Shown: piece after piece, positions 1 to 64,000 of the stretch | Position numbering within the stretch: the first letter of the stretch is position 1 | How the letters are laid out: each line of letters starts with the position of its first letter | Assembly (NCBI GenBank): GCA_016124745.1 | Contig: WGNC01000004.1 | Location: 62,001 to 126,000 of the forward strand | Direction of reading: 5' to 3' | Length of the DNA: 64,000 nt | DNA from: Thiobacillus sp. | GTDB lineage: Bacteria > Pseudomonadota > Gammaproteobacteria > Burkholderiales > Thiobacillaceae | Translations under genes and position numbers: made by a program | Notes under the pieces: generated by a model | Told to the model about the DNA's origin: nothing | The model's database searches: none | The model's input: the letters and a program-made list of their open reading frames with translations, nothing else

Positions 1-541
1 TCTGCATCAGCGAAAACAGACCTTCCTGCATGCGGGCACCGCCACTCGCGGAGAAACAGACAAAGGCGGAGTTCGATTCGATCGCGGATTCCACGCCCAG
101 GACGAAGCGCTCGCCCACCACCGAGCCCATCGACCCGCCCATGAATTTGAATTCGAATGCGGCCACCACTACCGGCACTCGCTTGACGCTGCCGCCGAGC
201 ACCACCAGCGCGTCGGTCTCGGAGGTGCCAGACTGGGCTTCCTTGAGCCGGTCAGGGTATTTCTTGCTGTCCTTGAACTTGAGCGGATCGAGCGGCGTCA
301 CATGGGAGCCGATCTCGTGCTGCCCTTCCGGGTCGAGCAGCATCGCCAGACGCTGCCGTGCACCGATGCGATGATGGTGGCCGCACTTCGGACAGACTTC
401 GAGATTGCTTTCGAGGTCGGCACGGTAGAGCACCTCGTTGCATGCCGGGCACTTGGACCACAGTCCCTCGGGCATGGATTTTTTATCCGCCAGCGCACGT
501 CGCTTGATTTTGGGCGGCAGGATTTTCTGGAACCAACTCAT
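1..541 (-). CDS. accD: Acetyl-CoA carboxylase carboxyltransferase subunit beta (partial, N-terminal part)
   Basis: AccD forms, with AccA, the carboxyltransferase that moves the carboxyl group from biotin to acetyl-CoA to give malonyl-CoA, the first step of fatty acid synthesis. Translating the minus strand from the ATG at 541 gives [13 protein letters not shown], the family's typical start, followed by a four-cysteine zinc ribbon (CPAC at about residue 27 and CPKC further on) and the beginning of the carboxyltransferase domain. The reading frame is open to base 1, so the C-terminal part lies outside the window and the ORF track does not list it. It starts 12 bp after the trpA stop, so it is probably the next gene of the trp transcript. 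The trpA-accD order is usual in Betaproteobacteria. Confidence 0.95.
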
Positions 542-553
542 GGTTTTCTCCCT

Positions 554-1360
554 TTATTTCGACGCCGCATCGACGCCACGGCGCAAGTCCTGCACCAGTG
601 CCTTGACGCGGTTGACGCACCCGCCCTCGGGTGCGGTCTCGATCTCGCTCACGATGCGGCTGCCCACCACCACGGCATCAGCGATACGGGCCACGGCCTC
701 GGCAGTCGCTGCATCGCGGATGCCAAAGCCGACACCGACCGGCAGGCCGCAATGCCTGCGGACCATTTCCAGTTTGCGCGCGACTTCGACCGTATCGAGG
801 TTCGCCGAGCCCGTCACGCCTTTCAGCGACACGTAGTAGATGAACCCGCCGGCGACCGCGGCTACTTGTTCCACCCGCGACTCGGGCGTAGTCGGCGACA
901 GCAGAAAAATCGGATCCAGCCCGGCTGCCTTGAATACATCCGCCACGCCAAGCGATTCCTCGGGGGGAATGTCCACCGTCAGCACGCCATCCACACCGGC
1001 GGCGTGGGCTGCCAGGGCAAACTTCTCGTAACCCATGCGCTCGATCGGATTGGCGTAACCCATCAGCACAACCGGCGTCGTCCGGTTGGTCTTGCGGAAC
1101 TCCGCCGTCATGGCCAGAACGTCCTTGAGACCGACCTTGTTCGCCAGCGCCCTTTCGGAGGCGCGCTGGATCACGGGGCCATCGGCCATCGGATCGGAAA
1201 ACGGCACCCCCAGTTCGATGATGTCCGCCCCCGCTTCGACCAGCGCGTGCATCAGCGGAACTGTCATCCCCTTGCCGGGGTCACCGGCGGTGACGAAGGG
1301 AATCAGGGCTTTCTTGTTGTGCGCTTTCAGCGCAATGAAGGTCTGGCCGATGCGGCTCAT
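554..1360 (-). CDS. trpA: Tryptophan synthase alpha chain
   Basis: TrpA cleaves indole-3-glycerol phosphate to indole and glyceraldehyde 3-phosphate and passes the indole through a tunnel to TrpB. The 268 residues match the usual family length. The catalytic Glu sits in [11 protein letters not shown] (near residue 49) and the catalytic Asp in the adjacent PMADGP motif; the phosphate-binding GFGI loop is also present (VGVGFGIRD). The gene lies 3 bp downstream of the mrr-like gene and just upstream of accD, so trpB and trpA are separated by an inserted nuclease gene instead of being adjacent. The identification is firm. Confidence 0.97.
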
Positions 1361-1363
1361 GAT

Positions 1364-2272
1364 TCAGTCTTCTTCAAAATAATCGGTGTCCAAGCGCTTC
1401 ACCGTATAAACATCTTTGGTTGAAACGCCCAGATCGTGGTCCATCATCAGTTCCGCCAGCATCGGTCCGTCGATCAGGACCACTCGGTGATTCACTTGCG
1501 ACGCATAGTCAGTCGCACCCTTGGAAAAACCTGAACTGGTAATGAACACGCCTTTGTTGGCCTTGTTTCCCGCCAGTGCGCCTACGAATTTCTGGATCTC
1601 AGGACGACCCACATCCGCTTCCCAGCGCTTGGCCTGAATGTAGATCACATCCAGTCCGAGCCGGTCCTCGTTGATGATGCCGTCGATGCCACCGTCACCG
1701 CTTTTTCCGACGACGCGCCCTGCATCTTCCTGCGTGCCGCCATACCCCATCTTCAGCAGCAATTCGACGACCAGCTCTTCAAAGCGTGACGGACTGACAC
1801 TCTTAATCCGATCCAGCAACTCAATAGCGAGTGCTTCGCGCAATTGTTTGTAGCCACCGGCGATAAGCTCGTCTGGTGTTTCCGGATTTACCTGAGCTAA
1901 CTCGATAAGTTTGTTTTCGTCCTTGGGTTCGCCCGCATTGAAATCCACTACCAGGGGAAACCGTTTCAGGTACCTGACATTCAAGGGCTGAGGATTCTCG
2001 TTCAAAACCTGCATGCCGCGAGCGGTAACTCTGTAAACACCGCGACGCAAGTTCTCGATCAACCCCCTTTGCTTAAGATAACTCGTTGCCCAGCCGACAC
2101 GATTATCGAATAGTCTTGCCCCACCGCTGGCAATCTTTATTGAAAGCTCTGCCTCAGTCAGTCCAAACTGCTTAGCCAGTAACGGCAGCAGTTCCTGCTT
2201 GGTATGTTCCTTACCATCAGCGCAGGCTTTCAATAGCGGCAAGAAAACACTTTGAAAATCGGGAATGGCCAT
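1364..2272 (-). CDS. Mrr-family restriction endonuclease-like protein
   Basis: This 302-residue protein has the two-part layout of Mrr. An N-terminal winged-helix-like region (about residues 1-110; ASGGARLFDNRVGWATSYL, then LRRGVYRVTARG) precedes a C-terminal PD-(D/E)xK-type catalytic domain (SRFEELVVELLLKMGY, GDGGIDG, IYIQAKRW). The Asp of GDGGIDG and the QAK triplet are the expected metal-binding and catalytic residues, so the nuclease looks intact. E. coli Mrr cuts methylated DNA; the specificity here is unknown. The ORF track begins 191 codons further upstream inside trpB. I chose the ATG at 2272 because MAIPDFQSVFLPLLKA matches the start of Mrr homologues and lies 2 bp after the trpB stop. 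It sits between trpB and trpA and is probably co-transcribed with them. No methylase partner is visible. Confidence 0.9.
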   Translation of the reverse strand: MAIPDFQSVFLPLLKACADGKEHTKQELLPLLAKQFGLTEAELSIKIASGGARLFDNRVGWATSYLKQRGLIENLRRGVYRVTARGMQVLNENPQPLNVRYLKRFPLVVDFNAGEPKDENKLIELAQVNPETPDELIAGGYKQLREALAIELLDRIKSVSPSRFEELVVELLLKMGYGGTQEDAGRVVGKSGDGGIDGIINEDRLGLDVIYIQAKRWEADVGRPEIQKFVGALAGNKANKGVFITSSGFSKGATDYASQVNHRVVLIDGPMLAELMMDHDLGVSTKDVYTVKRLDTDYFEED

Positions 2273-2274
2273 GT

Positions 2275-3474
2275 TTAAAGTGTGATCCCCGACACCTTCG
2301 CCACCGTGTTGATGTCCTTGTCGCCTCGCCCTGACAGATTGACCAGGATGATCTGCTCTTTGCCCAGGGTGGGCGCGAGTTTCTTGGCATAGGCGACCGC
2401 ATGGCTGGATTCGAGCGCGGGAATGATGCCTTCGAAACGACACAGGTCGTGGAAAGCGGCCATGGCCTCGTCGTCGTCGATGGCGACGTATTCGGCACGC
2501 CCGCTGTCCTTCAGGTAGCTGTGCTCGGGGCCGACGCCAGGATAGTCGAGACCCGCAGAAACCGAATGGGTTTCGATGATCTGGCCGTTCTCGTCCTGCA
2601 TCAGGTAGCTGCGGAAGCCGTGCAAGATGCCAGGTGTGCCGGCCGACAGGGGGGCTGCATGCTTGCCGCTGGCGATGCCTGACCCGCCTGCTTCGACACC
2701 GATCAGGCGCACGCCCTCGTGCGGAATGTAGGGATGGAAGATGCCGATGGCGTTGGAGCCGCCACCGACGCAGGCGATCACTGCATCGGGCTGGCGACCG
2801 GTCAATTCGGGCATCTGGGTGAGGCATTCGCGGCCGATCACGCACTGGAAGTCGCGCACCAGCATGGGATACGGGTGCGGACCTGCCGCGGTGCCGAGGA
2901 TGTAGAAGGTGGATTCGACGTTGGTCACCCAGTCGCGCATCGCCTCGTTGAGTGCATCCTTAAGCGTCTTCGAGCCCGACGCTACCGGCACGACGGTTGC
3001 CCCCAGCAGTTTCATGCGAAAGACGTTGGGCGCCTGGCGTTCGACGTCTTCGGCGCCCATGTAGACCACGCATTCCATGCCGTAGCGTGCGGCCACCGTG
3101 GCCGAGGCGACGCCGTGCTGGCCGGCCCCGGTTTCGGCGATGACGCGCTTCTTGCCCATGCGCCGTGCCAGCAGCGCCTGGCCGATGGTGTTGTTGATCT
3201 TGTGCGCGCCGGTGTGGTTGAGGTCTTCGCGCTTGAGGTAAATCTGCGCGCCGCCATATTGTTCCGAGAGCCGCTTGGCATGGTAGACCGGGCTGGGCCG
3301 GCCGACGTAATGCTTCAGTTCGTATTCAAATTCGGCCACGAAAGCGGGATCCTGGCGCGCCTTGTCATACTCGACACGCAGTTCTTCCAGCGCAGCCATC
3401 AGGGTTTCGGCGACGAAGATGCCGCCGTAGGGGCCGAAATGGCCGCGGGAATCGGGGAGATCAGTCAGCTTCAT
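2275..3474 (-). CDS. trpB: Tryptophan synthase beta chain (TrpB1 type)
   Basis: TrpB condenses indole with serine to make tryptophan, using pyridoxal phosphate. The 399 residues match the classical TrpB1 family (E. coli has 397). The PLP lysine is in HTGAHKINN, and the phosphate-binding loop [10 protein letters not shown] and the GRGDKD motif near the C terminus are present. The ATG at 3474 is preferred to the longer ORF because [18 protein letters not shown] is the typical N terminus and the start overlaps the trpF stop in an ATGA junction, which suggests translational coupling. A second, distantly related TrpB2 gene lies at 18.65 kb. Confidence 0.97.
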
Positions 3475-4091
3475 GATGCTTCTTTCGCGTTCGCAATGAA
3501 TTGCGCAATCTTGTGCGCGTCCTTGATGCCTTTTGCCATTTCGACGCCGGAAGACACGTCTACCGCCCATGGCCTGACCTGCTCAACCGCCTCGGCGACG
3601 TTATCCGGGGTCAGCCCGCCCGACAAAATGACGGCCTTGGGCATCGTCGCCGGGATCAGGCGCCAGTCGAAGCGTTCCCCGGTACCACCGGGCACACCAG
3701 GCACAAACGCGTCGAGCAGCAAACCGCGCGCGTCTTCAAAATCAGCTGCGCATTTTAACAAATCCATGTCCGGACTGACGCGCACTGCCTTGATATAGGG
3801 TCGGCCGTGGCAAGCGCAATCGGCCGCGGTCTCGTCGCCATGGAATTGCAGCAGGTCAAGCGGTACGGCCTTAAGCACGGATTCAATGAAAGCCGGGGCG
3901 GCATTCACGAACAGACCGACCGATTGCACGAAGGGCGGCAGTTTGCGCACCAGCGCGGCTGCGTCCCTGGCTGAAACGTTGCGCGGGCTTTTTTCATAGA
4001 ACACAAAACCCAAGGCATCCGCACCAGCGTCGCAGGCGGCGTGCAGATCCTGTTCCCGGGTGATACCGCAGATTTTTACGCGTACAGCCAT
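3471..4091 (-). CDS. trpF: Phosphoribosylanthranilate isomerase
   Basis: TrpF catalyses the Amadori rearrangement of N-(5-phosphoribosyl)anthranilate in tryptophan synthesis. The 206-residue protein is a standard single-domain TIM barrel. KICGITR at residues 6-12 carries the catalytic Cys, LQFHGDE is the mid-barrel motif, and LSGGL and DVSSGVE form the phosphate-binding end, the latter including the general-acid Asp. It overlaps truA upstream by 16 bp and trpB downstream by 4 bp, so it lies inside a tightly packed transcript. Confidence 0.97.
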
Positions 4092-4855
4092 CTTTCAGAG
4101 GATTCCGGCAAGGCGAAGTGCTCAGGATACCGGATGTGGCTGAGATACAGGCCGGCGGCGTCGAATGTGGGCGCAGCACGGGTGCGGTCGCGGCCGACGA
4201 GGATCTCGTTCATCCATTCGGGCGGCTGCGCGCCGCTGCCGATGTGGACGAGGCAACCCATGATATTGCGCACCATGTGATGCAGAAAACCATCGGCGCA
4301 AAAATCGCATAAAAGATAATCCCCGCGGCGCTCGATCCGGGCCAGGCGTAAATCCTTGACAGGCGACCTGGCCTGGCACTCTGCGGCGCGGAACGCTGAG
4401 AAGTCATGCTGACCGATGAGGTGTGCCGCTGCCTGGTTCATCGCATCGGCATCGAGCGGACGGTGGTGCCAGCCGATCAGGCCCTGGTTGAGGCCGGGCC
4501 GAACCAGGTGATTCAGCAACACATAGCGATAGCCGCGCTGGGTGGCGGCAAAGCGTGCGTGAAACTCTTCGCTCACCTCGCGTGCCCAAAGTACCGCCAT
4601 GCCCGGCGGCAGGTGGCTGTTGACGCCGCGCACCCAGGCTGTGAGCGGACGGCTCACGAGGGTATCGAAATGCGCCACCTGGAAGGCCGCATGCACCCCG
4701 GTGTCGGTGCGCCCGGCTGCGGTCACGACGATCCGTTCACCGGCAATCGCTGACACCGCCGCTTCGAGCGCGTCCTGCACGCCACACCCCTGTGGCTGCG
4801 ATTGCCAGCCGCAAAAGCCGATGCCTCGGTATTCCAAACCCACCACGATTCTCAT
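4076..4855 (-). CDS. truA: tRNA pseudouridine(38-40) synthase TruA
   Basis: TruA converts uridines 38-40 of the tRNA anticodon arm to pseudouridine. The 259-residue protein begins [18 protein letters not shown] and contains the catalytic Asp in GRTDTGVHA near residue 51, plus the conserved FLHHMVRNI motif near residue 205. Its 3' end overlaps trpF by 16 bp. The fimV-truA-trpF arrangement is common in Betaproteobacteria and places this housekeeping RNA-modification gene in the amino acid operon. Confidence 0.96.
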
Positions 4856-4883
4856 TTCACCTCGGCCTCATTTCAACCCGGCC

Positions 4884-5498
4884 TCACGCCAGAACAACCC
4901 ACACCAGGAGCATTGCCGCGAGTATGACGACGCTGTCGCGCGTTTGCCAGCGTTCGCCTTGCAGCGTGTAGCGAGTGGGTCCCGCGTCGTCAGGCAACGG
5001 CACGTGCAGACCATCCAGCCAACGTACCGGTTGAGTCGCATGCTCGACGTAATCCAGCGTCAGCCCCAGACGCACTGCGAAGGCGCGTCGATCAAAGCCG
5101 ATCGAGGTCAGCGGCCATGCCAGCGCGTAAAGGCCGTAAATCAGCCGTGGGCGCTGCGTGTGCGCTAGCAGCACCGCCAACCCGGCCAGCATCAGCAGCA
5201 GCCGCCCGACACGCAGTGTGCCCTGCCACAAGCCTTCGGCTGAGGGACTGGCCCACTCCGGTGCCGGCCAAAGCGGCGTTCCCGGCATGGCATACGCATA
5301 GGTCAGCAGCAGCACGGCCATCAGCCAGCGCGTCCGGCGCAACAATTTCAGCAATTGACTACGGGCAGGCGCAAACAGAAAGGCCGTCGCGGGTGCGACG
5401 GCCAGAAGGGGAAGCAATGGCAAGGCAGCGCGTTCGACCGCCAGTGCCCACCCGCACCACAACAGGATGCGGGCAGCCGGATGCGGCGACTCAGCCAA
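4884..5498 (-). CDS. EcfT/CbiQ-like integral membrane protein
   Basis: This 204-residue protein is very hydrophobic, with about five predicted membrane segments (for example LPLLPLLAVAPATAFLF, WLMAVLLLTYAYA, LLLMLAGLAVLLA and the C-terminal VVILAAMLLVWVVLA). The middle and C-terminal part, around LIYGLYALAWPLTSIGFD, resembles the T component of energy-coupling-factor transporters, but no S component or ATPase gene is adjacent. The start appears to be a TTG at 5498 overlapping the fimV stop by 8 bp; no in-frame ATG fits better near the N terminus. The function is uncertain; the family call rests on hydropathy and a short similarity. Confidence 0.55.
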   Translation of the reverse strand: MAESPHPAARILLWCGWALAVERAALPLLPLLAVAPATAFLFAPARSQLLKLLRRTRWLMAVLLLTYAYAMPGTPLWPAPEWASPSAEGLWQGTLRVGRLLLMLAGLAVLLAHTQRPRLIYGLYALAWPLTSIGFDRRAFAVRLGLTLDYVEHATQPVRWLDGLHVPLPDDAGPTRYTLQGERWQTRDSVVILAAMLLVWVVLA

Positions 5499-7869
5499 GC
5501 GAACTCAACATACCCTTCGCGTCGGCCTTCTGCCTTTCGCCGCCTTCAGCCAGCACTTCGTTGAGAATTTCACGTGCGCCCTCCTTGTCGCCCATTTCTA
5601 CATAGGCGCGTGCAAGGTCGAGCTTGGTCGCAACTTCATCCAGTTCAAGATCGCTGCCATTGGCATCACCCAGGTCGAGGTCGAGGCCACTGAAATCGAA
5701 TTTGCTGTCCGGGCCGTTGTCTTCTTCCAGGCCGAGATCGAGTTTCAGCGTATCGTCGGAGGCTTCAGGCAATTCCAGGTCGGGCATGTCAAAGTTGAGG
5801 CCCTGGGTATCCATTTCGACATAGCCCGAATCGGCTTTAGTGCCCGCGCCGGACTGGGTATCGAAATTGAGCACGTGACCTGCCGACTCGAACTCCAGCG
5901 GCGTACCCATTGTCACGGGTTCCGGCTCGACTGCAGGCACGGGCTCGGCATCGGCTGGCGATGCGGGCTGATCATCGGCAAACGCCATCGCACCGCCGGC
6001 AACCGCATGCGTGGCCGCAACCGTGGAAGCGGCTGCCGCACCCGACTGCACGCCGCCGTAGAGCGGGTTGCTCGGATCGATGCTGCGCCCCATTTCGCAG
6101 GCTTTGTCCCACAGCGGGCTCTGCTTACTGCCGAGCGCGGCGTACAGTTCGCCGGCGACCGACTCGAACGCCGTGGTATTGCGCCGTGCTGCGTAGATTT
6201 CCAGCAATTTGACGCGAATTTCGTGACGGTCCGGATTCTTGCCAATGGCCTCCTTGAGAATTTCTTCCGCCTGTGCATCACGGCCGTAGGCCATGTACAC
6301 CTCGGCTTCGGCAATGGGATCGACATCGTGCGTGTCGATGCTGCCCAAACCTGCCTGGCTGAAATCGGTGAGGAAAGAGGTATCGCCGGTGTTGACGCTG
6401 CCGCCCGAAGCGGCACCGACGATGGTATTGGGACGGACATCGCCGCCGCTCATGATGCTGTCATCGAGCGAAGCGCCCGTGCCTTTGCGACGGCGGCCGC
6501 CTCCTGCCATCATCCACCACAGCACGCCTCCCAGGCCGAGTGCAGCAAGTCCGCCCCCCCAATACATCGGATTGTCCAGCAGAGGTGCATACCAGCTCTG
6601 AGCTGGTTCGGTGCTTGCTGGAGGCGGCTTGACAACCGGAACGGCTGTGGCAGGCGCGGGTTTGGGTGCTGCGGGTGCAGGCGCCTCAGTAAGTGCCTTT
6701 TCCTTCATTTCGACCAGCTGCTGCATGTCCTGGACCTGCTTTTCCAGCATGGCCACGCGCTGATCCGATTCCTTCAGTGCCTTTTCCCGTGCGGTTGCAT
6801 CTTCTTCCTGGGCGCGCAATTTCTCCTGCAGGGCGCGTGCCTCGTCTGCCTTGGCGGCCGTTGCAGCAGGCGACGGGGTGGTCTTGGACAGTTTCAGCAC
6901 ATCCTTCTGCGCTTCGGGCGCCGGCTTGGCGCGATCTTCCACCTTGGGGGTGATCTTGCCGCTACTGGCCTTTTCCGGGGCAGTCTCGGCCTCAGGCGCA
7001 GCGCTGACGGCTGCGGCCAGATTCTGTCGATAGGCGCGCCAGTCTTCCGACTGCAACTTGATTTCACGCATGGCCTCTTTTTGCGTAATGGCCGCCATTT
7101 GCTCTGCCGACGGCAGACTGAGGGTCTTGCCTGCCTTCAGGCGATTCATGTTGCCATTGAAGGCCTGGGCATTATCCCGATACAGGCCCAGCAGTGTCTG
7201 TTCCAGACTGACGCCATCAGGTTGCACGCGTTTGGCGATGGCACTCAACGTGTCACCGCGATTGACCGTAATGCTTTCCGGCGCTGCGGCCTTTTGCGGA
7301 GCAGGTGCGGGAACGGCCTTGCTTGCGGGGGCGGCGGCTTTGGGAGCGGGTGCCGGCATCGTCGGCGCTTGTGGTGCCGCGGCGGGCTTGGAAGCGGGCG
7401 CCGGCTTGGAAACGGGTGCCTGGGGTGGCATCACGACTGCCACCGGGGTGACGGCTTGCGTTGTGGCCATGCCGGGCGGGTCGAGCAGCATCGTATATTC
7501 ACGAACCAGACGCCCGGAGGCCCAGCTCAGTTCGACCAGCATGTCGATGAAGGGATCGTTGATCGGCCGGCTGGAGGTCACCTTCAGCACAGCTTTGCCA
7601 TCCGGTTTTTTCTCGACCGCAAAGCGCAGGGAAGTCAGAACCGGAGCGTAATCGATGCGCGCATCACGAAAGGCCTGATCGGCGGCCAGGCTGGCCGTCA
7701 GGCTGTCGAGCTCGGCCTTGTCTGCCGCAAACAGCTCGATCTCGGCTGCCAGGGGCTGGCCCAGTGCCGAGGTGACCGACAGCTTGCCCAATCCTGCGGC
7801 GTTCGCCATCAGCGGCACGGCAATCAGACCTGCAGCCACCAGTTGGATGGTGAAGCGCTTCAATTTCAT
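5491..7869 (-). CDS. fimV: FimV-family polar hub / peptidoglycan-binding protein
   Basis: FimV proteins are inner-membrane polar landmarks that organise type IV pili, twitching and polar signalling. The 792-residue protein has a signal peptide (residues 1-24, ending MANAAG), the FimV N-terminal domain beginning LGKLSVTSALGQPLAAEI, an Ala/Pro linker, a LysM domain around residues 200-250 (ITVNRGDTLSAIAKRV), a coiled coil of about residues 330-395, a membrane segment near 436-456 (GGGLAALGLGGVLWWMM), an acidic cytoplasmic tail, and the conserved C-terminal FimV motif (KLDLARAYVEMGDKEGAREIL). It lies between asd and truA, its usual position in Betaproteobacteria. A GGGAG ribosome site precedes the ATG. 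The large opposite-strand ORF over it is a composition shadow. Confidence 0.93.
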   Translation of the reverse strand: MKLKRFTIQLVAAGLIAVPLMANAAGLGKLSVTSALGQPLAAEIELFAADKAELDSLTASLAADQAFRDARIDYAPVLTSLRFAVEKKPDGKAVLKVTSSRPINDPFIDMLVELSWASGRLVREYTMLLDPPGMATTQAVTPVAVVMPPQAPVSKPAPASKPAAAPQAPTMPAPAPKAAAPASKAVPAPAPQKAAAPESITVNRGDTLSAIAKRVQPDGVSLEQTLLGLYRDNAQAFNGNMNRLKAGKTLSLPSAEQMAAITQKEAMREIKLQSEDWRAYRQNLAAAVSAAPEAETAPEKASSGKITPKVEDRAKPAPEAQKDVLKLSKTTPSPAATAAKADEARALQEKLRAQEEDATAREKALKESDQRVAMLEKQVQDMQQLVEMKEKALTEAPAPAAPKPAPATAVPVVKPPPASTEPAQSWYAPLLDNPMYWGGGLAALGLGGVLWWMMAGGGRRRKGTGASLDDSIMSGGDVRPNTIVGAASGGSVNTGDTSFLTDFSQAGLGSIDTHDVDPIAEAEVYMAYGRDAQAEEILKEAIGKNPDRHEIRVKLLEIYAARRNTTAFESVAGELYAALGSKQSPLWDKACEMGRSIDPSNPLYGGVQSGAAAASTVAATHAVAGGAMAFADDQPASPADAEPVPAVEPEPVTMGTPLEFESAGHVLNFDTQSGAGTKADSGYVEMDTQGLNFDMPDLELPEASDDTLKLDLGLEEDNGPDSKFDFSGLDLDLGDANGSDLELDEVATKLDLARAYVEMGDKEGAREILNEVLAEGGERQKADAKGMLSSLG

Positions 7870-7999
7870 CCCGTTTCTCCCTGTATGCCCCGACCAATGG
7901 GGTTGTTGAATCCTTGACGTGACTATTGACGGCTCGCCGGGCGCAATCTTTAGAGCAACAATCGCACCAGCCGTGGATTTGTGTCAAAAATCCCAGTGT

Positions 8000-9115
8000 T
8001 TATGCGGCTTCCAGCAATATCCGCAGCATGCGGCGCAGTGGTTCGGCCGCCCCCCAAAGGAGCTGGTCGCCCACCGTGAATGCGGTCAGGTATTGCGGAC
8101 CCATGTTCAGCTTGCGCATGCGACCAATCGGCACCGTGAGGGTGCCGGTCACCGCTGCGGGCGTCAATTCACGCATCGTGAGTTCGCGGTCGTTCGGCAC
8201 CACCTTCACCCACTGGTTGTGGGCGGCGATCAGGCTGTGGATGTCGGCCAGCGGCACGTCCTTCGTGAGCTTGATGGTGAGTGCCTGCGAGTGGCAGCGC
8301 ATCGCGCCGACACGCACGCAGAGACCGTCGATGGGAATCGGATTGTCGCTGCGACGCATGATCTTGTTGGCCTCGACCTGTGCCTTCCACTCCTCCTTGG
8401 ACTGGCCGGATTCGAGCGCGACGTCGATCCACGGAATCAGGTTGCCGGCCAGCGGCACCGGCCAGGCATCGACCGGATAACGGTCGGAACGAATGAAATC
8501 GGCCACCTTGCGGTCGATTTCGAGAATTGCCGAGGCTGGATCGGCGATCAGGTCCATGACCTCGGTATGCACCGCGCCCATCTGCTGGATCAGTTCGCGC
8601 ATGTTGCGCGCGCCGGCGCCGGAGGCCGCCTGGTAGGTCATCGGCGACACCCACTCGACCAGGCCGGCGTCGAACAATCCGCCCATCGCCATCAACATCA
8701 GCGACACCGTACAGTTGCCGCCGACATAGGTCCTGACGCCGTTGGCGATGCCGTCCTGGATGACCTGCTTGTTGACCGGATCGAGGATGATGATGGCATC
8801 TTCCTTCATGCGCAGCGCCGAGGCGGCATCGATCCAGTAGCCGTTCCAGCCCGCCGCGCGCAGCTTCGGGTACACCATCTTGGTGTAGTCGCCACCCTGG
8901 CAGGTGATGATGGCGTCGCAGGCCTTCAGGTCGTCGATGCTGTTGGCATCCTTCAGCGGCGGCACCTCGCGGCCGATATCGGGTCCCTTGCCGCCGACGT
9001 TCGAGGTGGTGAAGAACACCGGCTCGATAAGGTCGAAATCGCGCTCTTCCTTCATGCGCCCCATGAGCACGGAACCCACCATGCCGCGCCAGCCGATCAG
9101 CCCTACTTTCATCAT
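8000..9115 (-). CDS. asd: Aspartate-semialdehyde dehydrogenase
   Basis: Asd reduces aspartyl phosphate to aspartate semialdehyde with NADPH, the branch point for Lys, Met, Thr and diaminopimelate. The 371-residue protein is of the gammaproteobacterial-type length. It has the N-terminal nucleotide motif [13 protein letters not shown] and the active-site Cys in [12 protein letters not shown] near residue 135. A second ATG one codon later could also serve as start. It lies between leuB and fimV on the same strand, with about 130 bp on each side. Confidence 0.97.
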
Positions 9116-9132
9116 TTCGTCTCTCCGTGTGT

Positions 9133-9255
9133 GAGGGGCTAGGGGCTAGGATTTAGGGGCTAGGGAATAAGTGGCATTCGGCCGCTTTACCCAAAAATTG
9201 CGCGGGCACCGCCCGCTCCTCCCCTAGCTCCTAATCCCTAGTTCCTAAATCCTAG
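9133..9255. repeat. Imperfect inverted repeat of CTAGGG-type units at the 3' end of leuB
   Basis: The asd-leuB intergenic region holds a left arm of GGGGCTAGG-like units (9136-9170, including CTAGGATTTAGGGGCTAGGG) and a right arm (9219-9255) whose complement reads CTAGGATTTAGGAACTAGGG. The two arms could form a long imperfect hairpin around a 48-base spacer. The right arm includes the leuB TAG stop codon, so the repeat begins inside the gene end. It may be a small interspersed repeat or a transcript-end structure. Confidence 0.7.
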
Positions 9256-10313
9256 AGCGCCGCCACCACCGCGTCGCCCATCTTGCTGCACGACACCTTC
9301 CGCGTGCCCTCGGTCCAGATATCGCTGGTACGCAGGCCCTGCGCGATCACCTTTTTCACCGCATTCTCGATACGGTCTGCCGTCGCGAGGTCGGCGAAAG
9401 TGTAGCGGTACATCATCGCCACCGACAGAATCGTCGCCAGCGGATTGGCCAGGTTCTTGCCCGCGATATCCGGCGCCGAGCCGTGGATCGGCTCGTACAT
9501 GCCCTTGTTGTGTTCGTCCAGCGAGGCCGATGGCAGCATGCCGATCGAACCCGACAGCATCGACGCCGCGTCCGACAGGATGTCGCCGAAGATGTTGCCG
9601 GTGACGATGGTGTCGAACTGCTTCGGCGCGCGAATCAGCTGCATCGCGGCGTTGTCGACATACATGTGGGAGAGCTCGACCGCGGGGTAGTCCTTCGACA
9701 CCTCGATCATCACTTCCTTCCACAGTTCGGAACACTCCAGCACGTTGGCCTTTTCCACCGAGCAGAGCTTCTTGCCGCGCTTCATTGCGATGCCGAACGC
9801 AACATGCGCGACGCGGCGCACTTCGGATTCGGAATACAGCATGGTATTGAAGCCAACGCGTTCGCCGTTCCTGACCTCGATTCCGCGCGGCTGGCCGAAA
9901 TAGACATCGCCGGTGAGTTCACGCACGATCATGATATCGAGCCCGGATACGACCTCCGGCTTCAGCGAGGAAGCCTCCGCGAGTTCCGGATACAGCAGCG
10001 CCGGGCGCAGGTTGGCGAACAGGTTCAGTTCCTTGCGGATGCGCAACAGGCCACGCTCCGGCCGCAGCGGGCGGTCGAGCACGTCGTACTGCGGGCCGCC
10101 GACGGCCCCGAGCAACACGGCATCGGCTGCGCGCGCGAGCGCGAGCGTGGCCTCCGGCAGCGGATCGCCTGCAGCATCGTAGCCAGCCCCTCCGATGGGC
10201 GCGCTTTCCATCTCGATGCTGGCGCCTTCGGCGCGCAGCGCCTCCAGCACCTTGAGCGCCTGCGCGACAATTTCCGGTCCGATGCCGTCACCCGGCAAGA
10301 CTGCAATTTTCAT
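9252..10313 (-). CDS. leuB: 3-isopropylmalate dehydrogenase
   Basis: LeuB oxidises and decarboxylates 3-isopropylmalate with NAD+, the third step of leucine synthesis. The 353-residue protein starts [15 protein letters not shown] and carries the substrate-binding arginine region ([10 protein letters not shown]), the catalytic Tyr/Lys region ([12 protein letters not shown]) and the metal-binding FGDILSD motif. The C terminus is at the usual place even though a repeat covers the stop codon. The 92-bp gap to leuD contains short TTCACGAA/TTCGTGAA inverted repeats of unknown meaning. Confidence 0.97.
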
Positions 10314-10405
10314 GTTCTTGAAACCCTACTTTCCACTATCGACACGAAGTTCACGAATGGGGCTTTCAATACGAACTCCGGCGTGCGCTTCGTGAATCCA
10401 AAAAA

Positions 10406-11044
10406 TCATGCAAACAACCACGGCGCCTCGATCTTGCGCCGCTCTTCATAGGCCTTGATCTTGTCGCCCTGCAGCAGGGTAAGGCCGATATCGTCCAGCC
10501 CGTTCAGCAAGCGGTGCTTGCGCCCCGCATCGACTTCAAAGTGAATTACCTCGCCGGTGGGCGTCGTCACCGTCTGCCTGGCCAGGTCCACCGTCAGGGC
10601 GTAACCCTCGATTGCGCCACATTCGCGGAACAGGCGATCGACCAGCGTCGCATCGAGCACGATCGGCAGGATGCCGTTCTTGAAGCAATTGTTGTAGAAG
10701 ATGTCGGCAAAGCTGGGCGCGATGATGGCACGGAACCCGTAGTCCTCCAGCGCCCACGGCGCGTGTTCCCGGCTGGAACCGCAGCCGAAGTTCTCGCGCG
10801 CGAGCAGCACCGATGCCCCCTGGTAGCGCGGCTGGTTCAGCACAAAATCCGGGTTCAGCGGACGGTCGTGATTCGGCTTGCCCGGCTCGCCATGGTCGAG
10901 ATAACGCCATTCGTCGAACAGGTTGGGACCGAAGCCGGCGCGCTTGATCGACTTCAGAAACTGTTTTGGGATAATGGCGTCGGTGTCGACGTTGGCACGG
11001 TCGAGCGGCACCACCAGCCCGTCGAGGGTGGTGAACGCCAGCAT
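10406..11044 (-). CDS. leuD: 3-isopropylmalate dehydratase small subunit
   Basis: LeuD pairs with LeuC to isomerise 2-isopropylmalate to 3-isopropylmalate. The 212 residues match the family. [12 protein letters not shown] lies near the N terminus, and [18 protein letters not shown] is the signature swivelling-domain motif. It ends upstream of leuB and starts 2 bp after the entericidin-like stop, so it is in the leucine transcript. Confidence 0.97.
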
Positions 11045-11046
11045 GG

Positions 11047-11169
11047 CTAGTGACCGGCTTTCTGGATGGTTTCACCAGCCTTTTCGATATCCTTGCCCAT
11101 GCCCTGCACGGTGTTGCACCCAGCGAGCGCAAAGGCCGAGGCGAGCAAAAGGGCTATCAGTGGTTTCAT
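11047..11169 (-). CDS. Entericidin A/B-family small lipoprotein
   Basis: This 40-residue protein has a lipoprotein signal ([18 protein letters not shown], lipobox LAGC at residues 15-18) followed by a short amphipathic tail ([18 protein letters not shown]), which is the entericidin pattern. The ATG at 11169 is preceded by an excellent ribosome site (AAGGAG, 7 bases upstream); the ORF track's longer version is not supported. Entericidin-like genes are found between leuC and leuD in many Betaproteobacteria. In E. coli the pair acts as a toxin-antidote lipoprotein set; here only one member is seen, so its role is open. Confidence 0.85.
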
Positions 11170-11179
11170 GGAATTCTCC

Positions 11180-12583
11180 TTAAAAATTGCGTACATCGAC
11201 AAAATGTCCTGCGCACGCGGCGGCGGCGGCCATCGCCGGGCTGACCAGATGGGTGCGTCCGCCCTGCCCCTGCCGGCCTTCGAAATTGCGGTTGGAAGTG
11301 GAGGCACAACGCTCGCCCGGCTCCAACCGGTCGGCGTTCATCGCCAGGCACATCGAGCACCCCGGCTCGCGCCATTCGAATCCCGCTGCGATGAAAATCC
11401 TGTCCAGTCCTTCGGCCTCGGCCTGCTGCTTGACCAGGCCGGAGCCGGGCACCACCAGCGCCAGCTTTACGCTGGGCGCGACCTTGCGCCCCTTCGCCAC
11501 GCTGGCGGCTTCGCGCAGATCTTCTATCCGCGAGTTGGTGCAGGAGCCGATGAACACCTTGTCCACCGCAATCCCGGTGATCGGCGTACCGCCCTGCAGA
11601 CCCATGTACTCCAGCGCACGCGTCCAGTCGTGCTGCTTGACGTCGTTCGGCGCATCGGCCGGATCCGGCACCCGGCCGCCAACGGTCGTCACCATTTCGG
11701 GCGAAGTGCCCCAGGTGACCTGCGGCTCGATCTTCGCGGCATCGAGCTCGACCACGCGGTCGAATGCCGCGTCGGGGTCCGAATGCAGGGTACGCCACCA
11801 TGCAACCGCCTTGTCCCAGGCATCGCCTTTGGGGGCATAGGGACGGCCCTTGACGTAGTCGATGGTGGCCTGGTCGACCGCCACCATGCCGGCGCGCGCA
11901 CCCGCCTCGATTGCCATATTGCACAGCGTCATGCGGCCTTCCATCGTCAGCGCACGGATCGCCGAGCCGCCGAATTCGAGCGCATAGCCGGTACCGCCGG
12001 CGGTGCCGATCTCGCCAATGATCGCAAGCGCGATGTCCTTGGCCGTCACGCCTTTTCCCAGTTGGCCTTCGACTTTCACCAGCAGGGTTTTTGACGGTTT
12101 CTGCCACAGGCATTGCGTCGCCAGCACGTGCTCGACCTCTGACGTGCCGATGCCGAATGCCAGCGCGCCGAACGCGCCGTGGGTCGAGGTATGGGAATCC
12201 CCGCAGACCACCGTCATGCCGGGCAGAGTCAGCCCCTCTTCGGGTCCGATGACGTGGACGATGCCCTGGCGGATGTCGTCCATCTTGAACTCGGTGATGC
12301 CGAATTCGGCACAGTTGGCGTCGAGCGTTTCCACCTGCAGGCGCGACACCGGGTCGGCGATGCCCTGCGAACGGTCGGTTGTAGGCACGTTATGGTCGGG
12401 CACGGCGATCGCCGCATCGACCCGGCGTGGGGTGCGATGGGCCAGTTTCAGCCCTTCGAACGCCTGCGGGCTGGTCACTTCATGTACCAGATGGCGGTCG
12501 ATGTAGAGCAGCGTGGTGCCATCGGCCTCGACGTGCACGATGTGGGCGTCCCACAATTTCTGGAATAAGGTCTGGCCGGGCAT
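11180..12583 (-). CDS. leuC: 3-isopropylmalate dehydratase large subunit
   Basis: LeuC is the [4Fe-4S] subunit of isopropylmalate isomerase. The 467-residue protein includes [38 protein letters not shown], and the cluster cysteines in [13 protein letters not shown] and in [10 protein letters not shown]. The ORF track starts 28 codons earlier; I chose the ATG at 12583 because [14 protein letters not shown] aligns with the family start and the upstream codons look non-coding. No good Shine-Dalgarno sequence is visible. It follows the MFS gene by 34 bp on the same strand, so it may be transcribed from an upstream promoter. Confidence 0.96.
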
Positions 12584-12617
12584 ACAAACAGGAAAATAGT
12601 GCGAAAGGGCGATTATT

Positions 12618-13781
12618 TCATAGCTTGCCGGGGGCAGGCACGGATTTTGTTTCACCCCAGATGGCATACACCGCCCACGCGAGCGCAGCGCTCACCGCGG
12701 CCAGGGTGAACGTCCACGCCGGACCGGGCGTCTCCCATGTCATGCCGCTGGCCAGCCCGCCGATGGTCCCCCCCACCCCGTAGGACAGGCTGGTGTAGAG
12801 CGCCTGACCGCGCGCCTGGTGGCGCCCCCGAAAATGATGATGGATCAGCGCCACGGCGGCGGCGTGATAGGTGCCGAAACTGAAAGCATGCAGCGTCTGC
12901 GCACCCCATACCAGCCAGGCGAACTTCACGCCCCAGGCGATCAGCAGGAAACGCAGCACTGCCAGCGCGAAACTCGCCAGGATCAGTTTGCGCGGCGTCA
13001 CCCGCGCAAAAATGCGCGGAATGATCAAAAAGATCCCGATTTCGCACAGCACTCCGAGCGCCCACAGCCAGCCCACGGTGGACTTGTCGTAGCCGTGATC
13101 GACCAGATAAATGGAATAAAAGGTGTAGTAAGGCCCGTGCGTCACCTGCATCAGCAGGCAGGCAGCCAGCAAAGAGGCGACCTCAGGACGCTTCACGACA
13201 TCCCATACCGTTCGATGATCGGCTGGATGTGGCAGGATCTCCGACTCGGGAATCACCCGGGCAAACGCGGCGATGCCCAGCATCACCCCCATGACCGCCC
13301 ACGGCAGCCAGGCGATCGACACATGATCGAACGCATAGCCCAACCCGACCACCATGAAGATAAAGCCGATCGAACCCCACAGCCGGATGCGGCCGTAGGT
13401 ATCGGTGCGCTCCCCGAGATGCGACAGGGTCATCGCCTCGATCAGCGGCAGCGATGCGCTCCAGAAAAAGCTCAGCGCCGCCATCACCGCGAACAGCCAC
13501 CAGAAACCGTCGCTGATGAACACGCCGGCGAATACCAGCACGCTACCCAGCGCCGCAATTTGCACGATCGCCGTGCGGCGCCCGGTATGGTCGGCAATAT
13601 GCCCCCAGATGTTGGGAGCGAATATTCGCATCACCTGCAGCAGCGACATCAGCACGCCGATCTGGAACGCGCTGAAGGCGAGCGATCGCAGGTACAGCCC
13701 CCAGAACGGCGACATCGCGCCAACGAAGGCGAAATAAAAGAAGTAGAAACCGGACAGGCGCCAGTATGGGAGATTGGACAT
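12618..13781 (-). CDS. MFS transporter, HcaT/phenylpropionate permease-like
   Basis: This 387-residue inner-membrane protein has the 12-helix organisation of the major facilitator superfamily. Motifs typical of the MFS_1-like (HcaT/LacY-related) group include [21 protein letters not shown] at the start, [10 protein letters not shown] in the loop between helices 2 and 3, and [11 protein letters not shown]. The start at 13781 (MSNLPYWRL) was chosen because it directly precedes the first helix; the 48 extra codons in the ORF track are hydrophilic. The substrate is unknown. It is upstream of leuC on the same strand and could share its transcript, but nothing shows a role in leucine metabolism. 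Confidence 0.8.
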
Positions 13782-13911
13782 GGATTCGAACTGCCGCCAG
13801 GCGGCCAACACGCAGCGCGCATTATGCGGCTTTGGGTCGAATGCTGGGAGCCGCCGCCTGCCAACCAGCGCATCGGACAACGCGCAAGCGGGCTCATGCC
13901 CGGGAAAGCGG

Positions 13912-13943
13912 GAGCACAGCCGCATTCGAAAGCGGCTGTGCTC
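13912..13943. terminator. Strong hairpin downstream of the dodecin gene
   Basis: A perfect 12-bp stem (GAGCACAGCCGC / GCGGCTGTGCTC) with an 8-base loop lies 13 bp beyond the dodecin stop codon. No long U-tract follows on the minus strand, so it may act as a transcript end or stability element rather than a classical terminator. Confidence 0.55.
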
Positions 13944-13955
13944 ATGATGATGGCC

Positions 13956-14156
13956 TTACTTCAGCACAAAGGTCACCTTCATCCTGACGATGTACGCAGT
14001 CACTTTGCCTTTGCTGGCACTCACGCTCTGATCCATCACCCATGCACCAGTGACGTTCTCCAGCGACTCGGACGCTTTCGCTATCCCCTGCTTGATCGCG
14101 TCGTCGAAGCCTTTCTTGGAATTTGCAGTGATTTCAATCGTTTTCGCGATGCTCAT
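13956..14156 (-). CDS. Dodecin-family flavin-binding protein
   Basis: Dodecins are about 65-70-residue proteins that assemble into hollow dodecamers and store or buffer flavins (or CoA in some bacteria). This 66-residue product has the family pattern: an N-terminal strand (IAKTIEITANSKKGFDDAI), one helix (QGIAKASESLENVTGAWV), then two strands (GKVTAYIVRMKVTFVL). The usual aromatic flavin-stacking Trp may be represented by the W in GAWVMDQ. A flavin-reductase-like gene lies next to it on the same strand, which fits flavin handling. Confidence 0.85.
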   Translation of the reverse strand: MSIAKTIEITANSKKGFDDAIKQGIAKASESLENVTGAWVMDQSVSASKGKVTAYIVRMKVTFVLK

Positions 14157-14268
14157 GATGTCTCCCTCTGGTCAAAAAAGTCACGCCAGTCTCAGACTAG
14201 CCAACCGGCACACAGAGTCCAACCGAAAAACGTGCCCGGTCCGCAAAAAGAATAACGGGCCGCGTCGT

Positions 14269-14805
14269 TCATTTCTTCCCCGAGCGCAATTTAGTCGTCT
14301 CGCCGGCCACCACGAACTCGCCGTTGCCTCGATGGTGCAGCGTCCGCGGTTTCTTGACCGAGCGGTCGATCCACGCCTGCACCACCTCTAGGATGAAGAA
14401 ATTGTAGCGGTTCACCAGTCGCGTATCGGCCACCCGGCATTCCAGGCTGGCATAGCATTCGGCGATCAGCGGCGCGCCCACCTGAGCGGCGTCAACGGGC
14501 GTAAGACCGAAGCGGGAGAACTTGTCGATCGCCCGGCCGCTGCAGTTGCCGACGCCCACGACCTGCTCCGCCAGTTCCAGCGTCGGGATATTGATCACGC
14601 ATTCCCTCGACTTGCGCAACATGTCAAAAGACGCGTTGCGGCCGCTGATTACGCAACCGACCAGCGGCGGCTCGAACTCCATCATGCTGTGCCATGACAT
14701 CGTCATGATATTGGCCTTGCCCTTGTGCTCGGTAGACACCAGCACCACCGGACCGGGCTCCAGCAGGCCATATACTTTGGCCAGGGGAAATGCGCTTTTC
14801 TTCAT
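14269..14805 (-). CDS. Flavin reductase-like domain protein
   Basis: This 178-residue protein matches the flavin reductase-like/FMN-binding split-barrel family. GPVVLVSTEHKGKANIMTMSWHS is the typical first strand pair, followed by PPLVGCVISGRNASFDMLRKSRECVINIP. Such proteins bind FMN and often act with a partner oxygenase or as stand-alone flavin reductases; no partner oxygenase is adjacent. The dodecin gene lies 112 bp downstream on the same strand. An AAGGAGGG ribosome site precedes the start. Confidence 0.82.
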   Translation of the reverse strand: MKKSAFPLAKVYGLLEPGPVVLVSTEHKGKANIMTMSWHSMMEFEPPLVGCVISGRNASFDMLRKSRECVINIPTLELAEQVVGVGNCSGRAIDKFSRFGLTPVDAAQVGAPLIAECYASLECRVADTRLVNRYNFFILEVVQAWIDRSVKKPRTLHHRGNGEFVVAGETTKLRSGKK

Positions 14806-15491
14806 GGCAGCCCTCCTTTCCTGCGTTGCGGGCCTCAGCCTTGATCGTCCGCTGCGCGGTCAAAACATGAAACGGTCCGGGACACACCGTTACCTCCCCG
14901 AGGTGGCCGGGACACCTGTGCTGCCGAGCATTCACTCACCGTATGCATAAAATCGCGTGCCGGACATATAGATCTGATTAGCTGCCTCCCGATGAAGCAC
15001 TATTGGTATAGGTGCCGGTATTGGGTTCCCTGACTGCGCGCCTTTCGGTTTCCGCGCTGGCCAACCATAACAACCCCTGGGGTGCTGCCTGGGCCAGCAT
15101 GCCGAAGGATAGCCACAACGCCCGCATCGAAGACGGTCCCAGTTCAGCCGAATTCAGCGCATTTGTGCGCCAGGCGCCGGGTGCCGGCACGGTCAATCGT
15201 TATCTCGACAGCCGCGCCAGCACGCTCTCGTGCCGCGGCCGTCTCCGCTAGCCAGTCCCGGGGCGATGTGCGCCCTCAACACGACCATCTCAATATCAAG
15301 AATGCGGCCTTTTCATTATGGACAGCATAGGAAGTTTGTCGATGCGCTGCCTTCGCCTGGGCACACCGATCAGCGAACGCCCAGCTGTGCAACCTGCGCG
15401 TCGCTGTCCAATTCACGTTGCCCCCAGGCTTGAATCCGGGGGCGTCTGACCTACTCTTATGCTATTCCTGACTTTTTGAAGGAGGGTTGCC
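14806..15491. other. 686-bp intergenic region with one possible ORF
   Basis: No known gene is visible. A plus-strand frame at about 15012-15251 (79 codons, containing SVSALANHNNPWGAAWASMP) has codon use similar to real genes here and may be a small gene or the remnant of a larger one, but it has no convincing ribosome site and I do not recognise it. The remainder shows no tRNA or clear repeat. Confidence 0.35.
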
Positions 15492-15863
15492 ATGTTGCAC
15501 GTTTCGACCGACATCAATCAGCTGACCCGCGAACCGGTCATCGATCCCGATTTCCCCCATGCCCCGCCGGAATGGACGCGCAAGGACGCGATGACCATCG
15601 CAGGCAGTGAAGGACTTGAACTGACCGAGGATCACTGGGAAACCATTCGCGCCCTGCAGGCCTATTTCGCCCAGCATGAGGACCAAACCACCATCAACCT
15701 GCGCGAATTGCACGATGCACTGGAGGAACACTTTCACGCCAAGGGAGGGCTGAAGTACCTCTATACCTTGTTCCCTGGTGGACCAATCGCGCAAAGCTGC
15801 CGTCTGGCGGGTCTGGTGGCGCCCTTTATCGCCACCGACCCCGGCTTCGGCAGCGTCGCCTGA
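15492..15863 (+). CDS. DsrC/TusE-like sulfur-relay protein lacking the penultimate Cys
   Basis: DsrC and TusE carry sulfane sulfur on a flexible C-terminal arm during dissimilatory sulfur metabolism or tRNA thiolation. This 123-residue protein has the fold signature: an N-terminal strand region (REPVIDPDFPHAPPEWT), LELTEDHWETIRALQAYFAQHE, and KYLYTLFPGGPIAQSCRLAGL. The single Cys in QSCRLAGL corresponds to the inner cysteine of DsrC; the reactive cysteine normally next to the last residue is absent, and the tail instead reads PFIATDPGFGSVA. An AAGGAGGG ribosome site lies 7 bases upstream. It may be a regulatory or substrate-binding paralogue rather than a sulfur donor. Confidence 0.85.
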   Translation: MLHVSTDINQLTREPVIDPDFPHAPPEWTRKDAMTIAGSEGLELTEDHWETIRALQAYFAQHEDQTTINLRELHDALEEHFHAKGGLKYLYTLFPGGPIAQSCRLAGLVAPFIATDPGFGSVA

Positions 15864-16377
15864 GGACGAAGCAGGTTACGCTCTCAAAGGGTTAGGTTCG
15901 ACACTATTTGAAAAAAAACGGGCGCAGGACAGGATTGTCATGCCCTGTCGCTATGGCATCGATGGGGTTCTCGCTTTTGGCTGTCCATCGGTTGATCCTC
16001 GTTCCCTGGACGGTCGGCCTCATTCAAGATGCTAGACGCATGCACCCGATGAGTGCGGTGCATTCCGCCTCGATTAGCGAATCCTTCAAAACCAGCCCGA
16101 GTTGGAAATGCCCTTGAAGAGGTCATTCAAGTCCAGCTTGCTGGCCTTTTGGCGGGTTCTGCCGGCTGCGGCGGGGCAACGGCGGGGCCAAGGCATTCTG
16201 CTTCGGCCCGATCAGGGCGATGGGTGAAGCCGTTCGCACGCCTTCTCCTCGGAAATAAGGTCAGGCGCGTCAGCCCATTACGCGAAATCTGGCACCGCTG
16301 ACGATCCACAGCGGCCTGACCAGGAAGCCTAGCGACCACGTGAATCCCATGGTGGGATGCGTCATCACCTGTACCAC
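15864..16377. other. Intergenic region without recognised genes
   Basis: About 510 bases with short overlapping ORFs on both strands, none with a convincing start site or recognisable motif. It could be the decayed remains of a gene. I see no RNA gene or insertion sequence end. Confidence 0.4.
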
Positions 16378-16405
16378 TTGACCCCTCGCAGCATAGGGCT
16401 ATAGA
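16378..16405 (+). promoter_or_regulatory. Sigma-70-like promoter candidate
   Basis: TTGACC at 16378-16383 and TATAGA at 16400-16405 are separated by 16 bases and lie 28 bases before the start codon region of the secreted protein at 16.4 kb. Inference from consensus only. Confidence 0.4.
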
Positions 16406-16432
16406 TAAATCAGGATAATAAGATGGAGAGAG

Positions 16433-16753
16433 ATGATGAAGCGGAAAGTCGCAGTTGCCGGTTTGACCTTGATAACAGGTATGTCGCAGTTGGCGGTTGC
16501 CGCAGGATGGGCCAATGGGAGCGTATCAGATGCTCCGTCAGGAGTGGACGAGCTTGAGTCGCCCCAGCATGGAGTTGAAGGGTCTGTTTACCGTCTAATG
16601 GGCCGCCCGACAATTCCGCAAACGCTTACCCAGCGCAACACGGTTGACGCATGGCAGATGGAGTTCGTCGCGCCGCCTTCGGCATATCGATCAGATGATC
16701 CAATAACCGCTAACGACAAACGGGTAGGCGTCACATTCAAGCTGGATTTCTAG
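16433..16753 (+). CDS. Small exported protein of unknown function
   Basis: The 106-residue product has a signal peptide (MKRKVAVAGLTLITGMSQLAVAAG, probable cleavage near residue 24) and a mature part of about 80 residues with no cysteines and no motif I recognise. It ends in GVTFKLDF, an alternating pattern ending in Phe like the last strand of outer-membrane proteins, though the mature chain is too short for a barrel of its own. Two in-frame ATGs (16433, 16436) follow a GGAGAGAG sequence; either may be used. It is preceded by a reasonable promoter, which supports a real gene. Confidence 0.6.
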   Translation: MMKRKVAVAGLTLITGMSQLAVAAGWANGSVSDAPSGVDELESPQHGVEGSVYRLMGRPTIPQTLTQRNTVDAWQMEFVAPPSAYRSDDPITANDKRVGVTFKLDF

Positions 16754-16884
16754 GCGAGAACGCATGCGACAAGATGGCAGGATGCCGGCCGCTTTGGTAT
16801 GCCAGGAGGGTTTCCTGCTACCCGCTCAGTGAAAGGCCGACAAGGCTATACTGACGGGAATATTCAATCCCCGAGGAGACTTCG

Positions 16885-17469
16885 ATGAAATTCCCGTTGC
16901 TGCCTGCCCTGTTGATCGCCCTGATTGCGTGGCCTTTTTCCGCTCTGGCAGTGGATGCGGCCAGTCTGCCCGATATCAAGAAGACGAAGCTTGGCCTCTA
17001 TATCGAGGCCAAGGACGTGCCGGATTTTCTCAAGAGCCACCCCAAGGTGTTGTTTCTGGATTTGCGTACGCCCGAAGAATTGCTGTTTGTCGGCACACCC
17101 CAGGGCATCGATGGCAACGCCCCGTTCGGCAACATGAACTACAACAAATGGGATGACAAGAAGAAGTCATTCTTGCGCTATCCCAACCCTGACTTTCTGT
17201 CCAATTTCGAGTATTGGTCGCTCGACAAGGGCATCGAGAAGAACGACTTCATTGTGCTCATTTGTCGCTCTGGCGACCGCAGTGCACTGGGTGCGGACTT
17301 CCTGGCCAAGCAGGGTTACACGAACGTGTGGTCGGTGGTGGACGGCTTCGAAGGTGACATGGCCAAGGACGGCCCCAACAAAGGCAGGCGCATGGTCAAT
17401 GGCTGGAAGAACGACGGCCTGCCCTGGTCCTACGATCTCGACAAGTCGAAGCTGATTCTGCGCGAATGA
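16885..17469 (+). CDS. Periplasmic rhodanese-domain protein
   Basis: Rhodaneses transfer sulfane sulfur via a catalytic cysteine. The 194-residue product has a signal peptide (residues 1-22, WPFSALAVDA) and one rhodanese domain (about residues 50-170), with VLFLDLRTPEELLFVG as the CH2-like motif and the active-site loop ICRSGDRSALGADFL (Cys near residue 128). A GAGGAGA ribosome site precedes the ATG. The exported location and neighbours (DsrC-like protein, cytochromes c) fit handling of sulfur compounds in the periplasm, but the substrate cannot be read from sequence. Confidence 0.9.
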   Translation: MKFPLLPALLIALIAWPFSALAVDAASLPDIKKTKLGLYIEAKDVPDFLKSHPKVLFLDLRTPEELLFVGTPQGIDGNAPFGNMNYNKWDDKKKSFLRYPNPDFLSNFEYWSLDKGIEKNDFIVLICRSGDRSALGADFLAKQGYTNVWSVVDGFEGDMAKDGPNKGRRMVNGWKNDGLPWSYDLDKSKLILRE

Positions 17470-17607
17470 ACGCCGGTCGGTGCGGGCGCACTCGCTGTTT
17501 GACTTGGGCCGGTTTTGCTGCTGCCAAATGATCCCAGACCCGGGAATTATGATCGAGTCAAATGGCCGCAGACGGAGGAATTCGAGTTGACAGCGCCCGC
17601 GGCAGGA

Positions 17608-17979
17608 TTAGCGCGCACCAAATTTGTAATACTCGGTGTCGAGGTAATTCACGACATCGTCGATCTCTTCCCTGCCCCAGCGCAGCTTTGAATACTCCGC
17701 CCATTGCATCACACGTGTCCGTAATTCCTGCAATGACCGAGTGTTCTTTGTGGATCGGATGTGGACGACGCTTTCATGGCAGGACATGCAATGATTCTCG
17801 TACAGTGACTGGCCACGTGGCAGCACCGGGAGCGGGAGCGGTTTCTGTCGAGACGGATCCATCTGCGATGAAACGGGTTCCGGAGATGCGCGCTCGGACA
17901 GGGTGCCCGGACTGGCCCACGCCGGGAAGGCGAATCCAATCGACACGAGCCAGATAACACCCAACGTTCTTGTTTGCAA
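17608..17979 (-). CDS. Small monohaem cytochrome c (TTG start)
   Basis: This 123-residue protein has a signal peptide (TLGVIWLVSIGFAFPAWASP) and one haem-binding motif, NHCMSCHES, near residue 65, followed by a helical region (SLQELRTRVMQWAEYSKLRW) and a C-terminal helix (EEIDDVVNYLDTEYYKF). The ORF track starts 47 codons further upstream at an ATG without signal-peptide sense; a TTG at 17979 preceded by GGGGAG six bases away gives a normal signal sequence, so I use it. No clear Met ligand motif is seen after the haem. The role is unknown electron transfer in the periplasm. Confidence 0.75.
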   Translation of the reverse strand: MQTRTLGVIWLVSIGFAFPAWASPGTLSERASPEPVSSQMDPSRQKPLPLPVLPRGQSLYENHCMSCHESVVHIRSTKNTRSLQELRTRVMQWAEYSKLRWGREEIDDVVNYLDTEYYKFGAR

Positions 17980-18207
17980 GTTGGTCTCCCCTAACGTACC
18001 GACCCGAAACGCATCGCCAAACCGCACCCGACTACGCCAATAATCAGGAAACGGGCATTCCACCACTTCCTGGACCAGGCCCGCGAACGGCTCTTCCGAG
18101 TCATGGTTTTGCGCCCACACCCGGGAATGCAGCCCAGATTCGCGAACAACGCATCGTAGTGAACTTGCTACGCGCGCAACGGCTGCCCCCGCACTCTCAA
18201 CTGGTAG

Positions 18208-18461
18208 CTACCCGAGATTGCTGGACGAAATAAGCAGAGCCTGGTCCGCGACAGAATTCACGTTGATGGTGCCATTTTCATTGCTCCACAGACAGTTGCG
18301 CACCCCATCACATCGCCGCATTTTTCAGGCGGGCTGATGAGTTGCGTGACCTCCTCGTAGGACATGCCCACGGTGATGCGGCTGTAGTTTTCCAGCGTGA
18401 CCCTGCTGCAGCCGAGCAGTACCAGAATCAGGCTCATCGGCAGAAGCGATCGGGTCTTCAT
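18208..18461 (-). pseudogene. BamE/SmpA-like (DUF3862-type) small lipoprotein, frameshifted
   Basis: From the ATG at 18461 the frame gives a lipoprotein signal (lipobox LLGC) and VTLENYSRITVGMSYEEVTQLI, the typical start of a widespread small lipoprotein family. After CGDVMG the frame goes out and ends early. Moving the frame by one base at the GGGG run (about 18299-18306) restores NCLWSNENGTINVNSVADQALLI, matching the family's second half up to a TAG at 18208. One base is therefore missing in a G-homopolymer: either a true frameshift mutation or a sequencing error. A GGGGAG ribosome site precedes the start. With the base restored the protein would have 84 residues. Confidence 0.75.
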
Positions 18462-18651
18462 GCGAACTCCCCACACGGGAACCGCTACAGGAGGATACAG
18501 CCACAACAGCCCCCCGCCTAGGCGCCCGGATCATGATCGTGTACGGCCTGGGCCGGGTGTGATCCGTTGACGGCGCGGAAGGATTGAACGATGATCAAAA
18601 GAGGCTTGCTTGTCCGAAAAGGGCATCATTCATTACAACAAGGAGACTAAT

Positions 18652-20004
18652 GTGCCGCAAACCAAGTTCCTGCTTGACGAATCCGAGATCCCCACCCACT
18701 GGTACAACATCGTCGCCGATATGCCCAACCGGCCGGCGCCACCGCTGGGTCCGGACGGCAAGCCGATAGGTCCCGAGGCGCTGACCGCGATTTTCCCGAT
18801 GAGCCTGATCGAGCAGGAAATGTCGGCCGAGCGTTGGATTCCGATCCCCGAGAAGGTGCGCGAAATCTATCAGCTGTGGCGTCCCTCGCCGCTGATTCGT
18901 GCCCACCGCCTGGAAGCAGCGCTGGGAACACCGGCCAAGATCTACTACAAGTACGAAGGGGTCTCCCCGGCTGGCTCGCACAAGGTCAACACCTCGGTCG
19001 CCCAAGCCTACTACAACGCCGAAGCCGGCATCAAGCGCATCGCCACCGAGACCGGCGCCGGCCAATGGGGCTGCTCGATGGCGCTGGCCGGGCAGATGTT
19101 CGGACTGGAGGTGCGGGTATACATGGTCAAGGTGAGCTACGGTCAGAAGCCCTACCGCCGTTCGATGATGCAGACCTGGGGCGCGGAAGTGTTCGCCAGC
19201 CCGAGCATGGAAACCAACACGGGCCGCTCCGCCCTGGCGGAAGACCCGGACAACCCGGGTTCGCTCGGCCTGGCGATTTCCGAGGCGGTGGAGGATGCCG
19301 CCACGCGCGCCGATACCAACTATGCCCTCGGCTCGGTACTGAACCATGTCCTCCTGCATCAGACCGTGATCGGGCTCGAAGCCAAGAAACAGTTCGAGAA
19401 GGCCGGTGATTACCCGGACATGATCTTCGCCCCCTGTGGCGGTGGCTCCAACTTCGGCGGCGCGGCCTTCCCGTTCTTCGCCGACAAGGCCGCCGGCAAA
19501 GACGTGCGCCTGGTCGCGGTGGAACCCGCTTCCTGCCCCACGCTGACACGCGGCCACTATGCCTATGATTTCGGCGACACCGCCAAGCTCACGCCGATGA
19601 TGCTGATGTACACCCTCGGCCACGACTTCATGCCACCGGGCATCCACGCCGGGGGATTGCGTTATCACGGCGACTCGGCGCTGGTGTCGCAGCTCTATCA
19701 CGAGAAGCTGCTCGATGCGGTGGCCGTGCACCAGCTCGCCACGTTCGAGGCCGGCGTCACCTTTGCCCGCGCCGAAGGCATCATCCCCGCGCCCGAATCC
19801 AACCACGCCATCGCGGCCTGCATCGACGAGGCCCTGCGCTGCAAGGCAAGCGGCGAGCCGAAGACGCTGTTCTTCAATCTCTCCGGCCACGGCCACTTCG
19901 ACATGGCCGCCTACGACAGCTACTTCAGCGGCAAACTGGAGGATTTCGCCTATCCGGAAGAGGCGATCAAGGCCGCGCTCGGGCGCCTGCCAAAAGTGGG
20001 GTAA
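18652..20004 (+). CDS. TrpB2-type tryptophan synthase beta chain-like protein
   Basis: TrpB2 proteins are PLP enzymes that make tryptophan from indole and serine but usually do not pair with TrpA; they are common in archaea and scattered bacteria. The product is about 450 residues, longer than TrpB1. It shows the TrpB2 hallmarks [13 protein letters not shown] at the start, [12 protein letters not shown], the PLP-lysine motif [11 protein letters not shown] (differing from HTGAHKINN of TrpB1), [17 protein letters not shown] and the glycine loop CGGGSNFGG. The ORF track uses a TTG at 18610; I prefer the in-frame GTG at 18652 because AAGGAG lies six bases upstream and homologues begin there. It stands alone, far from trpA. 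Confidence 0.9.
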
Positions 20005-20057
20005 GGGAAATCCAGGCCGCATAGGGCCTGGAAACCACCTCATCAAGACCCAAGGAT

Positions 20058-20096
20058 GGGATCGAAGCGGGTGCGGCAACCACCGCACCCGATCCC
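20058..20096. terminator. Bidirectional terminator-like hairpin
   Basis: CGGGTGCGG / CCGCACCCG (9 bp, 6-base loop) extended by GGGATC / GATCCC outside a small bulge, placed between the convergent TrpB2 and cytochrome c genes. A smaller hairpin (CCAGGCC / GGCCTGG) is at 20012-20031. Neither has a U-tract. Confidence 0.5.
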
Positions 20097-20138
20097 GACA
20101 GAAGGCAAACCCCTTCCGTTTCGACCTTTGAGGATGGC

Positions 20139-20432
20139 TTACTTCAGCGTTGCGTAGTAGGCCGCGAGGTCGGCAATGTCCGTATCGCTCAGGCCTGCCG
20201 TGGCTTTCATCATCTTCTTGTTCTTGCGCTCACCCGATTGATATGCCTTCATTTCCTGGACGAACTTGGCTTCATCCATCCCGGCTATGGCTGGATCCTC
20301 TTTGCCGGTGTCACCATGGCAGTTGGCACAGTTCTCCGATTTTGCCTTGCCCGCGCTGGCGTCACCCGCATGAGCCGATGAAACCGCCAATATCAAACTG
20401 GCGCTGAACAGCAGAACTCTTCTTGTAATCAT
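20139..20432 (-). CDS. Class I monohaem cytochrome c
   Basis: The 97-residue precursor has a signal peptide (RVLLFSASLILAVSSAHAG) and the haem motif ENCANCHGDTGK near residue 35. PAIAGMDEAKFVQEMKAYQSGER and the MMKATAGLSDTDIADLAAYYA tail are typical of single-domain c4/c5/c553-like cytochromes; the MM pair before KATAGLS probably includes the sixth haem ligand. The ATG at 20432 follows GGAGAAGG and gives a proper signal peptide, so the 42 extra codons in the ORF track are excluded. It probably shuttles electrons in the periplasm, for instance in sulfur oxidation or respiration. Confidence 0.9.
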   Translation of the reverse strand: MITRRVLLFSASLILAVSSAHAGDASAGKAKSENCANCHGDTGKEDPAIAGMDEAKFVQEMKAYQSGERKNKKMMKATAGLSDTDIADLAAYYATLK

Positions 20433-20750
20433 TTGCCTTCTCCAATCAAGAATTATCAGACGACCCGTGCATGCCCGCGTCTTAATCCTCGCGACGCCAA
20501 TCGCATGCGTCGCCATCCTAATCCAATGGATTCGCTTTGGGACAGTGAACTGACACATTTCTTAGAGCCTAGGCGCCTGCGAAAATTTTTCGGAGGCAGC
20601 GGCAGTGGGCTGGCAGGCACACTACCGCGTGGCCGAAACGTGCGCGTAGAGCTGCCATCCACGCGATCGACCTCACTTTGCTTGCCAAAATTGTTTCTAT
20701 ACTGGCCAGAAAAGTCCAAGCTAGCGTCAAACACACTCGAGGACCAAACG
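20433..20750. other. Divergent intergenic region, cytochrome c / cupin
   Basis: The 318 bases should contain promoters for both divergent genes. A short inverted repeat (GCGACGC at 20491-20497, GCGTCGC at 20507-20513) is visible; no other feature was recognised. Confidence 0.4.
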
Positions 20751-21185
20751 ATGTTCGATCAGACAATTGACAGGTTCGTCCTGGCGACAGCGCTGGGAAT
20801 CGCGATCGGCGCTTTGGGGCATCAGGCGATCAGTTCGGAGAAACCCCAGATTGCACGCACCGAACTCATGAATATCGACCTGGCCGACATGCCTGGGAAA
20901 ATCGCGCACATGTACACGATGGAACTGGCGCCCGGACTCATGACCCCGCGGCACAGCCATCCCGGGCACTACCTCGTCTATGTTCTACAAGGCACCGGAG
21001 TCGTGGAGCAGGACGACAAACCCACGCTTCATCTCAGCCCTGGTGTGTCCTACTACATCCACTCACCCTCGGCGAAACCGGACTTCTGGCATTCGGTATG
21101 GAACACCAGCCAGACCGAGCCGCTCAAAACCCTGGTCGTACTCATCAACGAGAGGGGACAGCCGGCAACCGTTTTCGACAAGTAG
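20751..21185 (+). CDS. Membrane-anchored cupin-domain protein
   Basis: The 144-residue product has an N-terminal hydrophobic segment (VLATALGIAIGALGHQAI) and a single cupin barrel. The first cupin motif is represented by TPRHSHPGHYLVYVLQGTG, which supplies two or three metal-binding histidines, and the second by the FWHSVWN region. It was started at the ATG at 20751, 15 bases after the CTCGAGG sequence; the ORF track's upstream extension has no support. It probably faces the periplasm. The substrate is unknown. It is divergent from a cytochrome c gene and convergent with an antiporter. Confidence 0.8.
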   Translation: MFDQTIDRFVLATALGIAIGALGHQAISSEKPQIARTELMNIDLADMPGKIAHMYTMELAPGLMTPRHSHPGHYLVYVLQGTGVVEQDDKPTLHLSPGVSYYIHSPSAKPDFWHSVWNTSQTEPLKTLVVLINERGQPATVFDK

Positions 21186-21266
21186 CACCCATCATTCAGG
21201 CTTTCCGGATTGCCGCGTGCTTTGGGAGCGCCGGACGGACAGCCTGATGGCTTGGCCGGTCATCGA

Positions 21267-22505
21267 TCAGCGGCGCAGGCCTTCCCGGCGTGTGACGTAG
21301 CCGATGGAAAGTCCCTGCACCAGGATGGAGAACACGACCACGCTGTAGGTGAGCGCGACCAGGGTATCGCGTTCCGTGCCTGCCGGCAGCGACAGCGCAA
21401 GCGCCACCGAAATGCCGCCGCGCAGCCCGCCCCACGTCAGCACCTTCCAGGATCCCCGCGGCAGATTGAATGCGCTTGGCAGCAGTGCCACCGGCAAGCC
21501 GACCGTGAGCAGGCGGGCCAGCAGCGTGACGGCAACCGCAAGGCAGGCAGCCAGCAGCTCATGGAGCGAGAACACCACCAGCAGCACTTCCATGCCGATC
21601 AGGACAAAAAGCGTCGCGTTGAGGATTTCGTCGATCAACTCCCAGAACATGTCGACGTAGCGTCGCGTCGTATCCGACATTGCCAGCGCACGGCCGTGGT
21701 TGCCGATCATCAGCCCTGCAACCACCATCGCCAGCGGCCCCGATACATGTAGCCGGCTTGCCAGGGCATAGCCGCCGGTCACGGCAGCCAGCGTCAACAG
21801 CACCTCGACCTGGTAGTTGTCGACGCTCTTCAGCATACGGAAGGTGACATAGCCGAGTGCCAGGCCGAACAGCAGGCCACCGCCCGCTTCGTGCAGCAGC
21901 AGTTCAAGGCCCTGCCCCACCGTCGGCGTGAGGCCGCTCGCAACCATCCCCAGAAGCAGCGAGAAAATCACCACGCCTACACCATCGTTGAACAGCGACT
22001 CGCCCGCGATCACCAGTTCCAGTTCCTTCGGCGCGCCAGCAGACTTGAGGATGCCCATTACCGCGATCGGATCGGTCGGGGAAATCAATGCGCCGAAAAG
22101 CAGGCAGTACATCAGCGGCAACTGCAGACCCGCCAGCGGCAGCACGAGCCACATGCCAAAACCCACCAATACGGTCGACAGCAGCGTGCCCAGCACGGCC
22201 AGCACGCCGACCTGCCAGCGGTAGGTCTTGAGTTCACTCAGGTCGACATGCAGCGCACCGGCGAACAGCAGCAAGGACAGCATGCCTTGCATGAGCACGT
22301 CGGAAAAGTCGATCGACCGCAGCAGGGATTCCTCGTACTCGCGCAAGCCATACGCGAGGCCCACCGCGTCCAGCCCGATGAGCGCCAGCGAAAAAGCCAG
22401 CGAGGCGGCCATCACCCCGATCGTGGTGGGCATGCCAAGAAAGCGATGATTCAGATATGCCAGCAGCGCAGTAATGACGAGGCAGGCGGCGATAATATTC
22501 AGCAT
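21267..22505 (-). CDS. CPA1-family Na+(K+)/H+ antiporter
   Basis: This 412-residue protein has about 12 membrane helices and the CPA1 ion-site motif ALISPTDPIAVMGIL near residue 140, where the Asp is the transport residue, with IAGESLFNDGVGVVIFSLLLG in the next helix. GGLRGGISVALALSLP near the C terminus is also characteristic of NhaP/YjcE-type exchangers. The ATG at 22505 is preferred because it sits directly before the first helix. It has no long cytoplasmic C-terminal regulatory domain. It probably serves pH or sodium homeostasis. Confidence 0.87.
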   Translation of the reverse strand: MLNIIAACLVITALLAYLNHRFLGMPTTIGVMAASLAFSLALIGLDAVGLAYGLREYEESLLRSIDFSDVLMQGMLSLLLFAGALHVDLSELKTYRWQVGVLAVLGTLLSTVLVGFGMWLVLPLAGLQLPLMYCLLFGALISPTDPIAVMGILKSAGAPKELELVIAGESLFNDGVGVVIFSLLLGMVASGLTPTVGQGLELLLHEAGGGLLFGLALGYVTFRMLKSVDNYQVEVLLTLAAVTGGYALASRLHVSGPLAMVVAGLMIGNHGRALAMSDTTRRYVDMFWELIDEILNATLFVLIGMEVLLVVFSLHELLAACLAVAVTLLARLLTVGLPVALLPSAFNLPRGSWKVLTWGGLRGGISVALALSLPAGTERDTLVALTYSVVVFSILVQGLSIGYVTRREGLRR

Positions 22506-22590
22506 GCGTGGTTTTCGTATTTCTGAAGCAAGACGGAGCATACCGCCACAAGGCGGCCTATGCGATTGAAATGGTCGGTCCTATGGGCGC

Positions 22591-23124
22591 TCAGAACCCA
22601 CCAATATAAGCGTAGCCGTCGTTCTGCAGATTGATGAGGCGTGTGTAGCCATCGTGCACGATTGTCACGCCCGGCAACACATCGTCGGGCGTCCAACCCA
22701 TCGATTTCATCGCACTGTGGCAGATCTCGACGCTGACCCCCAGGTCGAGCAGAGCCTGGGTGATGCCGGCATTGAGATTGGTAGCAAAGAGGTCATTGAC
22801 GGCCATCTGATACGTATCATCTATCAACAGAAACTTGGCGGCCTCGCCATGCAGCACCAGATGAATGTCGAGTTGCGGCGGTGCCACGCCCTGCTTGCGG
22901 TATGCCTCGATCAGCCCACGGGAAAAATACAGCCCCTTGCTGACGCCCGCCGCCGTCTCTTCAGAGTGAATGTCGTAGACGGCCCGGTAATGACCGTTCG
23001 GATCAACCTTCAACATCGGCCGCTCATGCGGCTCAGTCAAAGAAGGCGGCGCAGCCAAGGCGCCAGGCGTCACTGCCATGCCCAGCACGCATCCAACCGC
23101 ACAAAGTATCCTTGCGTAGATCAT
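22591..23124 (-). CDS. Periplasmic DsrE-like family protein
   Basis: The 177-residue protein carries a signal peptide (ILCAVGCVLGMAVTPGALAAPP) and a DsrE/DsrF-like domain. YRAVYDIHSEETAAGVSKGL and QLDIHLVLHGEAAKFLL form the Rossmann-like core, and LLDLGVSVEICHSAMKSMGW places a single Cys where DsrE-like proteins bind sulfur. The ATG at 23124 follows GGAAGGAC and gives the signal peptide, so the 58 extra codons in the ORF track are rejected. Exported DsrE-like proteins are frequent in sulfur oxidisers; no direct function is established. Confidence 0.85.
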   Translation of the reverse strand: MIYARILCAVGCVLGMAVTPGALAAPPSLTEPHERPMLKVDPNGHYRAVYDIHSEETAAGVSKGLYFSRGLIEAYRKQGVAPPQLDIHLVLHGEAAKFLLIDDTYQMAVNDLFATNLNAGITQALLDLGVSVEICHSAMKSMGWTPDDVLPGVTIVHDGYTRLINLQNDGYAYIGGF

Positions 23125-23298
23125 GATCGTCCTTCCCATTGGATTGATTGCAAGCGTTTCATGTGGGCCCTCGACCGACGCAATCATGGCCCGCCTCTTC
23201 TCAGCTTGTTCCAGATTGAGTTCAACAAGCATGCTGCCACAAAAGCAAAAAACGCGGGCGGTCTCCCGCCCACGTCTGACCGGCTCCTTTCCGACCAA

Positions 23299-23805
23299 TC
23301 AGGATTCGAAGCGAGGGCGCCCGTGATCCCGACGGCGATTGGGTATCGACTCGGCGTCGAACACGCCTTGCTGCTCAGCCGTCAGCTGGGCATAGAAAGC
23401 CTTGATCACCTCGGCACGCCCAGCCAGTCTGGCACGGCGTGCGTCCGCCTGGGCCAGCGTCCGGTCCAGACGTTGCGGCGTGTTCAACTGATCCAATTCC
23501 TCAAGCATGGCCTGTCGGTCCCTGGCCGTCGACCGCATGCCCGGCTGGCTGGCGCTGGCAAATGCACTCCACGCTGCCTCCTGCTCAGGTTTGAGGTCAA
23601 GTTTTGCCTTCAATTCGGACAGGTGCTCGGCATGGCGTTCCTCCCACTTGGCATGGACGTGTTGCGCGTGACGGGCTTCGCAGCCAATCTTGCCTTCGGG
23701 GCCACCGGCCGTCATCGCAAAGGACGAAGCCGCGAGAATGCCACTCCCTGCAAGCAATCCCGCGATCAGTGCGCGTTTGGTAAAAAGAGTCGTGTTCAAT
23801 TGCAT
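23299..23805 (-). CDS. Spy/CpxP-like periplasmic protein
   Basis: The 168-residue precursor has an N-terminal export signal (KRALIAGLLAGSGILAASSFAM) followed by a helical, charged chain with the LTxxQ-type pattern characteristic of Spy/CpxP proteins (KLDLKPEQEAAW and AQLTAEQQGVFDAE). These are ATP-independent periplasmic chaperones or metal- and stress-linked sensors. Residues such as HAQHVHAKWEERHAEH are His-rich and could bind metal. An AAGGAG ribosome site supports the ATG at 23805. Confidence 0.8.
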   Translation of the reverse strand: MQLNTTLFTKRALIAGLLAGSGILAASSFAMTAGGPEGKIGCEARHAQHVHAKWEERHAEHLSELKAKLDLKPEQEAAWSAFASASQPGMRSTARDRQAMLEELDQLNTPQRLDRTLAQADARRARLAGRAEVIKAFYAQLTAEQQGVFDAESIPNRRRDHGRPRFES

Positions 23806-23953
23806 TGCGTTCTCCTTCCGAGACGTTGTCAAAGTAGCCGGTCCAAAGCGGGCAGGCATGAAACGTATTCTGGAGACGCGATGTATCGGCAGGATTTCAG
23901 GGGCAGGCGCGCGCGTAACCGTGTGTATCCGAATGTGGCGGAGCGGTTCAGCT

Positions 23954-24100
23954 TTAATGGGTTGCCAGTTGCCCGCTGCGCAAGACTTCTATGGCCAACG
24001 CGGCATGTCCCTGCCTCTCAAGCGCACCAAGCTCGAACAGATGCTCCAGTTCATTCAGCGCCGGCTCGATCCCATCGCGCCGGCTCCCTGATTCGGGCAA
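23954..24100 (-). CDS. Possible 48-residue small protein downstream of the DUF3465 gene
   Basis: The minus-strand frame following the DUF3465 stop codon stays open for 49 codons from a TTG at 24100 and reads IEPALNELEHLFELGALER and similar amphipathic helix-like sequence with codon use like neighbouring genes. It is in the same frame as the upstream gene, beyond its TGA. It is not in the ORF track because it lacks an ATG. AAGAAGG lies about 8 bases upstream of the TTG. It could be a small protein or the decayed end of an older gene. Confidence 0.3.
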   Translation of the reverse strand: MPESGSRRDGIEPALNELEHLFELGALERQGHAALAIEVLRSGQLATH

Positions 24101-24124
24101 CCGGGAAGCCTTCTTGCCCTGACC

Positions 24125-24592
24125 TCACTGATAGGTCCGCCCATCGTGCCTGATCCATCCTGCCGGATGTCGGCCCTGAGGATCATGGTGTGTCCAGTGG
24201 ACCAGGCCGCCCTTGGGGTTCCATTCATACTCGCCATAAAAGGCAACCCTGTCTCCCGTGCGGAGTGTGTCGATGCGCTGCGCGAGATCGATGTTGTGGG
24301 CTACAAGCAGGGTCCGCCCGGATTCGAGTCGAATGATGAAGCGCTGATGCCGGCTGCCATCGTCGTCGTCCGGCAACACCTTGATAACCGTCCCCTGTCC
24401 CGTAACCTGCACATTGCCGAGGCGGTTGGCAAAAGCGCTTTCGAGTTCTGCATCACTGCCGCCACGAGTCTCCAGCGAAATCTCGCGGACGGCTGCCGGC
24501 TCCTGGCCAACGGGCGACGTGCCGGTATTCGGGGCGAACGCGAAATAGGCGGCAGCGGCAAGCGCCGCGATGATCAATAATAGCCTGTTCAT
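24125..24592 (-). CDS. DUF3465-family exported protein
   Basis: The 155-residue product begins with a hydrophobic export or anchor segment (MNRLLLIIAALAAAAYFAFA) and then shows the full DUF3465 pattern: VQVTGQGTVIKVLPDDDDGSRHQRFII, TLLVAHNIDLAQRIDTLRTGDRVAFYGEY, and the WTHHDPQGRHPAGWI tail ending in TYQ. The family has an OB-like fold and no firmly known function. The ATG at 24592 directly precedes the hydrophobic segment, so the longer ORF is not used. Confidence 0.85.
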   Translation of the reverse strand: MNRLLLIIAALAAAAYFAFAPNTGTSPVGQEPAAVREISLETRGGSDAELESAFANRLGNVQVTGQGTVIKVLPDDDDGSRHQRFIIRLESGRTLLVAHNIDLAQRIDTLRTGDRVAFYGEYEWNPKGGLVHWTHHDPQGRHPAGWIRHDGRTYQ

Positions 24593-24743
24593 TTCAGATT
24601 TGGGAAGGCATGGGGAAGCAGGATAGTGCCATGGGGCGGGCAATTTGAGACTGGAGAGAGACGGCTCCCGGACATTCCCTCCGCCTCTCGATCATGCCGC
24701 CTTTCCCTTCACCCGCTCAGGATTGCTGCGGAGATCCAGTGGA

Positions 24744-25544
24744 TCAGCCATCCGCCGCCTCGTTCTGCGGCCAGATCGAGGCGTCGATGGTTTCCTGATA
24801 GGCATGCCAGGTGGCATGCCCGATGAGTGGCAGCAGCACGGCGAATCCGACACAGGCGGTGGCGAATCCCAGCAACACGGACAAGCCAATCAGGCTTGCC
24901 CACAAAAACATGGGCTGCTTGTTGCGCAACACGGCATTCACGCTGGTGACAACGGCAGTAACGGCATCCACCTTGCGGTCCATGATCATCGGCAGCGAAA
25001 AGGCGCTGGCGGAAAAAACGATGGCGGTGAAGACAGCGCCGATCACGCTGCCAATTCCAAGGAAGGGCAGCATCTGTTCCAGGCTCGGGTTGGACTCGAC
25101 CGGGAAGAACACGTGTACCGTCGCTGCTGCCCGCGCCCACACCAGCATCACCACCAGCAGCACGACGCCCAGCACCAGCAGTTCCCGGATGTGGTGCCAG
25201 CCCTCTTGCAGGCAATAGCCCATCACCGGCACCTGCCCTCTGCCCAGCTGCCGACTGATGGAATACAGGCCCACCGCCAGCACCGGGCCGATGAAGACGA
25301 AGCCGGTTGCGAGCCCGATGTACAGCGCAATCGTGCCGTAGCGCCAGGACAGAGACGCGATCAGCAGGCTCAGCGCCATCAGGGCGACACCGTAGGTCAG
25401 GCTCAGCCGCGGCGCCCGGATCATGTCGCCCCAGCCCAGGCGCAGCCAGCGCAGGGGGGCGGACAGATCAAGCATCCGGCAGGGCGCCACGAAGGGCATG
25501 TTTTCAGGGGATTCGGGCGTGTCTGACGCAGGCAGTGTGGCCAT
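24744..25544 (-). CDS. DUF2189-family integral membrane protein
   Basis: The 266-residue protein has about six hydrophobic helices and the DUF2189 hallmarks: a start of PLRWLRLGWGDMIRAPRLSLTYG, and GFAVLLPLIGHATWHAYQETID at the end. The ATG at 25544 is preceded by GAGGAGG seven bases upstream, a very strong ribosome site that decides against the longer ORF. The function of the family is unknown. There is no obvious operon partner. Confidence 0.85.
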   Translation of the reverse strand: MATLPASDTPESPENMPFVAPCRMLDLSAPLRWLRLGWGDMIRAPRLSLTYGVALMALSLLIASLSWRYGTIALYIGLATGFVFIGPVLAVGLYSISRQLGRGQVPVMGYCLQEGWHHIRELLVLGVVLLVVMLVWARAAATVHVFFPVESNPSLEQMLPFLGIGSVIGAVFTAIVFSASAFSLPMIMDRKVDAVTAVVTSVNAVLRNKQPMFLWASLIGLSVLLGFATACVGFAVLLPLIGHATWHAYQETIDASIWPQNEAADG

Positions 25545-25721
25545 GCAAACCTCCTCTTCGATTGGATAGGGTTCCCTCTTCTTGTATCGGGGAATGGTCT
25601 TTTTATAGGCCATAATTTCCGCAGCGGGAATCGAACCGGTTGCTGACGAACACGCTCCGCCGGCATGCGGCCCGACGATTTCCGTCCGTCCGGCCCGCCA
25701 GGCTGCGGGGCTGACGCTTTC

Positions 25722-26207
25722 CTAGTAACGCCCGTGCTGTTTGTTGATGTAGTTCGTCATCTCGACGTACTGGATATTCATGCGCCTGAGGGTGCCATGC
25801 ACGGAGCGAATCACGGCGCGCATGACCTGGTAGACGACTCTGGGGTGGGTATCCAGCAATTGCTCGAGCGCATCGCGATCGAGACTGATCAAATCGGTCT
25901 GGCCGACCGATCTCAGCGTGGCGCTATGCTTTTGTCCATCCAGAAAGCCCATTTCCCCTGCCAGATCGCGGGATCGCAGCACATGCAGCACGACCCACTC
26001 GCCCTCAGGCGTTTCGTGGGTCACCGCAAGATTGCCTTCCGCAATGACGTGCAGGTTGTTGTCGATATCCCCTTCCCGGAACAGGATTTCTCCGTCCTTG
26101 AGTCTGCGGCACACGAGATGCGCGCTGAGCAGGTCACATGCTTCATCCGACAATTCATCCGCCAGGGGCGATTTGCGTAAGGTTTCGTAACAATCTTCAG
26201 CTGCCAC
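25722..26207 (-). CDS. Cyclic nucleotide-binding domain protein without DNA-binding domain
   Basis: The 161-residue protein consists of one cNMP-binding (CAP_ED) beta-barrel: CRRLKDGEILFREGDIDNNLHVIAEG, then LRSRDLAGEMGFLDGQKHSATL (the phosphate-binding cassette region), and a C-terminal helix. There is no helix-turn-helix, so it is unlikely to be a CRP-type transcription factor on its own. The canonical ligand Arg of cAMP-binding cassettes is not obvious (GQKHSATLRS), so the ligand is uncertain. It stands alone between unrelated genes. Confidence 0.82.
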   Translation of the reverse strand: MAAEDCYETLRKSPLADELSDEACDLLSAHLVCRRLKDGEILFREGDIDNNLHVIAEGNLAVTHETPEGEWVVLHVLRSRDLAGEMGFLDGQKHSATLRSVGQTDLISLDRDALEQLLDTHPRVVYQVMRAVIRSVHGTLRRMNIQYVEMTNYINKQHGRY

Positions 26208-26485
26208 CAGTCCACCTCGTCATTCTTTTGAAGTCTTTTACAAGAATATAGGAAATTCAAGCGCGCAAGTGGCCAATTTCAAGCCCGCGAATTTCCTCAC
26301 TCAGAATGGATCCGAACAGAAAATCGGACAAGCATGCCGGCTCAAATTGAAGGTACCCGGTGATCGATGCCAAATAGCCCCTCGTCGGCATATGGGTTGG
26401 CGAGTTGGGCGGCGACGCTGAGCATCAGAAAGAATGGTGGTCCGCCATCGTTTTCCAGACCGCCCACAACGCGAATCACGCGCCC
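26208..26485. other. Intergenic region, nothing recognised
   Basis: About 280 bases between the cNMP-binding gene and lysR; no ORF, RNA gene or repeat recognised. Confidence 0.4.
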
Positions 26486-27397
26486 CTATTTCCGCCGATC
26501 CCAATAAGGCTCACCTGCCAGGCGGTCCGCAAGAAAGTCGATCAAGGCGCGCACGCGTCTCGACAGGTGGCGGGTGGGCGGATAGACCGCATAGGCCCCG
26601 AGTTCGGGCCAGACATGATCGTCCAGCACCTGCACCAACCGACCTGCTTGCACGGCTTCGTGAACGTAGAACGTGGGAAGCAGCAGCAGGCCTTCGCCGG
26701 CAATCGCCGCACGCATGAGAAATTCGCCGCTGCTGGCGGCGAGGCGCACCGGTACGCGCACATTGCCGGGCAGTCCATCCGGCCCCCGGTAGCTCCACAA
26801 GCCCGGATCGCGCACGTTGCTGTATGCCAGGCAAGCATGGCTTGCCAGATCGGCTGCCACTTTGGGGGTGCCGTGCCGAGACAGATAACCTGGACTGGCG
26901 CACAGGACATGGCGGATCGGTGCGAGGCGGCGCGCCATCAGACTCGAGTCTTCAAGCGTGGCAATGCGGACGGCCAAGTCGAAGCCCTCCTGCATCAGGT
27001 CGATCCGGCGGTCGTTGAAATCCAGTTCGAAGCGCACATCGGGATGAAGCGTCATGAATTCCTGAATCAGCGGGGCCAGATGCAGCAGGCCGAATGACAG
27101 TGGCAGCGCCACCTTGAGTCCGCCCTTGAGTGCGCCGTGGGCCTGGGACACGGCCGATTCGGCCTCGTCCAGATCGGCGAGGATGGCGACGCTGCGTTCG
27201 TAAAAGGCGAGGCCGCTGTCGGTGAGATTGAGGCGGCGCGTGGTGCGCTGAATAAGCGACACGCCCAGGCGGGCTTCAAGTTCGGCCAGACGTCTGCTGA
27301 CGGCAGACTTGGGCAGGCCCAGTCGTTCGGCTGCACCACTGATGCTGCCGGCCTCGACGATGGCGACGAAGATCTGCATATGAGCGAACTTATCCAT
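26486..27397 (-). CDS. LysR-family transcriptional regulator
   Basis: The 303-residue regulator has the N-terminal winged helix (FVAIVEAGSISGAAERLGLPKSAVSRRLAELEARLG, about residues 10-45) and a periplasmic-binding-like effector domain from about residue 90 to 295. It belongs to the large AaeR/DmlR-like subgroup, suggested by VSRRLAELEARLGVSLIQRTTR. It is divergent from azoR, pirin and nitroreductase genes and therefore probably regulates them and itself; LysR proteins usually bind a site with a T-N11-A core in the shared intergenic region. The effector is unknown but quinones or electrophiles would fit the targets. Confidence 0.92.
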   Translation of the reverse strand: MDKFAHMQIFVAIVEAGSISGAAERLGLPKSAVSRRLAELEARLGVSLIQRTTRRLNLTDSGLAFYERSVAILADLDEAESAVSQAHGALKGGLKVALPLSFGLLHLAPLIQEFMTLHPDVRFELDFNDRRIDLMQEGFDLAVRIATLEDSSLMARRLAPIRHVLCASPGYLSRHGTPKVAADLASHACLAYSNVRDPGLWSYRGPDGLPGNVRVPVRLAASSGEFLMRAAIAGEGLLLLPTFYVHEAVQAGRLVQVLDDHVWPELGAYAVYPPTRHLSRRVRALIDFLADRLAGEPYWDRRK

Positions 27398-27453
27398 TTA
27401 TCCCGATTAAGAGAACAGTCATTTCAATTATCCTGTCTTTATCCCGATTAGAG
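27397..27453. promoter_or_regulatory. Direct repeats TTTATCCCGATTA in the lysR-azoR intergenic region
   Basis: TTTATCCCGATTAAGAG (27397-27413) and TTTATCCCGATTAGAG (27438-27453) are near-identical direct repeats 41 bp apart, about four helical turns, on the same face of the helix. The first overlaps the lysR start codon, which suggests autoregulation. The position is right for LysR operator sites. Confidence 0.6.
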
Positions 27454-27512
27454 CAAAGACAACAATAGCATCACGGTGCCAACTCGGCCCGCTTCCACTG
27501 GAGATGCCCATC

Positions 27513-28157
27513 ATGCAAACCACCCCTTCCACCCCCCAGTCCCTGCGCGTGTTGCGCGTCGATTCCAGCGCCCGCATCGAGGGCTCGATTACGCGCCAGT
27601 TGGCTGACCGGTTGATCGACGGCTTGCAGAAGCGCGTACCCGATTTCACCGTCACCCGGCGCGATGTGGCACAGGGCCTGCCCTTTGTGGATGCCGACTG
27701 GGTCGATGCCAACCTGACCGACCCGGAGGCCCGCAACGCGGAACAGCGTCTAACGCTGGTCGGTTCCGACACGCTGGTGGCCGAGGTGATGGCGGCGGAC
27801 CTGTGGGTGATCGCCACCCCCATCTACAACTTCGGCGTGCCGGCGAGCCTCAAGGCATGGGTCGACCAGATCGCCCGCGCCCGCTTGACCTTCCGTTACA
27901 CCGAGCAAGGACCGCAGGGTCTGCTGACCGGCAAGAAGGTCTATATTCTGACGGCCACCGGCGGCACCGAGGTGGGCAGCACCATCGATTTCGCCACGCC
28001 CTGGCTCAGGTTCGTGCTGGGCTTTCTCGGCATCACCGACGTCGAGGTGATCGCCGCCGACCGCGGCATGATGCGCGGCAGGGCTGCCCACCAAGCCGCT
28101 ACGGAACGCATCGACGAGGTGCTTGCGCACGACTGGCAGACGCTCGCCGCTGCGTAA
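27513..28157 (+). CDS. azoR: FMN-dependent NADH-azoreductase
   Basis: AzoR reduces azo compounds and quinones by two electrons using FMN and NADH. The 214-residue flavodoxin-like protein shows the family pattern: LRVLRVDSSARIEGSITRQLAD at the phosphate-binding loop, ATPIYNFGVPASLKAWVDQIAR at the flavin site, and ATGGTEVGSTIDF at the second flavin loop. The ATG at 27513 is preferred to the one at 27504 because GGAG then lies nine bases upstream. It heads a plus-strand cluster with pirin and nitroreductase genes, divergent from lysR. Confidence 0.92.
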   Translation: MQTTPSTPQSLRVLRVDSSARIEGSITRQLADRLIDGLQKRVPDFTVTRRDVAQGLPFVDADWVDANLTDPEARNAEQRLTLVGSDTLVAEVMAADLWVIATPIYNFGVPASLKAWVDQIARARLTFRYTEQGPQGLLTGKKVYILTATGGTEVGSTIDFATPWLRFVLGFLGITDVEVIAADRGMMRGRAAHQAATERIDEVLAHDWQTLAAA

Positions 28158-28202
28158 AGGCCGCACCCAAACACGCTTTGCAAACCTGCCAAGGAGACAG
28201 AC

Positions 28203-29060
28203 ATGACTGCACGCACCATCCGCCAACGCGTTCCCGCCCACGAGGTCACCGAGGGCGCGGGCGTTACCGTCCATCGCAGCATCGGCACGCCGGCGCTGCG
28301 CAACCTCGACCCCTTCCTGATGCTTGACCACTTCGGCAGCGATAACCCGGACGAGTACATTGCCGGTTTTCCGGACCATCCGCATCGCGGCTTCATCACC
28401 TTCACCTACATGCTCGACGGCCGCATGGAACATCGCGACAGCATGGGCAACCGCGGCGAACTCGACTCCGGCGGCGCGCAGTGGATGAAGGCGGCCAGCG
28501 GCGTCATCCATTCCGAAATGCCGCGCCAGACCAACGGCCTGATGCGCGGCTTCCAGTTGTGGATCAATCTTCCCGCCAGCGAGAAGTTGTCCGACCCGGC
28601 CTATCAGGAGTTCTCGGCGGCGGCGATTCCCGAGGTCACGCAGGACGGTGCCCGGGTGCGCGTGCTGGCCGGCGAATTCAGCGGCACCCGCGGTGTCATC
28701 GAGGATCCGTCGACCGACGTGCTCTATCTTGATGTCGCCCTCCCCACCAACGCAGCCTTCTCGCTGCCGCTCGATGCAGCGCGCCATGCGTTCGTCTACG
28801 TATTCGAAGGCAGCGCCCGGGTCGCCGGAGATGACCTGGCGAAGCACACGCTGGCGGTGCTGGGATCGGGCGACACAGTGGGGATCACGGCTGGCGCCGA
28901 CGGCGCACGCTTCATCCTGGTGGCCGGACGGCCCATCGGCGAACCGGTGGTGCAGTACGGCCCCTTCGTGATGAACACTCGCGCAGAGATCGAACAGGCG
29001 ATGGCCGACTACCGCGACGGCAAGCTGGTGAAAACCCGGGCAGCGATGCGTGGGCAATGA
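28203..29060 (+). CDS. Pirin-family protein (probable quercetinase-type cupin)
   Basis: The 285-residue protein has two cupin domains as in pirin. The N-terminal domain contains the metal site (DHPHRGFITFTYMLDG plus WMKAASGVIHSEMP, giving the His/His/His/Glu set), and the C-terminal domain ends in GRPIGEPVVQYGPFVMNT. Bacterial pirins such as YhhW have quercetin 2,3-dioxygenase activity or bind redox metal. It lies 45 bp after azoR with an AAGGAGAC ribosome site, so the two are probably co-transcribed; azoR-pirin pairs under LysR control are common and fit detoxification of aromatic electrophiles. Confidence 0.93.
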   Translation: MTARTIRQRVPAHEVTEGAGVTVHRSIGTPALRNLDPFLMLDHFGSDNPDEYIAGFPDHPHRGFITFTYMLDGRMEHRDSMGNRGELDSGGAQWMKAASGVIHSEMPRQTNGLMRGFQLWINLPASEKLSDPAYQEFSAAAIPEVTQDGARVRVLAGEFSGTRGVIEDPSTDVLYLDVALPTNAAFSLPLDAARHAFVYVFEGSARVAGDDLAKHTLAVLGSGDTVGITAGADGARFILVAGRPIGEPVVQYGPFVMNTRAEIEQAMADYRDGKLVKTRAAMRGQ

Positions 29061-29116
29061 GCTCGCCCCGGCTTTCCATGCGCTATGGTTCATAGCATCC
29101 GTGGAAGGAGGTTCCC

Positions 29117-29704
29117 ATGAAGCCGCCCCTGCTCGACGCCATTCAGCAGCGCTATGCCTGCCGTCAATTCATTGCCGATCGTCCGGTGTCTGCAGACGCG
29201 CTGGCGGTATTGCTGGAAGCCGGCCGCCTCGCCCCTTCCGCCTTCGGACTGGAGCCTTGGCGCTTCGTCATCGTGACCGATGCTGCAGGCAAGGCTGCCA
29301 TCGCCCACGCCTGTTTCGGACAGCCTGCCGCAACCACGGCTGCGGCCTTCATCGCCATCGTGGCGCTGGTGGATGAACTCGACCCGGATTCGGATTACGT
29401 GCGCGCGCGCTTCGAGGCCGAGGCGCGCGGCGCGGATGCCGCACCGATCTATGACGCCTATCGTGTCCACTATCAAGCCGACTCCATCACGGCATGGGCA
29501 CAGGGCCAGTGCAACTTTGCCGCGGCACAGATGCTGCTGCAGGCGGCGCATCTGGGACTCGGCAGTTGCCCGATCGGCGGATTCGACGCGGCTGCGCTGA
29601 CCAGCGTCCTCAAGCTGCCGCCAGGCGAAACGCCCGCGCTGGTGATCGCGCTGGGGCACTGCAGCTACCCTGCGCCGGAACGGCTGCGCAAGCCGCTGGA
29701 TTGA
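29117..29704 (+). CDS. Nitroreductase-family oxidoreductase
   Basis: The 195-residue protein has the FMN-binding nitroreductase pattern: RYACRQFIADRPVS at the N-terminal FMN phosphate site, GRLAPSAFGLEPWRFVIV, a central helix region (GQCNFAAAQMLLQAAHLGLGSCPIGGFD) and the C-terminal VIALGHCSYPAPERLRKP. A GGAAGGAGG ribosome site precedes the ATG. It follows the pirin gene by 56 bp, so it may be the third gene of the azoR-pirin operon. The likely activity is two-electron reduction of nitro-aromatics or quinones with NAD(P)H. Confidence 0.9.
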   Translation: MKPPLLDAIQQRYACRQFIADRPVSADALAVLLEAGRLAPSAFGLEPWRFVIVTDAAGKAAIAHACFGQPAATTAAAFIAIVALVDELDPDSDYVRARFEAEARGADAAPIYDAYRVHYQADSITAWAQGQCNFAAAQMLLQAAHLGLGSCPIGGFDAAALTSVLKLPPGETPALVIALGHCSYPAPERLRKPLD

Positions 29705-29784
29705 GCGGGTCCGCCCTCGGGCACGTCAGGTAACCCTGACCGCAGACGGGTCGTGCAGGCCGGTCCAGGCCTTAGAATTCCGCC

Positions 29785-31251
29785 ATGCCCAAACTTGAAT
29801 CGCTGCGCTTCGACAACGGCTTCGCCCGCCTGCCGGAGACTTATTATTCGCGCGTCTGCCCCACGCCCGTTCCCGATCCTTACCTGGTGTGTCACAGCCC
29901 GGAAGCGCTGCGCCTGCTCGATCTGGACGAGAGCGAAATCAGCCGGCGAGAAATGATCGAGACCCTGGCCGGCAACCGGTTGCTGCCCGGGATGGATGCG
30001 ATCGCCGCGCTCTATGCCGGGCACCAGTTCGGCCACTATGTGCCGCAACTGGGCGACGGCCGCGCGATGCTGCTGGGCGAAGTGAAGAATGCCGCGGGCG
30101 AAGGCTGGGAGGTGCAACTGAAGGGCGCCGGCCGCACGCCCTACTCGCGCGGCGGCGACGGCCGCGCGGTGCTGCGCTCCAGCATCCGCGAATTTCTCTG
30201 TTCCGAGGCGATGCATGCGCTCGGCATCCCCACCACGCGCGCACTCTGCATCGTCGGCAGCGACCGTCCGGTCTACCGCGAGGATGAGGAGACTGCCGCG
30301 CTGGTGACGCGGCTGGCGCCGAGCTTCGTCCGCTTCGGCTCGTTCGAGGTGTTCTACTATCGCAACCAGGTCGAGGCGTTGCGCCAGCTGGCCGATTACG
30401 TCCTCGCCCGCTATTACCCGGAGCTGGCGGTCCGCGCCGAGCCCTACGCCGAAATGCTGCGCGAAGTCACCCGGCGCACGGCGGAACTGATGGCGCAGTG
30501 GCAGGCGGTCGGTTTTTCGCACGGCGTCATGAACACCGACAACATGTCGATCCTGGGGCTGACGCTGGACTACGGCCCGTTCGGCTTTCTCGATGCGTTC
30601 GACCCCGGCTTCATCTGCAACCATTCCGACAGCGGCGGCCGCTACGCCTTCGACCAGCAGCCGGACGTGGCCGCCTGGAACATCACCAAACTGGCGCAGG
30701 CGCTGGCGCCGCTACTGTCGGTCGAAACCGCCTCGGCCGCGATCAGTGACTATCCACAGCAATTCGGCCAGGCCTACCTCGGACGCATGGCCGCCAAGTT
30801 CGGCCTGGCGCCGGGCGGCGAAACGGTTCCGCTCATGATGGACGCGCTGCAACTGCTGGCACGGAACCATGTCGACTACACGATATTTTTCCGCCGCCTG
30901 TGCAACTTCGACTGCACGGCAGGTGCGGCCAACGCACCATTGCGCGACCTGTTCCTCGACCGCGCGGCCTTCGACGCCTGGGCGGTGCGCTATGCCGCTG
31001 CGCTGCGTGGCATGAACGCAGTCGATGCTGAGCGCAGCACAGCCATGCGTGCGGTCAACCCCAAGTACATCCTGCGCAACCACCTTGCCGAAGTCGCCAT
31101 CCGCCGCGCAGCGGACCATCGCGACTACAGCGAGATCGCCCGCCTGCACACGCTGCTGGCGCATCCGTTCGACGAACAGCCCGAACTCGAGTCCTATGCC
31201 GCCGAGCCCCCTGACTGGGCGAAGAAGATTGAGGTAAGCTGTTCTTCGTGA
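29785..31251 (+). CDS. selO: Protein adenylyltransferase SelO (YdiU)
   Basis: SelO is a pseudokinase-fold enzyme that transfers AMP from ATP to protein side chains and is linked to redox stress. The 488-residue protein contains YAGHQFGHYVPQLGDGRA, the nucleotide-binding LKGAGRTPYSRGGDGRAVLR, the catalytic/metal region FSHGVMNTDNMSILGLT and DYGPFGFLDAFDP, and the characteristic C terminus VSCSS, equivalent to the end where eukaryotic SelO has selenocysteine. It overlaps the next lipoprotein gene by 4 bp (GTGA), so the two are coupled. Confidence 0.95.
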   Translation: MPKLESLRFDNGFARLPETYYSRVCPTPVPDPYLVCHSPEALRLLDLDESEISRREMIETLAGNRLLPGMDAIAALYAGHQFGHYVPQLGDGRAMLLGEVKNAAGEGWEVQLKGAGRTPYSRGGDGRAVLRSSIREFLCSEAMHALGIPTTRALCIVGSDRPVYREDEETAALVTRLAPSFVRFGSFEVFYYRNQVEALRQLADYVLARYYPELAVRAEPYAEMLREVTRRTAELMAQWQAVGFSHGVMNTDNMSILGLTLDYGPFGFLDAFDPGFICNHSDSGGRYAFDQQPDVAAWNITKLAQALAPLLSVETASAAISDYPQQFGQAYLGRMAAKFGLAPGGETVPLMMDALQLLARNHVDYTIFFRRLCNFDCTAGAANAPLRDLFLDRAAFDAWAVRYAAALRGMNAVDAERSTAMRAVNPKYILRNHLAEVAIRRAADHRDYSEIARLHTLLAHPFDEQPELESYAAEPPDWAKKIEVSCSS

Positions 31252-31970
31252 ACCGCCTGCCTGCCCTCACTGTCAGCCTTCTGGCCCTTGCCCTGCTCAC
31301 CGCCTGCACGAATCAACCCATCCAGCGCAAGGACGGCAGCAGCAGCCAGCAAGGTTTCACCGTCACGGATCTGGCCAAGGGCGACATCGATGATGTGACG
31401 GAGTTCAGCCAGCGTCAGATCCTCGCCAGCCTAAAAACGCTGACGCTCAAGTTCTATCGCCGCAACCCCAGCGAATGGCGCAAGTCCGGCTTTGCCAGTG
31501 CGGACGAGGCGACCGCCGACCTGTTCGAGCCGCTGGCCCACTGGAATGTGGCGCCACAAAAAAAGCTTAACTGGAAAGACGAACTCGGCAACGCGTGGCG
31601 CGAGGATTACGCGGGAGACCGGGTGAAGGCGCTGATGGGCGGATTGCTGGTCATGCAGATGGCGGCTTTCAACAACGAGACCGAGTTTTACCTGCTGACC
31701 GAAGTCGACGCGCAGAAGCTCTACAACGCCGCGCGCAATACCGAGGCCGTTGTATGGAAGATTTCCAACGCCAAAAATGTGCGCGGCGAACCTTTGCTGC
31801 TTTCCAACGGGTTTGATGCGAATGGCGTGGCCAACCTCAGTTTCGAACGGGAGTTCGGCAAGCTCATCGGCATCGAAGACACTCTGGCCCTGATCATCGA
31901 AGACAAGACCAATCGCGAGATCCGCTTCGGCGTGGTCAGTGTCGGCAAGATGATCTTCCTGCCCATCTGA
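31248..31970 (+). CDS. Lipoprotein of unknown function
   Basis: The 240-residue product starts at a GTG overlapping the selO stop and has a lipoprotein signal (LTVSLLALALLTAC, lipobox LTAC near residues 17-20). The mature part is mixed helix and strand, including KTLTLKFYRRNPSEWRKSG and KVNREIR-like charged segments, and ends in VGKMIFLPI. I do not recognise the family. A probable membrane-anchored periplasmic protein; the coupling to selO suggests joint expression, not a known joint function. Confidence 0.75.
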   Translation: MNRLPALTVSLLALALLTACTNQPIQRKDGSSSQQGFTVTDLAKGDIDDVTEFSQRQILASLKTLTLKFYRRNPSEWRKSGFASADEATADLFEPLAHWNVAPQKKLNWKDELGNAWREDYAGDRVKALMGGLLVMQMAAFNNETEFYLLTEVDAQKLYNAARNTEAVVWKISNAKNVRGEPLLLSNGFDANGVANLSFEREFGKLIGIEDTLALIIEDKTNREIRFGVVSVGKMIFLPI

Positions 31971-31971
31971 C

Positions 31972-32670
31972 ATGGACATGCAGCAGGACCCCTATGCCTA
32001 CTGCTCGAGCCTGACGCGCGACCAATGGGCATGGGAGTTCCTGCGCCGCAACCCGGAATACCAAGCTGACTATCGCCGTTTCATTCGCCTGTGGCAGATG
32101 CTGGAAGCCGAGTACGGCGCCCCGCCACAGCGCGACTTCGCGCGCTGGAAGCGCGACCCGCGTGCCTATGGTCCGCTCCCTGGCGAGCGCGAACTCGGCA
32201 ATCCCTGCGGAGAACTCTGCCTGGGCGAAGACGACCGGGTACTGATCGAGTGCTGGATGGGTGCGAAATGGGGCTTTTACAAATTTCCACTCGACCCCGA
32301 ACGCTTTGTCCCGCCCACTTCCGCTGAACTCGCCTGGCGTCCGCCCCCGGCAACCGAGCCTCGCCCTGCCAACGACCCCTACCGGCTGGACATCGCGTTC
32401 GACTTGTCCCTGCCGCTGCCGCCGCAACTCGAAGCTGCCAAGATCCGTATGGTCAGCCGCGCTGCCGAACTGCGGCGGGCGGGGCTGCCCGCACCCATAA
32501 GTTTGTCCAGCCAGCATGCGCGCTGGACGCGCATGTTGCGCCTGCTTGATGCCGAGGCGGCGGGTGAAACGCTTGAAGTTCAGGACACAGAATCGTTGCA
32601 CGAGGCGCACGCGATGACGCACGACGGTTATCTGGAGATTCTGCGACTGGGAGACGCCAGCGCACGCTGA
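31972..32670 (+). CDS. DUF6499/DUF2285-type protein
   Basis: The 232-residue cytosolic protein begins with a block (DQWAWEFLRRNPEYQADYRRF) that matches the DUF6499 'transcriptional regulator-like' domain. The second half, with YRLDIAFDLSLPLPPQLEAAK and LRRAGLPAPISLSSQHARWTRMLRLLDA, resembles the DUF2285 family found on integrative conjugative elements. It starts one base after the lipoprotein stop, so the gene sits in the selO-lipoprotein unit. No integrase, transfer gene or att site is nearby. A regulatory or DNA-binding role is inference only. Confidence 0.65.
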   Translation: MDMQQDPYAYCSSLTRDQWAWEFLRRNPEYQADYRRFIRLWQMLEAEYGAPPQRDFARWKRDPRAYGPLPGERELGNPCGELCLGEDDRVLIECWMGAKWGFYKFPLDPERFVPPTSAELAWRPPPATEPRPANDPYRLDIAFDLSLPLPPQLEAAKIRMVSRAAELRRAGLPAPISLSSQHARWTRMLRLLDAEAAGETLEVQDTESLHEAHAMTHDGYLEILRLGDASAR

Positions 32671-32677
32671 AAATGAA

Positions 32678-32698
32678 ACCGGGGCATTGCGCCCCGGT
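32678..32698. terminator. Bidirectional hairpin between DUF6499 gene and sodB
   Basis: ACCGGGGC / GCCCCGGT, 8 bp with a 5-base loop, lies between convergent genes. On the minus strand it is followed by TTTCATTTTC, a fair U-rich tail for sodB; on the plus strand by CTTGAGT. Confidence 0.65.
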
Positions 32699-32726
32699 CT
32701 TGAGTGAACGTCTCAGACGTAACGAA

Positions 32727-33311
32727 TCAAGCGAAATTCGCTTCGGCAAACTTCCAGTTCACCAAGTTGTTGAGGAAGGTCTCGACGAACTTTGGACGCA
32801 GGTTGCGGTAATCGATGTAGTAGGCGTGTTCCCACACGTCGATACACAGCAGGGCCTTGTCGCCGGTCGTCAGCGGCGTGCCGGCGGCACCCATGTTGAC
32901 AATGTCGACGGTGCCGTCGGCCCTTTTCACCAGCCAGGTCCAGCCGGAACCGAAGTTTCCGACGGCACTGGTCTGAAAAGCCGTCTTGAATGCATCGAAG
33001 CTGCCCCACTTGGCGTTGATGGCATCAGCCAGGGCGCCGGTCGGTGCGCCGCCGCCATTGGGCGACAGGCAGTTCCAGAAGAAAGTATGGTTGGAAACCT
33101 GGGCAGCATTGTTGTAGATGCCGCCAGCCGGAGCGCTCTTGACGATGTCCTCGAGCGACATGCTTTCGAAGTCGGTACCCTTGATCAGGTTGTTGAGGTT
33201 GGTCACGTAGGCCTGATGGTGCTTGGCATAGTGGTATTCGAAGGTTTCCTTGGACATGTGCGGCGCGAGCGCATCCATGGCAAAAGGCAGTGCGGGCAAA
33301 GTGTGTTCCAT
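32727..33311 (-). CDS. sodB: Superoxide dismutase [Fe]
   Basis: SodB dismutates superoxide in the cytoplasm. The 193-residue protein starts MEHTLPALPFAMDALAPHMS, the typical Fe-SOD N terminus, with metal ligands His in YHYAKHHQAYV, His in NHTFFWNCL, and Asp/His in IDVWEHAYYIDYRN. AAGGAGAG lies seven bases before the ATG at 33311, deciding the start against the longer ORF. The AAQVSNHTFFWN sequence is of the iron-type subgroup. Confidence 0.96.
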   Translation of the reverse strand: MEHTLPALPFAMDALAPHMSKETFEYHYAKHHQAYVTNLNNLIKGTDFESMSLEDIVKSAPAGGIYNNAAQVSNHTFFWNCLSPNGGGAPTGALADAINAKWGSFDAFKTAFQTSAVGNFGSGWTWLVKRADGTVDIVNMGAAGTPLTTGDKALLCIDVWEHAYYIDYRNLRPKFVETFLNNLVNWKFAEANFA

Positions 33312-33607
<296 letters not shown>

Positions 33608-33653
33608 CGAAGCCAGCGATTCTAACAGATGACCGCCGCGACGCGGAAGCCTG

Positions 33654-34022
33654 TCAGCCCAATATTTTCAAAATAGCGCTGATCTCGGTGCGCAATTTCG
33701 CTGTATCCAGAGCACTCGAGTCCGCAGTGACAGATTCGGCGTCGGCGGAAGCATCGGCATCGTGCTCCAGACGCTGCCGTGCACCGCTGATCGTGAATCC
33801 TTCTTCGTAGAGCAACTCGCGGATGCGGCGGATCAACAATACCTCATGATGCTGGTAGTAGCGCCGGTTGCCGCGCCGCTTGACCGGGCGCAACTGGGTG
33901 AATTCCTGCTCCCAGTAACGCAGCACATGCGCCTTGACAGCACACAGCTCGGAGACTTCACCAATGGTGAAATAGCGTTTCGCCGGGATCGGCGGGAGTT
34001 CACGCCGGGAGGGGCGTTCCAA
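33654..34022 (-). CDS. MerR-family transcriptional regulator
   Basis: The 122-residue protein has an N-terminal MerR winged helix ([27 protein letters not shown]) and [27 protein letters not shown], followed by a short acidic C-terminal tail with no cysteine metal-binding loop. Its start overlaps the ihfA stop by 23 bp; this ihfA-merR pairing after pheST is conserved in Betaproteobacteria. The target is unknown. Confidence 0.93.
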
Positions 34023-34311
34023 TTTGGGCGCCTTCGACCTGGGACTTGAGCTTCTGGCTGGCGTGGAAGGTCACCACGCGTCGCGCGGAAATCGGCATTT
34101 CTTCGCCGGTCTTGGGGTTGCGGCCCGGTCGCTGCGGTTTCTCGCGGCACTGGAAATTGCCGAACCCGGACAGTTTGACGATGTCGCCTCTTTCGAGCGA
34201 CATGCGAATTTCGTCAAAAAACGACTCGACGACATCCTTGGCCTCGCGTTTATTCAAACCCACTTTTTCGAACAGGAGTTCTGCAAGATCAGCTTTGGTC
34301 AGAGTGGTCAT
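34000..34311 (-). CDS. ihfA: Integration host factor subunit alpha
   Basis: IHF bends DNA in recombination, replication and transcription. The 103-residue protein shows the HU/IHF fold: [25 protein letters not shown], then [33 protein letters not shown], with the [10 protein letters not shown] arm that enters the DNA minor groove and the intercalating Pro. The pheST-ihfA order is the standard one. It is 36 bp downstream of pheT. Confidence 0.97.
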
Positions 34312-34347
34312 GATCGTCTTGTCAGGGAGGGCTCGTGAGAAAAAGCG

Positions 34348-36693
34348 TCACGCACGCAAACTGGCATTGCATTGACGAAGCGCGGTATTGACCAGCTTTT
34401 GCATGGCATCCTCCACTTCCCGATCCGTCAATGTGCGTTCAGTATCTTGCATAACTACCCGTATAGCAAGGCTTTTTTTGTTTTCCGCCATGCCTTTTCC
34501 GCGGTATTCGTCGAAAACTTCGATCGATCTTACCTGGGCAGGAGCATCCTCGCGCAGTGCAGCGAGCAATTCGCCGGCAGGCGTCTGCACATCCAGTACA
34601 AACGCCAGATCACGCCGCACTAGCGGGAAACGCGACAAACTGGCATGGCGCGGCAGACGCCGCTGGATAAGTGCCCGGCTATCCAATTCAAACAGCACTG
34701 GCGCGAAGGGCAGGTCGAACGCCTGCACCAGACGCGGATGCAGCGTGCCGACCCAGCCGATGGTCTGGCCGTTGTCCCATACTTCGGCACATTGCCCGGG
34801 GTGCAATGCAGGATGAACCCCGCGGCGCGTGTCGAGCGCATGACCGAACAGGCGCTCCAGATCACCCTTGAGATCGAAGAAATCGACGCGCCGCGAGGTC
34901 GCACCCCACTGTTCTGGCAGCGCGTCGCCGTAAATCAGTCCGCCGACCTTCATGACCTGCGCTTCCAGTGAGGCATACACGCGCCCCAGTTCAAAAATGC
35001 GCACCCGCTCCTGCTGGCGGTTCAGGTTATGGCGCAGCGTCTCGATCAGGCCGCCCCACAGGGTCGTGCGCATCACCGACAACTGGCTGGCGATCGGATT
35101 GGCCAGCGGCAGCGGACGGGCATCGGCATCGAGCGCCCCCTCCCACGCCGGGTCGACGAAACTGTAGGTGATGACTTCCTGGTAATCCAGGTCGACCAGC
35201 ATCTGGCGCAGGTTGTCTTCGGGCAATACCTTCTCGTCCAGGGGCAGCATGCGCGAAGGGGCTGCAGGCGGCTGCGCCGGGATGTTGTCATAACCGAACA
35301 GGCGCACCGCCTCTTCGATCAGGTCTTCCTCGATCGCAAGATCGAAACGGAAGCTCGGCGGCGTGACGACCAGACTGTCATTGCGGCGTTCGACCGCAGC
35401 CCCCAGCGCGCTCAGGCCTTGAGCAACCTGGTCCGCTTCGAACCGGATCCCCGCGACGCGCTCGAGGCGTGCCAGCCGCAGCGTGATCGGCGTCCGTTGC
35501 GGCAACTCGGCCACGGCCTCGGTGATCGGACCGGCCTGGCCGCCGCAAATGTCGAGCAGCAACTCCGTCGCCCGCTCCATCGCCCGGCGGCAGGCGCCGA
35601 AATCGACGCCGCGCTCGAAGCGATGCGATGAATCGGTGGACAGGCCGAGCCGCCGTGCACGACCGGCGATTGCCATCGGCGCGAAGAACGCCGCTTCGAG
35701 GAAGACATCGACGGTCACGCGTTCCACGCTGGTCGGCTGCCCGCCCATGATTCCGGCCAGCGCCACCGGCCCGTTGGCATCGGCGATCACCAGCATATCG
35801 GGGGCAAGCTCTGCGTTCTGACCATTCAGAAGTTCCAGCCGTTCGCCCGCGCGTGCCATGCGCACCTCGATACCGCCGTTGAGGCGAGAGAGCGCAAAGG
35901 CGTGCATCGGCTGGCCGAGTTCGAGCAGCACGTAGTTGGTGATGTCGACCGGCGCCAGCAGGGGGCGGATGCCGCTGCGCTCGAGTCGCTCGGCCATCCA
36001 GCGCGGGGTGGTCGCCTGCGCGTTGATGCCGCGCACCACGCGGCCCAGATAGAGCGGGCACGCTTCACGCGCCGATACCTGGACCGCCTGCGTATCCTGG
36101 ATCCGGACTTCAACCTCGACAGTCTGCGGCAGGTGCACGTCGGCGCCAGTGATCGCACCGATTTCCCGCGCCAGGCCCTGCATCGACAGGCAGTCTGCAC
36201 GATTCGGCGTCAGTTTGAGGGTGATGAGCGTGTCGTCCAGATTGAGCCAGCTACGGAAATCCTCGCCCACCGGCGCATCGTCAGGCAACACCATCAGGCC
36301 GTCCGCGGCCCCTTCCAGCCCCAATTCCTTGGTCGAACACAGCATGCCGAAGGACTCGACCCCACGCACCTTGGCCACCTTGATTTCAAACCCGGGCAGC
36401 ATCGCACCCGGGCGCGCGCATGGGACCTTGAGACCGGGCCCTGCATTCGGCGCCCCGCAGACGATGGTCACCGGCGCGGCTTCGCCGACGTCCACCTGGC
36501 ACACCCGCAGGCGATCGGCATCGGGATGCTTCTCTGCCGACAGGATCTCGGCCACCACCACGTTATTGAACGGCGGCGCAACCGGGGTCATGGCCTCCAC
36601 CTCCAGCCCGGCCATGGTCACGACGTGCGCGAGTTGTGCAGTGTCGAGCGCTGGATTGACGAGCGTTCGCAGCCAAGATTCCGGAAATTGCAT
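34348..36693 (-). CDS. pheT: Phenylalanine-tRNA ligase beta subunit
   Basis: PheT forms the alpha2-beta2 synthetase that charges tRNA-Phe and edits mischarged Tyr. The 781-residue protein begins MQFPESWLRTLVNPALDT, has the tRNA-binding OB domain (VVVAEILSAEKHPDADRLRVCQVD), the B3/B4 editing region (ITLKLTPNRADCLSMQGLAREIG upstream), and the C-terminal ferredoxin-fold anticodon-binding domain (LSRFPLVRRDLAFVLD). It starts 16 bp after pheS. Confidence 0.97.
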   Translation of the reverse strand: MQFPESWLRTLVNPALDTAQLAHVVTMAGLEVEAMTPVAPPFNNVVVAEILSAEKHPDADRLRVCQVDVGEAAPVTIVCGAPNAGPGLKVPCARPGAMLPGFEIKVAKVRGVESFGMLCSTKELGLEGAADGLMVLPDDAPVGEDFRSWLNLDDTLITLKLTPNRADCLSMQGLAREIGAITGADVHLPQTVEVEVRIQDTQAVQVSAREACPLYLGRVVRGINAQATTPRWMAERLERSGIRPLLAPVDITNYVLLELGQPMHAFALSRLNGGIEVRMARAGERLELLNGQNAELAPDMLVIADANGPVALAGIMGGQPTSVERVTVDVFLEAAFFAPMAIAGRARRLGLSTDSSHRFERGVDFGACRRAMERATELLLDICGGQAGPITEAVAELPQRTPITLRLARLERVAGIRFEADQVAQGLSALGAAVERRNDSLVVTPPSFRFDLAIEEDLIEEAVRLFGYDNIPAQPPAAPSRMLPLDEKVLPEDNLRQMLVDLDYQEVITYSFVDPAWEGALDADARPLPLANPIASQLSVMRTTLWGGLIETLRHNLNRQQERVRIFELGRVYASLEAQVMKVGGLIYGDALPEQWGATSRRVDFFDLKGDLERLFGHALDTRRGVHPALHPGQCAEVWDNGQTIGWVGTLHPRLVQAFDLPFAPVLFELDSRALIQRRLPRHASLSRFPLVRRDLAFVLDVQTPAGELLAALREDAPAQVRSIEVFDEYRGKGMAENKKSLAIRVVMQDTERTLTDREVEDAMQKLVNTALRQCNASLRA

Positions 36694-36709
36694 GAGAAAT
36701 GCGCCTTAA

Positions 36710-37747
<1,038 letters not shown>

Positions 37748-37825
37748 TTATTTCATTTCCAGATCAAGCCACTTGCAATGATAAACGGCCAGGCGGACCC
37801 TGAATCCGGAAAGGGAACAACAAAC

Positions 37826-37853
37826 AAAAAAAGGCCTTGCGGCCTCTTTTTGT
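37826..37853 (-). terminator. Intrinsic terminator / possible attenuator between rplT and pheS
   Basis: On the minus strand a GAGGCC-GCAA-GGCC hairpin is followed by seven Ts and AAAAA/TTTTT flanks, a clean intrinsic terminator 15-40 bp after the rplT stop. It lies upstream of pheS on the same strand, where E. coli has the pheM attenuator; no Phe-rich leader peptide was found here. Confidence 0.8.
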
Positions 37854-37867
37854 TTCGAATTGACGGC

Positions 37868-38227
37868 TCAGGCCGCCAGTTTGGCCTTGACCTGTTCGAC
37901 GATCTTGGCAAAGGCGTCCTTGTCGAAAATCGCGATATCGGACAGGACCTTGCGGTCGATCCCGATGTCGGCACGGGACAAGCCGTTCATGAACACGCTG
38001 TAGGTCAGGCCATGCTGACGTGAAGCGGCGTTGATCCGGGCAATCCACAGTGCGCGGAACTGGCGCTTGCGCTGACGACGGTCGCGGTACTGGTACTGAC
38101 CGGCCTTCATCACCGCTTCATTGGCGACACGGAATACGTTCTTGCGACGACCGCGATAGCCTTTGGCGGCATCGAGGATTTTCTTGTGGCTGGCGCGGGC
38201 GGTTACGCCCCGTTTGACGCGTGGCAT
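37868..38227 (-). CDS. rplT: 50S ribosomal protein L20
   Basis: L20 is needed for early assembly of the large subunit and represses its own operon in many bacteria. The 119 residues match the family exactly: [33 protein letters not shown] at the extended basic tail and [21 protein letters not shown] at the core. It follows rpmI by 11 bp. Confidence 0.98.
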
Positions 38228-38238
38228 CTAATCTCTCC

Positions 38239-38436
38239 TTAAGCGTAGGGCAACATGCGGGAAATCGCTTTGTGGTCGCTGGCATTGACTGTTTCCATGC
38301 CGCGCAACTGGCGCTTACGCTTGGTGCTCTTCTTGGTGAGGATGTGACGCATGAACGCGTGCGAACGCTTGAACTTGCCGCTTCCCAGCGCACGGAACCG
38401 CTTGGCGGCACCGCTTTTGCTCTTCATCTTAGGCAT
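38239..38436 (-). CDS. rpmI: 50S ribosomal protein L35
   Basis: The 65-residue basic protein starts [24 protein letters not shown] and continues [21 protein letters not shown], the full L35 pattern. It lies between infC and rplT as usual. An AAGGAAGC ribosome site is upstream. The 132-bp gap to infC could include the L20 operator. Confidence 0.98.
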
Positions 38437-38568
38437 GATGCTTCCTTTTATCTCATGCGGCCAGGTGATCCCATGACATGGAATGCTTCACCAACCCGAC
38501 TGCACGTATTGTTTGGCGTATTGACCCAGAGGGGGCCGAGAAACGCCGGTCTCGTAAATCGTTAAACC

Positions 38569-39093
38569 TTAAATCTTCTTCTTTGGCGCCAGCATCATCA
38601 CCAGCTGGCGGCCTTCCATCTTGGGAAACTGCTCGACCACCGCCAATTCGGCCAGATCTGCCGAGACCCGTCTCAGCTGGTTCATGCCGATTTCCTGGTG
38701 AGCCATTTCACGGCCCCGGAAACGCAGCGTAATCTTGGTCTTGTCGCCTTCTTCCAGAAACTTGATCAGATTGCGAAGCTTGATCTGGTAGTCGCCTTCG
38801 TCGGTGCCCGGCCGAAACTTGATTTCCTTGATCTGGACCTGCTTCTGCTTCAGCTTGGCCTCGTGCTGCTTCTTGCTCTCCTGATACTTGAACTTGCCGT
38901 AGTCCATGATCTTGGCTACCGGCGGTTGCGCCGTGGGTGCAATTTCCACCAAGTCCAGGTCGGCATCTTCTGCCTGACGCAATGCTTCGTAAATCTTTAC
39001 GATGCCCAGCTGTTCGCCTTCCACACCGACCAAACGCACCTCAGGGGCTGTAATTTCACCATTGATGCGTGTCTGCTTCTTTTCTGTCGCGAT
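38569..39093 (-). CDS. infC: Translation initiation factor IF-3 (AUC start)
   Basis: IF-3 keeps 30S subunits apart from 50S and checks the start codon. The 174-residue protein reads [15 protein letters not shown], then [27 protein letters not shown] in the N domain and [41 protein letters not shown] in the C domain. No ATG fits the family start. I place the start at an ATC (39093) because GGAG lies eight bases upstream and homologues begin there. infC typically uses AUU, AUC or AUA, so that IF-3 discriminates against its own start and represses itself. The GTG at 39123 used by the ORF track has no ribosome site. Confidence 0.93.
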
Positions 39094-39140
39094 GAGCTGT
39101 TCTCCAAAACATCCCCCGATCACCGGGGTAAAAATGCAAA

Positions 39141-39169
39141 CAAGGCGCGGGATCGATCCCAGCGCCTTG
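39141..39169. promoter_or_regulatory. Long hairpin between thrS and infC
   Basis: CAAGGCGC (39141-39148) and GCGCCTTG (39162-39169) flank GGGATCGATCCC, giving a near-perfect 14-bp stem with one bulged A. No U-tract follows. It could slow ribosomes, set transcript processing, or be a weak terminator. Confidence 0.6.
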
Positions 39170-39180
39170 CTTGACCCACT

Positions 39181-41088
39181 TTATTGGCGCGCCATGATCT
39201 CTTGTTTCAGGCGGGCAATCAAGTCATCCAAAGCAAGCTGCCCCAAATCCTGGTTGCCGCGAGCACGGACGGAAACCGCTCCGGTCTCCACTTCCTTGTC
39301 GCCAACGACGACCTGATAAGGCAGCTTCTGCAAGCTATGTTCGCGGATTTTATAGGTAATTTTGTTATTACTCAAGTCCGAAACCGCGCGAATGCCGGCC
39401 TGGCGCAGTGCCTGTGTGACTTTTTGCGCATAGTCGGCCTGGTGCTCGCTGATATTCATCACCATCACCTGCACCGGCGCCAGCCACAGCGGGAAATTGC
39501 CGGCGTGGTGCTCGATCAGGATGCCGATGAAGCGCTCCATCGAACCGAGAATCGCACGATGCAGCATCACCGGCGGCTTGCGGCTGTTGTCTTCGTCGAC
39601 AAATTCGGCGCCCAGGCGCACCGGCAGGTTGAAATCGAGCTGGATGGTGCCGCACTGCCATAGCCGGCCGAGCGTGTCCTTCAGCGTGAACTCGATCTTG
39701 GGGCCGTAGAACGCGCCCTCGCCCGCCTGCAGGTCGTACGCCAGGCCGTTCTTGTCCAGTGCTGCGGCCAGCGCGGCCTCCGCCTTGTCCCAGCTCTCGT
39801 CCGAGCCGACACGCTTGTCGGGCCGGGTCGACAGCTTGACCAGCACGTCGTTGAAACCGAAGTCGGCATAACACTTCTGCAACATCACGATGAAGTCGGC
39901 CACCTCGGCCTCGATCTGGTCCTCGGTGCAGAATATGTGGGCATCGTCCTGCGTAAACCCACGCACCCGCATGATGCCGTGCAACGCACCCGAGGGTTCG
40001 TTGCGGTGACACGAGCCGAACTCGGCCAGCCGCAGCGGGAGGTCACGATACGAATGCAGCCCGCTGTTGAAAATCTGCACGTGCCCCGGGCAATTCATCG
40101 GTTTGACCGCATAGTCGCGGTTTTCCGATGCGGTGGTGAACATGTTCTCGCGGTAGTTCTCCCAGTGGCCCGACTTCTCCCACAGGCTGCGGTCCATCAC
40201 CGCCGGGGTGCGCACTTCCTGGTAGCCGTACTCGACGAACTTCTGCCGCATGTACTGTTCGATCTGTTGCCACACGATCCAGCCCTTGGGGTGCCAGAAC
40301 ACCATGCCCGGCGCCTCGTCCTGCAGGTGCAGCAGGTCGAGTTGCTTCGCCAACCGGCGATGGTCGCGCTTTTCGGCTTCTTCCAGCCGGAACAGATAGG
40401 CTTCGAGGTCGTCCTTCTTCGTCCAGGCCGTACCGTACACGCGCTGCAGCATCTCGTTCTTCGAGTCGCCGCGCCAGTAGGCGCCTGCCAGTTTCATCAG
40501 CTTGAAGTGCTTGAGCTTGCCAGTCGACGGCACGTGCGGGCCGCGGCAGAGGTCGATGAAATCGCCCTCGCGGTACAGGGAGATGTCTTCATTGGTCGGG
40601 ATCGACGCGATGATCTCGGCCTTGTAGACCTCCCCCATATCTCTGAAGAAGCTCACCGCCTCGTCGCGCGGCATCACGCTGCGCTCGACCGGGATGTCCT
40701 GTTTGGCCAGTTCGACCATCTTCTTTTCGATCGCGACCAGGTCTTCAGGCGTGAATGGGCGCTTGTACGCAAAATCGTAGTAGAAGCCATCCTCGATGAC
40801 CGGCCCGATGGTGACCTGCGCGTCCGGGAACAGGCTCTTTACCGCATACGCCAGCAGATGCGCGGTGGAATGGCGAATCATGTCGAGGCCGTCGGCGTCC
40901 TTGTCGGTGACGATGGACAGTTGCGTATCGGCGGCGATCAGGTGGCTGGTGTCGACCAGCTTGCCGTCCACCCGACCGGCGAGCGCCGCCTTGGCCAGGC
41001 CGGCGCCAATGCTCGATGCGACTTGCGCGACCGTGACCGGGACGGCGAATTGCCTGACCGAACCATCGGGAAGCGTAACGTTGATCAT
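39181..41088 (-). CDS. thrS: Threonine-tRNA ligase
   Basis: ThrS charges tRNA-Thr and edits Ser. The 635-residue protein has the TGS domain ([27 protein letters not shown]), the editing domain ([21 protein letters not shown]), the catalytic core with zinc ligand Cys in [12 protein letters not shown], motif 2 ([30 protein letters not shown]), motif 3 ([23 protein letters not shown]), and the anticodon domain ([22 protein letters not shown]). It heads the thrS-infC-rpmI-rplT unit. Confidence 0.98.
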
Positions 41089-41107
41089 GATTCAAGCTCC
41101 AGAAACG

Positions 41108-41134
41108 AAAAAAAGCGCGGACCGGCCGCGCTTT
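41108..41134 (-). terminator. Intrinsic terminator upstream of thrS
   Basis: On the minus strand AAAGCGCGG-CCGGT-CCGCGCTTT is followed by a seven-T run. It follows the tRNA-Val gene and ends about 20 bp before the thrS start, so it may end the tRNA transcript or act as a thrS attenuator. Confidence 0.8.
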
Positions 41135-41288
41135 ATGGTGTTGCTTGTAAAGGTTGCAGAAATGAACTCTGCGAACAGCTATGCGCCGGGTTGTTATCCA
41201 GTGACAGCCTTGCTAGTTCGCGGTGACATTTCGCAACCTCCAGAGGGGTCCATCCCCAATAAGGCCGGCACCTGCCGACCAATAAAAT

Positions 41289-41365
41289 TGGTAGGCGCGA
41301 TTGGACTCGAACCAACGACCCCCACCATGTCAAGGTGGTGCTCTAACCAGCTGAGCTACGCGCCT
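41289..41365 (-). tRNA. tRNA-Val (GAC)
   Basis: The minus strand reads AGGCGCGTAGCTCAGCTGG at the 5' end and ends with CGCGCCT-A-CCA, with a full acceptor stem and encoded CCA. The anticodon stem CCACC/GGTGG encloses TTGACAT, giving anticodon GAC. The T arm reads GGTTCGAGTCC. Length 77 bases. Confidence 0.96.
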
Positions 41366-41432
41366 AATGCGGGGCGCATCATAACCGAAAGCGTGCGCGC
41401 GTGTCGAGTTGGCGCGGCTTTTTTTGCACCGT

Positions 41433-41990
41433 TCACGCCAGAGGCCAGCGTCGGAGGATCTCGTAATACGCGCCATCTGCTTCAGTGCGCGATGCCACCA
41501 GCACGAATTCGCTGATCGGCCAGCGTACCGGCGTGCACACGGGCGGCTCGCCACCCGCCGTGTTGCGCAACAGGGTGACGTGCGGCACGTGCGGGCGCGC
41601 GTCGACCGGAAAACCGGCAGCCTGCAGTGCGCCATTCAGCGCCGTCACCAGTTCGGCCAGCCGTGGCGGCGTCTGGCTTGCACCCAGCCAGCCGATACGG
41701 TTATGCCGCCAGTAGCCGGCCTGGTCGAGTATCAGTTCGAATGCCTCCAACTGGAGGGTGTCGGCACAGGCGATCAGGGCACCCAGTTGCTCGGCCGGCG
41801 TGCTGCCGAGAAACGCCAGCGTGATGTGCAAGGTGTCGGGGCGCATCCGACGGCCGCCCCAGTGCTTGTGCAGCCACTTGCCGGCGTGGTGGAGTGCGAT
41901 GCGGGTGGCGTCGTCCGGCCACAGGGCAAAGAACAGTCGCAGCGTGCCAGGTTCGGCCGAAGATGAATCAGCTAGACCGGGTTCAGTCAC
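41433..41990 (-). CDS. thpR: RNA 2',3'-cyclic phosphodiesterase (2H superfamily)
   Basis: ThpR (formerly 2'-5' RNA ligase) hydrolyses or ligates RNA ends with 2',3'-cyclic phosphate. The 185-residue protein has the two diagnostic HxTx motifs: HITLAFLG near residue 53 and HVPHVTLLR near residue 136. [16 protein letters not shown] is the typical start. The ORF track begins 40 codons upstream; I prefer a GTG at 41990 that overlaps the ispF stop, giving the normal length. The Shine-Dalgarno sequence is weak, which fits translational coupling. Confidence 0.85.
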
Positions 41991-42465
41991 GCTCGATGAG
42001 GCACACCGCCTCGGCGGCGATGCCTTCGCCGCGTCCGGTGAAACCGAGTTCTTCCGTGGTGGTGGCCTTGACGTTGACGCGGTCGATCGCCATGCCGAGG
42101 TCGTCTGCAATGTGCGCAGTCATGCGCGCGATATGCGGCGCCATTTTTGGCGCCTGCGCGATGATCGTGGCGTCGATGTTGCCGACCCGCCAGCGGCGCT
42201 GCTGCAATTGCGCGGCGACTCGGCGCAGCAGGACGCGGCTGTCGATGCCGGAGAATGCGGCGTCGGTATCCGGGAAATGCCGTCCGATATCGCCCAACCC
42301 GGCCGCGCCCAATAGTGCGTCGCAGACAGCGTGCAGCAGCACGTCGGCGTCGGAGTGCCCCGCCAGCCCAAGTTCATGCGGTATGTCGACGCCGCCGATG
42401 ATCAACTTGCGATCGGCTGCGAAGGCATGCACATCGAAGCCATGGCCGACGCGCACATCACTCAT
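41983..42465 (-). CDS. ispF: 2-C-methyl-D-erythritol 2,4-cyclodiphosphate synthase
   Basis: IspF makes the cyclic diphosphate in the MEP pathway of isoprenoid synthesis. The 160-residue protein starts [15 protein letters not shown], whose Asp and His bind zinc, and has [36 protein letters not shown] and [22 protein letters not shown]. It overlaps ispD by 8 bp, the usual ispDF arrangement. Confidence 0.97.
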
Positions 42466-43159
42466 TCAGTTTCCCCTGAATCAGGCTCGCCAGTTCCAGG
42501 TCCCGCGGATAGGTGACTTTGATGTTGCGGTTGTCGGACTCGACCAGTTTGGGTTGCAGGCCGAGTTGTTCGATGGCCGAGGCTTCGTCGGTCATGTCGC
42601 TGCCGGCGGCGCGCAGGGCTTCGACCAGCTTGCCGTGGCGGAACATTTGCGGCGTTTGCGCCTGCCACAGGCCGGCGCGCGGCACGGTGGCCTCGGCACG
42701 AGCGCCGGACCCGGTATCGGCCGCGGCGCGCTTGAGCGTATCGGCGACTGGCACGGCGAGCAGGCCGCCGACAGGATCATCGCCGACTTCGGCCAGCAAT
42801 TTGTTCAGCATATCATCGGGCAGGCACGGACGCGCGGCATCATGCACCAGCACCCAGTCATCGGGGGCACAGACTCTGGATATGGCATCAAGGCCGTTCA
42901 GGACGGTTTCGGCACGGGTCGCGCCGCCGCAGCGCAGAACTTCGATGCGCTCTTCCCAGCCCTGCCATTCGAAGTTGTTCCAGCGTTTGTCGGTGGGTGA
43001 CAGCACGACAAACAGCTTGCTGATACGCGGCTCGCGCGCCAGCACCATCATCGCGTGTGCGATCATGGGCACCGAGTTGAGCAGCATGTATTGCTTTTCG
43101 ATTTTCCCGCCCATGCGTGATCCGCTGCCGGCAGCTGGAATCAGTGCGTAGAACTTCAT
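42458..43159 (-). CDS. ispD: 2-C-methyl-D-erythritol 4-phosphate cytidylyltransferase
   Basis: IspD transfers CMP to methylerythritol phosphate. The 233-residue protein has the nucleotidyltransferase loop [21 protein letters not shown], the [11 protein letters not shown] motif and [15 protein letters not shown]. It overlaps ftsK at an ATGA junction (43156-43159), so it is probably translationally coupled to ftsK. Confidence 0.97.
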
Positions 43160-45429
43160 GCCTCACCGCCGGGCGCCAGCACGTCGCGGTTGCCGTTCGA
43201 CTGCATCGACGACACCAGGCCGGCGCGTTCCATGTCCTCGATCATGCGCGCAGCGCGATTGTAGCCGATGCGCAACTGGCGCTGCACCGACGAAATCGAG
43301 GCACGGCGTGACTTCAATACATAGGCCACCGCCTGGTCGTACAGCGGGTCGGCCTCAGCCGCCGCCTCGCCGAATTCGCCGCCCTCGCCTGTCTCTTCGG
43401 GCGATTCGAGCACGCCTTCGATGTATTCGGGTTCGCCCAGCGACTTCAGGTAATCGACCACGCGATGCACCTCGTTGTCCGACACGAAGGCGCCGTGAAC
43501 ACGCTGCGGCAGGCCGCTGCCTGGCGGCAGGTAGAGCATATCGCCCTGCCCCAGCAGGGCTTCGGCGCCCATCTGGTCGAGGATGGTGCGCGAGTCGATC
43601 TTGCTCGATACCTGGAAAGCGATGCGCGTCGGGATGTTGGCCTTGATGAGCCCGGTAATGACGTCGACGGACGGCCGCTGCGTGGCCAGAATCAAGTGTA
43701 TGCCGGCCGCGCGCGCCTTCTGCGCCAGCCGAGCGATGAGTTCCTCGACCTTCTTGCCGACCACCATCATGAGGTCAGCCAACTCGTCGATCATCACCAC
43801 GATCATCGGCATGGGTTCCAGCGGCTCGGGATCGTCCGGGGTCAGACTGAACGGATGCGTCAGCGGCGTGCCGGCTTTTTTGGCATCGCGCACTTTCTGG
43901 TTGTAGCCGGCAAGGTTGCGCACGCCGACCGCCGACAACAGCTTGTAGCGCCGCTCCATTTCGCCGACGCACCAGTTGAGCGCGCTGGCGGCCTGCTTCA
44001 TGTCGGTGACCACCGGCGCCAGCAGATGCGGAATGCCTTCGTAGATCGACAGTTCCAGCATCTTGGGGTCGACCATGATCATGCGCACGGCCGATGGGTC
44101 GGACTTGTACACGAGCGACAGAATCATGGCGTTGACGCCGACCGACTTGCCCGAACCGGTCGTACCCGCGACCAGCAGGTGCGGCATCTTGCCGAGATCC
44201 GCCACGACCGGATTGCCGGCGATGTCCTTGCCCAGCGTGACCGTGAGGGGGCTGACACTGTCGTGATAGGCCTTGGAACCAAGAATCTCGGACAGCCTTA
44301 CGATCTGCCGCTTGGGGTTGGGAATTTCCAGCCCCATGGTGTGTTTGCCGGGGATGGCTTCGACCACGCGTATGCTGATCACCGACAGCGTGCGCGCGAG
44401 GTCCTTGGCCAGGTTGACGATCTGGCTGCCCTTCACCCCCATCGCCGGCTCGATTTCATAGCGCGTGATGACCGGGCCGGGCGAGGCCGACACCACTTTG
44501 ACCTCGACGCCGAACTCGGCGAGCTTGCGCTCGATCATCAGCGAAGTGAATTCCAGCGACTCGGCGCTGGCGGTTTCCACCGCTTCGTCGGCGGGGTCGA
44601 GAAGATGCAACGGCGGCAGCGGCGAATCGGGCATGTCGGAAAACAGGGGCGCCTGCTTTTCGGCGATGGCGCGTGTCGATTGCGGAACCTCTTTCACCAC
44701 GGGTTCGATTCGTATCGGCGGCGCTTCGACGAGCTTTTTCTTCTCCACCGACACTTTCGCCTCACGCTTCTGCAGCGCCACTTCACCCAACTTGCGGTCG
44801 CGATAGGCATGCAAGGTGTTGACTGCCTTCCAGTAACCCCGCTCCACCCATTCTCCCGTTCGTTCTGCCATGCCGAGCCATGACATGCCGGTAAACAGGC
44901 TGAACCCCAGCGCCATCAGCAGCAGCAAAACCAGCGAGCCGCCGGTGAACCCGAGCAGTGCGCCCGCTGCAGCCCCCACGCCGCCCCCGAGCACCCCGCC
45001 GGGTGTATCGGGGAGCGCAAAATCCCAGTGCCAGGCTCGCATCCACTCGAGTCCGGTGCTGGCCAGCAGCAGCAGGCCGAAGCCGCCCAGCCGGTACCAG
45101 TGTTGTCGATCCCCAGCAAGCGGCGTTTCATCCAGATGCCGAAAGATATGGATGACATAGGCTGCCGCCAACACCACCCACCACCAGGACGACACGCCGA
45201 ACAGCATCAGCAGCAGGTCCGACAGCCATGCACCGAAGCGTCCGCCCAGATTGTGTATCGCGCCGCCGTCGCCGGTGGTGCTGAAGCTCGGATCGGCCGC
45301 GTTGTGGGTGATCAGGATCGCCGCCAGCAGCAAAGCGGCAAACCCCACCAGCAGGGCGCGGGCTTCGCGCAGCAGGCGTTGCATGCGAGGTGACAAAGGG
45401 GCCGACGGACGGGAAGCGGGACGCGCCAT
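43156..45429 (-). CDS. ftsK: DNA translocase FtsK
   Basis: FtsK pumps chromosome ends through the septum and activates XerCD at dif. The 757-residue protein has four N-terminal membrane helices (residues about 25-200, including [17 protein letters not shown] and [16 protein letters not shown]), a short linker, the alpha and beta motor domains with Walker A GTTGSGKS near residue 425 and Walker [14 protein letters not shown], and the gamma winged helix ([30 protein letters not shown]). The short linker is of the SpoIIIE/short FtsK type. The ATG at 45429 matches the family; the Shine-Dalgarno is weak. Confidence 0.95.
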
Positions 45430-45621
45430 GGAAACTTTACGAACGGAAGTGCACTGAATTATCCCGCATATCTTAATCGTTATGACTGATCGGGATAAAT
45501 CGCGGATTATCCATTCAGACGCGAGGCGGGGACGCGGGCGGGTTTCATGAAGCGCCTGCTGGACTACATGAAATGAATACCGAGTGGACAGCATGGAAAT
45601 GCCGCCGTCAAGATTGGTTAG

Positions 45622-46614
<993 letters not shown>

Positions 46615-46629
46615 CAAGGACAATGCGCC

Positions 46630-47292
46630 ATGAAGCGCGCCCGCGGTTCTGCGCTCGATCCGGCCTCGTTCGATCCGCTGTCGCGTGTGCGCCGCGCGTT
46701 GCGCGAGCAAGCCACCGTTTCGAGCGCGCTGCATCAGGCGCCGCATAAGCCGAAACCGCAGCCGGACGGCGCGGTGCTATTTCGTCGTGCTGTCGCCGAT
46801 GCCGTTCCCCTGCCGCCGTCCAATCGTGCCGATATCGCACGCCCACGTCCCAAGCCCATTGCCCGCCAGCGCCTGCGCGATGAGCAGCAGGTCATGGTCG
46901 ACGCCTTGTCCGACCCGTGGGACTGGGAAGCTGCGGTTTCAAGCGGCGAGGAGCTCGTCTTCGTGCGTCCCGGCGTCCCCACCGCGGCGCTCAAGAAACT
47001 GCGGCGCGGCGGCTGGGTCATCCGCGCCGAGCTCGACCTGCATGGCCACACGGGTGACGAAGCACGCGTGGCGCTCGCCGCCTTCCTCAACCGTTGCAAT
47101 CTCGAAGACCAGCGCTGCGTACGCATCATCCACGGCAAGGGCCACGGTTCCAAGAACCGACTGCCGGTGTTGAAAAACAAGGTTCGCCACTGGCTCACGC
47201 AACGCGAGGACGTCCTCGCGTTCTGCCAGGCCCGCACCGTCGATGGTGGCGCCGGCGCCGTCATCGTCCTGCTGAAATCGACTACACGCTAA
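46630..47292 (+). CDS. Smr/MutS2-domain protein
   Basis: The 220-residue protein has a basic disordered N-terminal part and a C-terminal Smr domain with the hallmark ELDLHGHTGDEARVALAAFL and RIIHGKGHGSKNRLPVLKNKVR motifs. Smr domains are nucleases that nick DNA or cut mRNA, in E. coli as SmrA and, for collided ribosomes, SmrB. The closest assignment among these is uncertain. It starts 15 bp after trxB and is followed by bcp after 13 bp, suggesting one transcript. Confidence 0.9.
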   Translation: MKRARGSALDPASFDPLSRVRRALREQATVSSALHQAPHKPKPQPDGAVLFRRAVADAVPLPPSNRADIARPRPKPIARQRLRDEQQVMVDALSDPWDWEAAVSSGEELVFVRPGVPTAALKKLRRGGWVIRAELDLHGHTGDEARVALAAFLNRCNLEDQRCVRIIHGKGHGSKNRLPVLKNKVRHWLTQREDVLAFCQARTVDGGAGAVIVLLKSTTR

Positions 47293-47305
47293 AGAAAGGC
47301 ATCCC

Positions 47306-47761
47306 ATGAGCGATCCCGTCATCAAGGATTTCGAACTCCCCTCCACCGGAGAAACCCCATTCAAACTGTCCGACCATCGCGGCCAGAACGTCGTCGTCTA
47401 CTTCTACCCCAAGGACAACACCTCCGGCTGCACCCTCGAAGGCCAGGAATTCCGCGATCTGTATGGCGACTTCGGCAAGGCCAACACGATTGTCGTCGGC
47501 ATCTCGCGCGACAGCATCAAGTCGCACGAAGGCTTCAAGGCTGCGCATGAGTTTCCCTTCGAACTGCTTGCCGACACGGAAGAGAAAGCCTGCGAACTGT
47601 TTGGGGTGATGAAGCTGAAAAACATGTATGGCAAGCAGGTGCGCGGCGTCGAGCGCAGCACGTTCGTGTTTGATGCGAACGGGAAGCTGGTGAGAAGCTG
47701 GCGTGGGTTGAAGGCGCCGGGACATGCGGCGGAGGTGTTGGCGTTCGTGCAAACGCTTTGA
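47306..47761 (+). CDS. bcp: Thioredoxin-dependent peroxiredoxin, Bcp/PrxQ type, apparently 1-Cys
   Basis: Bcp reduces peroxides. The 151-residue protein contains the peroxidatic Cys in DNTSGCTLEGQEFRDLY near residue 46 and the rest of the fold (VVVYFYPKD, VFDANGKLVRSWRG). In most PrxQ proteins a resolving Cys stands five residues after the first (CTxExC...), but here that position is occupied by GQE without a Cys. A second Cys is found only in EEKACELFGV. It may therefore use a single-Cys mechanism or a different partner. Confidence 0.92.
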   Translation: MSDPVIKDFELPSTGETPFKLSDHRGQNVVVYFYPKDNTSGCTLEGQEFRDLYGDFGKANTIVVGISRDSIKSHEGFKAAHEFPFELLADTEEKACELFGVMKLKNMYGKQVRGVERSTFVFDANGKLVRSWRGLKAPGHAAEVLAFVQTL

Positions 47762-47780
47762 GCGTTCGTCACACCACACA

Positions 47781-47979
47781 CCGTTCGCGCTGAGATTGTC
47801 GAAGAAGGCAGTTACCTACGCACCGTTCGTGGTGAGCCTGTCGAACCACCTGCACGCAGTCGTAAGGTGTTGGCAGGTCCGCTGACCCTTGGCCGGGCTA
47901 CCCCCGGGGCAAGGGTCCGTAGTTCCGCGAATAACCTGACTACAACGAACAAGCCCTTCGAAAGGCTCAGGGCGAACGG
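47781..47979. repeat. Three copies of a 23-bp REP-like repeat, one inverted, around a second hairpin
   Basis: CCGTTCGCGCTGAGATTGTCGAA (47781-47803) and CCGTTCGTGGTGAGCCTGTCGAA (47823-47845) are direct copies; the third (47957-47979) is inverted. Between them GACCCTTGGCC / GGGGCAAGGGTC (47884-47917) forms another hairpin. The same 23-bp unit recurs at 56.5 kb. This unit resembles the widespread proteobacterial CCGTTCGCCCTGAGCTTGTCGAAGGG repeats. The function is unknown. Confidence 0.75.
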
Positions 47980-47999
47980 TGGTGAAGCAAGCGGCACCT

Positions 48000-49967
48000 T
48001 TACTCCAGTACAGCCGCCGCGACCACTCTCCCCTTCCCCTCCGCCGCAAAAAACCGCCCCACCACCTCCAACTTCCGAGTCCGCGTCATCGCCGGCAACG
48101 CATTCAACAACAACTTCCCATACGGCTTGTCCGCCAACCGTGTATCGCAAATCATCAGCACCCCGCGATCGGTCTCGGTGCGAATCAACCGCCCCGCCCC
48201 CTGTTTCAAACTTAACGCCGCATGCGGCAACTGATAATCCATGAACGGCTTGCCGCCATTCTTTTCGGCCTGCGCAATGCGTGCCGCAACCACCGGATCA
48301 TCGGGTGGCTGGAACGGCAGCTTGTCGATGATGACGACCGACAGCGCGTCGCCCGGCATGTCGACGCCTTCCCAGAAACTCTGGCTGCCGAGCAGGACGG
48401 CGTTGCCGGCTTTCTGGAAGCGCGCCAGCAACTCGTTCTTCGGTGCGTCGCCCTGCACCAGCAAGGGGTAGTCCCATCCGCGTGACTTGAACGCATCGAT
48501 CAGCAGCGTGCGTGCTTTTTCCAGCGCGCGCAGGCTGGTGAACAGGATGAACGCGCGTCCGCAACTGACTTCGAGCACGGGCAAGGCGGCGTTGACGACG
48601 GATACGGTGAAATCGGGGGTGTTCGGCGCGGACACGCCTTGCGGGACATAGAGCACGCCCTGGCGCGGGTAGTCGAATGGGCTGTCGACGCACAAGGTTT
48701 CGCATGCCTCGATGCCGAGCCGCGTTTTGATGTGGGTGAAGTCGCCGCCGACGGACAACGTAGCCGAGGTGAGAATCCAGGCTTGCGCCCGCTCGGTGAG
48801 CTTGGCTCCGAACATGGCGCCGACGGACAACGGGGTGGCGTGCATGAGCAGCGAACTCATGGTGGTTTCGAGCCAGCGCACGCGCGGGGTGTCGGGATCG
48901 TCGTTACGCTGCCAGCTGGCAAGGGTAGCCTGCACCGCCTGCGCTCGCTCGAAGCAGTTGTTCAGGTCAGCATCGCGCTCAGCCTGGGTTTCCAGCAGTT
49001 TGGTGAACTCATCGAGCACTGCACTTGCAGCCTTCAACGCGTCCGGCCATTTATCGTTACGCGTGAGCTCAGCCAGTGTCGATTTGACGGGGTTCTGCGG
49101 AAAGGCCAGGCGCAGGTCACGCGTGGCCTTGGTCAGGTCTTCTGCTGATTTGCGCAACGCCGGGAAATCGCCCGCTTTCACCGCCGCGAGGCGCTTGGTA
49201 TCGCTGGCCAGTTCGATCATCTGTGCGGTGGAAATCGTCTGGCCGAAGAACTGCGCTGCGGTTTCGGCCAGCTGATGCGCTTCGTCGAGAACGACGGTGT
49301 TGCACGCAGGCAGCAGTTCGGCAACGCCTTCGTCCTTGAGCCACAGGTCGGCAAAGAACAGGTGATGGTTGACCACCACCACTTCGGCGTCGAGCGCAGC
49401 CTTGCGCGCAGCCATCACGAAGCATTCCTTGAACTGCTTGCATTCGCTGCCGAGGCAATTGTCGCGGCTGGAAACGGCGTAATGCCAGGCCGTCGCGTCC
49501 TCGGGAATGCCTTCTGCTTCGGCGCGGTCGCCGCTGCTACTGGTTTCGGCAAAGCGGGCGATCCTGGCCAGCCACTTCGGATCGTCGCGATTGGCAAAGC
49601 GGCCATCGGCGAGATTGCGCTGCAGGTGATGGTGGCAAACGTAATTGGCACGACCCTTCAGCAGGGCCACTTTAACCGGAGACTTGAGCGCCCGGCGCGC
49701 GGCAGGAAGATCGCGGTGAAACAGCTGGTCCTGAAGCGCCTTGGTGCCGGTAGAGATCACCACCTTGCCACCCGACAGCAGCGCAGGGATCAGGTAGGCC
49801 AGCGTTTTGCCGGTGCCGGTGCCGGCTTCGGCCAGCAGCACGCTGTTCCCGGCAATCGCCCGTTCGACCGCCTCGGCCATGGCCAGTTGCTGGGGACGCG
49901 AGCGCCAGCCTGGCAGCACTGCCGCACACGCGCCATCGGGAGAAAAAAGGCGTTTTAGATCAAACAT
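48000..49967 (-). CDS. DinG/YoaA-type ATP-dependent DNA helicase
   Basis: DinG-family helicases unwind DNA 5' to 3' and carry an iron-sulfur cluster; YoaA works with DNA polymerase III chi. The 655-residue protein has Walker A EAGTGTGKTLAYL (residues 46-58), four cluster cysteines (one in NYVCHHHL, three in DNCLGSECKQFKECF), the DEAH box VVLDEAHQLAE near residue 228, and the C-terminal motifs GSQSFWEGVDMPG and QGAGRLIRTETDRG. The ATG at 49967 (MFDLKRLFSPDG) is the family start, so the ORF track's longer version is not used. It is more YoaA-like than DinG-like in length. Confidence 0.92.
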   Translation of the reverse strand: MFDLKRLFSPDGACAAVLPGWRSRPQQLAMAEAVERAIAGNSVLLAEAGTGTGKTLAYLIPALLSGGKVVISTGTKALQDQLFHRDLPAARRALKSPVKVALLKGRANYVCHHHLQRNLADGRFANRDDPKWLARIARFAETSSSGDRAEAEGIPEDATAWHYAVSSRDNCLGSECKQFKECFVMAARKAALDAEVVVVNHHLFFADLWLKDEGVAELLPACNTVVLDEAHQLAETAAQFFGQTISTAQMIELASDTKRLAAVKAGDFPALRKSAEDLTKATRDLRLAFPQNPVKSTLAELTRNDKWPDALKAASAVLDEFTKLLETQAERDADLNNCFERAQAVQATLASWQRNDDPDTPRVRWLETTMSSLLMHATPLSVGAMFGAKLTERAQAWILTSATLSVGGDFTHIKTRLGIEACETLCVDSPFDYPRQGVLYVPQGVSAPNTPDFTVSVVNAALPVLEVSCGRAFILFTSLRALEKARTLLIDAFKSRGWDYPLLVQGDAPKNELLARFQKAGNAVLLGSQSFWEGVDMPGDALSVVIIDKLPFQPPDDPVVAARIAQAEKNGGKPFMDYQLPHAALSLKQGAGRLIRTETDRGVLMICDTRLADKPYGKLLLNALPAMTRTRKLEVVGRFFAAEGKGRVVAAAVLE

Positions 49968-50088
49968 GTCGGAACTGGGATTTGGCTCAGAGTGTAACAC
50001 CTGGCCAGGGCTCGACCCACGCGGATGCGTCTTCAGTTTGGGCGGCCAGCAGCCGTTAGAACCAGTGATTTCGTACATCACCTTGCCC

Positions 50089-50943
50089 ATGCGCGCTTAT
50101 CTGATCTGCCTGCTGTTGACGGCGCTTCCAGCCTGGGCCCAGGCGGCAATCGTCGAACTGGAAATGCGCCCCGGCATCAGCGCCAGTGCCGAGTACCTGG
50201 CCGGTCAACGCAACAAGCCTGCGGTACTGCTGCTGCATGGATTCCTGCAGACGCGTGAATTTGCCACCGTCGCCACGCTGGCGCATGGCCTGCATGACGC
50301 GGGGTATTCCGTCCTGTCACCCACGCTAAGCCTCGGCGTTCCCCTACGGAAACAAAGTCTGGCCTGCGAAGCGGTACACCGTCACAGCCTGGATGACGAC
50401 GTCGCGGAAATCTCGCGCTGGGTGGGCTGGCTGAAGTCACGCGGCCACCGCTCGATCGTGCTGGTCGGACACAGCTTTGGCAGCCTGCAACTGCTCGCCT
50501 ATCTGGGGGCGCATCCCGACAAAGCCGTAAGGGCACTTATTGGCGCTTCGCTGATCGAAGCCCAGGTCGATTCGCTCTCCCGTCCCGCCCTCGTTACGGA
50601 GCTGGAAAGCCAGGCCTCCAACAATCAGCGCACGCTGGTCACGCATACCTTGTCCTATTGCAGGAAGTACACGTCGCCCCCTGGAGACCTGCTGACCTAT
50701 GTTCGCTGGGACCAGTCACGTACGCTTGCCGCGCTGAAGGCATCTCCGGTCAGCGTCCAGCTCATCATGGGCGACAAAGACGATATGCTGGGCCGCGACT
50801 GGATCAAGGCACTGAAGCATGTACAGATCCCGATGGTGATCGTGACGGGTGCCAATCATTTCATGGATGGTGAACATGAATTCGACCTTATGGAACACAC
50901 GCTGAATTATCTCGAACGCATCCAGAAAGCCGCACCCCGATGA
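50089..50943 (+). CDS. Exported alpha/beta hydrolase
   Basis: The 284-residue precursor has a signal peptide (LICLLLTALPAWAQAA) and an alpha/beta hydrolase fold: AVLLLHGFLQTREFATV at the oxyanion region, the nucleophile elbow LVGHSFGSLQLLA, and ANHFMDGEHEFDL with the likely catalytic His. ALIGASLIEAQ and LIMGDKDDMLG fit the rest of the fold. The substrate is unknown. It starts 121 bp after the divergent helicase gene and overlaps the following GGDEF-EAL gene by 4 bp, so they are probably coupled. Confidence 0.83.
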   Translation: MRAYLICLLLTALPAWAQAAIVELEMRPGISASAEYLAGQRNKPAVLLLHGFLQTREFATVATLAHGLHDAGYSVLSPTLSLGVPLRKQSLACEAVHRHSLDDDVAEISRWVGWLKSRGHRSIVLVGHSFGSLQLLAYLGAHPDKAVRALIGASLIEAQVDSLSRPALVTELESQASNNQRTLVTHTLSYCRKYTSPPGDLLTYVRWDQSRTLAALKASPVSVQLIMGDKDDMLGRDWIKALKHVQIPMVIVTGANHFMDGEHEFDLMEHTLNYLERIQKAAPR

Positions 50944-53216
50944 AATGGCTGACATCCGTTTCGATCAAGCAGATCGCATTCGCATTCGTTGTCGGCCTGC
51001 TGTTCATGGTGGTCCTTATCGGTGGGTTCGCCATCTACCAGACACGCGGCGTCACCCGTGATCTCGAGCGCCACCGCCTGGACGCCGCGCGTTCCGAACT
51101 CGATGTTGCCGTCAAGCGGCTGCTGGGCAGGATTGAAAGGCAGGCGCTCAATCTGGCGGGGTGGGACGAAACCCGACAACAGCTGGTACTGCCTGAATAC
51201 TATAACTACTGGCGAAATCAGCGCGTCTACGAAAGTGGCATGTTGACCAGGCTCGATGAGCAGGTGGCCTTGTATACCGTTTCGGGTGCCCCGCTCGCTT
51301 CCAGTCCAGCAACGCATGGCATGCCCGCCGTTCTCCCGAAGCAGGAAATTCCCCGTCATGGCTATGGCTGGCTGGTCAATGAAGCCGGCACCATCATGCT
51401 TTACCACCTATTCCCGATCTACGGCGATGACCAGCGGCAGTCCCTGCTCGGCCATGGCCTGATCCGGCTCGATTTCATGCCGGCATTGTTGCATCAGGAA
51501 TCGCTCAGCATTGTGGATAAAGTCAGCCTCGGTCTTGATCTGAGGCCTGGCGAAATCCTGCCGGCGTCGAAACTGTTTTCGCACCTGACTTTCAACGCAC
51601 AGCCCGACCCCGACCAGTTGATGTTCCAGAAGATCCTGTCGCGCACCCTGCTTGCCCTGTTCGTGCTGCTGGTGACCACCGCGCTGCTGGGATTGGCTGC
51701 ATACAGCCGCCTGCTGGTGCGTCCGCTGCGACAGCTGTCGCAGGATATCGACGCCATGCAACAGGGACGCTTCAACACGAATCCGTCACGCTCGCAGTCC
51801 ATGCGCATCATCGAACTCGAAAACATCCGCCGCTCGCTCTACGACTACCAATTGCAGTTACGCGAACTGCATGGTTCCCTGGAAAATCAGAACCGTGAGT
51901 TTCATTCCCAGGCACGGCAGGATGCGCTTACCGGCTGCCACAATCGGCGCGCCTATGAGGAAGACTGGGAGCGTTTCCGCCACGACATGAAGACCGTGCC
52001 GCAGGGGGTGGCATTCTTGCTGTTCGACTGCGACCGTTTCAAGACCATCAACGACACCTATGGCCACGCCAAGGGCGATCGGGTGCTGACCATCATTTCC
52101 GACGCGCTGGTGATGGCCCTGCGCGCCAACGACCGCCTGTATCGGTTGGGAGGAGATGAATTCGCCACCTTTCTTTCGAGCACCACGCCCGCCCAGGCCA
52201 AGCAGATCGCGCAACGCTGCCAAAGCCTGATCGATGCGGCAGGATTCGGCGAACTCGGCATCAGGGAGCCGGTCAGCCTCAGCATCGGGATCGCCTTCTG
52301 TCCGCCCGATCAGATCGACCATATCGATGATCTGCCCAAGCAGGCCGACATCGCCATGTATACGGCCAAGCAACCGGGGCGCAACCGTATCGCAATCTAT
52401 GGAGAAGATACCGAACGTGCCTCGCAGACGCTGGTGGCCAGCCGCGAAACCAGCGCCCTGTTCCAGGCGCTGGCCACGCCCGGCATGATCGAAATGCACT
52501 ACCAGCCCATCCACGGCCTGCCAGGTCGCCAGGTCGACTATTACGAAGCGCTGGCGCGCATCCGCTACAACGGTGAACTCATCATGCCGGGCGCCTTCCT
52601 GCCGGTGGTCAGCAGTCGCCGTCTGGAAACCGAATTCGACCTCGCGGTGCTGCACCAGGTCGACACAGACCTGAGCTCGGGCCAGATTCCATCCGGGCAC
52701 GGCATCTCGATCAACCTGTCCGCGCAGAGCATTTCGCATCCCGAGACCGTGTCGCGCCTGCTGGAATTGTCGCGCCACAACGCCCGACATCCACTCATGC
52801 TGGAGATCACGGAAACGTCGCTCATCACGCAAATGGCCGAGGTAAGGACCTATCTCGATCTGCTGCGCACGATCAATTACCGCATCGCCATGGACGATTT
52901 CGGCACCGGTTATTCGCCGCTACGCTATCTGGTCGACTTGCCGGTGGACGTCGTGAAGCTGGACATCTCGCTGGTGAACAAGCTGGCGCAGGACGACCGG
53001 GCCAGCCAGGTGGTGGCCGATTTCGCCCGCATGATGAGCGACGCAGGATACGTGCTGGTGGCCGAAGGCGTGGAAACCGAAGCGGTACTGCAAAAAGTCG
53101 AGAGTCTCGGCATCGCTCATGTGCAGGGCTATCTGCTGGGTCGTCCGGTTCCCCTGTCGGCGCTGTCTGCGAGCAGCCAGGACCGGCAACTCGAGGCACT
53201 GGCGCGCGCTGTCTAG
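50940..53216 (+). CDS. Membrane GGDEF-EAL protein (c-di-GMP synthesis/degradation)
   Basis: The 758-residue protein has two membrane helices (about residues 12-34 and 233-253) enclosing a periplasmic CHASE4-like sensor, a HAMP-like region, a GGDEF domain with intact RLGGDEFATF near residue 403, and an EAL domain whose motif YYEALARI lies near residue 535. The EAL catalytic set appears present: NLSAQS, EITETS, MDDFGTGYSPLR, KLDISL, AEGVETEAV and QGYLLGRP. The product may therefore have both cyclase and phosphodiesterase activity, or one may be silenced by the other. It overlaps the hydrolase gene by four bases. Confidence 0.93.
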   Translation: MKWLTSVSIKQIAFAFVVGLLFMVVLIGGFAIYQTRGVTRDLERHRLDAARSELDVAVKRLLGRIERQALNLAGWDETRQQLVLPEYYNYWRNQRVYESGMLTRLDEQVALYTVSGAPLASSPATHGMPAVLPKQEIPRHGYGWLVNEAGTIMLYHLFPIYGDDQRQSLLGHGLIRLDFMPALLHQESLSIVDKVSLGLDLRPGEILPASKLFSHLTFNAQPDPDQLMFQKILSRTLLALFVLLVTTALLGLAAYSRLLVRPLRQLSQDIDAMQQGRFNTNPSRSQSMRIIELENIRRSLYDYQLQLRELHGSLENQNREFHSQARQDALTGCHNRRAYEEDWERFRHDMKTVPQGVAFLLFDCDRFKTINDTYGHAKGDRVLTIISDALVMALRANDRLYRLGGDEFATFLSSTTPAQAKQIAQRCQSLIDAAGFGELGIREPVSLSIGIAFCPPDQIDHIDDLPKQADIAMYTAKQPGRNRIAIYGEDTERASQTLVASRETSALFQALATPGMIEMHYQPIHGLPGRQVDYYEALARIRYNGELIMPGAFLPVVSSRRLETEFDLAVLHQVDTDLSSGQIPSGHGISINLSAQSISHPETVSRLLELSRHNARHPLMLEITETSLITQMAEVRTYLDLLRTINYRIAMDDFGTGYSPLRYLVDLPVDVVKLDISLVNKLAQDDRASQVVADFARMMSDAGYVLVAEGVETEAVLQKVESLGIAHVQGYLLGRPVPLSALSASSQDRQLEALARAV

Positions 53217-53226
53217 CGCTGGGACA

Positions 53227-54906
53227 TCAGTGTTTGCCGGACCGCCAGATGGAGAAGATGATCCACAGGCTGTTGATAAATGCAATCAGGAACCCAAGCA
53301 GCCCGAACAACGGCAGGCCGAACAGCTTGGGGCCGCCCTCCACTGTCATGATGATGCTGGAGCCGACGACCAAGGATGCGGTCAACAAGCCCATGGTCAG
53401 CCGGTTGCTGGCGCGGTCGAGCTGATGGCCGAAATGGTCCAGCCGCTTGAGATCGAGATCGATCTTCACCCGGCCCCGGCGTACATCACGCAGCAGGTGC
53501 TGCAGGTCACGCGGCAAGTTTGCCACCACTTCCAACGCCTCGCGCACGCTCTTGCGACCTCGCTTCAGCAACGCCTGTGGCGTGTAGCGCTGATGAATCA
53601 CACGCTCCACAAATGGCGTCACGTGATCGATCATGTGAAATTCCGGATCAAGCTGCTGACCCAACCCTTCCAGCGAAATCAATGTCTTGAACAACAGGAT
53701 CAGATCCGCCGGCAGCAGCAGGTTGTTGTCGCGCATCAGGGCGGTAATGTCATTCAGCAGCGCGCCCATCTTCACGTCCTTCAGTTGCAGGTCGTCGTAG
53801 CTCTGCAATAATTCCGTGACGTCGTAGGCCAGACGATCCTCGTCGCCCACCGATTCCCCGCTCCAGTCGAGCAAGACCTGCAACAGCGCCTGCTCGTCCT
53901 TGTACGACAGCGCATGCAGCAGGTCGACGATCTGATTGCGACGGGCATGGGTCAGCATGCCGACCATGCCAAAATCGATCAGCCCGATGCGATTGCCCGG
54001 CAGGAACAGCACGTTGCCCGGATGCGGATCGGCATGGAAATAGCCGTGTTCCAGCACCATCCGCAACACCGTGTCGGCACCACGCGTTGCCAGTAGCTTT
54101 GGATCGAGCCCGCGCTCGCGCAGCTTGTCTGGAACCACGCCCACCATGCCGATCATCTGTTCCTGGACGTTGACCCGGTCATTGGTGAATTCCCAGTAGA
54201 CCCGGGGAATCTTTACCAGCGGGTCATCGGCAAAGTGACGGGCGAATTGATCGATGTTGCGCGCTTCCTTGGCCAGATCGAGCTCGCGGCTGAGCGAACG
54301 GCGGAACTGGGACACGATGTGCACCGGATCGTAACGCCGGGAATCCGGCATCTCGCTTTCCAGCAATCGGGCAGCATGTTCCATGATGCGCAGATCCGAC
54401 CGGATCACCGCCTCGATACCTGGACGGCGGATCTTGACCACGACGGGCGTGCCGTCCTTGAGCGTTGCGCGGTGCACCTGCGCAATCGAAGCCGCGGCCA
54501 GAGGCACTGCATCGAATTCACCAAAAATCTCGCTCGGCTCCCCCTTGAGCGCATCGACCAGATAGGGATGCAAAATGTCGTAGGGCACTGCCGGCACCTG
54601 GCTGTGCAGCTTTTCGAATTCGGCGATCCAGTGCGGCGGGAACATGTCGACCCGCGTTGCCAGCACCTGTCCCAGCTTGACGAAAGTCGGGCCCAGTTCC
54701 TCCAAGGCGCGGCGAATACGCACGGGGGCTTCGAGCTGGCTCATTTCGCTGGTGTTTTGCCAGTGCAGAACCCGCCCGGCGCGTTCCAGCGCGCCGCTGA
54801 TGCCCAGCACGCGCACCAGATCGCCCCAGCCATAGCGAATCATCACCGAGGCGATTTCATGCAAGCGCGGCAGGTCACGCACGACCGATATGGTTTCCCA
54901 GAGCAT
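53227..54906 (-). CDS. UbiB/AarF ABC1-kinase-like protein
   Basis: The 559-residue protein carries the ABC1/ADCK kinase-like domain: AAASIAQVHRATLKDGTPVVVKIRRPGIE, GYFHADPHPGNVLFLPGNRIGLIDFGMVG with the catalytic Asp and metal-binding DFG, and two C-terminal membrane helices (LFGLPLFGLLGFLIAFINSLWIIF). UbiB-type proteins bind ATP and support ubiquinone synthesis. No other ubiquinone genes are nearby. It may be a second, non-operonic member of the family, so a ubiB symbol is not given. Confidence 0.88.
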   Translation of the reverse strand: MLWETISVVRDLPRLHEIASVMIRYGWGDLVRVLGISGALERAGRVLHWQNTSEMSQLEAPVRIRRALEELGPTFVKLGQVLATRVDMFPPHWIAEFEKLHSQVPAVPYDILHPYLVDALKGEPSEIFGEFDAVPLAAASIAQVHRATLKDGTPVVVKIRRPGIEAVIRSDLRIMEHAARLLESEMPDSRRYDPVHIVSQFRRSLSRELDLAKEARNIDQFARHFADDPLVKIPRVYWEFTNDRVNVQEQMIGMVGVVPDKLRERGLDPKLLATRGADTVLRMVLEHGYFHADPHPGNVLFLPGNRIGLIDFGMVGMLTHARRNQIVDLLHALSYKDEQALLQVLLDWSGESVGDEDRLAYDVTELLQSYDDLQLKDVKMGALLNDITALMRDNNLLLPADLILLFKTLISLEGLGQQLDPEFHMIDHVTPFVERVIHQRYTPQALLKRGRKSVREALEVVANLPRDLQHLLRDVRRGRVKIDLDLKRLDHFGHQLDRASNRLTMGLLTASLVVGSSIIMTVEGGPKLFGLPLFGLLGFLIAFINSLWIIFSIWRSGKH

Positions 54907-55044
54907 TGAGCGTTGTTGGTATCAGTGATGCCGAGAGTGTACCCGCAAGGGGCACGCCGGATTCATAAGTCGCTAAAGTGACAACGACTCCGCTGTACCC
55001 GCGACGAACGCGACGGCAAACTCTCTGCCGCCGCATCGCGCGCA

Positions 55045-55734
55045 TCAGGAACGCAGCCGCTCGCTCTGGCGCTTGAGCGAATCCGACAGTGCATCGAGGA
55101 TGCCGCTCGCCACCTGGGACAATCGCTCGGTTGCGGTGCTGGCCGATTCGCTGAGGCCGGCGCGCCCCGCCTCGCCGCTGGCCTTTACGCCGCTGGCCAA
55201 TTGCTGCAGCGCTTCGCGCACCTGCTCGCCCGTGCGGGTACCACTATTTTTCAGGTGCTCGCTCAGACTTTCCAACTCTTCTCTCAGCTTGCCACCTGAC
55301 TGGCTGGCTGTCTGCTTCAGCGTGTCAACAAGCTGCGCCTCCAGATCGCGCAATTGCTCAAGGCTGGATTTCAATTCGTTGTCCTTGAACGCCCGGCCCT
55401 GTTCGACCGCTTCGCGCAAGGTATAGGAGGCCGACTGCGCAGCGCTGCCTACAGCGTCATCAAGACCCGATACGGCCTGCTTGAGGCCATCCTTCATTTC
55501 GCCACCGCGCTTGCTCAGACCGCTGCCGACGCCCGAAGCAATCGCACTGACGATTTTGGCCAAGTCCTGCAGTGCCAACCGCCGCTCGTGCAGCGCGCGC
55601 GCGGTCAGATCCCGCACCCGTTCGCACAGGTCAGGTTCGGACACCGCAGCCTCGGCTTCGTCGTGCCATTGCACGAGCTGTTCATTTTCATGGATACTGG
55701 TTTCGCTTGATGCGGGTGTGGACGCGTCATTCAT
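55045..55734 (-). CDS. Helical coiled-coil protein of unknown function
   Basis: The 229-residue protein lacks cysteine clusters, signal peptide or membrane segments and is almost wholly helical with heptad-like repeats (for example SQSGGKLREELESLSEHLKN and EQVREALQQLASGVKASGE), reminiscent of phasin- or apolipoprotein-like amphipathic helices. The ATG at 55734 follows GAGGA seven bases upstream and removes ten codons of the ORF track version. It could associate with membranes or granules; that is inference only. Confidence 0.6.
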   Translation of the reverse strand: MNDASTPASSETSIHENEQLVQWHDEAEAAVSEPDLCERVRDLTARALHERRLALQDLAKIVSAIASGVGSGLSKRGGEMKDGLKQAVSGLDDAVGSAAQSASYTLREAVEQGRAFKDNELKSSLEQLRDLEAQLVDTLKQTASQSGGKLREELESLSEHLKNSGTRTGEQVREALQQLASGVKASGEAGRAGLSESASTATERLSQVASGILDALSDSLKRQSERLRS

Positions 55735-55808
55735 GATGGTTTCCTCGGATTCGATGTCAGCCACAACTGGCCGTTTTCTTTTCTAACTATAGAGCAGATT
55801 ATCCGCCC

Positions 55809-56462
55809 ATGAAGTCAGTCGCGATGTGCGCCCTGTTGGCCCTGCTGCTACCCGTTGCCCTGTCTGCCGGACCGTCGAGGGCAGCAACCGACCTCAGTTT
55901 CGAAAGTGCTGCGCTGGTCAATGAGGGCAGCCTGCATTTTCTTGAAGCCGCACCGGCCAAAACGGTTCATCACCACCAGAACCACATTCTCATTGACCGC
56001 GACAGCCTTGATTCAGGATGGGTCAGCCTGACACAGTGCCACGACCATCTCGACGCCGTGCCCCTCGCGCAGATTACCTTTCGCGAAGGTTTCATTCGCA
56101 ACCTCAAGGTGGAGACCGCCGTCCACATCGAAGAAGCCTGGATTGAAGGCGCCAGCGTCCAGCTGCGCAACGTGGAACCCGGGGCAAGGCTGTGCCTGTC
56201 CGCCCAGACGCGGGCATTTCACGATACGGGCAACGGCTACTACAACCTGACCAATGGCCCCTACATGCGCAAGTTTCTGGACGGCTATTACCCGATGCAG
56301 GTGACGCTGGAAATCCGCTACCCGGCAGAACTGCTGAACCTGATCGATGTCACTCCCCCTGCCCAGCCGGGTTTTGCGCTCGACGAACACCCTGGTTTCA
56401 TTCGGGTGGACACCCTGTTCGAGGGTGAACTGCAGACACTGATTCAGTTTGAAAAGCCCTAG
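55809..56462 (+). CDS. Exported protein of unknown function
   Basis: The 217-residue protein has a signal peptide (MCALLALLLPVALSAGPSRAA, cleavage near residue 25). The mature part has LDSGWVSLTQCHDHLDAVPLAQITF, two or three scattered cysteines, and GYYNLTNGPYMRKFLDGYYPMQVTLEIRYP. I do not recognise a family; it is probably all-beta. Its TAG stop codon (56460-56462) is immediately followed by a MITE-like element and may be supplied by its target-site duplication. Confidence 0.65.
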   Translation: MKSVAMCALLALLLPVALSAGPSRAATDLSFESAALVNEGSLHFLEAAPAKTVHHHQNHILIDRDSLDSGWVSLTQCHDHLDAVPLAQITFREGFIRNLKVETAVHIEEAWIEGASVQLRNVEPGARLCLSAQTRAFHDTGNGYYNLTNGPYMRKFLDGYYPMQVTLEIRYPAELLNLIDVTPPAQPGFALDEHPGFIRVDTLFEGELQTLIQFEKP

Positions 56463-56642
56463 GGAAGCGCTGATTTATTCTGTTCGTGGTGAGCCCTTCG
56501 ACCATGCTCAGGAGAGCCCCGTCGAACGCTCTCCTGAGCATGGTCGAAGGGCGTGAACGGAATAAATAAGACAAAATCAATTACATGAAATGCCCCCTTC
56601 GCCAAGCTCAGGGCGAACGGGCCGAATTAATCAGCGCCTTCC
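56463..56642. mobile_element. MITE-like element with 18-20-bp terminal inverted repeats
   Basis: The left end GGAAGCGCTGATTTATTC (56463-56480) is matched by the reverse complement of the right end, GGAAGGCGCTGATTAATTC (56624-56642), with one indel and one mismatch. TAG is present on both flanks (56460-56462 and 56643-56645), consistent with a target-site duplication within CTAG. Inside is a perfect 24-bp inverted repeat (56493-56516 / 56529-56552) and copies of the 23-bp repeat seen at 47.8 kb. No transposase is encoded, so mobilisation would need one in trans. The exact ends are uncertain by a base or two. Confidence 0.7.
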
Positions 56643-56680
56643 TAGCGTCCGACGGAATCGAAGCGTTTCGGTAATTGCCA

Positions 56681-56725
56681 TTGATAACGGTTCGCATTCG
56701 CAGTATGATTACTGAAATCATCATT
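56681..56725 (+). promoter_or_regulatory. Promoter with Fur-box-like operator upstream of fbpA
   Basis: TTGATA (56681-56686) and TATGAT (56704-56709) are separated by exactly 17 bases, a near-consensus sigma-70 promoter. GATAACGGTTCGCATTCGC (56683-56701) matches the 19-base Fur consensus at 12 positions, and an overlapping dyad TGATT-N5-AATCA lies at the -10 region. Iron-dependent repression by Fur is likely. Confidence 0.65.
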
Positions 56726-56738
56726 CGAGGCCGTAATC

Positions 56739-57749
56739 ATGCTGAAGCCGAACACATTCCTTGCCGCCCTTGCCCTCACCTTTGCCAGCCTGCCGGTGCT
56801 GGCTGAAGAAGTCGTCGTGTATTCCGCGCGCAATGAACAGCTTATCAAGCCGTTGTTCGACACCTATGCGCGCGAGAGCGGAGTCAAAATCACGTTCATC
56901 ACCGACAAGGAGGGGCCACTGATGGCGCGCCTCAAGGCCGAAGGCAAGAACACCCCGGCGGACATGCTGCTGACCGTCGATGCCGGCAACCTGTGGCAGG
57001 CGTCGGAAGAGGGCCTGCTGCGCCCGGTCCAGTCGGGGACACTGCAGGCAAATGTGCCGGCCCACCTGCGCGATCCCGGCAGCGAGTGGTTCGGGCTATC
57101 GGTGCGCGCACGCACCGTGGTCTACAACACGGCCCGGGTGAAGCCGTCCGAACTGTCCACCTATGAAGATCTGGCCAGCCCGAAATGGAAGGGGCGCCTC
57201 TGTCTGCGCACCTCGAAGAAGGTCTACAACCAGAGCCTGGTTGCGATGATGATCTACGAGTACGGGGAAGACAAGACCGAAAATATCGTTCGCGGCTGGG
57301 TCGGCAATCTCGTCACCGCGCCCTTTCCAGACGACACCAAGGCGATGCAGGCCGTGGCCGCCGGGCAGTGTGATGTCACCCTGGTCAACACCTACTACTT
57401 TGGCCGGATGATGGAGAAAAGCCCCAATCTGCCGCTGGCGATTTTCTGGCCCAACCAGAATCTGACAAACAAGACCGCCGGCGTACACGTCAACATCTCC
57501 GGCGCCGGGGTCACGCGCTATGCCAAGAATCCGGGAGGCGCGCAACGCCTGCTCGAATGGCTTTCTTCCGACAAGGCGCAAAGCCTGTTCGCCGACGTCA
57601 ATCTGGAATATCCGGTCAACCCCGCTGTCGCGCCGGACAAGACCGTGGCAGCCTGGGGCAGCTTCAAGCAGAACCTCATCAACGTGAAGGAGGCTGGCAG
57701 CCTGCAGGCCCAAGCCGTGAAGTTGATGGATCGCGCCGGCTACAAATAG
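56739..57749 (+). CDS. fbpA: Ferric iron ABC transporter substrate-binding protein
   Basis: FbpA/FutA proteins bind Fe3+ in the periplasm and deliver it to an ABC permease. The 336-residue precursor has a signal peptide (FLAALALTFASLPVLAEE) and the iron-binding fold: VVVYSARNEQLIKPLFDTY (first Tyr ligand), ITDKEGPLMARLKAEG, and NTYYFGRMMEKS, which carries the pair of Tyr ligands. It is followed by permease and ATPase genes, with a putative Fur-controlled promoter in front. Confidence 0.92.
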   Translation: MLKPNTFLAALALTFASLPVLAEEVVVYSARNEQLIKPLFDTYARESGVKITFITDKEGPLMARLKAEGKNTPADMLLTVDAGNLWQASEEGLLRPVQSGTLQANVPAHLRDPGSEWFGLSVRARTVVYNTARVKPSELSTYEDLASPKWKGRLCLRTSKKVYNQSLVAMMIYEYGEDKTENIVRGWVGNLVTAPFPDDTKAMQAVAAGQCDVTLVNTYYFGRMMEKSPNLPLAIFWPNQNLTNKTAGVHVNISGAGVTRYAKNPGGAQRLLEWLSSDKAQSLFADVNLEYPVNPAVAPDKTVAAWGSFKQNLINVKEAGSLQAQAVKLMDRAGYK

Positions 57750-57768
57750 ATTCCTGGATAGGTGATCC

Positions 57769-59436
57769 ATGCCGCCATCCAAGCTTGCCAAATTTTCAAG
57801 AACGCCCTCAGCGGGCGTCATTGATTGGTCCCGCCCCGGCGGCTGGATGCTGTTCGCCATGGCGGTCGCCGCGCTGGTCCTGGTACCGGTAGCCATCACC
57901 TTCTCGGCCTTTGCCCATGTCGAAGGCGACATCCTCGCCCACCTCACCGAATTCGTGCTGCCCGAACTGCTGGCGAACACGGGATGGCTGGTGCTCGGGG
58001 TGGGAATCGGTGTCAGCGTTCTGGGGGTTTCGCTGGCCTGGCTGGTCGCCATGTGCGAATTTCCCGGGCGTCGCCTGTTCGACTGGGCCCTGCTGTTGCC
58101 ACTCGCGCTGCCGGCCTATGTCACCGCGTTCGTCGCGATCGGACTGCTTGACTTCACCGGCCCGCTGCAAACCGCGCTGCGCGAGGCTTTCGGGCCGATC
58201 AGGCTGCCTGAAATCCGATCTCGCGGCGGCGTCATCCTGGTGATGACACTGGCGCTTTATCCCTATGTCTATCTGATCGCCAGGAATGCGTTCGCGACCC
58301 AGGGCGCGATTGCACTGGAAGCTGCGCAGTCGCTCGGCCTGTCACGCAGGCAGGGGTTTTTCCGCGTGGCGCTGCCGATGGCGCGGCCCTGGATCGCTGC
58401 CGGCCTGATGCTCGCGCTGATGGAAACCCTGGCCGATTTCGGCACCATGGCCATCTTCAATTACGACACGTTCACCACCGCCATCTACAAGGCCTGGTAC
58501 AGCCTGTTCTCGCTGCCGGCTGCGGCGCAGCTGGCCTCGATCCTGATACTGTTCGTGCTGGTCGCCGTGATATTCGAGCAGCGCTCGCGCATGCAGATGC
58601 GCTACGGCACGGTGGGTCGGAGCGCCGCGTCACGCCGCATCAAGCTCTCCCCCGTGCTGGCCGGTCTGTCCCTGCTGTATGCGGGCGGCGTGCTGGTGGT
58701 CGCGTTCATCATTCCGGTCTCCCAGCTTGCGCTGTGGGCACGCGATGTCGTGGCAAACGATCTCGACAGCCGCTATTGGGCGTTTGCCTGGCACTCCCTG
58801 CTGCTGGCCGGCATGGGTGCACTGATGGTCGCGGCCGTCGCGCTCCTGCTCGCCTATGCCGGACGCCAGCGTCCCGGTCAGGCCATGGTGTGGATACAGC
58901 GCCTCGCCACCATCGGCTACGCCTTCCCCGGCGCAGTGCTGGCGGTCGGTCTGTTCATTCCGGTCGCATGGCTGGACAACGTGCTCATCGATACCGGCCG
59001 TGACTGGTTCGGCTTCGAGGGCAGCGAAATTCTCAAAGGTACGCTGCTGGTGATGCTGCTGGCCTATCTGGTGCGTTTTCTCGCCGTGGGTTTCGGCCCC
59101 ATCGACAGCGGGCTGCACCGCATTACCCGCAATATCGACGAAGCGGCGCGCAATCTCGGTACCGGCACGGCTGGCCTGCTGACGCGGGTCCACTTGCCGA
59201 TGCTGCGTGCCAGTCTGCTGACCGCCGCCGCACTCACCTTCGTCGACATCATGAAGGAAATGCCGATCACGCTGATGACGCGCCCATTCGGCTGGGACAC
59301 ACTGGCCGTGCGGGTGTTCGAAATGACATCGGAAGGCGAGTGGGAGCGCGCGGCACTGCCTTCGCTCGCCATCGTCATTGCAGGTATCATCCCGATCATT
59401 CTCCTGAGCTGGCGCGGAACGCAATCCCATGGCTGA
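57769..59436 (+). CDS. fbpB: Ferric iron ABC transporter permease
   Basis: The 555-residue permease is of the fused FbpB type: two repeats of about six helices each, with the two EAA-type loops (IALEAAQSLGLSRRQGFFRVALPMARPW in the first half; IDEAARNLGTGTAGLLTRVHLPMLR in the second). It follows fbpA by 19 bp and overlaps the ATPase gene by 8 bp, so translational coupling is likely. Both halves appear intact. Confidence 0.92.
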   Translation: MPPSKLAKFSRTPSAGVIDWSRPGGWMLFAMAVAALVLVPVAITFSAFAHVEGDILAHLTEFVLPELLANTGWLVLGVGIGVSVLGVSLAWLVAMCEFPGRRLFDWALLLPLALPAYVTAFVAIGLLDFTGPLQTALREAFGPIRLPEIRSRGGVILVMTLALYPYVYLIARNAFATQGAIALEAAQSLGLSRRQGFFRVALPMARPWIAAGLMLALMETLADFGTMAIFNYDTFTTAIYKAWYSLFSLPAAAQLASILILFVLVAVIFEQRSRMQMRYGTVGRSAASRRIKLSPVLAGLSLLYAGGVLVVAFIIPVSQLALWARDVVANDLDSRYWAFAWHSLLLAGMGALMVAAVALLLAYAGRQRPGQAMVWIQRLATIGYAFPGAVLAVGLFIPVAWLDNVLIDTGRDWFGFEGSEILKGTLLVMLLAYLVRFLAVGFGPIDSGLHRITRNIDEAARNLGTGTAGLLTRVHLPMLRASLLTAAALTFVDIMKEMPITLMTRPFGWDTLAVRVFEMTSEGEWERAALPSLAIVIAGIIPIILLSWRGTQSHG

Positions 59437-60493
59437 ACTGGTGCTCGATTCGGTTTCGCAGTCGTACGCACAACGGCAGATCATTGCCGACCTCAGCTTC
59501 ACCCTGCCTCAAGGTGCGATCGGCTGCCTGCTCGGTCCTTCCGGCTGCGGCAAAACCACCGCGCTGCGCTGCATCTCCGGCTTCGAGCCGGTCCAGAGCG
59601 GTGAAATCCGCATCGGCGGCGAGGCCGTCAGCCGTCCCGGCTGGATGCTGGCGGCCGAAAGGCGGCGCGTCGGCATGGTGTTCCAGGACTACGCGCTGTT
59701 TCCGCATCTCAGCGTGGCGGACAATGTCGGCTTCGGCCTGCGTCACGAGTCAAGGACGGGAAGACAATCCCGCGTCGATGAATTGCTGCGCCTGGTGGGC
59801 CTCGCCGGCCACGCCGATCAGTTTCCGCACCAGCTTTCCGGTGGCCAGCAGCAGCGCGTGGCGCTCGCGCGAGCGCTGGCACCGCGGCCGCGCCTGATCC
59901 TGATGGACGAGCCGTTCTCCAACCTTGACGTCGAACTGCGCGAGCGCCTGTCGGTCGAGGTGCGCGACATTCTCCGGCGCGAGGCCACCACCGCGCTCAT
60001 CGTCACCCACGACCAGCACGAAGCGTTCGCGCTGGCCGACTGGGTCGGTGTGATGCACGAAGGGCGCATCCAGCAGTGGGACACGCCCTACAACCTGTAT
60101 CACGAGCCGGCCAACCGCTTCGTCGCCGACTTCGTCGGCCAGGGCGCGCTGGTCAGCGGCGAGGTGATCAATGACCATCAGGTGGAAATCGAACTCGGCG
60201 TACTGAACGGACATATCCCGGTCGAGTGCGATGCCAGTGGGTGCGACGAATGCGTGCGCAGTTGCCATGTCGACGTGCTGCTGCGGCCCGACGACATCGT
60301 CCACGACGACGACAGCCTGCTGCTGGCCGAAGTCGAGAACAAGGCCTTCCGCGGCGCCGAGTTCCTGTACACGCTCAAGTTGCCGAGCGGCCAGCGCGCA
60401 CTGTCGCTGGTGCCTTCGCATCACAACCACGCCATCGGCGAGAAGATCGGCATCAAGCTCGCGGTCGATCATGTCGTGGCCTTCCGGCGTTAA
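59429..60493 (+). CDS. fbpC: Ferric iron ABC transporter ATPase, with a C-terminal cysteine cluster
   Basis: The 354-residue ATPase has Walker A LLGPSGCGKTTALR (residues 33-46), the signature LSGGQQQRVALARALAPRP, Walker B LILMDEPFSNLD and the switch His in IVTHDQHEAFAL. A TOBE-like C-terminal domain follows. Unusually, it carries VECDASGCDECVRSCHVDV (about residues 265-283), four cysteines in a C-x5-C-x2-C-x3-C arrangement plus a His, which could bind iron or an iron-sulfur cluster and regulate transport. That function is inference; the base identification is firm. Confidence 0.92.
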   Translation: MAELVLDSVSQSYAQRQIIADLSFTLPQGAIGCLLGPSGCGKTTALRCISGFEPVQSGEIRIGGEAVSRPGWMLAAERRRVGMVFQDYALFPHLSVADNVGFGLRHESRTGRQSRVDELLRLVGLAGHADQFPHQLSGGQQQRVALARALAPRPRLILMDEPFSNLDVELRERLSVEVRDILRREATTALIVTHDQHEAFALADWVGVMHEGRIQQWDTPYNLYHEPANRFVADFVGQGALVSGEVINDHQVEIELGVLNGHIPVECDASGCDECVRSCHVDVLLRPDDIVHDDDSLLLAEVENKAFRGAEFLYTLKLPSGQRALSLVPSHHNHAIGEKIGIKLAVDHVVAFRR

Positions 60494-60500
60494 GAAAGCC

Positions 60501-63020
60501 ATGATGCCCACTCATTTTCGCGGCCTGCTTTTCAACGTCTGGCTTGGCTTTGCAGCCGCCCTGCTGCTGATGCTGGCGGTGATCGGGCTGGGCGTGACCC
60601 AGATGGCCCATCTGAATGCCGAGCTGGAAAACGTGGTGTCGGTCAACAACGTGAAAACCCGCCTGGCGACGCGGATGCGCGATACGCTGCGTGACCGCGC
60701 GATCGTGATGCACAACATCGTGGTCTCGATCGATCCCTGGGAAAAGGACCAGCTTTTCATGCAGTTCCTGGGATATGGCGAGCGTTACGCCAAGGACCGC
60801 AGACAGCTTGCAGCGCTCATTCATACGCCGGATGAAGAACTCTTGCTGGGCGAACTGGACGCCATCACCTTTACCAACCAGCCGGTCATGTTCAATGTAG
60901 TGGAGGCGGCGCTCGACCAGAACAACTATGGCGCGCTGACGTTGCTGCAAAACGAGGCCATCCCGCTGCAGTATCGCCTGGTCGAGGCGCTCGACAACAT
61001 GACCCACGTACAGCGCGAGGCAAACGAGGCGGCACTCCGCAAGACCTACGCGGCCTATCAGTCCACCCGGGCGCTGATGCTGATTCTCGGCGTCAGCGCC
61101 ACCCTGCTGGCCATGCTCGTCGGGATCCTGGTCGGCCGCCGCATGCTGAGGCAAACGCGCGAGTTCGAATCCGAGAAGCTGAAATTCCAGACGCTGTTCG
61201 AAACCAATTCCGATGCCGTTGTCATTCTAGACGACAAGGGATTCATCGACTGCAATCCGGCCACCCTGGCCCTCTTCGGGATCGACTCGGTCGATGCCTT
61301 CCTTGCCACGCCGATCCCGCAACTCGGCACGCCGCTGCAGGCAAATGGTCAGACCGCGATGGGCCACGCCATGCGGGCCATCGACGAGGCCCGCCGCAGC
61401 GGCCATGCGGAAATGGAGTGGCAGGGACTGCGCAAGGACGGCTCGGTGTTTCCTGCCGAAATCGCACTGCACGCGATGCAGCTCGAAGGCAAACCGGTCA
61501 TCCAGGCCATCATGCGGGATGTGTCCGAGCGTCGCGCGGCCGAAGCCGCCAAGGAGGCCGCCCGCGAGGCCGCCCTGCAAATGGCGCGCGCCAAAACGGA
61601 GTTCGTCGCCAAGGTCAGTCACGAAATCCGCACCCCCATGCACGGAATTCTCGGGATGAGCGGTCTGCTGCTGAAAACGAAGCTCGATGGGCAGCAGCGC
61701 GAATACATCTCGACGCTAAAGACCTCAGCGGAGAGCCTGCTTACCATCATCAGCGACATTCTCGATTTCTCCAAAATCGAGGCGGGCAAATTGTCCATCG
61801 AGCAGATCGCATTCTCGCCGGCGACGCTGGTGCAAGGAGTCGCGTCGCTATTCAAGGCGCGAGCACTGGAAAAAAACCTGCAACTGAAACTGGTCTTGCC
61901 TGACGCCCCCCCCGCTGCCCTGCTGGGCGACCCGACCCGCATCCGCCAAATCCTGCTCAATCTGGTCGACAATGCCATCAAGTTCACACATCAGGGGGAG
62001 GTCGAGTTGCGCGTGACATTCGAGCCGGTGAACCATGAAATCGGCTGCCGTTTCGCAGTGACGGACAGCGGCATCGGCATGAACAGCGAGACGCAGGCAC
62101 GACTGTTTCAGGCGTTTTCGCAGGCCGACTCGTCGACCACGCGCCGTTACGGCGGCACCGGGCTGGGGCTCGCGGTCAGCAGCCAGCTGGCAGGCTTGAT
62201 GGGAGGGCACATCACGGTCGAGAGCGCGCCTGCCAAAGGAAGCTGCTTCACCCTATGCCTCCTGCTTCCTCCTGCCACCTTGCACCAGGCAGAACGGGCT
62301 GACCAGCCCGCAGTCCGTTTGCAGGGGCGTATTCTGGTGGTCGAGGACCATCCGGTGAACCAGAAGGTGCTGGCGCACCAGTTGCACGAAATGGGCCTGC
62401 AGTACACCGTTGCTTCAAGTGGGTCGCGGGCGCTGGATCTGCTGGCGAAAGAGCATTTCGACCTGGTGCTGATGGACTGTCAAATGCCGGTCATGGACGG
62501 GTATGAAACGACTCAGCGGATTCGCCAGTTGCCGAGCGGTGCCCGCCGCATCCCGGTGATCGCACTGACTGCCAATGCCGGCAGCGACTTCCGCGAGGTC
62601 TGCATTGCGGCCGGGGGCAATGACTATTTGAGCAAACCCTATACCGAGGAAGCGCTGGCGGCACTGCTGACGCAATGGTTGCCACAGGCCGGACCCGGTA
62701 CTGCGCAAGCAGCGCTGCTCGATCTGCCGGCCCTGTACGCGCGCTATCCCGGCAAGCCCGATCTGGTGGAAGAACTCGCTGCCGTTTTCAACAGCACCAC
62801 CGAAGCCAGCCTGGAAAAATTGAGAAGCGGGATCGAGCAAGGCGCCGTCGAGGCATGCCGCAAGGAAGCCCATGCCCTCAAGGGCGCGGCGGCCAGCGTG
62901 CGGGCCACGGCCATACAGGAGGGCGCCGCCCGACTTGAGCGTTGTCTCGATCGCGGCGACCTGGCCGGCGCGTTGACCGAACTTGACGCGATGGAAAATA
63001 CCTTCCGCGAACGGGCCTGA
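60501..63020 (+). CDS. Hybrid sensor histidine kinase with PAS, REC and HPt domains
   Basis: The 839-residue kinase has two membrane helices (about residues 10-33 and 191-212) flanking a helical periplasmic sensor of four-helix-bundle type, a PAS domain (about 227-340), HisKA with SHEIRTPMHGILGMSG near 373, an HATPase domain (DNAIKFTHQG, DSGIGM, GTGLGLAVS), a receiver with VVEDHPVNQ and the acceptor Asp in LVLMDCQMP near 658, and an HPt domain with AHALKGAAA near 790. The ATG at 60501 follows AAGAAAG seven bases after the fbpC stop. A complete phosphorelay in one protein needs a separate output regulator, which is not in the window. Confidence 0.93.
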   Translation: MMPTHFRGLLFNVWLGFAAALLLMLAVIGLGVTQMAHLNAELENVVSVNNVKTRLATRMRDTLRDRAIVMHNIVVSIDPWEKDQLFMQFLGYGERYAKDRRQLAALIHTPDEELLLGELDAITFTNQPVMFNVVEAALDQNNYGALTLLQNEAIPLQYRLVEALDNMTHVQREANEAALRKTYAAYQSTRALMLILGVSATLLAMLVGILVGRRMLRQTREFESEKLKFQTLFETNSDAVVILDDKGFIDCNPATLALFGIDSVDAFLATPIPQLGTPLQANGQTAMGHAMRAIDEARRSGHAEMEWQGLRKDGSVFPAEIALHAMQLEGKPVIQAIMRDVSERRAAEAAKEAAREAALQMARAKTEFVAKVSHEIRTPMHGILGMSGLLLKTKLDGQQREYISTLKTSAESLLTIISDILDFSKIEAGKLSIEQIAFSPATLVQGVASLFKARALEKNLQLKLVLPDAPPAALLGDPTRIRQILLNLVDNAIKFTHQGEVELRVTFEPVNHEIGCRFAVTDSGIGMNSETQARLFQAFSQADSSTTRRYGGTGLGLAVSSQLAGLMGGHITVESAPAKGSCFTLCLLLPPATLHQAERADQPAVRLQGRILVVEDHPVNQKVLAHQLHEMGLQYTVASSGSRALDLLAKEHFDLVLMDCQMPVMDGYETTQRIRQLPSGARRIPVIALTANAGSDFREVCIAAGGNDYLSKPYTEEALAALLTQWLPQAGPGTAQAALLDLPALYARYPGKPDLVEELAAVFNSTTEASLEKLRSGIEQGAVEACRKEAHALKGAAASVRATAIQEGAARLERCLDRGDLAGALTELDAMENTFRERA

Positions 63021-63083
63021 TGGCTCATTGACGTGCGCTTCATGATGCGTACGATATTGGCAAAACAACACCGGAGACCCTAA

Positions 63084-63815
63084 ATGATGCGTCGCATCCC
63101 GTTCATGTTCGCCTGCCTGCTCAGCTTGTCGGCTCTCGCTGCCGAGCCGCCCGCCCCCCCCCCGGCGCAACCCGTGAACCCCTATTTGCAAGGCGCACCT
63201 GCACAGGGCTGGATCGGCGTCACCCAGACACCCTATGGCCCAATGATGGTGCAGCAAGGAATGCCGCCGCCGTACCGCGATTACCAGATGAACCGCGTCC
63301 TGACGCCAGAGGAGAAGAAGCGCTGGTTGAAGGCGGCCATGCCGATGATGGCCAACATGATGCAGATGGACGCGCGCGAGGCGATGAACTATTTCGCCGT
63401 CAAGTACAAGGTCAAGCCCGGGATAACGTTCGATGAAGTGGTCGAGTCGATGATGCTGCGGGCCAACAAGGAGAACCTGAAATTCGTCGGCAGCAACCTG
63501 ATGTGGAAGGATTTCAGGGCGGTGCTGAACGACGACAGTGCGCCCCGCGTCGAGGTGTTCAGCTACTGCGACATCGCCGTCGGGCGCGACCTGTTGCGGG
63601 TCGTCCCGGAAATGGCCGTGTTCCTTCCATGCCGCATCACCGTGATGGAAGACGCCGACAAGAACATCTGGGTGATGACGCTGGATTGGGACGTGACCTG
63701 GCTCGACATGGCCGGCAAGCAGATGGGCATCACCCCCGAACTGCGCCAGGGCGCCATCGACATCCGCAAGAAAATGGACAGCGTCATGCGCGCCGGCGCC
63801 AACGGCGAACTCTGA
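63084..63815 (+). CDS. DUF302-type exported protein
   Basis: The 243-residue precursor has a short signal peptide (FMFACLLSLSALAAE) and a Pro-rich linker, a Met-rich segment (MPMMANMMQMDAREAMNYF) and a C-terminal part (RVEVFSYCDIAVGRDLL, LPCRITVMEDADKNIWVMTLDW) that resembles DUF302. Such proteins are common in sulfur oxidisers; the function is not established. Met-rich stretches and the Cys can bind copper or iron. It lies 63 bp after the kinase and may be in the same transcript, but an own promoter cannot be excluded. Confidence 0.7.
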   Translation: MMRRIPFMFACLLSLSALAAEPPAPPPAQPVNPYLQGAPAQGWIGVTQTPYGPMMVQQGMPPPYRDYQMNRVLTPEEKKRWLKAAMPMMANMMQMDAREAMNYFAVKYKVKPGITFDEVVESMMLRANKENLKFVGSNLMWKDFRAVLNDDSAPRVEVFSYCDIAVGRDLLRVVPEMAVFLPCRITVMEDADKNIWVMTLDWDVTWLDMAGKQMGITPELRQGAIDIRKKMDSVMRAGANGEL

Positions 63816-64000
63816 ATCCCCTTTTAATCCTTCTCCCAGCGCCCGCAAGGGCGCGCCAACGGCCCAGTCCAAGGGCCCATTAAAGAATCCCGGCACGTTT
63901 CCGTAAGTCATCCCATCTGGAATCAGGGTTGTTGTCCGTTTTGCCGCATTACCTGATTTGCGTCGTGTTCCACTCGCAGATGGATTCAACATGAATATTG
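63816..64000. other. Intergenic region at the window end
   Basis: Beyond the DUF302 gene the sequence shows no clear terminator hairpin. An ATG at 63991 (ATGAATATTG) may start the next gene, but only ten bases are available and its upstream region has no strong ribosome site. Confidence 0.3.

Follow-up and report, generated by a model that had tools for sequence, protein, structure and literature searches.

The DNA analysed in this work, referred to below as the window, is a stretch of 64,000 nucleotides from Thiobacillus sp., corresponding to positions 62001-126000 of contig C37 in a genome of 3.35 Mb that is 97.8% complete and that its nearest relatives place in Thiobacillus. On its minus strand the genes are arranged in the order truA-trpF-trpB-mrr-trpA-accD (Table 1). 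The preliminary description of this DNA had placed a complete Mrr-like endonuclease gene between trpB and trpA with gaps of 2 and 3 bp, and both the open reading frame and its coordinates were verified.

Table 1. Positions of mrr, its domains and the flanking genes in the window
Feature	Position	Strand	Evidence or remark
mrr, type IV (modification-dependent) restriction endonuclease, 302 aa	1364..2272	-	intact frame, Pfam, PADLOC
Mrr_N winged-helix domain, aa 6-92	1997..2257	-	PF14338 1.1e-26; presumed DNA-recognising part
Mrr_cat nuclease domain, aa 156-276, with D197, Q213 and K215 (PD-QxK)	1445..1807	-	PF04471 6.4e-38
Inferred recombination breakpoint, after codon 149, relative to alleles L008/L009	1826	-	MaxChi, fourfold sites, p=0.0005
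trpB-mrr seam, 2 bp	2273..2274	-	TA-like pair at the same place in most relatives
mrr-trpA seam, 3 bp	1361..1363	-	mrr 3' end is AGAAGAC, a possible trpA ribosome-binding site
trpB, flank upstream of mrr	2275..3474	-	PF00291 (PALP)
trpA, flank downstream of mrr	554..1360	-	PF00290 (Trp_syntA)
trpF, 5' of trpB with overlapping start	3471..4091	-	PF00697 (PRAI)
accD, 5' part, 3' of trpA	2..541	-	position and order match other Burkholderiales

The mrr frame starts with ATG, stops with TGA and is intact over its 302 codons. The scores of both domains were far above the Pfam cut-off, and PADLOC assigned nearly the full length of the protein to mREase_IV at 1.8e-86. The PD-QxK signature is intact (GDGGIDG at residues 192-198 and QAK at 213-215) and is conserved throughout the clade of Mrr proteins found at this junction. 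By its domain order and catalytic residues the gene is an Mrr-type (type IV) nuclease, whose product would be expected to cut DNA; no other Mrr_cat gene turned up in this genome. A search of NCBIfam with the window Mrr gave no match, and a PDB sequence search that paired residues 23-55 with TAL effector repeats was dismissed as an artefact of low-complexity sequence in which no stretch was significant alone. The GC content of mrr is 0.52 (GC3 0.59), compared with 0.63-0.65 (GC3 0.80) for trpB and trpA. The dN/dS of the window mrr against L002-L012 is 0.04-0.13, similar to that of trpB and trpA within the same genus; therefore, the gene is kept by purifying selection. Since homologues were found at the same junction in 17 independent genomes, its position does not stem from misassembly.

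When GTDB genomes were scanned with the window Mrr, 380 candidate relatives were obtained, and 80 loci were compared. The best 17 of these 80 loci, which share 60-90% identity with the window Mrr and come from Thiobacillus, Sulfuricellaceae, Gallionellaceae and other Betaproteobacteria, all lie at the trp junction: trpB precedes mrr, trpA follows it, or both are present if the contig extends far enough. None of the next 63 lies there. One more junction Mrr, with 57% identity, came from the survey described below (G297). In a quick tree of 82 Mrr proteins, the 19 Mrrs of the trpB-trpA junction fall on one side of a branch with a support of 91, apart from the 63 others, and the support is 100 for the 18 junction Mrrs without G297. 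One member, L018, is labelled "other" in the tree because its contig begins inside mrr; it also adjoins trpA.

The distance between trpB and trpA was measured in about 226 Burkholderiales genomes, a sample leaning partly towards genomes with a high-scoring TrpB, and inserts of at least 300 bp, counted by hand from tables, were found in 29 of the 226. Mrr genes occupy eight of these junctions (G000, G002, G003, G007, G010, G387, G297 and G155), and PF01555 DNA methylase genes occupy six, in genomes of two families. Toxin-antitoxin (TA)-like pairs or their remnants were found in 17 genomes; they include HicA/HicB (in one example HicA scored 24.9, just under the Pfam cut-off of 27), BrnT with a partner, DUF4258/DUF2283 and DUF4160/DUF2442, of which the last two are pairs that we take to be toxin-antitoxin pairs. 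Uma2 and ABM inserts were seen in single cases, and ParE-like and TumE/HVO_A0114 pairs were seen as well among the loci of the Mrr relatives. The preliminary description had proposed this survey as a check on its claim that the junction is a recurring place for restriction-modification genes, and had named a junction holding no other such genes as one of the results that would count against it; the Mrr genes (8/226) and methylase genes (6/226) bear the claim out. Its account was incomplete, as the TA-like pairs, which it did not foresee, are the commonest inserts and the usual companions of mrr. Genes of other kinds also occur at the junction: an FMN_bind_2 (PaiB-like) gene, neither defence nor TA, lies between trpB and trpA in two genomes of family f35 (L119 and L120, in G284 and G396, respectively), and in G105 a T5orf172/GIY-YIG-like protein is encoded beside a DUF4258/DUF2283 pair (L123:830-1471).

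Three junctions were compared across a common set of 80 genomes: inserts of 300 bp or longer were present in 10 of 73 trpB-trpA junctions, 0 of 68 trpF-trpB junctions and 3 of 76 trpA-accD junctions; those at trpB-trpA come from five families and those at trpA-accD from one. Among Gammaproteobacteria outside Burkholderiales there were no inserts in 66 junctions, the largest trpB-trpA gap being 244 bp. Fisher's tests gave p=0.0015 against trpF-trpB, 0.044 against trpA-accD and 0.0016 against the genomes outside the order, values that are optimistic because the genomes are related. The trpB-trpA seam is an insertion hotspot, in that variable inserts lie between its core genes at a frequency above that of the neighbouring junctions. 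Presence and absence also vary within the genus, as 7 filled and 10 empty Thiobacillus sites were retrieved. Larger separations were noticed elsewhere: trpA and accD lie about 18.7 kb apart in G340 of family f8 (C35, about 461600 to 480308), whose relatives G268 and G074 have inserts of 0.7-0.8 kb at trpA-accD, and in G062 of family f44 a distance of about 28 kb separates trpA from trpB (C1, 305944 and 334366).

For 14 loci in which mrr and trpB are both complete, the trees of the two proteins were compared. The TrpB tree groups the seven Thiobacillus sequences at 100/99, whereas forcing Thiobacillus monophyly on Mrr costs 101 log-likelihood units and is rejected (p-AU 7.2e-61). The divergence values agree with this. 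Between the window and the Sulfuricellaceae loci L004-L006, dN is 0.09-0.10 for mrr, 0.13-0.16 for trpB and 0.25-0.28 for trpA; between the window and the congeneric L008 and L016, it is 0.14 and 0.35 for mrr, and 0.04 and 0.06 for trpB, respectively. Because TrpB supports the monophyly that Mrr rejects, mrr crosses family borders and yet stays at trpB-trpA. The locus carries none of the marks of a mobile element (integrase, transposase or att repeats): no integrase or transposase was found among the junction ORFs, no att repeats were seen, and the only repeat was the additional copy of the trpB 3' end that accompanies the TA pair in about six loci. The simplest reading of how mrr moves would be that it recombines via the conserved trp flanks. 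Transfer driven by the flanks is expected to raise the identity of trpB and trpA next to mrr; no clear rise was observed there, so the homologous-flank route is a candidate mechanism, and the start of trpA, although little diverged, is so in empty sites too, which may reflect constraint.

A TA-like pair or its remnant lies directly 5' of mrr in at least 12 relatives, and in the window, L003 and L009 mrr is the sole insert. In L002, L007, L008, L010, L011 and L016, which have a TA pair ahead of mrr, 44-80 nt of the trpB 3' end are repeated directly before mrr; the repeat is identical at 64 of 67 positions in L002, and the repeats exceed shuffled controls. This arrangement fits the insertion of a donor piece, trpB tail plus TA pair, that entered by homology at one end and was joined at or close to AAGGAC at the other, and recombination between the trpB-tail repeats may be a route by which the pair is lost. 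The window has a single trpB tail and no TA pair. In L007 (3271-5746), mrr lies between two TA-like pairs, ParE-like upstream and TumE/HVO_A0114 downstream, and the trpB tail is duplicated.

Traces of lost mrr genes were also found. In G055 a HicB gene is followed by ATGACTATTCCCGATTTCCAGACCCTGTTGCTGCCG joined straight to TACTTCATTGAAGAATAA and then by trpA; ATGACTATTCCCGATTTCCAGACCCTGTTGCTGCCG corresponds to the mrr-like start MTIPDFQTLLLP, and TACTTCATTGAAGAATAA to the mrr-like end YFIEE. Read from its sequence, this junction is a deletion scar that keeps the first 12 and the last 6 codons of mrr. G018 and G006 likely carry mrr 3' remnants. In addition, AGAAGAC lies exactly 6 nt 5' of the trpA start in 8 of 10 empty Thiobacillus junctions, just as it does at the end of mrr, and was found at that position in none of 20 junctions from genomes outside Thiobacillus. 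Since all Mrrs share a similar C-terminus, DYFxEE/D, these empty junctions are probably old mrr scars that retained the trpA ribosome-binding site; alternatively, AGAAGAC is a native Thiobacillus leader that mrr joined through microhomology.

The two halves of the window Mrr have diverged to different degrees from L008 and L009. Over codons 1-150 the amino acid identity is 60-61% and the synonymous difference 0.76-0.78; over codons 151-302 the values are 96-97% and 0.42-0.45, respectively, compared with a synonymous difference of 0.54 for trpB. MaxChi analysis of fourfold sites, at which the amino acids are unchanged, placed the break just before the start of Mrr_cat (Table 1); in some alleles the divergent half comprises Mrr_N and its linker. 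Synonymous sites are not expected to track protein constraint; as the break is visible at such sites, recombination is favoured. In trpB, MaxChi showed mild heterogeneity for other pairs (p about 0.006), and for L010 and L012 the signal was weaker or absent; only the mrr signal of L008 and L009 (61% versus 96% amino acid identity) was therefore relied on. The sharp break between the recognition and nuclease halves suggests that specificity domains have been swapped in some alleles. In L013 (around 4600) the C-terminal half is identical to that of the window and the N-terminal half is divergent, and a run of N lies inside mrr; this locus was dropped as evidence of recombination because the run is at the join and the sequence may be a scaffolding chimera.

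Taking these results together, we consider it probable that mrr encodes a working type IV Mrr whose lineage entered the Burkholderiales trpB-trpA seam once and now spreads among strains and families by recombination at the seam, with repeated loss. Mrr genes are widespread and mobile, as the number of candidate relatives illustrates, and the low GC content points to a foreign origin, which would suit a one-off horizontal insertion of a common gene at a meaningless position. The survey largely refutes that reading, with more inserts at this seam than at both neighbouring junctions, and all 17 of the closest homologues lie at the same seam and form one clade across several families; we regard it as very improbable. 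The TA-like pairs immediately upstream of mrr in at least 12 relatives, and on both sides of it in L007, could instead point to one composite defence system in which the pair guards the nuclease and from which the window copy has lost its pair. Five unrelated kinds of pair accompany the same Mrr, however, TA pairs stand alone at the seam in other families as mrr does in the window, L003 and L009, and the trpB tail repeat between pair and nuclease suggests separate acquisition, which leaves a composite system unlikely.

The strong purifying selection and the location in a metabolic operon would also suit an Mrr co-opted for host regulation (SOS, stress or trp metabolism) rather than restriction, and the E. 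coli enzyme sets off the SOS response under pressure (PMC12707154). This alternative is very unlikely, as at least 10 of 18 Thiobacillus genomes are without mrr, the scars show that it is dispensable, and exchange across families and divergence of the recognition half suit defence better. Finally, Mrr and the trp-junction methylase use the same seam, in eight and six cases and never together, as if they were allelic halves of one epigenetic conflict in which Mrr alleles exclude the methylase and its GTWWAC mark. Because the two genes were found in different families, this exclusion is confounded by ancestry; we give this conflict hardly any credence. A more elaborate form of the seam-spreading explanation is possible though doubtful: trpB-trpA would be a locus-locked defence slot, and the one Mrr lineage there would hold on to its nuclease half while recombination exchanges the recognition half, as a type IV analogue of type I specificity switching. 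The gene would pass between families via the conserved trp flanks, and TA pairs would be added at the trpB 3' end by recombination on one side only.

On the preferred explanation, that of a single Mrr lineage recombining at trpB-trpA, mrr would carry neither a promoter nor a mobility gene of its own. The tight stop-start gaps of 2-3 bp suggest transcription with the trp genes and translational coupling; a scan of the coding strand, a weak kind of test, found no convincing internal promoter or terminator. mrr would then be part of the trp transcript, and its coupled translation would keep both trp genes expressed, with Mrr produced in modest amounts along with TrpB and TrpA; a deep coupling of mrr to trp metabolism may exist. 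From what is known of Mrr biology, selection of modified foreign DNA would fall to the winged-helix half and cleavage to the PD-QxK half. As TA-like pairs and an orphan methylase also use the seam, it would provide a biosynthetic operon with a small slot for defence and addiction genes.

The preliminary description had asked how a nuclease with no visible methylase is kept non-toxic. No methylase adjoins mrr, whose neighbours are trpB and trpA, so the adjacent cognate methylase of a type II restriction-modification system is lacking; type IV Mrr enzymes, however, have no cognate methylase (PMC12707154), and since they need no such partner the question of toxicity would largely dissolve. By analogy, the window Mrr would be harmless through its need for modified DNA and not through a partner, so long as it ignores the methylation marks of its own host. 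The genome carries other DNA methylases, whose marks Mrr would have to ignore, among them a type II methyltransferase (L152), a second PF01555 gene (L153), a PF00145 gene (L154) and three PF02384 genes. The first of these, on another contig than mrr (C31, around 44978-46000), adjoins a type II restriction endonuclease resembling the PaeR7I/XhoI group and forms with it a complete restriction-modification system.

As in Mrr of E. coli K-12 (EcoKMrr), a protein of about 300 aa without a partner methylase, a winged-helix N-terminus is fused to an Mrr_cat domain with PD-QxK (PMC12707154). The E. coli enzyme acts on DNA sensitised by 6mA or 5mC in some contexts and may be kept inactive in a tetrameric state (PMC12707154); its gene is flanked by yjiA and yjiN in the immigration control region (PMC12707154), whereas the window lineage is confined to trpB-trpA and embedded in an operon. 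The preliminary description was right that several Betaproteobacteria carry a methylase gene at this spot: the PF01555 methylase of the survey matches BCAM0992 of Burkholderia cenocepacia, an orphan m6A methylase (GTWWAC) encoded between trpB and trpA (PMC7364216). BCAM0992 shares with mrr the seam, the partnerless relation to DNA modification and, presumably, the trp operon (PMC7364216), but it is an unrelated protein, a methylase, for which the phenotype reported is gene regulation and motility. Split trp operons of the form F-B-X-A, in which a gene X from outside the trp pathway separates trpB from trpA, were described in 2008 in all known Burkholderia and some Flavobacterium (PMC2395257), and BCAM0992 is the X of B. 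cenocepacia (PMC7364216). X was then called unknown, possibly a trp helper, whereas here its identity varies among TA-like pairs, Mrr and methylase. Like the core defence hotspots of E. coli (the immigration control region) and Pseudomonas aeruginosa, the junction has core genes that stay fixed and defence genes between them that change (PMC12707154, PMC10250203). Unlike them, it lies within one operon, between the subunit genes of one enzyme, with no mobility genes seen, and its apparently promoterless inserts of one to three genes are far smaller, about 0.5-1.6 kb. The literature searched contained no report of Mrr or TA pairs at trpB-trpA, of its hotspot status or of the exchange across families; a gonococcal HicAB paper was set aside as a precedent, as trpB there is only a laboratory insertion site.

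What is new is the site and its dynamics; the enzyme itself is an ordinary Mrr. Defence genes are usually placed in islands or mobile elements. At trpB-trpA, the seam of a housekeeping operon offers a very small slot, apparently with no promoter of its own, which is filled variously with nuclease, methylase and TA genes, and the "X" gene of Burkholderia thereby becomes one filling of a wider site. Natural Mrr alleles that differ mainly in the recognition half would offer a direct means to map the poorly known recognition of type IV enzymes.

Follow-up and report, generated by a model that had tools for sequence, protein, structure and literature searches.

A very probable IS5-type MITE at the stop codon of a Thiobacillus gene

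The window analyzed here, a 64,000-nucleotide stretch of a Thiobacillus sp. contig, carries a short element directly downstream of a putative secreted protein gene. We consider it, with high confidence, to be a non-autonomous Thiobacillus MITE of the IS5 type, presumably mobilized in trans by an IS5-family DDE transposase and inserted at a YTAR target that coincides with the stop codon of its host gene. The sequence evidence for this reading covers the family, its ends, the length of its duplication, an empty site, and autonomous relatives. Positions 56459-56645 read as CTAG, a 179-bp core, and a second CTAG, with the following features in and around them:

55809 to 56462, plus strand: host gene, putative secreted protein of 217 aa, with its stop codon inside the left duplication
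56459 to 56462, plus strand: left target-site duplication CTAG, whose TAG terminates the upstream gene
56463 to 56480, plus strand: left terminal inverted repeat, GGAAGCGCTGATTTATTC
56493 to 56517, plus strand: 5' arm of a perfect 25-bp internal stem, made of REP-like CCCTTCGAC..GCTCAGG units
56528 to 56552, plus strand: 3' arm of the 25-bp stem
56595 to 56618, plus strand: third REP-like unit, CCCTTCGCCAAGCTCAGGGCGAAC, a unit present outside MITEs too in the source genome
56624 to 56641, minus strand: right terminal inverted repeat, GAAGGCGCTGATTAATTC
56642 to 56645, plus strand: right target-site duplication CTAG
56739 to 57749, plus strand: downstream gene, ABC-transporter substrate-binding protein (SBP_bac_6)

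The element proper (56463-56641) has the properties of a MITE: at 179 bp it is shorter than 300 bp, it is bounded by terminal inverted repeats, it contains no transposase gene, CTAG stands on either side of it, and both dispersed copies and empty sites exist. Its 18-bp ends, GGAAGCGCTGATTTATTC and, on the opposite strand, GAAGGCGCTGATTAATTC, form an imperfect pair matching at 15/18 positions. The first-pass annotation had described a MITE-like element, a description that further copies, empty sites, and a transposase with matching ends now support. Some of its measurements changed: the 180-bp element is 179 bp long, the internal stem is perfect as described but spans 25 rather than 24 bp, the terminal repeats exist but are not near-perfect, and the unit duplicated on both sides is CTAG (4 bp, YTAR) rather than TAG. 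A chance repeat is ruled out by the RNA fold of the entire element (-102.8 kcal/mol, z = -11.7) and by the 78 BLAST matches of the element in its own genome. A conserved RNA was likewise rejected, as an Rfam search returned no match except tRNAs.

The 217-aa open reading frame terminates in frame at the TAG of 56460-56462, which bears out the earlier claim that the left TAG ends the secreted protein gene. The host protein has no Pfam or NCBIfam match. On the other side, a promoter-like site (56681-56709) lies 3' of the element, which is therefore located upstream of it.

Statistics over 151 elements allowed a true duplication to be told from an extension of the inverted repeats, which the palindromic CTAG alone could not do. 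The YTAR 4-mers at the two ends are identical in 93/151 elements, against 34.1 expected from 2000 permutations of the right ends (maximum, 50). At non-palindromic left sites (n = 123), there were 80 direct matches versus 2 inverted ones. Position by position, the excess is limited to the YTAR 4-mer itself, with a signal at positions 0 and 3 but not beyond. The duplication of the family is exactly 4 bp, with the consensus YTAR (C/T-T-A-A/G). An IS630/Tc1-type MITE, with its 2-bp TA duplication, was rejected, since the signal reaches positions 0 and 3 and so spans 4 bp.

The empty sites that the first-pass annotation had suggested looking for were found in other genomes of the genus. Among 19 orthologues of the host gene in other Thiobacillus genomes, 18 of them with a downstream gene traceable in full, the element is missing at this place in 19/19. 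Their intergenic spacers measure 69-126 nt, mostly 87-101 nt, with a single exception of 405 nt (L063); the window spacer of 276 nt comes to 93 nt once the element and one CTAG (183) are subtracted. Given the element-free orthologues and the matching spacer arithmetic, the window element is, on sequence comparison, a genuine insertion. The host protein ends in ..IQFEKP*, and its relatives have the same end residue. This supports the earlier proposal that insertion at CTAG spares the gene, which explains why it is tolerated. Most orthologues use TGA as the stop codon, and the host gene would have had a TAG stop before the insertion. A second empty site concerns a C24 copy (L010) located at the TAA of an S1C protease gene, whose element-free orthologues in other species (e.g., L378 and L380) end in the same AAC TAA. 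The 405-nt spacer of L063 (G010:C9), the same intergenic spacer, holds a different, unrelated insertion with an TAGGTCGGGTTTCAACCCGAC palindrome. At orthologous sites in two Thiobacillus species (L077, G035:C26, and L105, G006:C33), a family member sits at the same stop codon (TTAG); the two cores are clearly diverged, reflecting either an old shared insertion or a replacement at the same site.

The transposase with the same ends that had been sought was found in other Thiobacillus genomes, not in the element's own. Two complete autonomous ISs have the family's ends, one (L070, 32-1251) with CTAA and the other (L138, 1001-2235) with CTAG on either side. Their reading frames of 338 and 330 aa, respectively, match NF033581 (transpos_IS5_4) at 2.6e-100 and 5.2e-104 (335 and 348 bits; cut-off, 140), and PF01609 and PF05598 are also present. 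By these profile matches, both encode IS5-family DDE transposases, and autonomous IS5-family elements with the ends and target of the MITE occur in other species of the genus. Ends and duplications of this kind are also found in annotated plasmid-borne ISs of the IS5 family, from Hydrogenophilus (TTAG) and Pseudomonas (CTAA). What the MITE and the IS have in common is the ends only; their internal sequences are unrelated. Several other candidates were set aside: the apparent ISs of 1.5-2.3 kb at L177, L215, L267, and L272 hold ordinary genes or lack a recognizable transposase, and L285 carries a glycosyltransferase. These are neighboring MITEs around genes.

No PF01609 or P0003-like match to a cognate transposase was found in the own genome, a draft assembly that may miss ISs, nor did T. 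denitrificans RG yield one at 1e-20. ISs commonly drop out of draft assemblies, and a cognate transposase in the same genome is usual for IS-derived MITEs but not strictly required, as MITEs can be orphaned. With their transposase not found there, the copies in the own genome look orphaned; they are also diverged and are probably inactive now. Most of the 137-bp copies in T. denitrificans RG show 97-100% identity, so amplification in that strain was recent. The own genome also harbors a second MITE subfamily, with ends TTAGGGAAGYCCTGAACAAGTCC (L013, L017, L023, L024, and L030). These ends match those of a third IS lineage, likewise of the IS5 family (L142, TAGGGAAGYCCTGAACAAGT).

A search for the paired ends, also suggested by the first-pass annotation, yielded dispersed copies, with at least 15 TIR-bounded copies of about 75 to 230 bp in the own genome. 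The end motif is present in 25/56 Thiobacillus genomes, and the reversed control motif is present in none. Outside the genus, exact end motifs were found in Nitrosomonas, Nitrotoga, Gallionellaceae, Desulfovibrio, Lachnospiraceae, and Synergistaceae, among others. The cores beneath these common ends fall into at least 25 unrelated types, among them TTCGAC..GCTCAGG, to which the window element belongs, GTCATTGCGAG in T. denitrificans RG and others, and a further type in Nitrosomonas. Many of the cores are hairpins, though not all: core-cluster representatives have a median folding z of -2.5, and 44% fall below -3. We speculate, giving the idea little weight, that one conserved IS5-type end frame (YTAR plus GGGARRCGCTGATTAATTC) could be common to at least five phyla and serve as a universal "shell," taking up unrelated cores specific to each host, often hairpins, again and again, and spreading with a mild stop-codon preference as a built-in safe landing.

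The window element resembles the IS5 family (IS5_4/NF033581; E. coli IS5) in its end type (GGAAG/GGGAA..CTGA..), in its 4-bp YTAR duplication, which is that of E. coli IS5 (PMC10359306), and in the DDE_Tnp_1 and DUF772 transposase of its full-length relatives. It differs in having no transposase gene and an unrelated, REP-like core. With bacterial MITEs (RUP, Correia/NEMIS, ERIC, Chunjie, and MITEAba12), it shares a length of 70-300 bp, terminal repeats, a duplication, non-coding content, a strong hairpin, and an intergenic location. However, RUP, NEMIS, and ERIC have TA at their termini (PMC2229807), in contrast to the YTAR and IS5-type ends found here. RAYT-associated GTAG REPs (PMC3733652) and pneumococcal BOX elements (PMC3049150) are reported to provide upstream genes with their stop codon, as does the window element, and the REP-like palindromic core is a further likeness. 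In those cases, the stop is described as part of the repeat, whereas here it is duplicated host target DNA. A literature search of incomplete coverage retrieved related stop-codon and MITE cases only, with no paper found on this family or on the argument that YTAR equals a stop, and a search for the core strings of the window element found nothing.

The REP-like core raises the question of whether the element is instead of the REP/BIME type and moved by a RAYT (Y1) transposase. The core does consist of REP-like palindromes that also occur alone, and GTAG REPs are reported to give open reading frames their TAG stops (PMC3733652). Nevertheless, this origin is very improbable, as DDE-transposase ISs have the MITE's ends and the element has 18-bp terminal repeats and a 4-bp duplication. 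Y1 transposases are not known to make such repeats with such a duplication. A REP/RAYT element would be a GTAG-tagged hairpin without duplication, associated with a Y1 transposase that carries the same repeat. The sole Y1 match in the own genome, a lone RAYT-like gene (L097, G000:C2:183215-183514), has another palindrome on its flanks, of the GGGCGCAATAAGCGAAGCGCATTGCGCC type, which represents a separate REP family of this genome.

Of 20 REP-like units in stretches sampled from the own genome, 11 lie outside TIR pairs, so the unit is a dispersed palindrome that is also used as a MITE core. This bears on the earlier suggestion that the element carries copies of the repeat at 47.8 kb through nesting or co-mobilization. 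The sharing is real but limited to the CCTTCGA..GGCTCAGG..GAACGG unit (47955-47981 plus degenerate copies). Nesting was rejected, as no terminal repeats or MITE ends were found at the 47.8-kb repeat, and a REP-like core found widely without MITE ends is the better explanation for the sharing. The region itself (47779-47981) is an inverted pair of REP-like units around about 150 bp with a second hairpin, located between genes.

The IS5-type MITE reading suggests the following pathway. An IS5-family DDE transposase would recognize the ends of approximately 18 bp, mobilize the MITE in trans, and make a 4-bp staggered cut at YTAR. The target here would have been the CTAG made up by the final codon of the upstream gene and its stop (CCC TAG), the junction before insertion reading GAAAAGCCCTAGCGTCCG. 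Gap repair would then double CTAG, keeping the stop on the left and copying it on the right, with the protein unchanged. In the upstream transcript, the REP-like palindromic core may form a very stable hairpin at the 3' end. Such a hairpin could have been retained as a transcription terminator or an mRNA-stabilizing 3' element rather than as neutral debris, in line with its strong fold and its position directly 3' of the stop codon and ahead of the promoter-like site. We consider this retention unlikely, however, since no intrinsic terminator signature was found at the window element, the hairpin is dispensable in 19 relatives, and core types vary widely beneath the same ends, many without a strong fold.

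Since YTAR contains TAR (TAA or TAG) on both strands, stop codons can be hit without special targeting. Any gene ending in Y-TAR would offer a non-disruptive target, and such sites would make up a large share of the tolerated targets in GC-rich genomes; selection against insertions within genes would account for the remainder of the pattern. Of 285 element ends, 52 have a TAR that terminates, in frame, an ORF of at least 100 codons, compared with 16 and 15 in the other two frames, which serve as the control because some of the ORFs are probably spurious antisense ones (e.g., L014, seemingly antisense to a hydrolase-like gene). Outside coding interiors, 38/106 insertions sit at stops (35%; simple, home-made gene calls on elements related by descent and sampled by end motif). 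Both counts could mean that stop codons are actively targeted, with some feature other than YTAR involved (termination-linked DNA structure or 3'-end topology, for instance). Yet 139/548 YTAR sites outside coding interiors are already stops in 864 kb of independent Thiobacillus sequence (25%; 25-26% over two genomes), although part of these 20-kb control stretches was chosen where elements were already known. Stops make up 12% of all YTAR sites in the same sequence. The excess over background has an odds ratio of only 1.6, with p = 0.17 for Thiobacillus insertions and p = 0.03 for all taxa, the latter against a taxonomically unmatched, Thiobacillus-only control. Active targeting thus appears distinctly unlikely. 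A first estimate of 35% versus 10%, which implied strong targeting, came from a control biased by the removal of actual stop sites and became 35% versus 25% with the independent 20-kb stretches. At L104, L136, L234, and L257, both duplication copies are the stops of two genes converging on the element, according to ORF calls of which some may be spurious. Such double stops are expected if YTAR was the shared overlapping stop of convergent genes.

Coding interiors hold about 20% of insertions versus 53% of YTAR sites, and target choice together with the purging of gene-disrupting insertions explains the stop-codon pattern. The stop-codon coincidence of the window element is not exceptional, since about one in four non-disruptive YTAR sites should show it. 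It provides a counted example of how the target motif of a transposon can alone render an insertion harmless, the duplication regenerating the stop. In GC-rich genomes, about one in four tolerated IS5-type insertions would then be predicted to lie on stop codons without special targeting, a figure that is a useful null expectation for claims of "safe-harbor" insertion.
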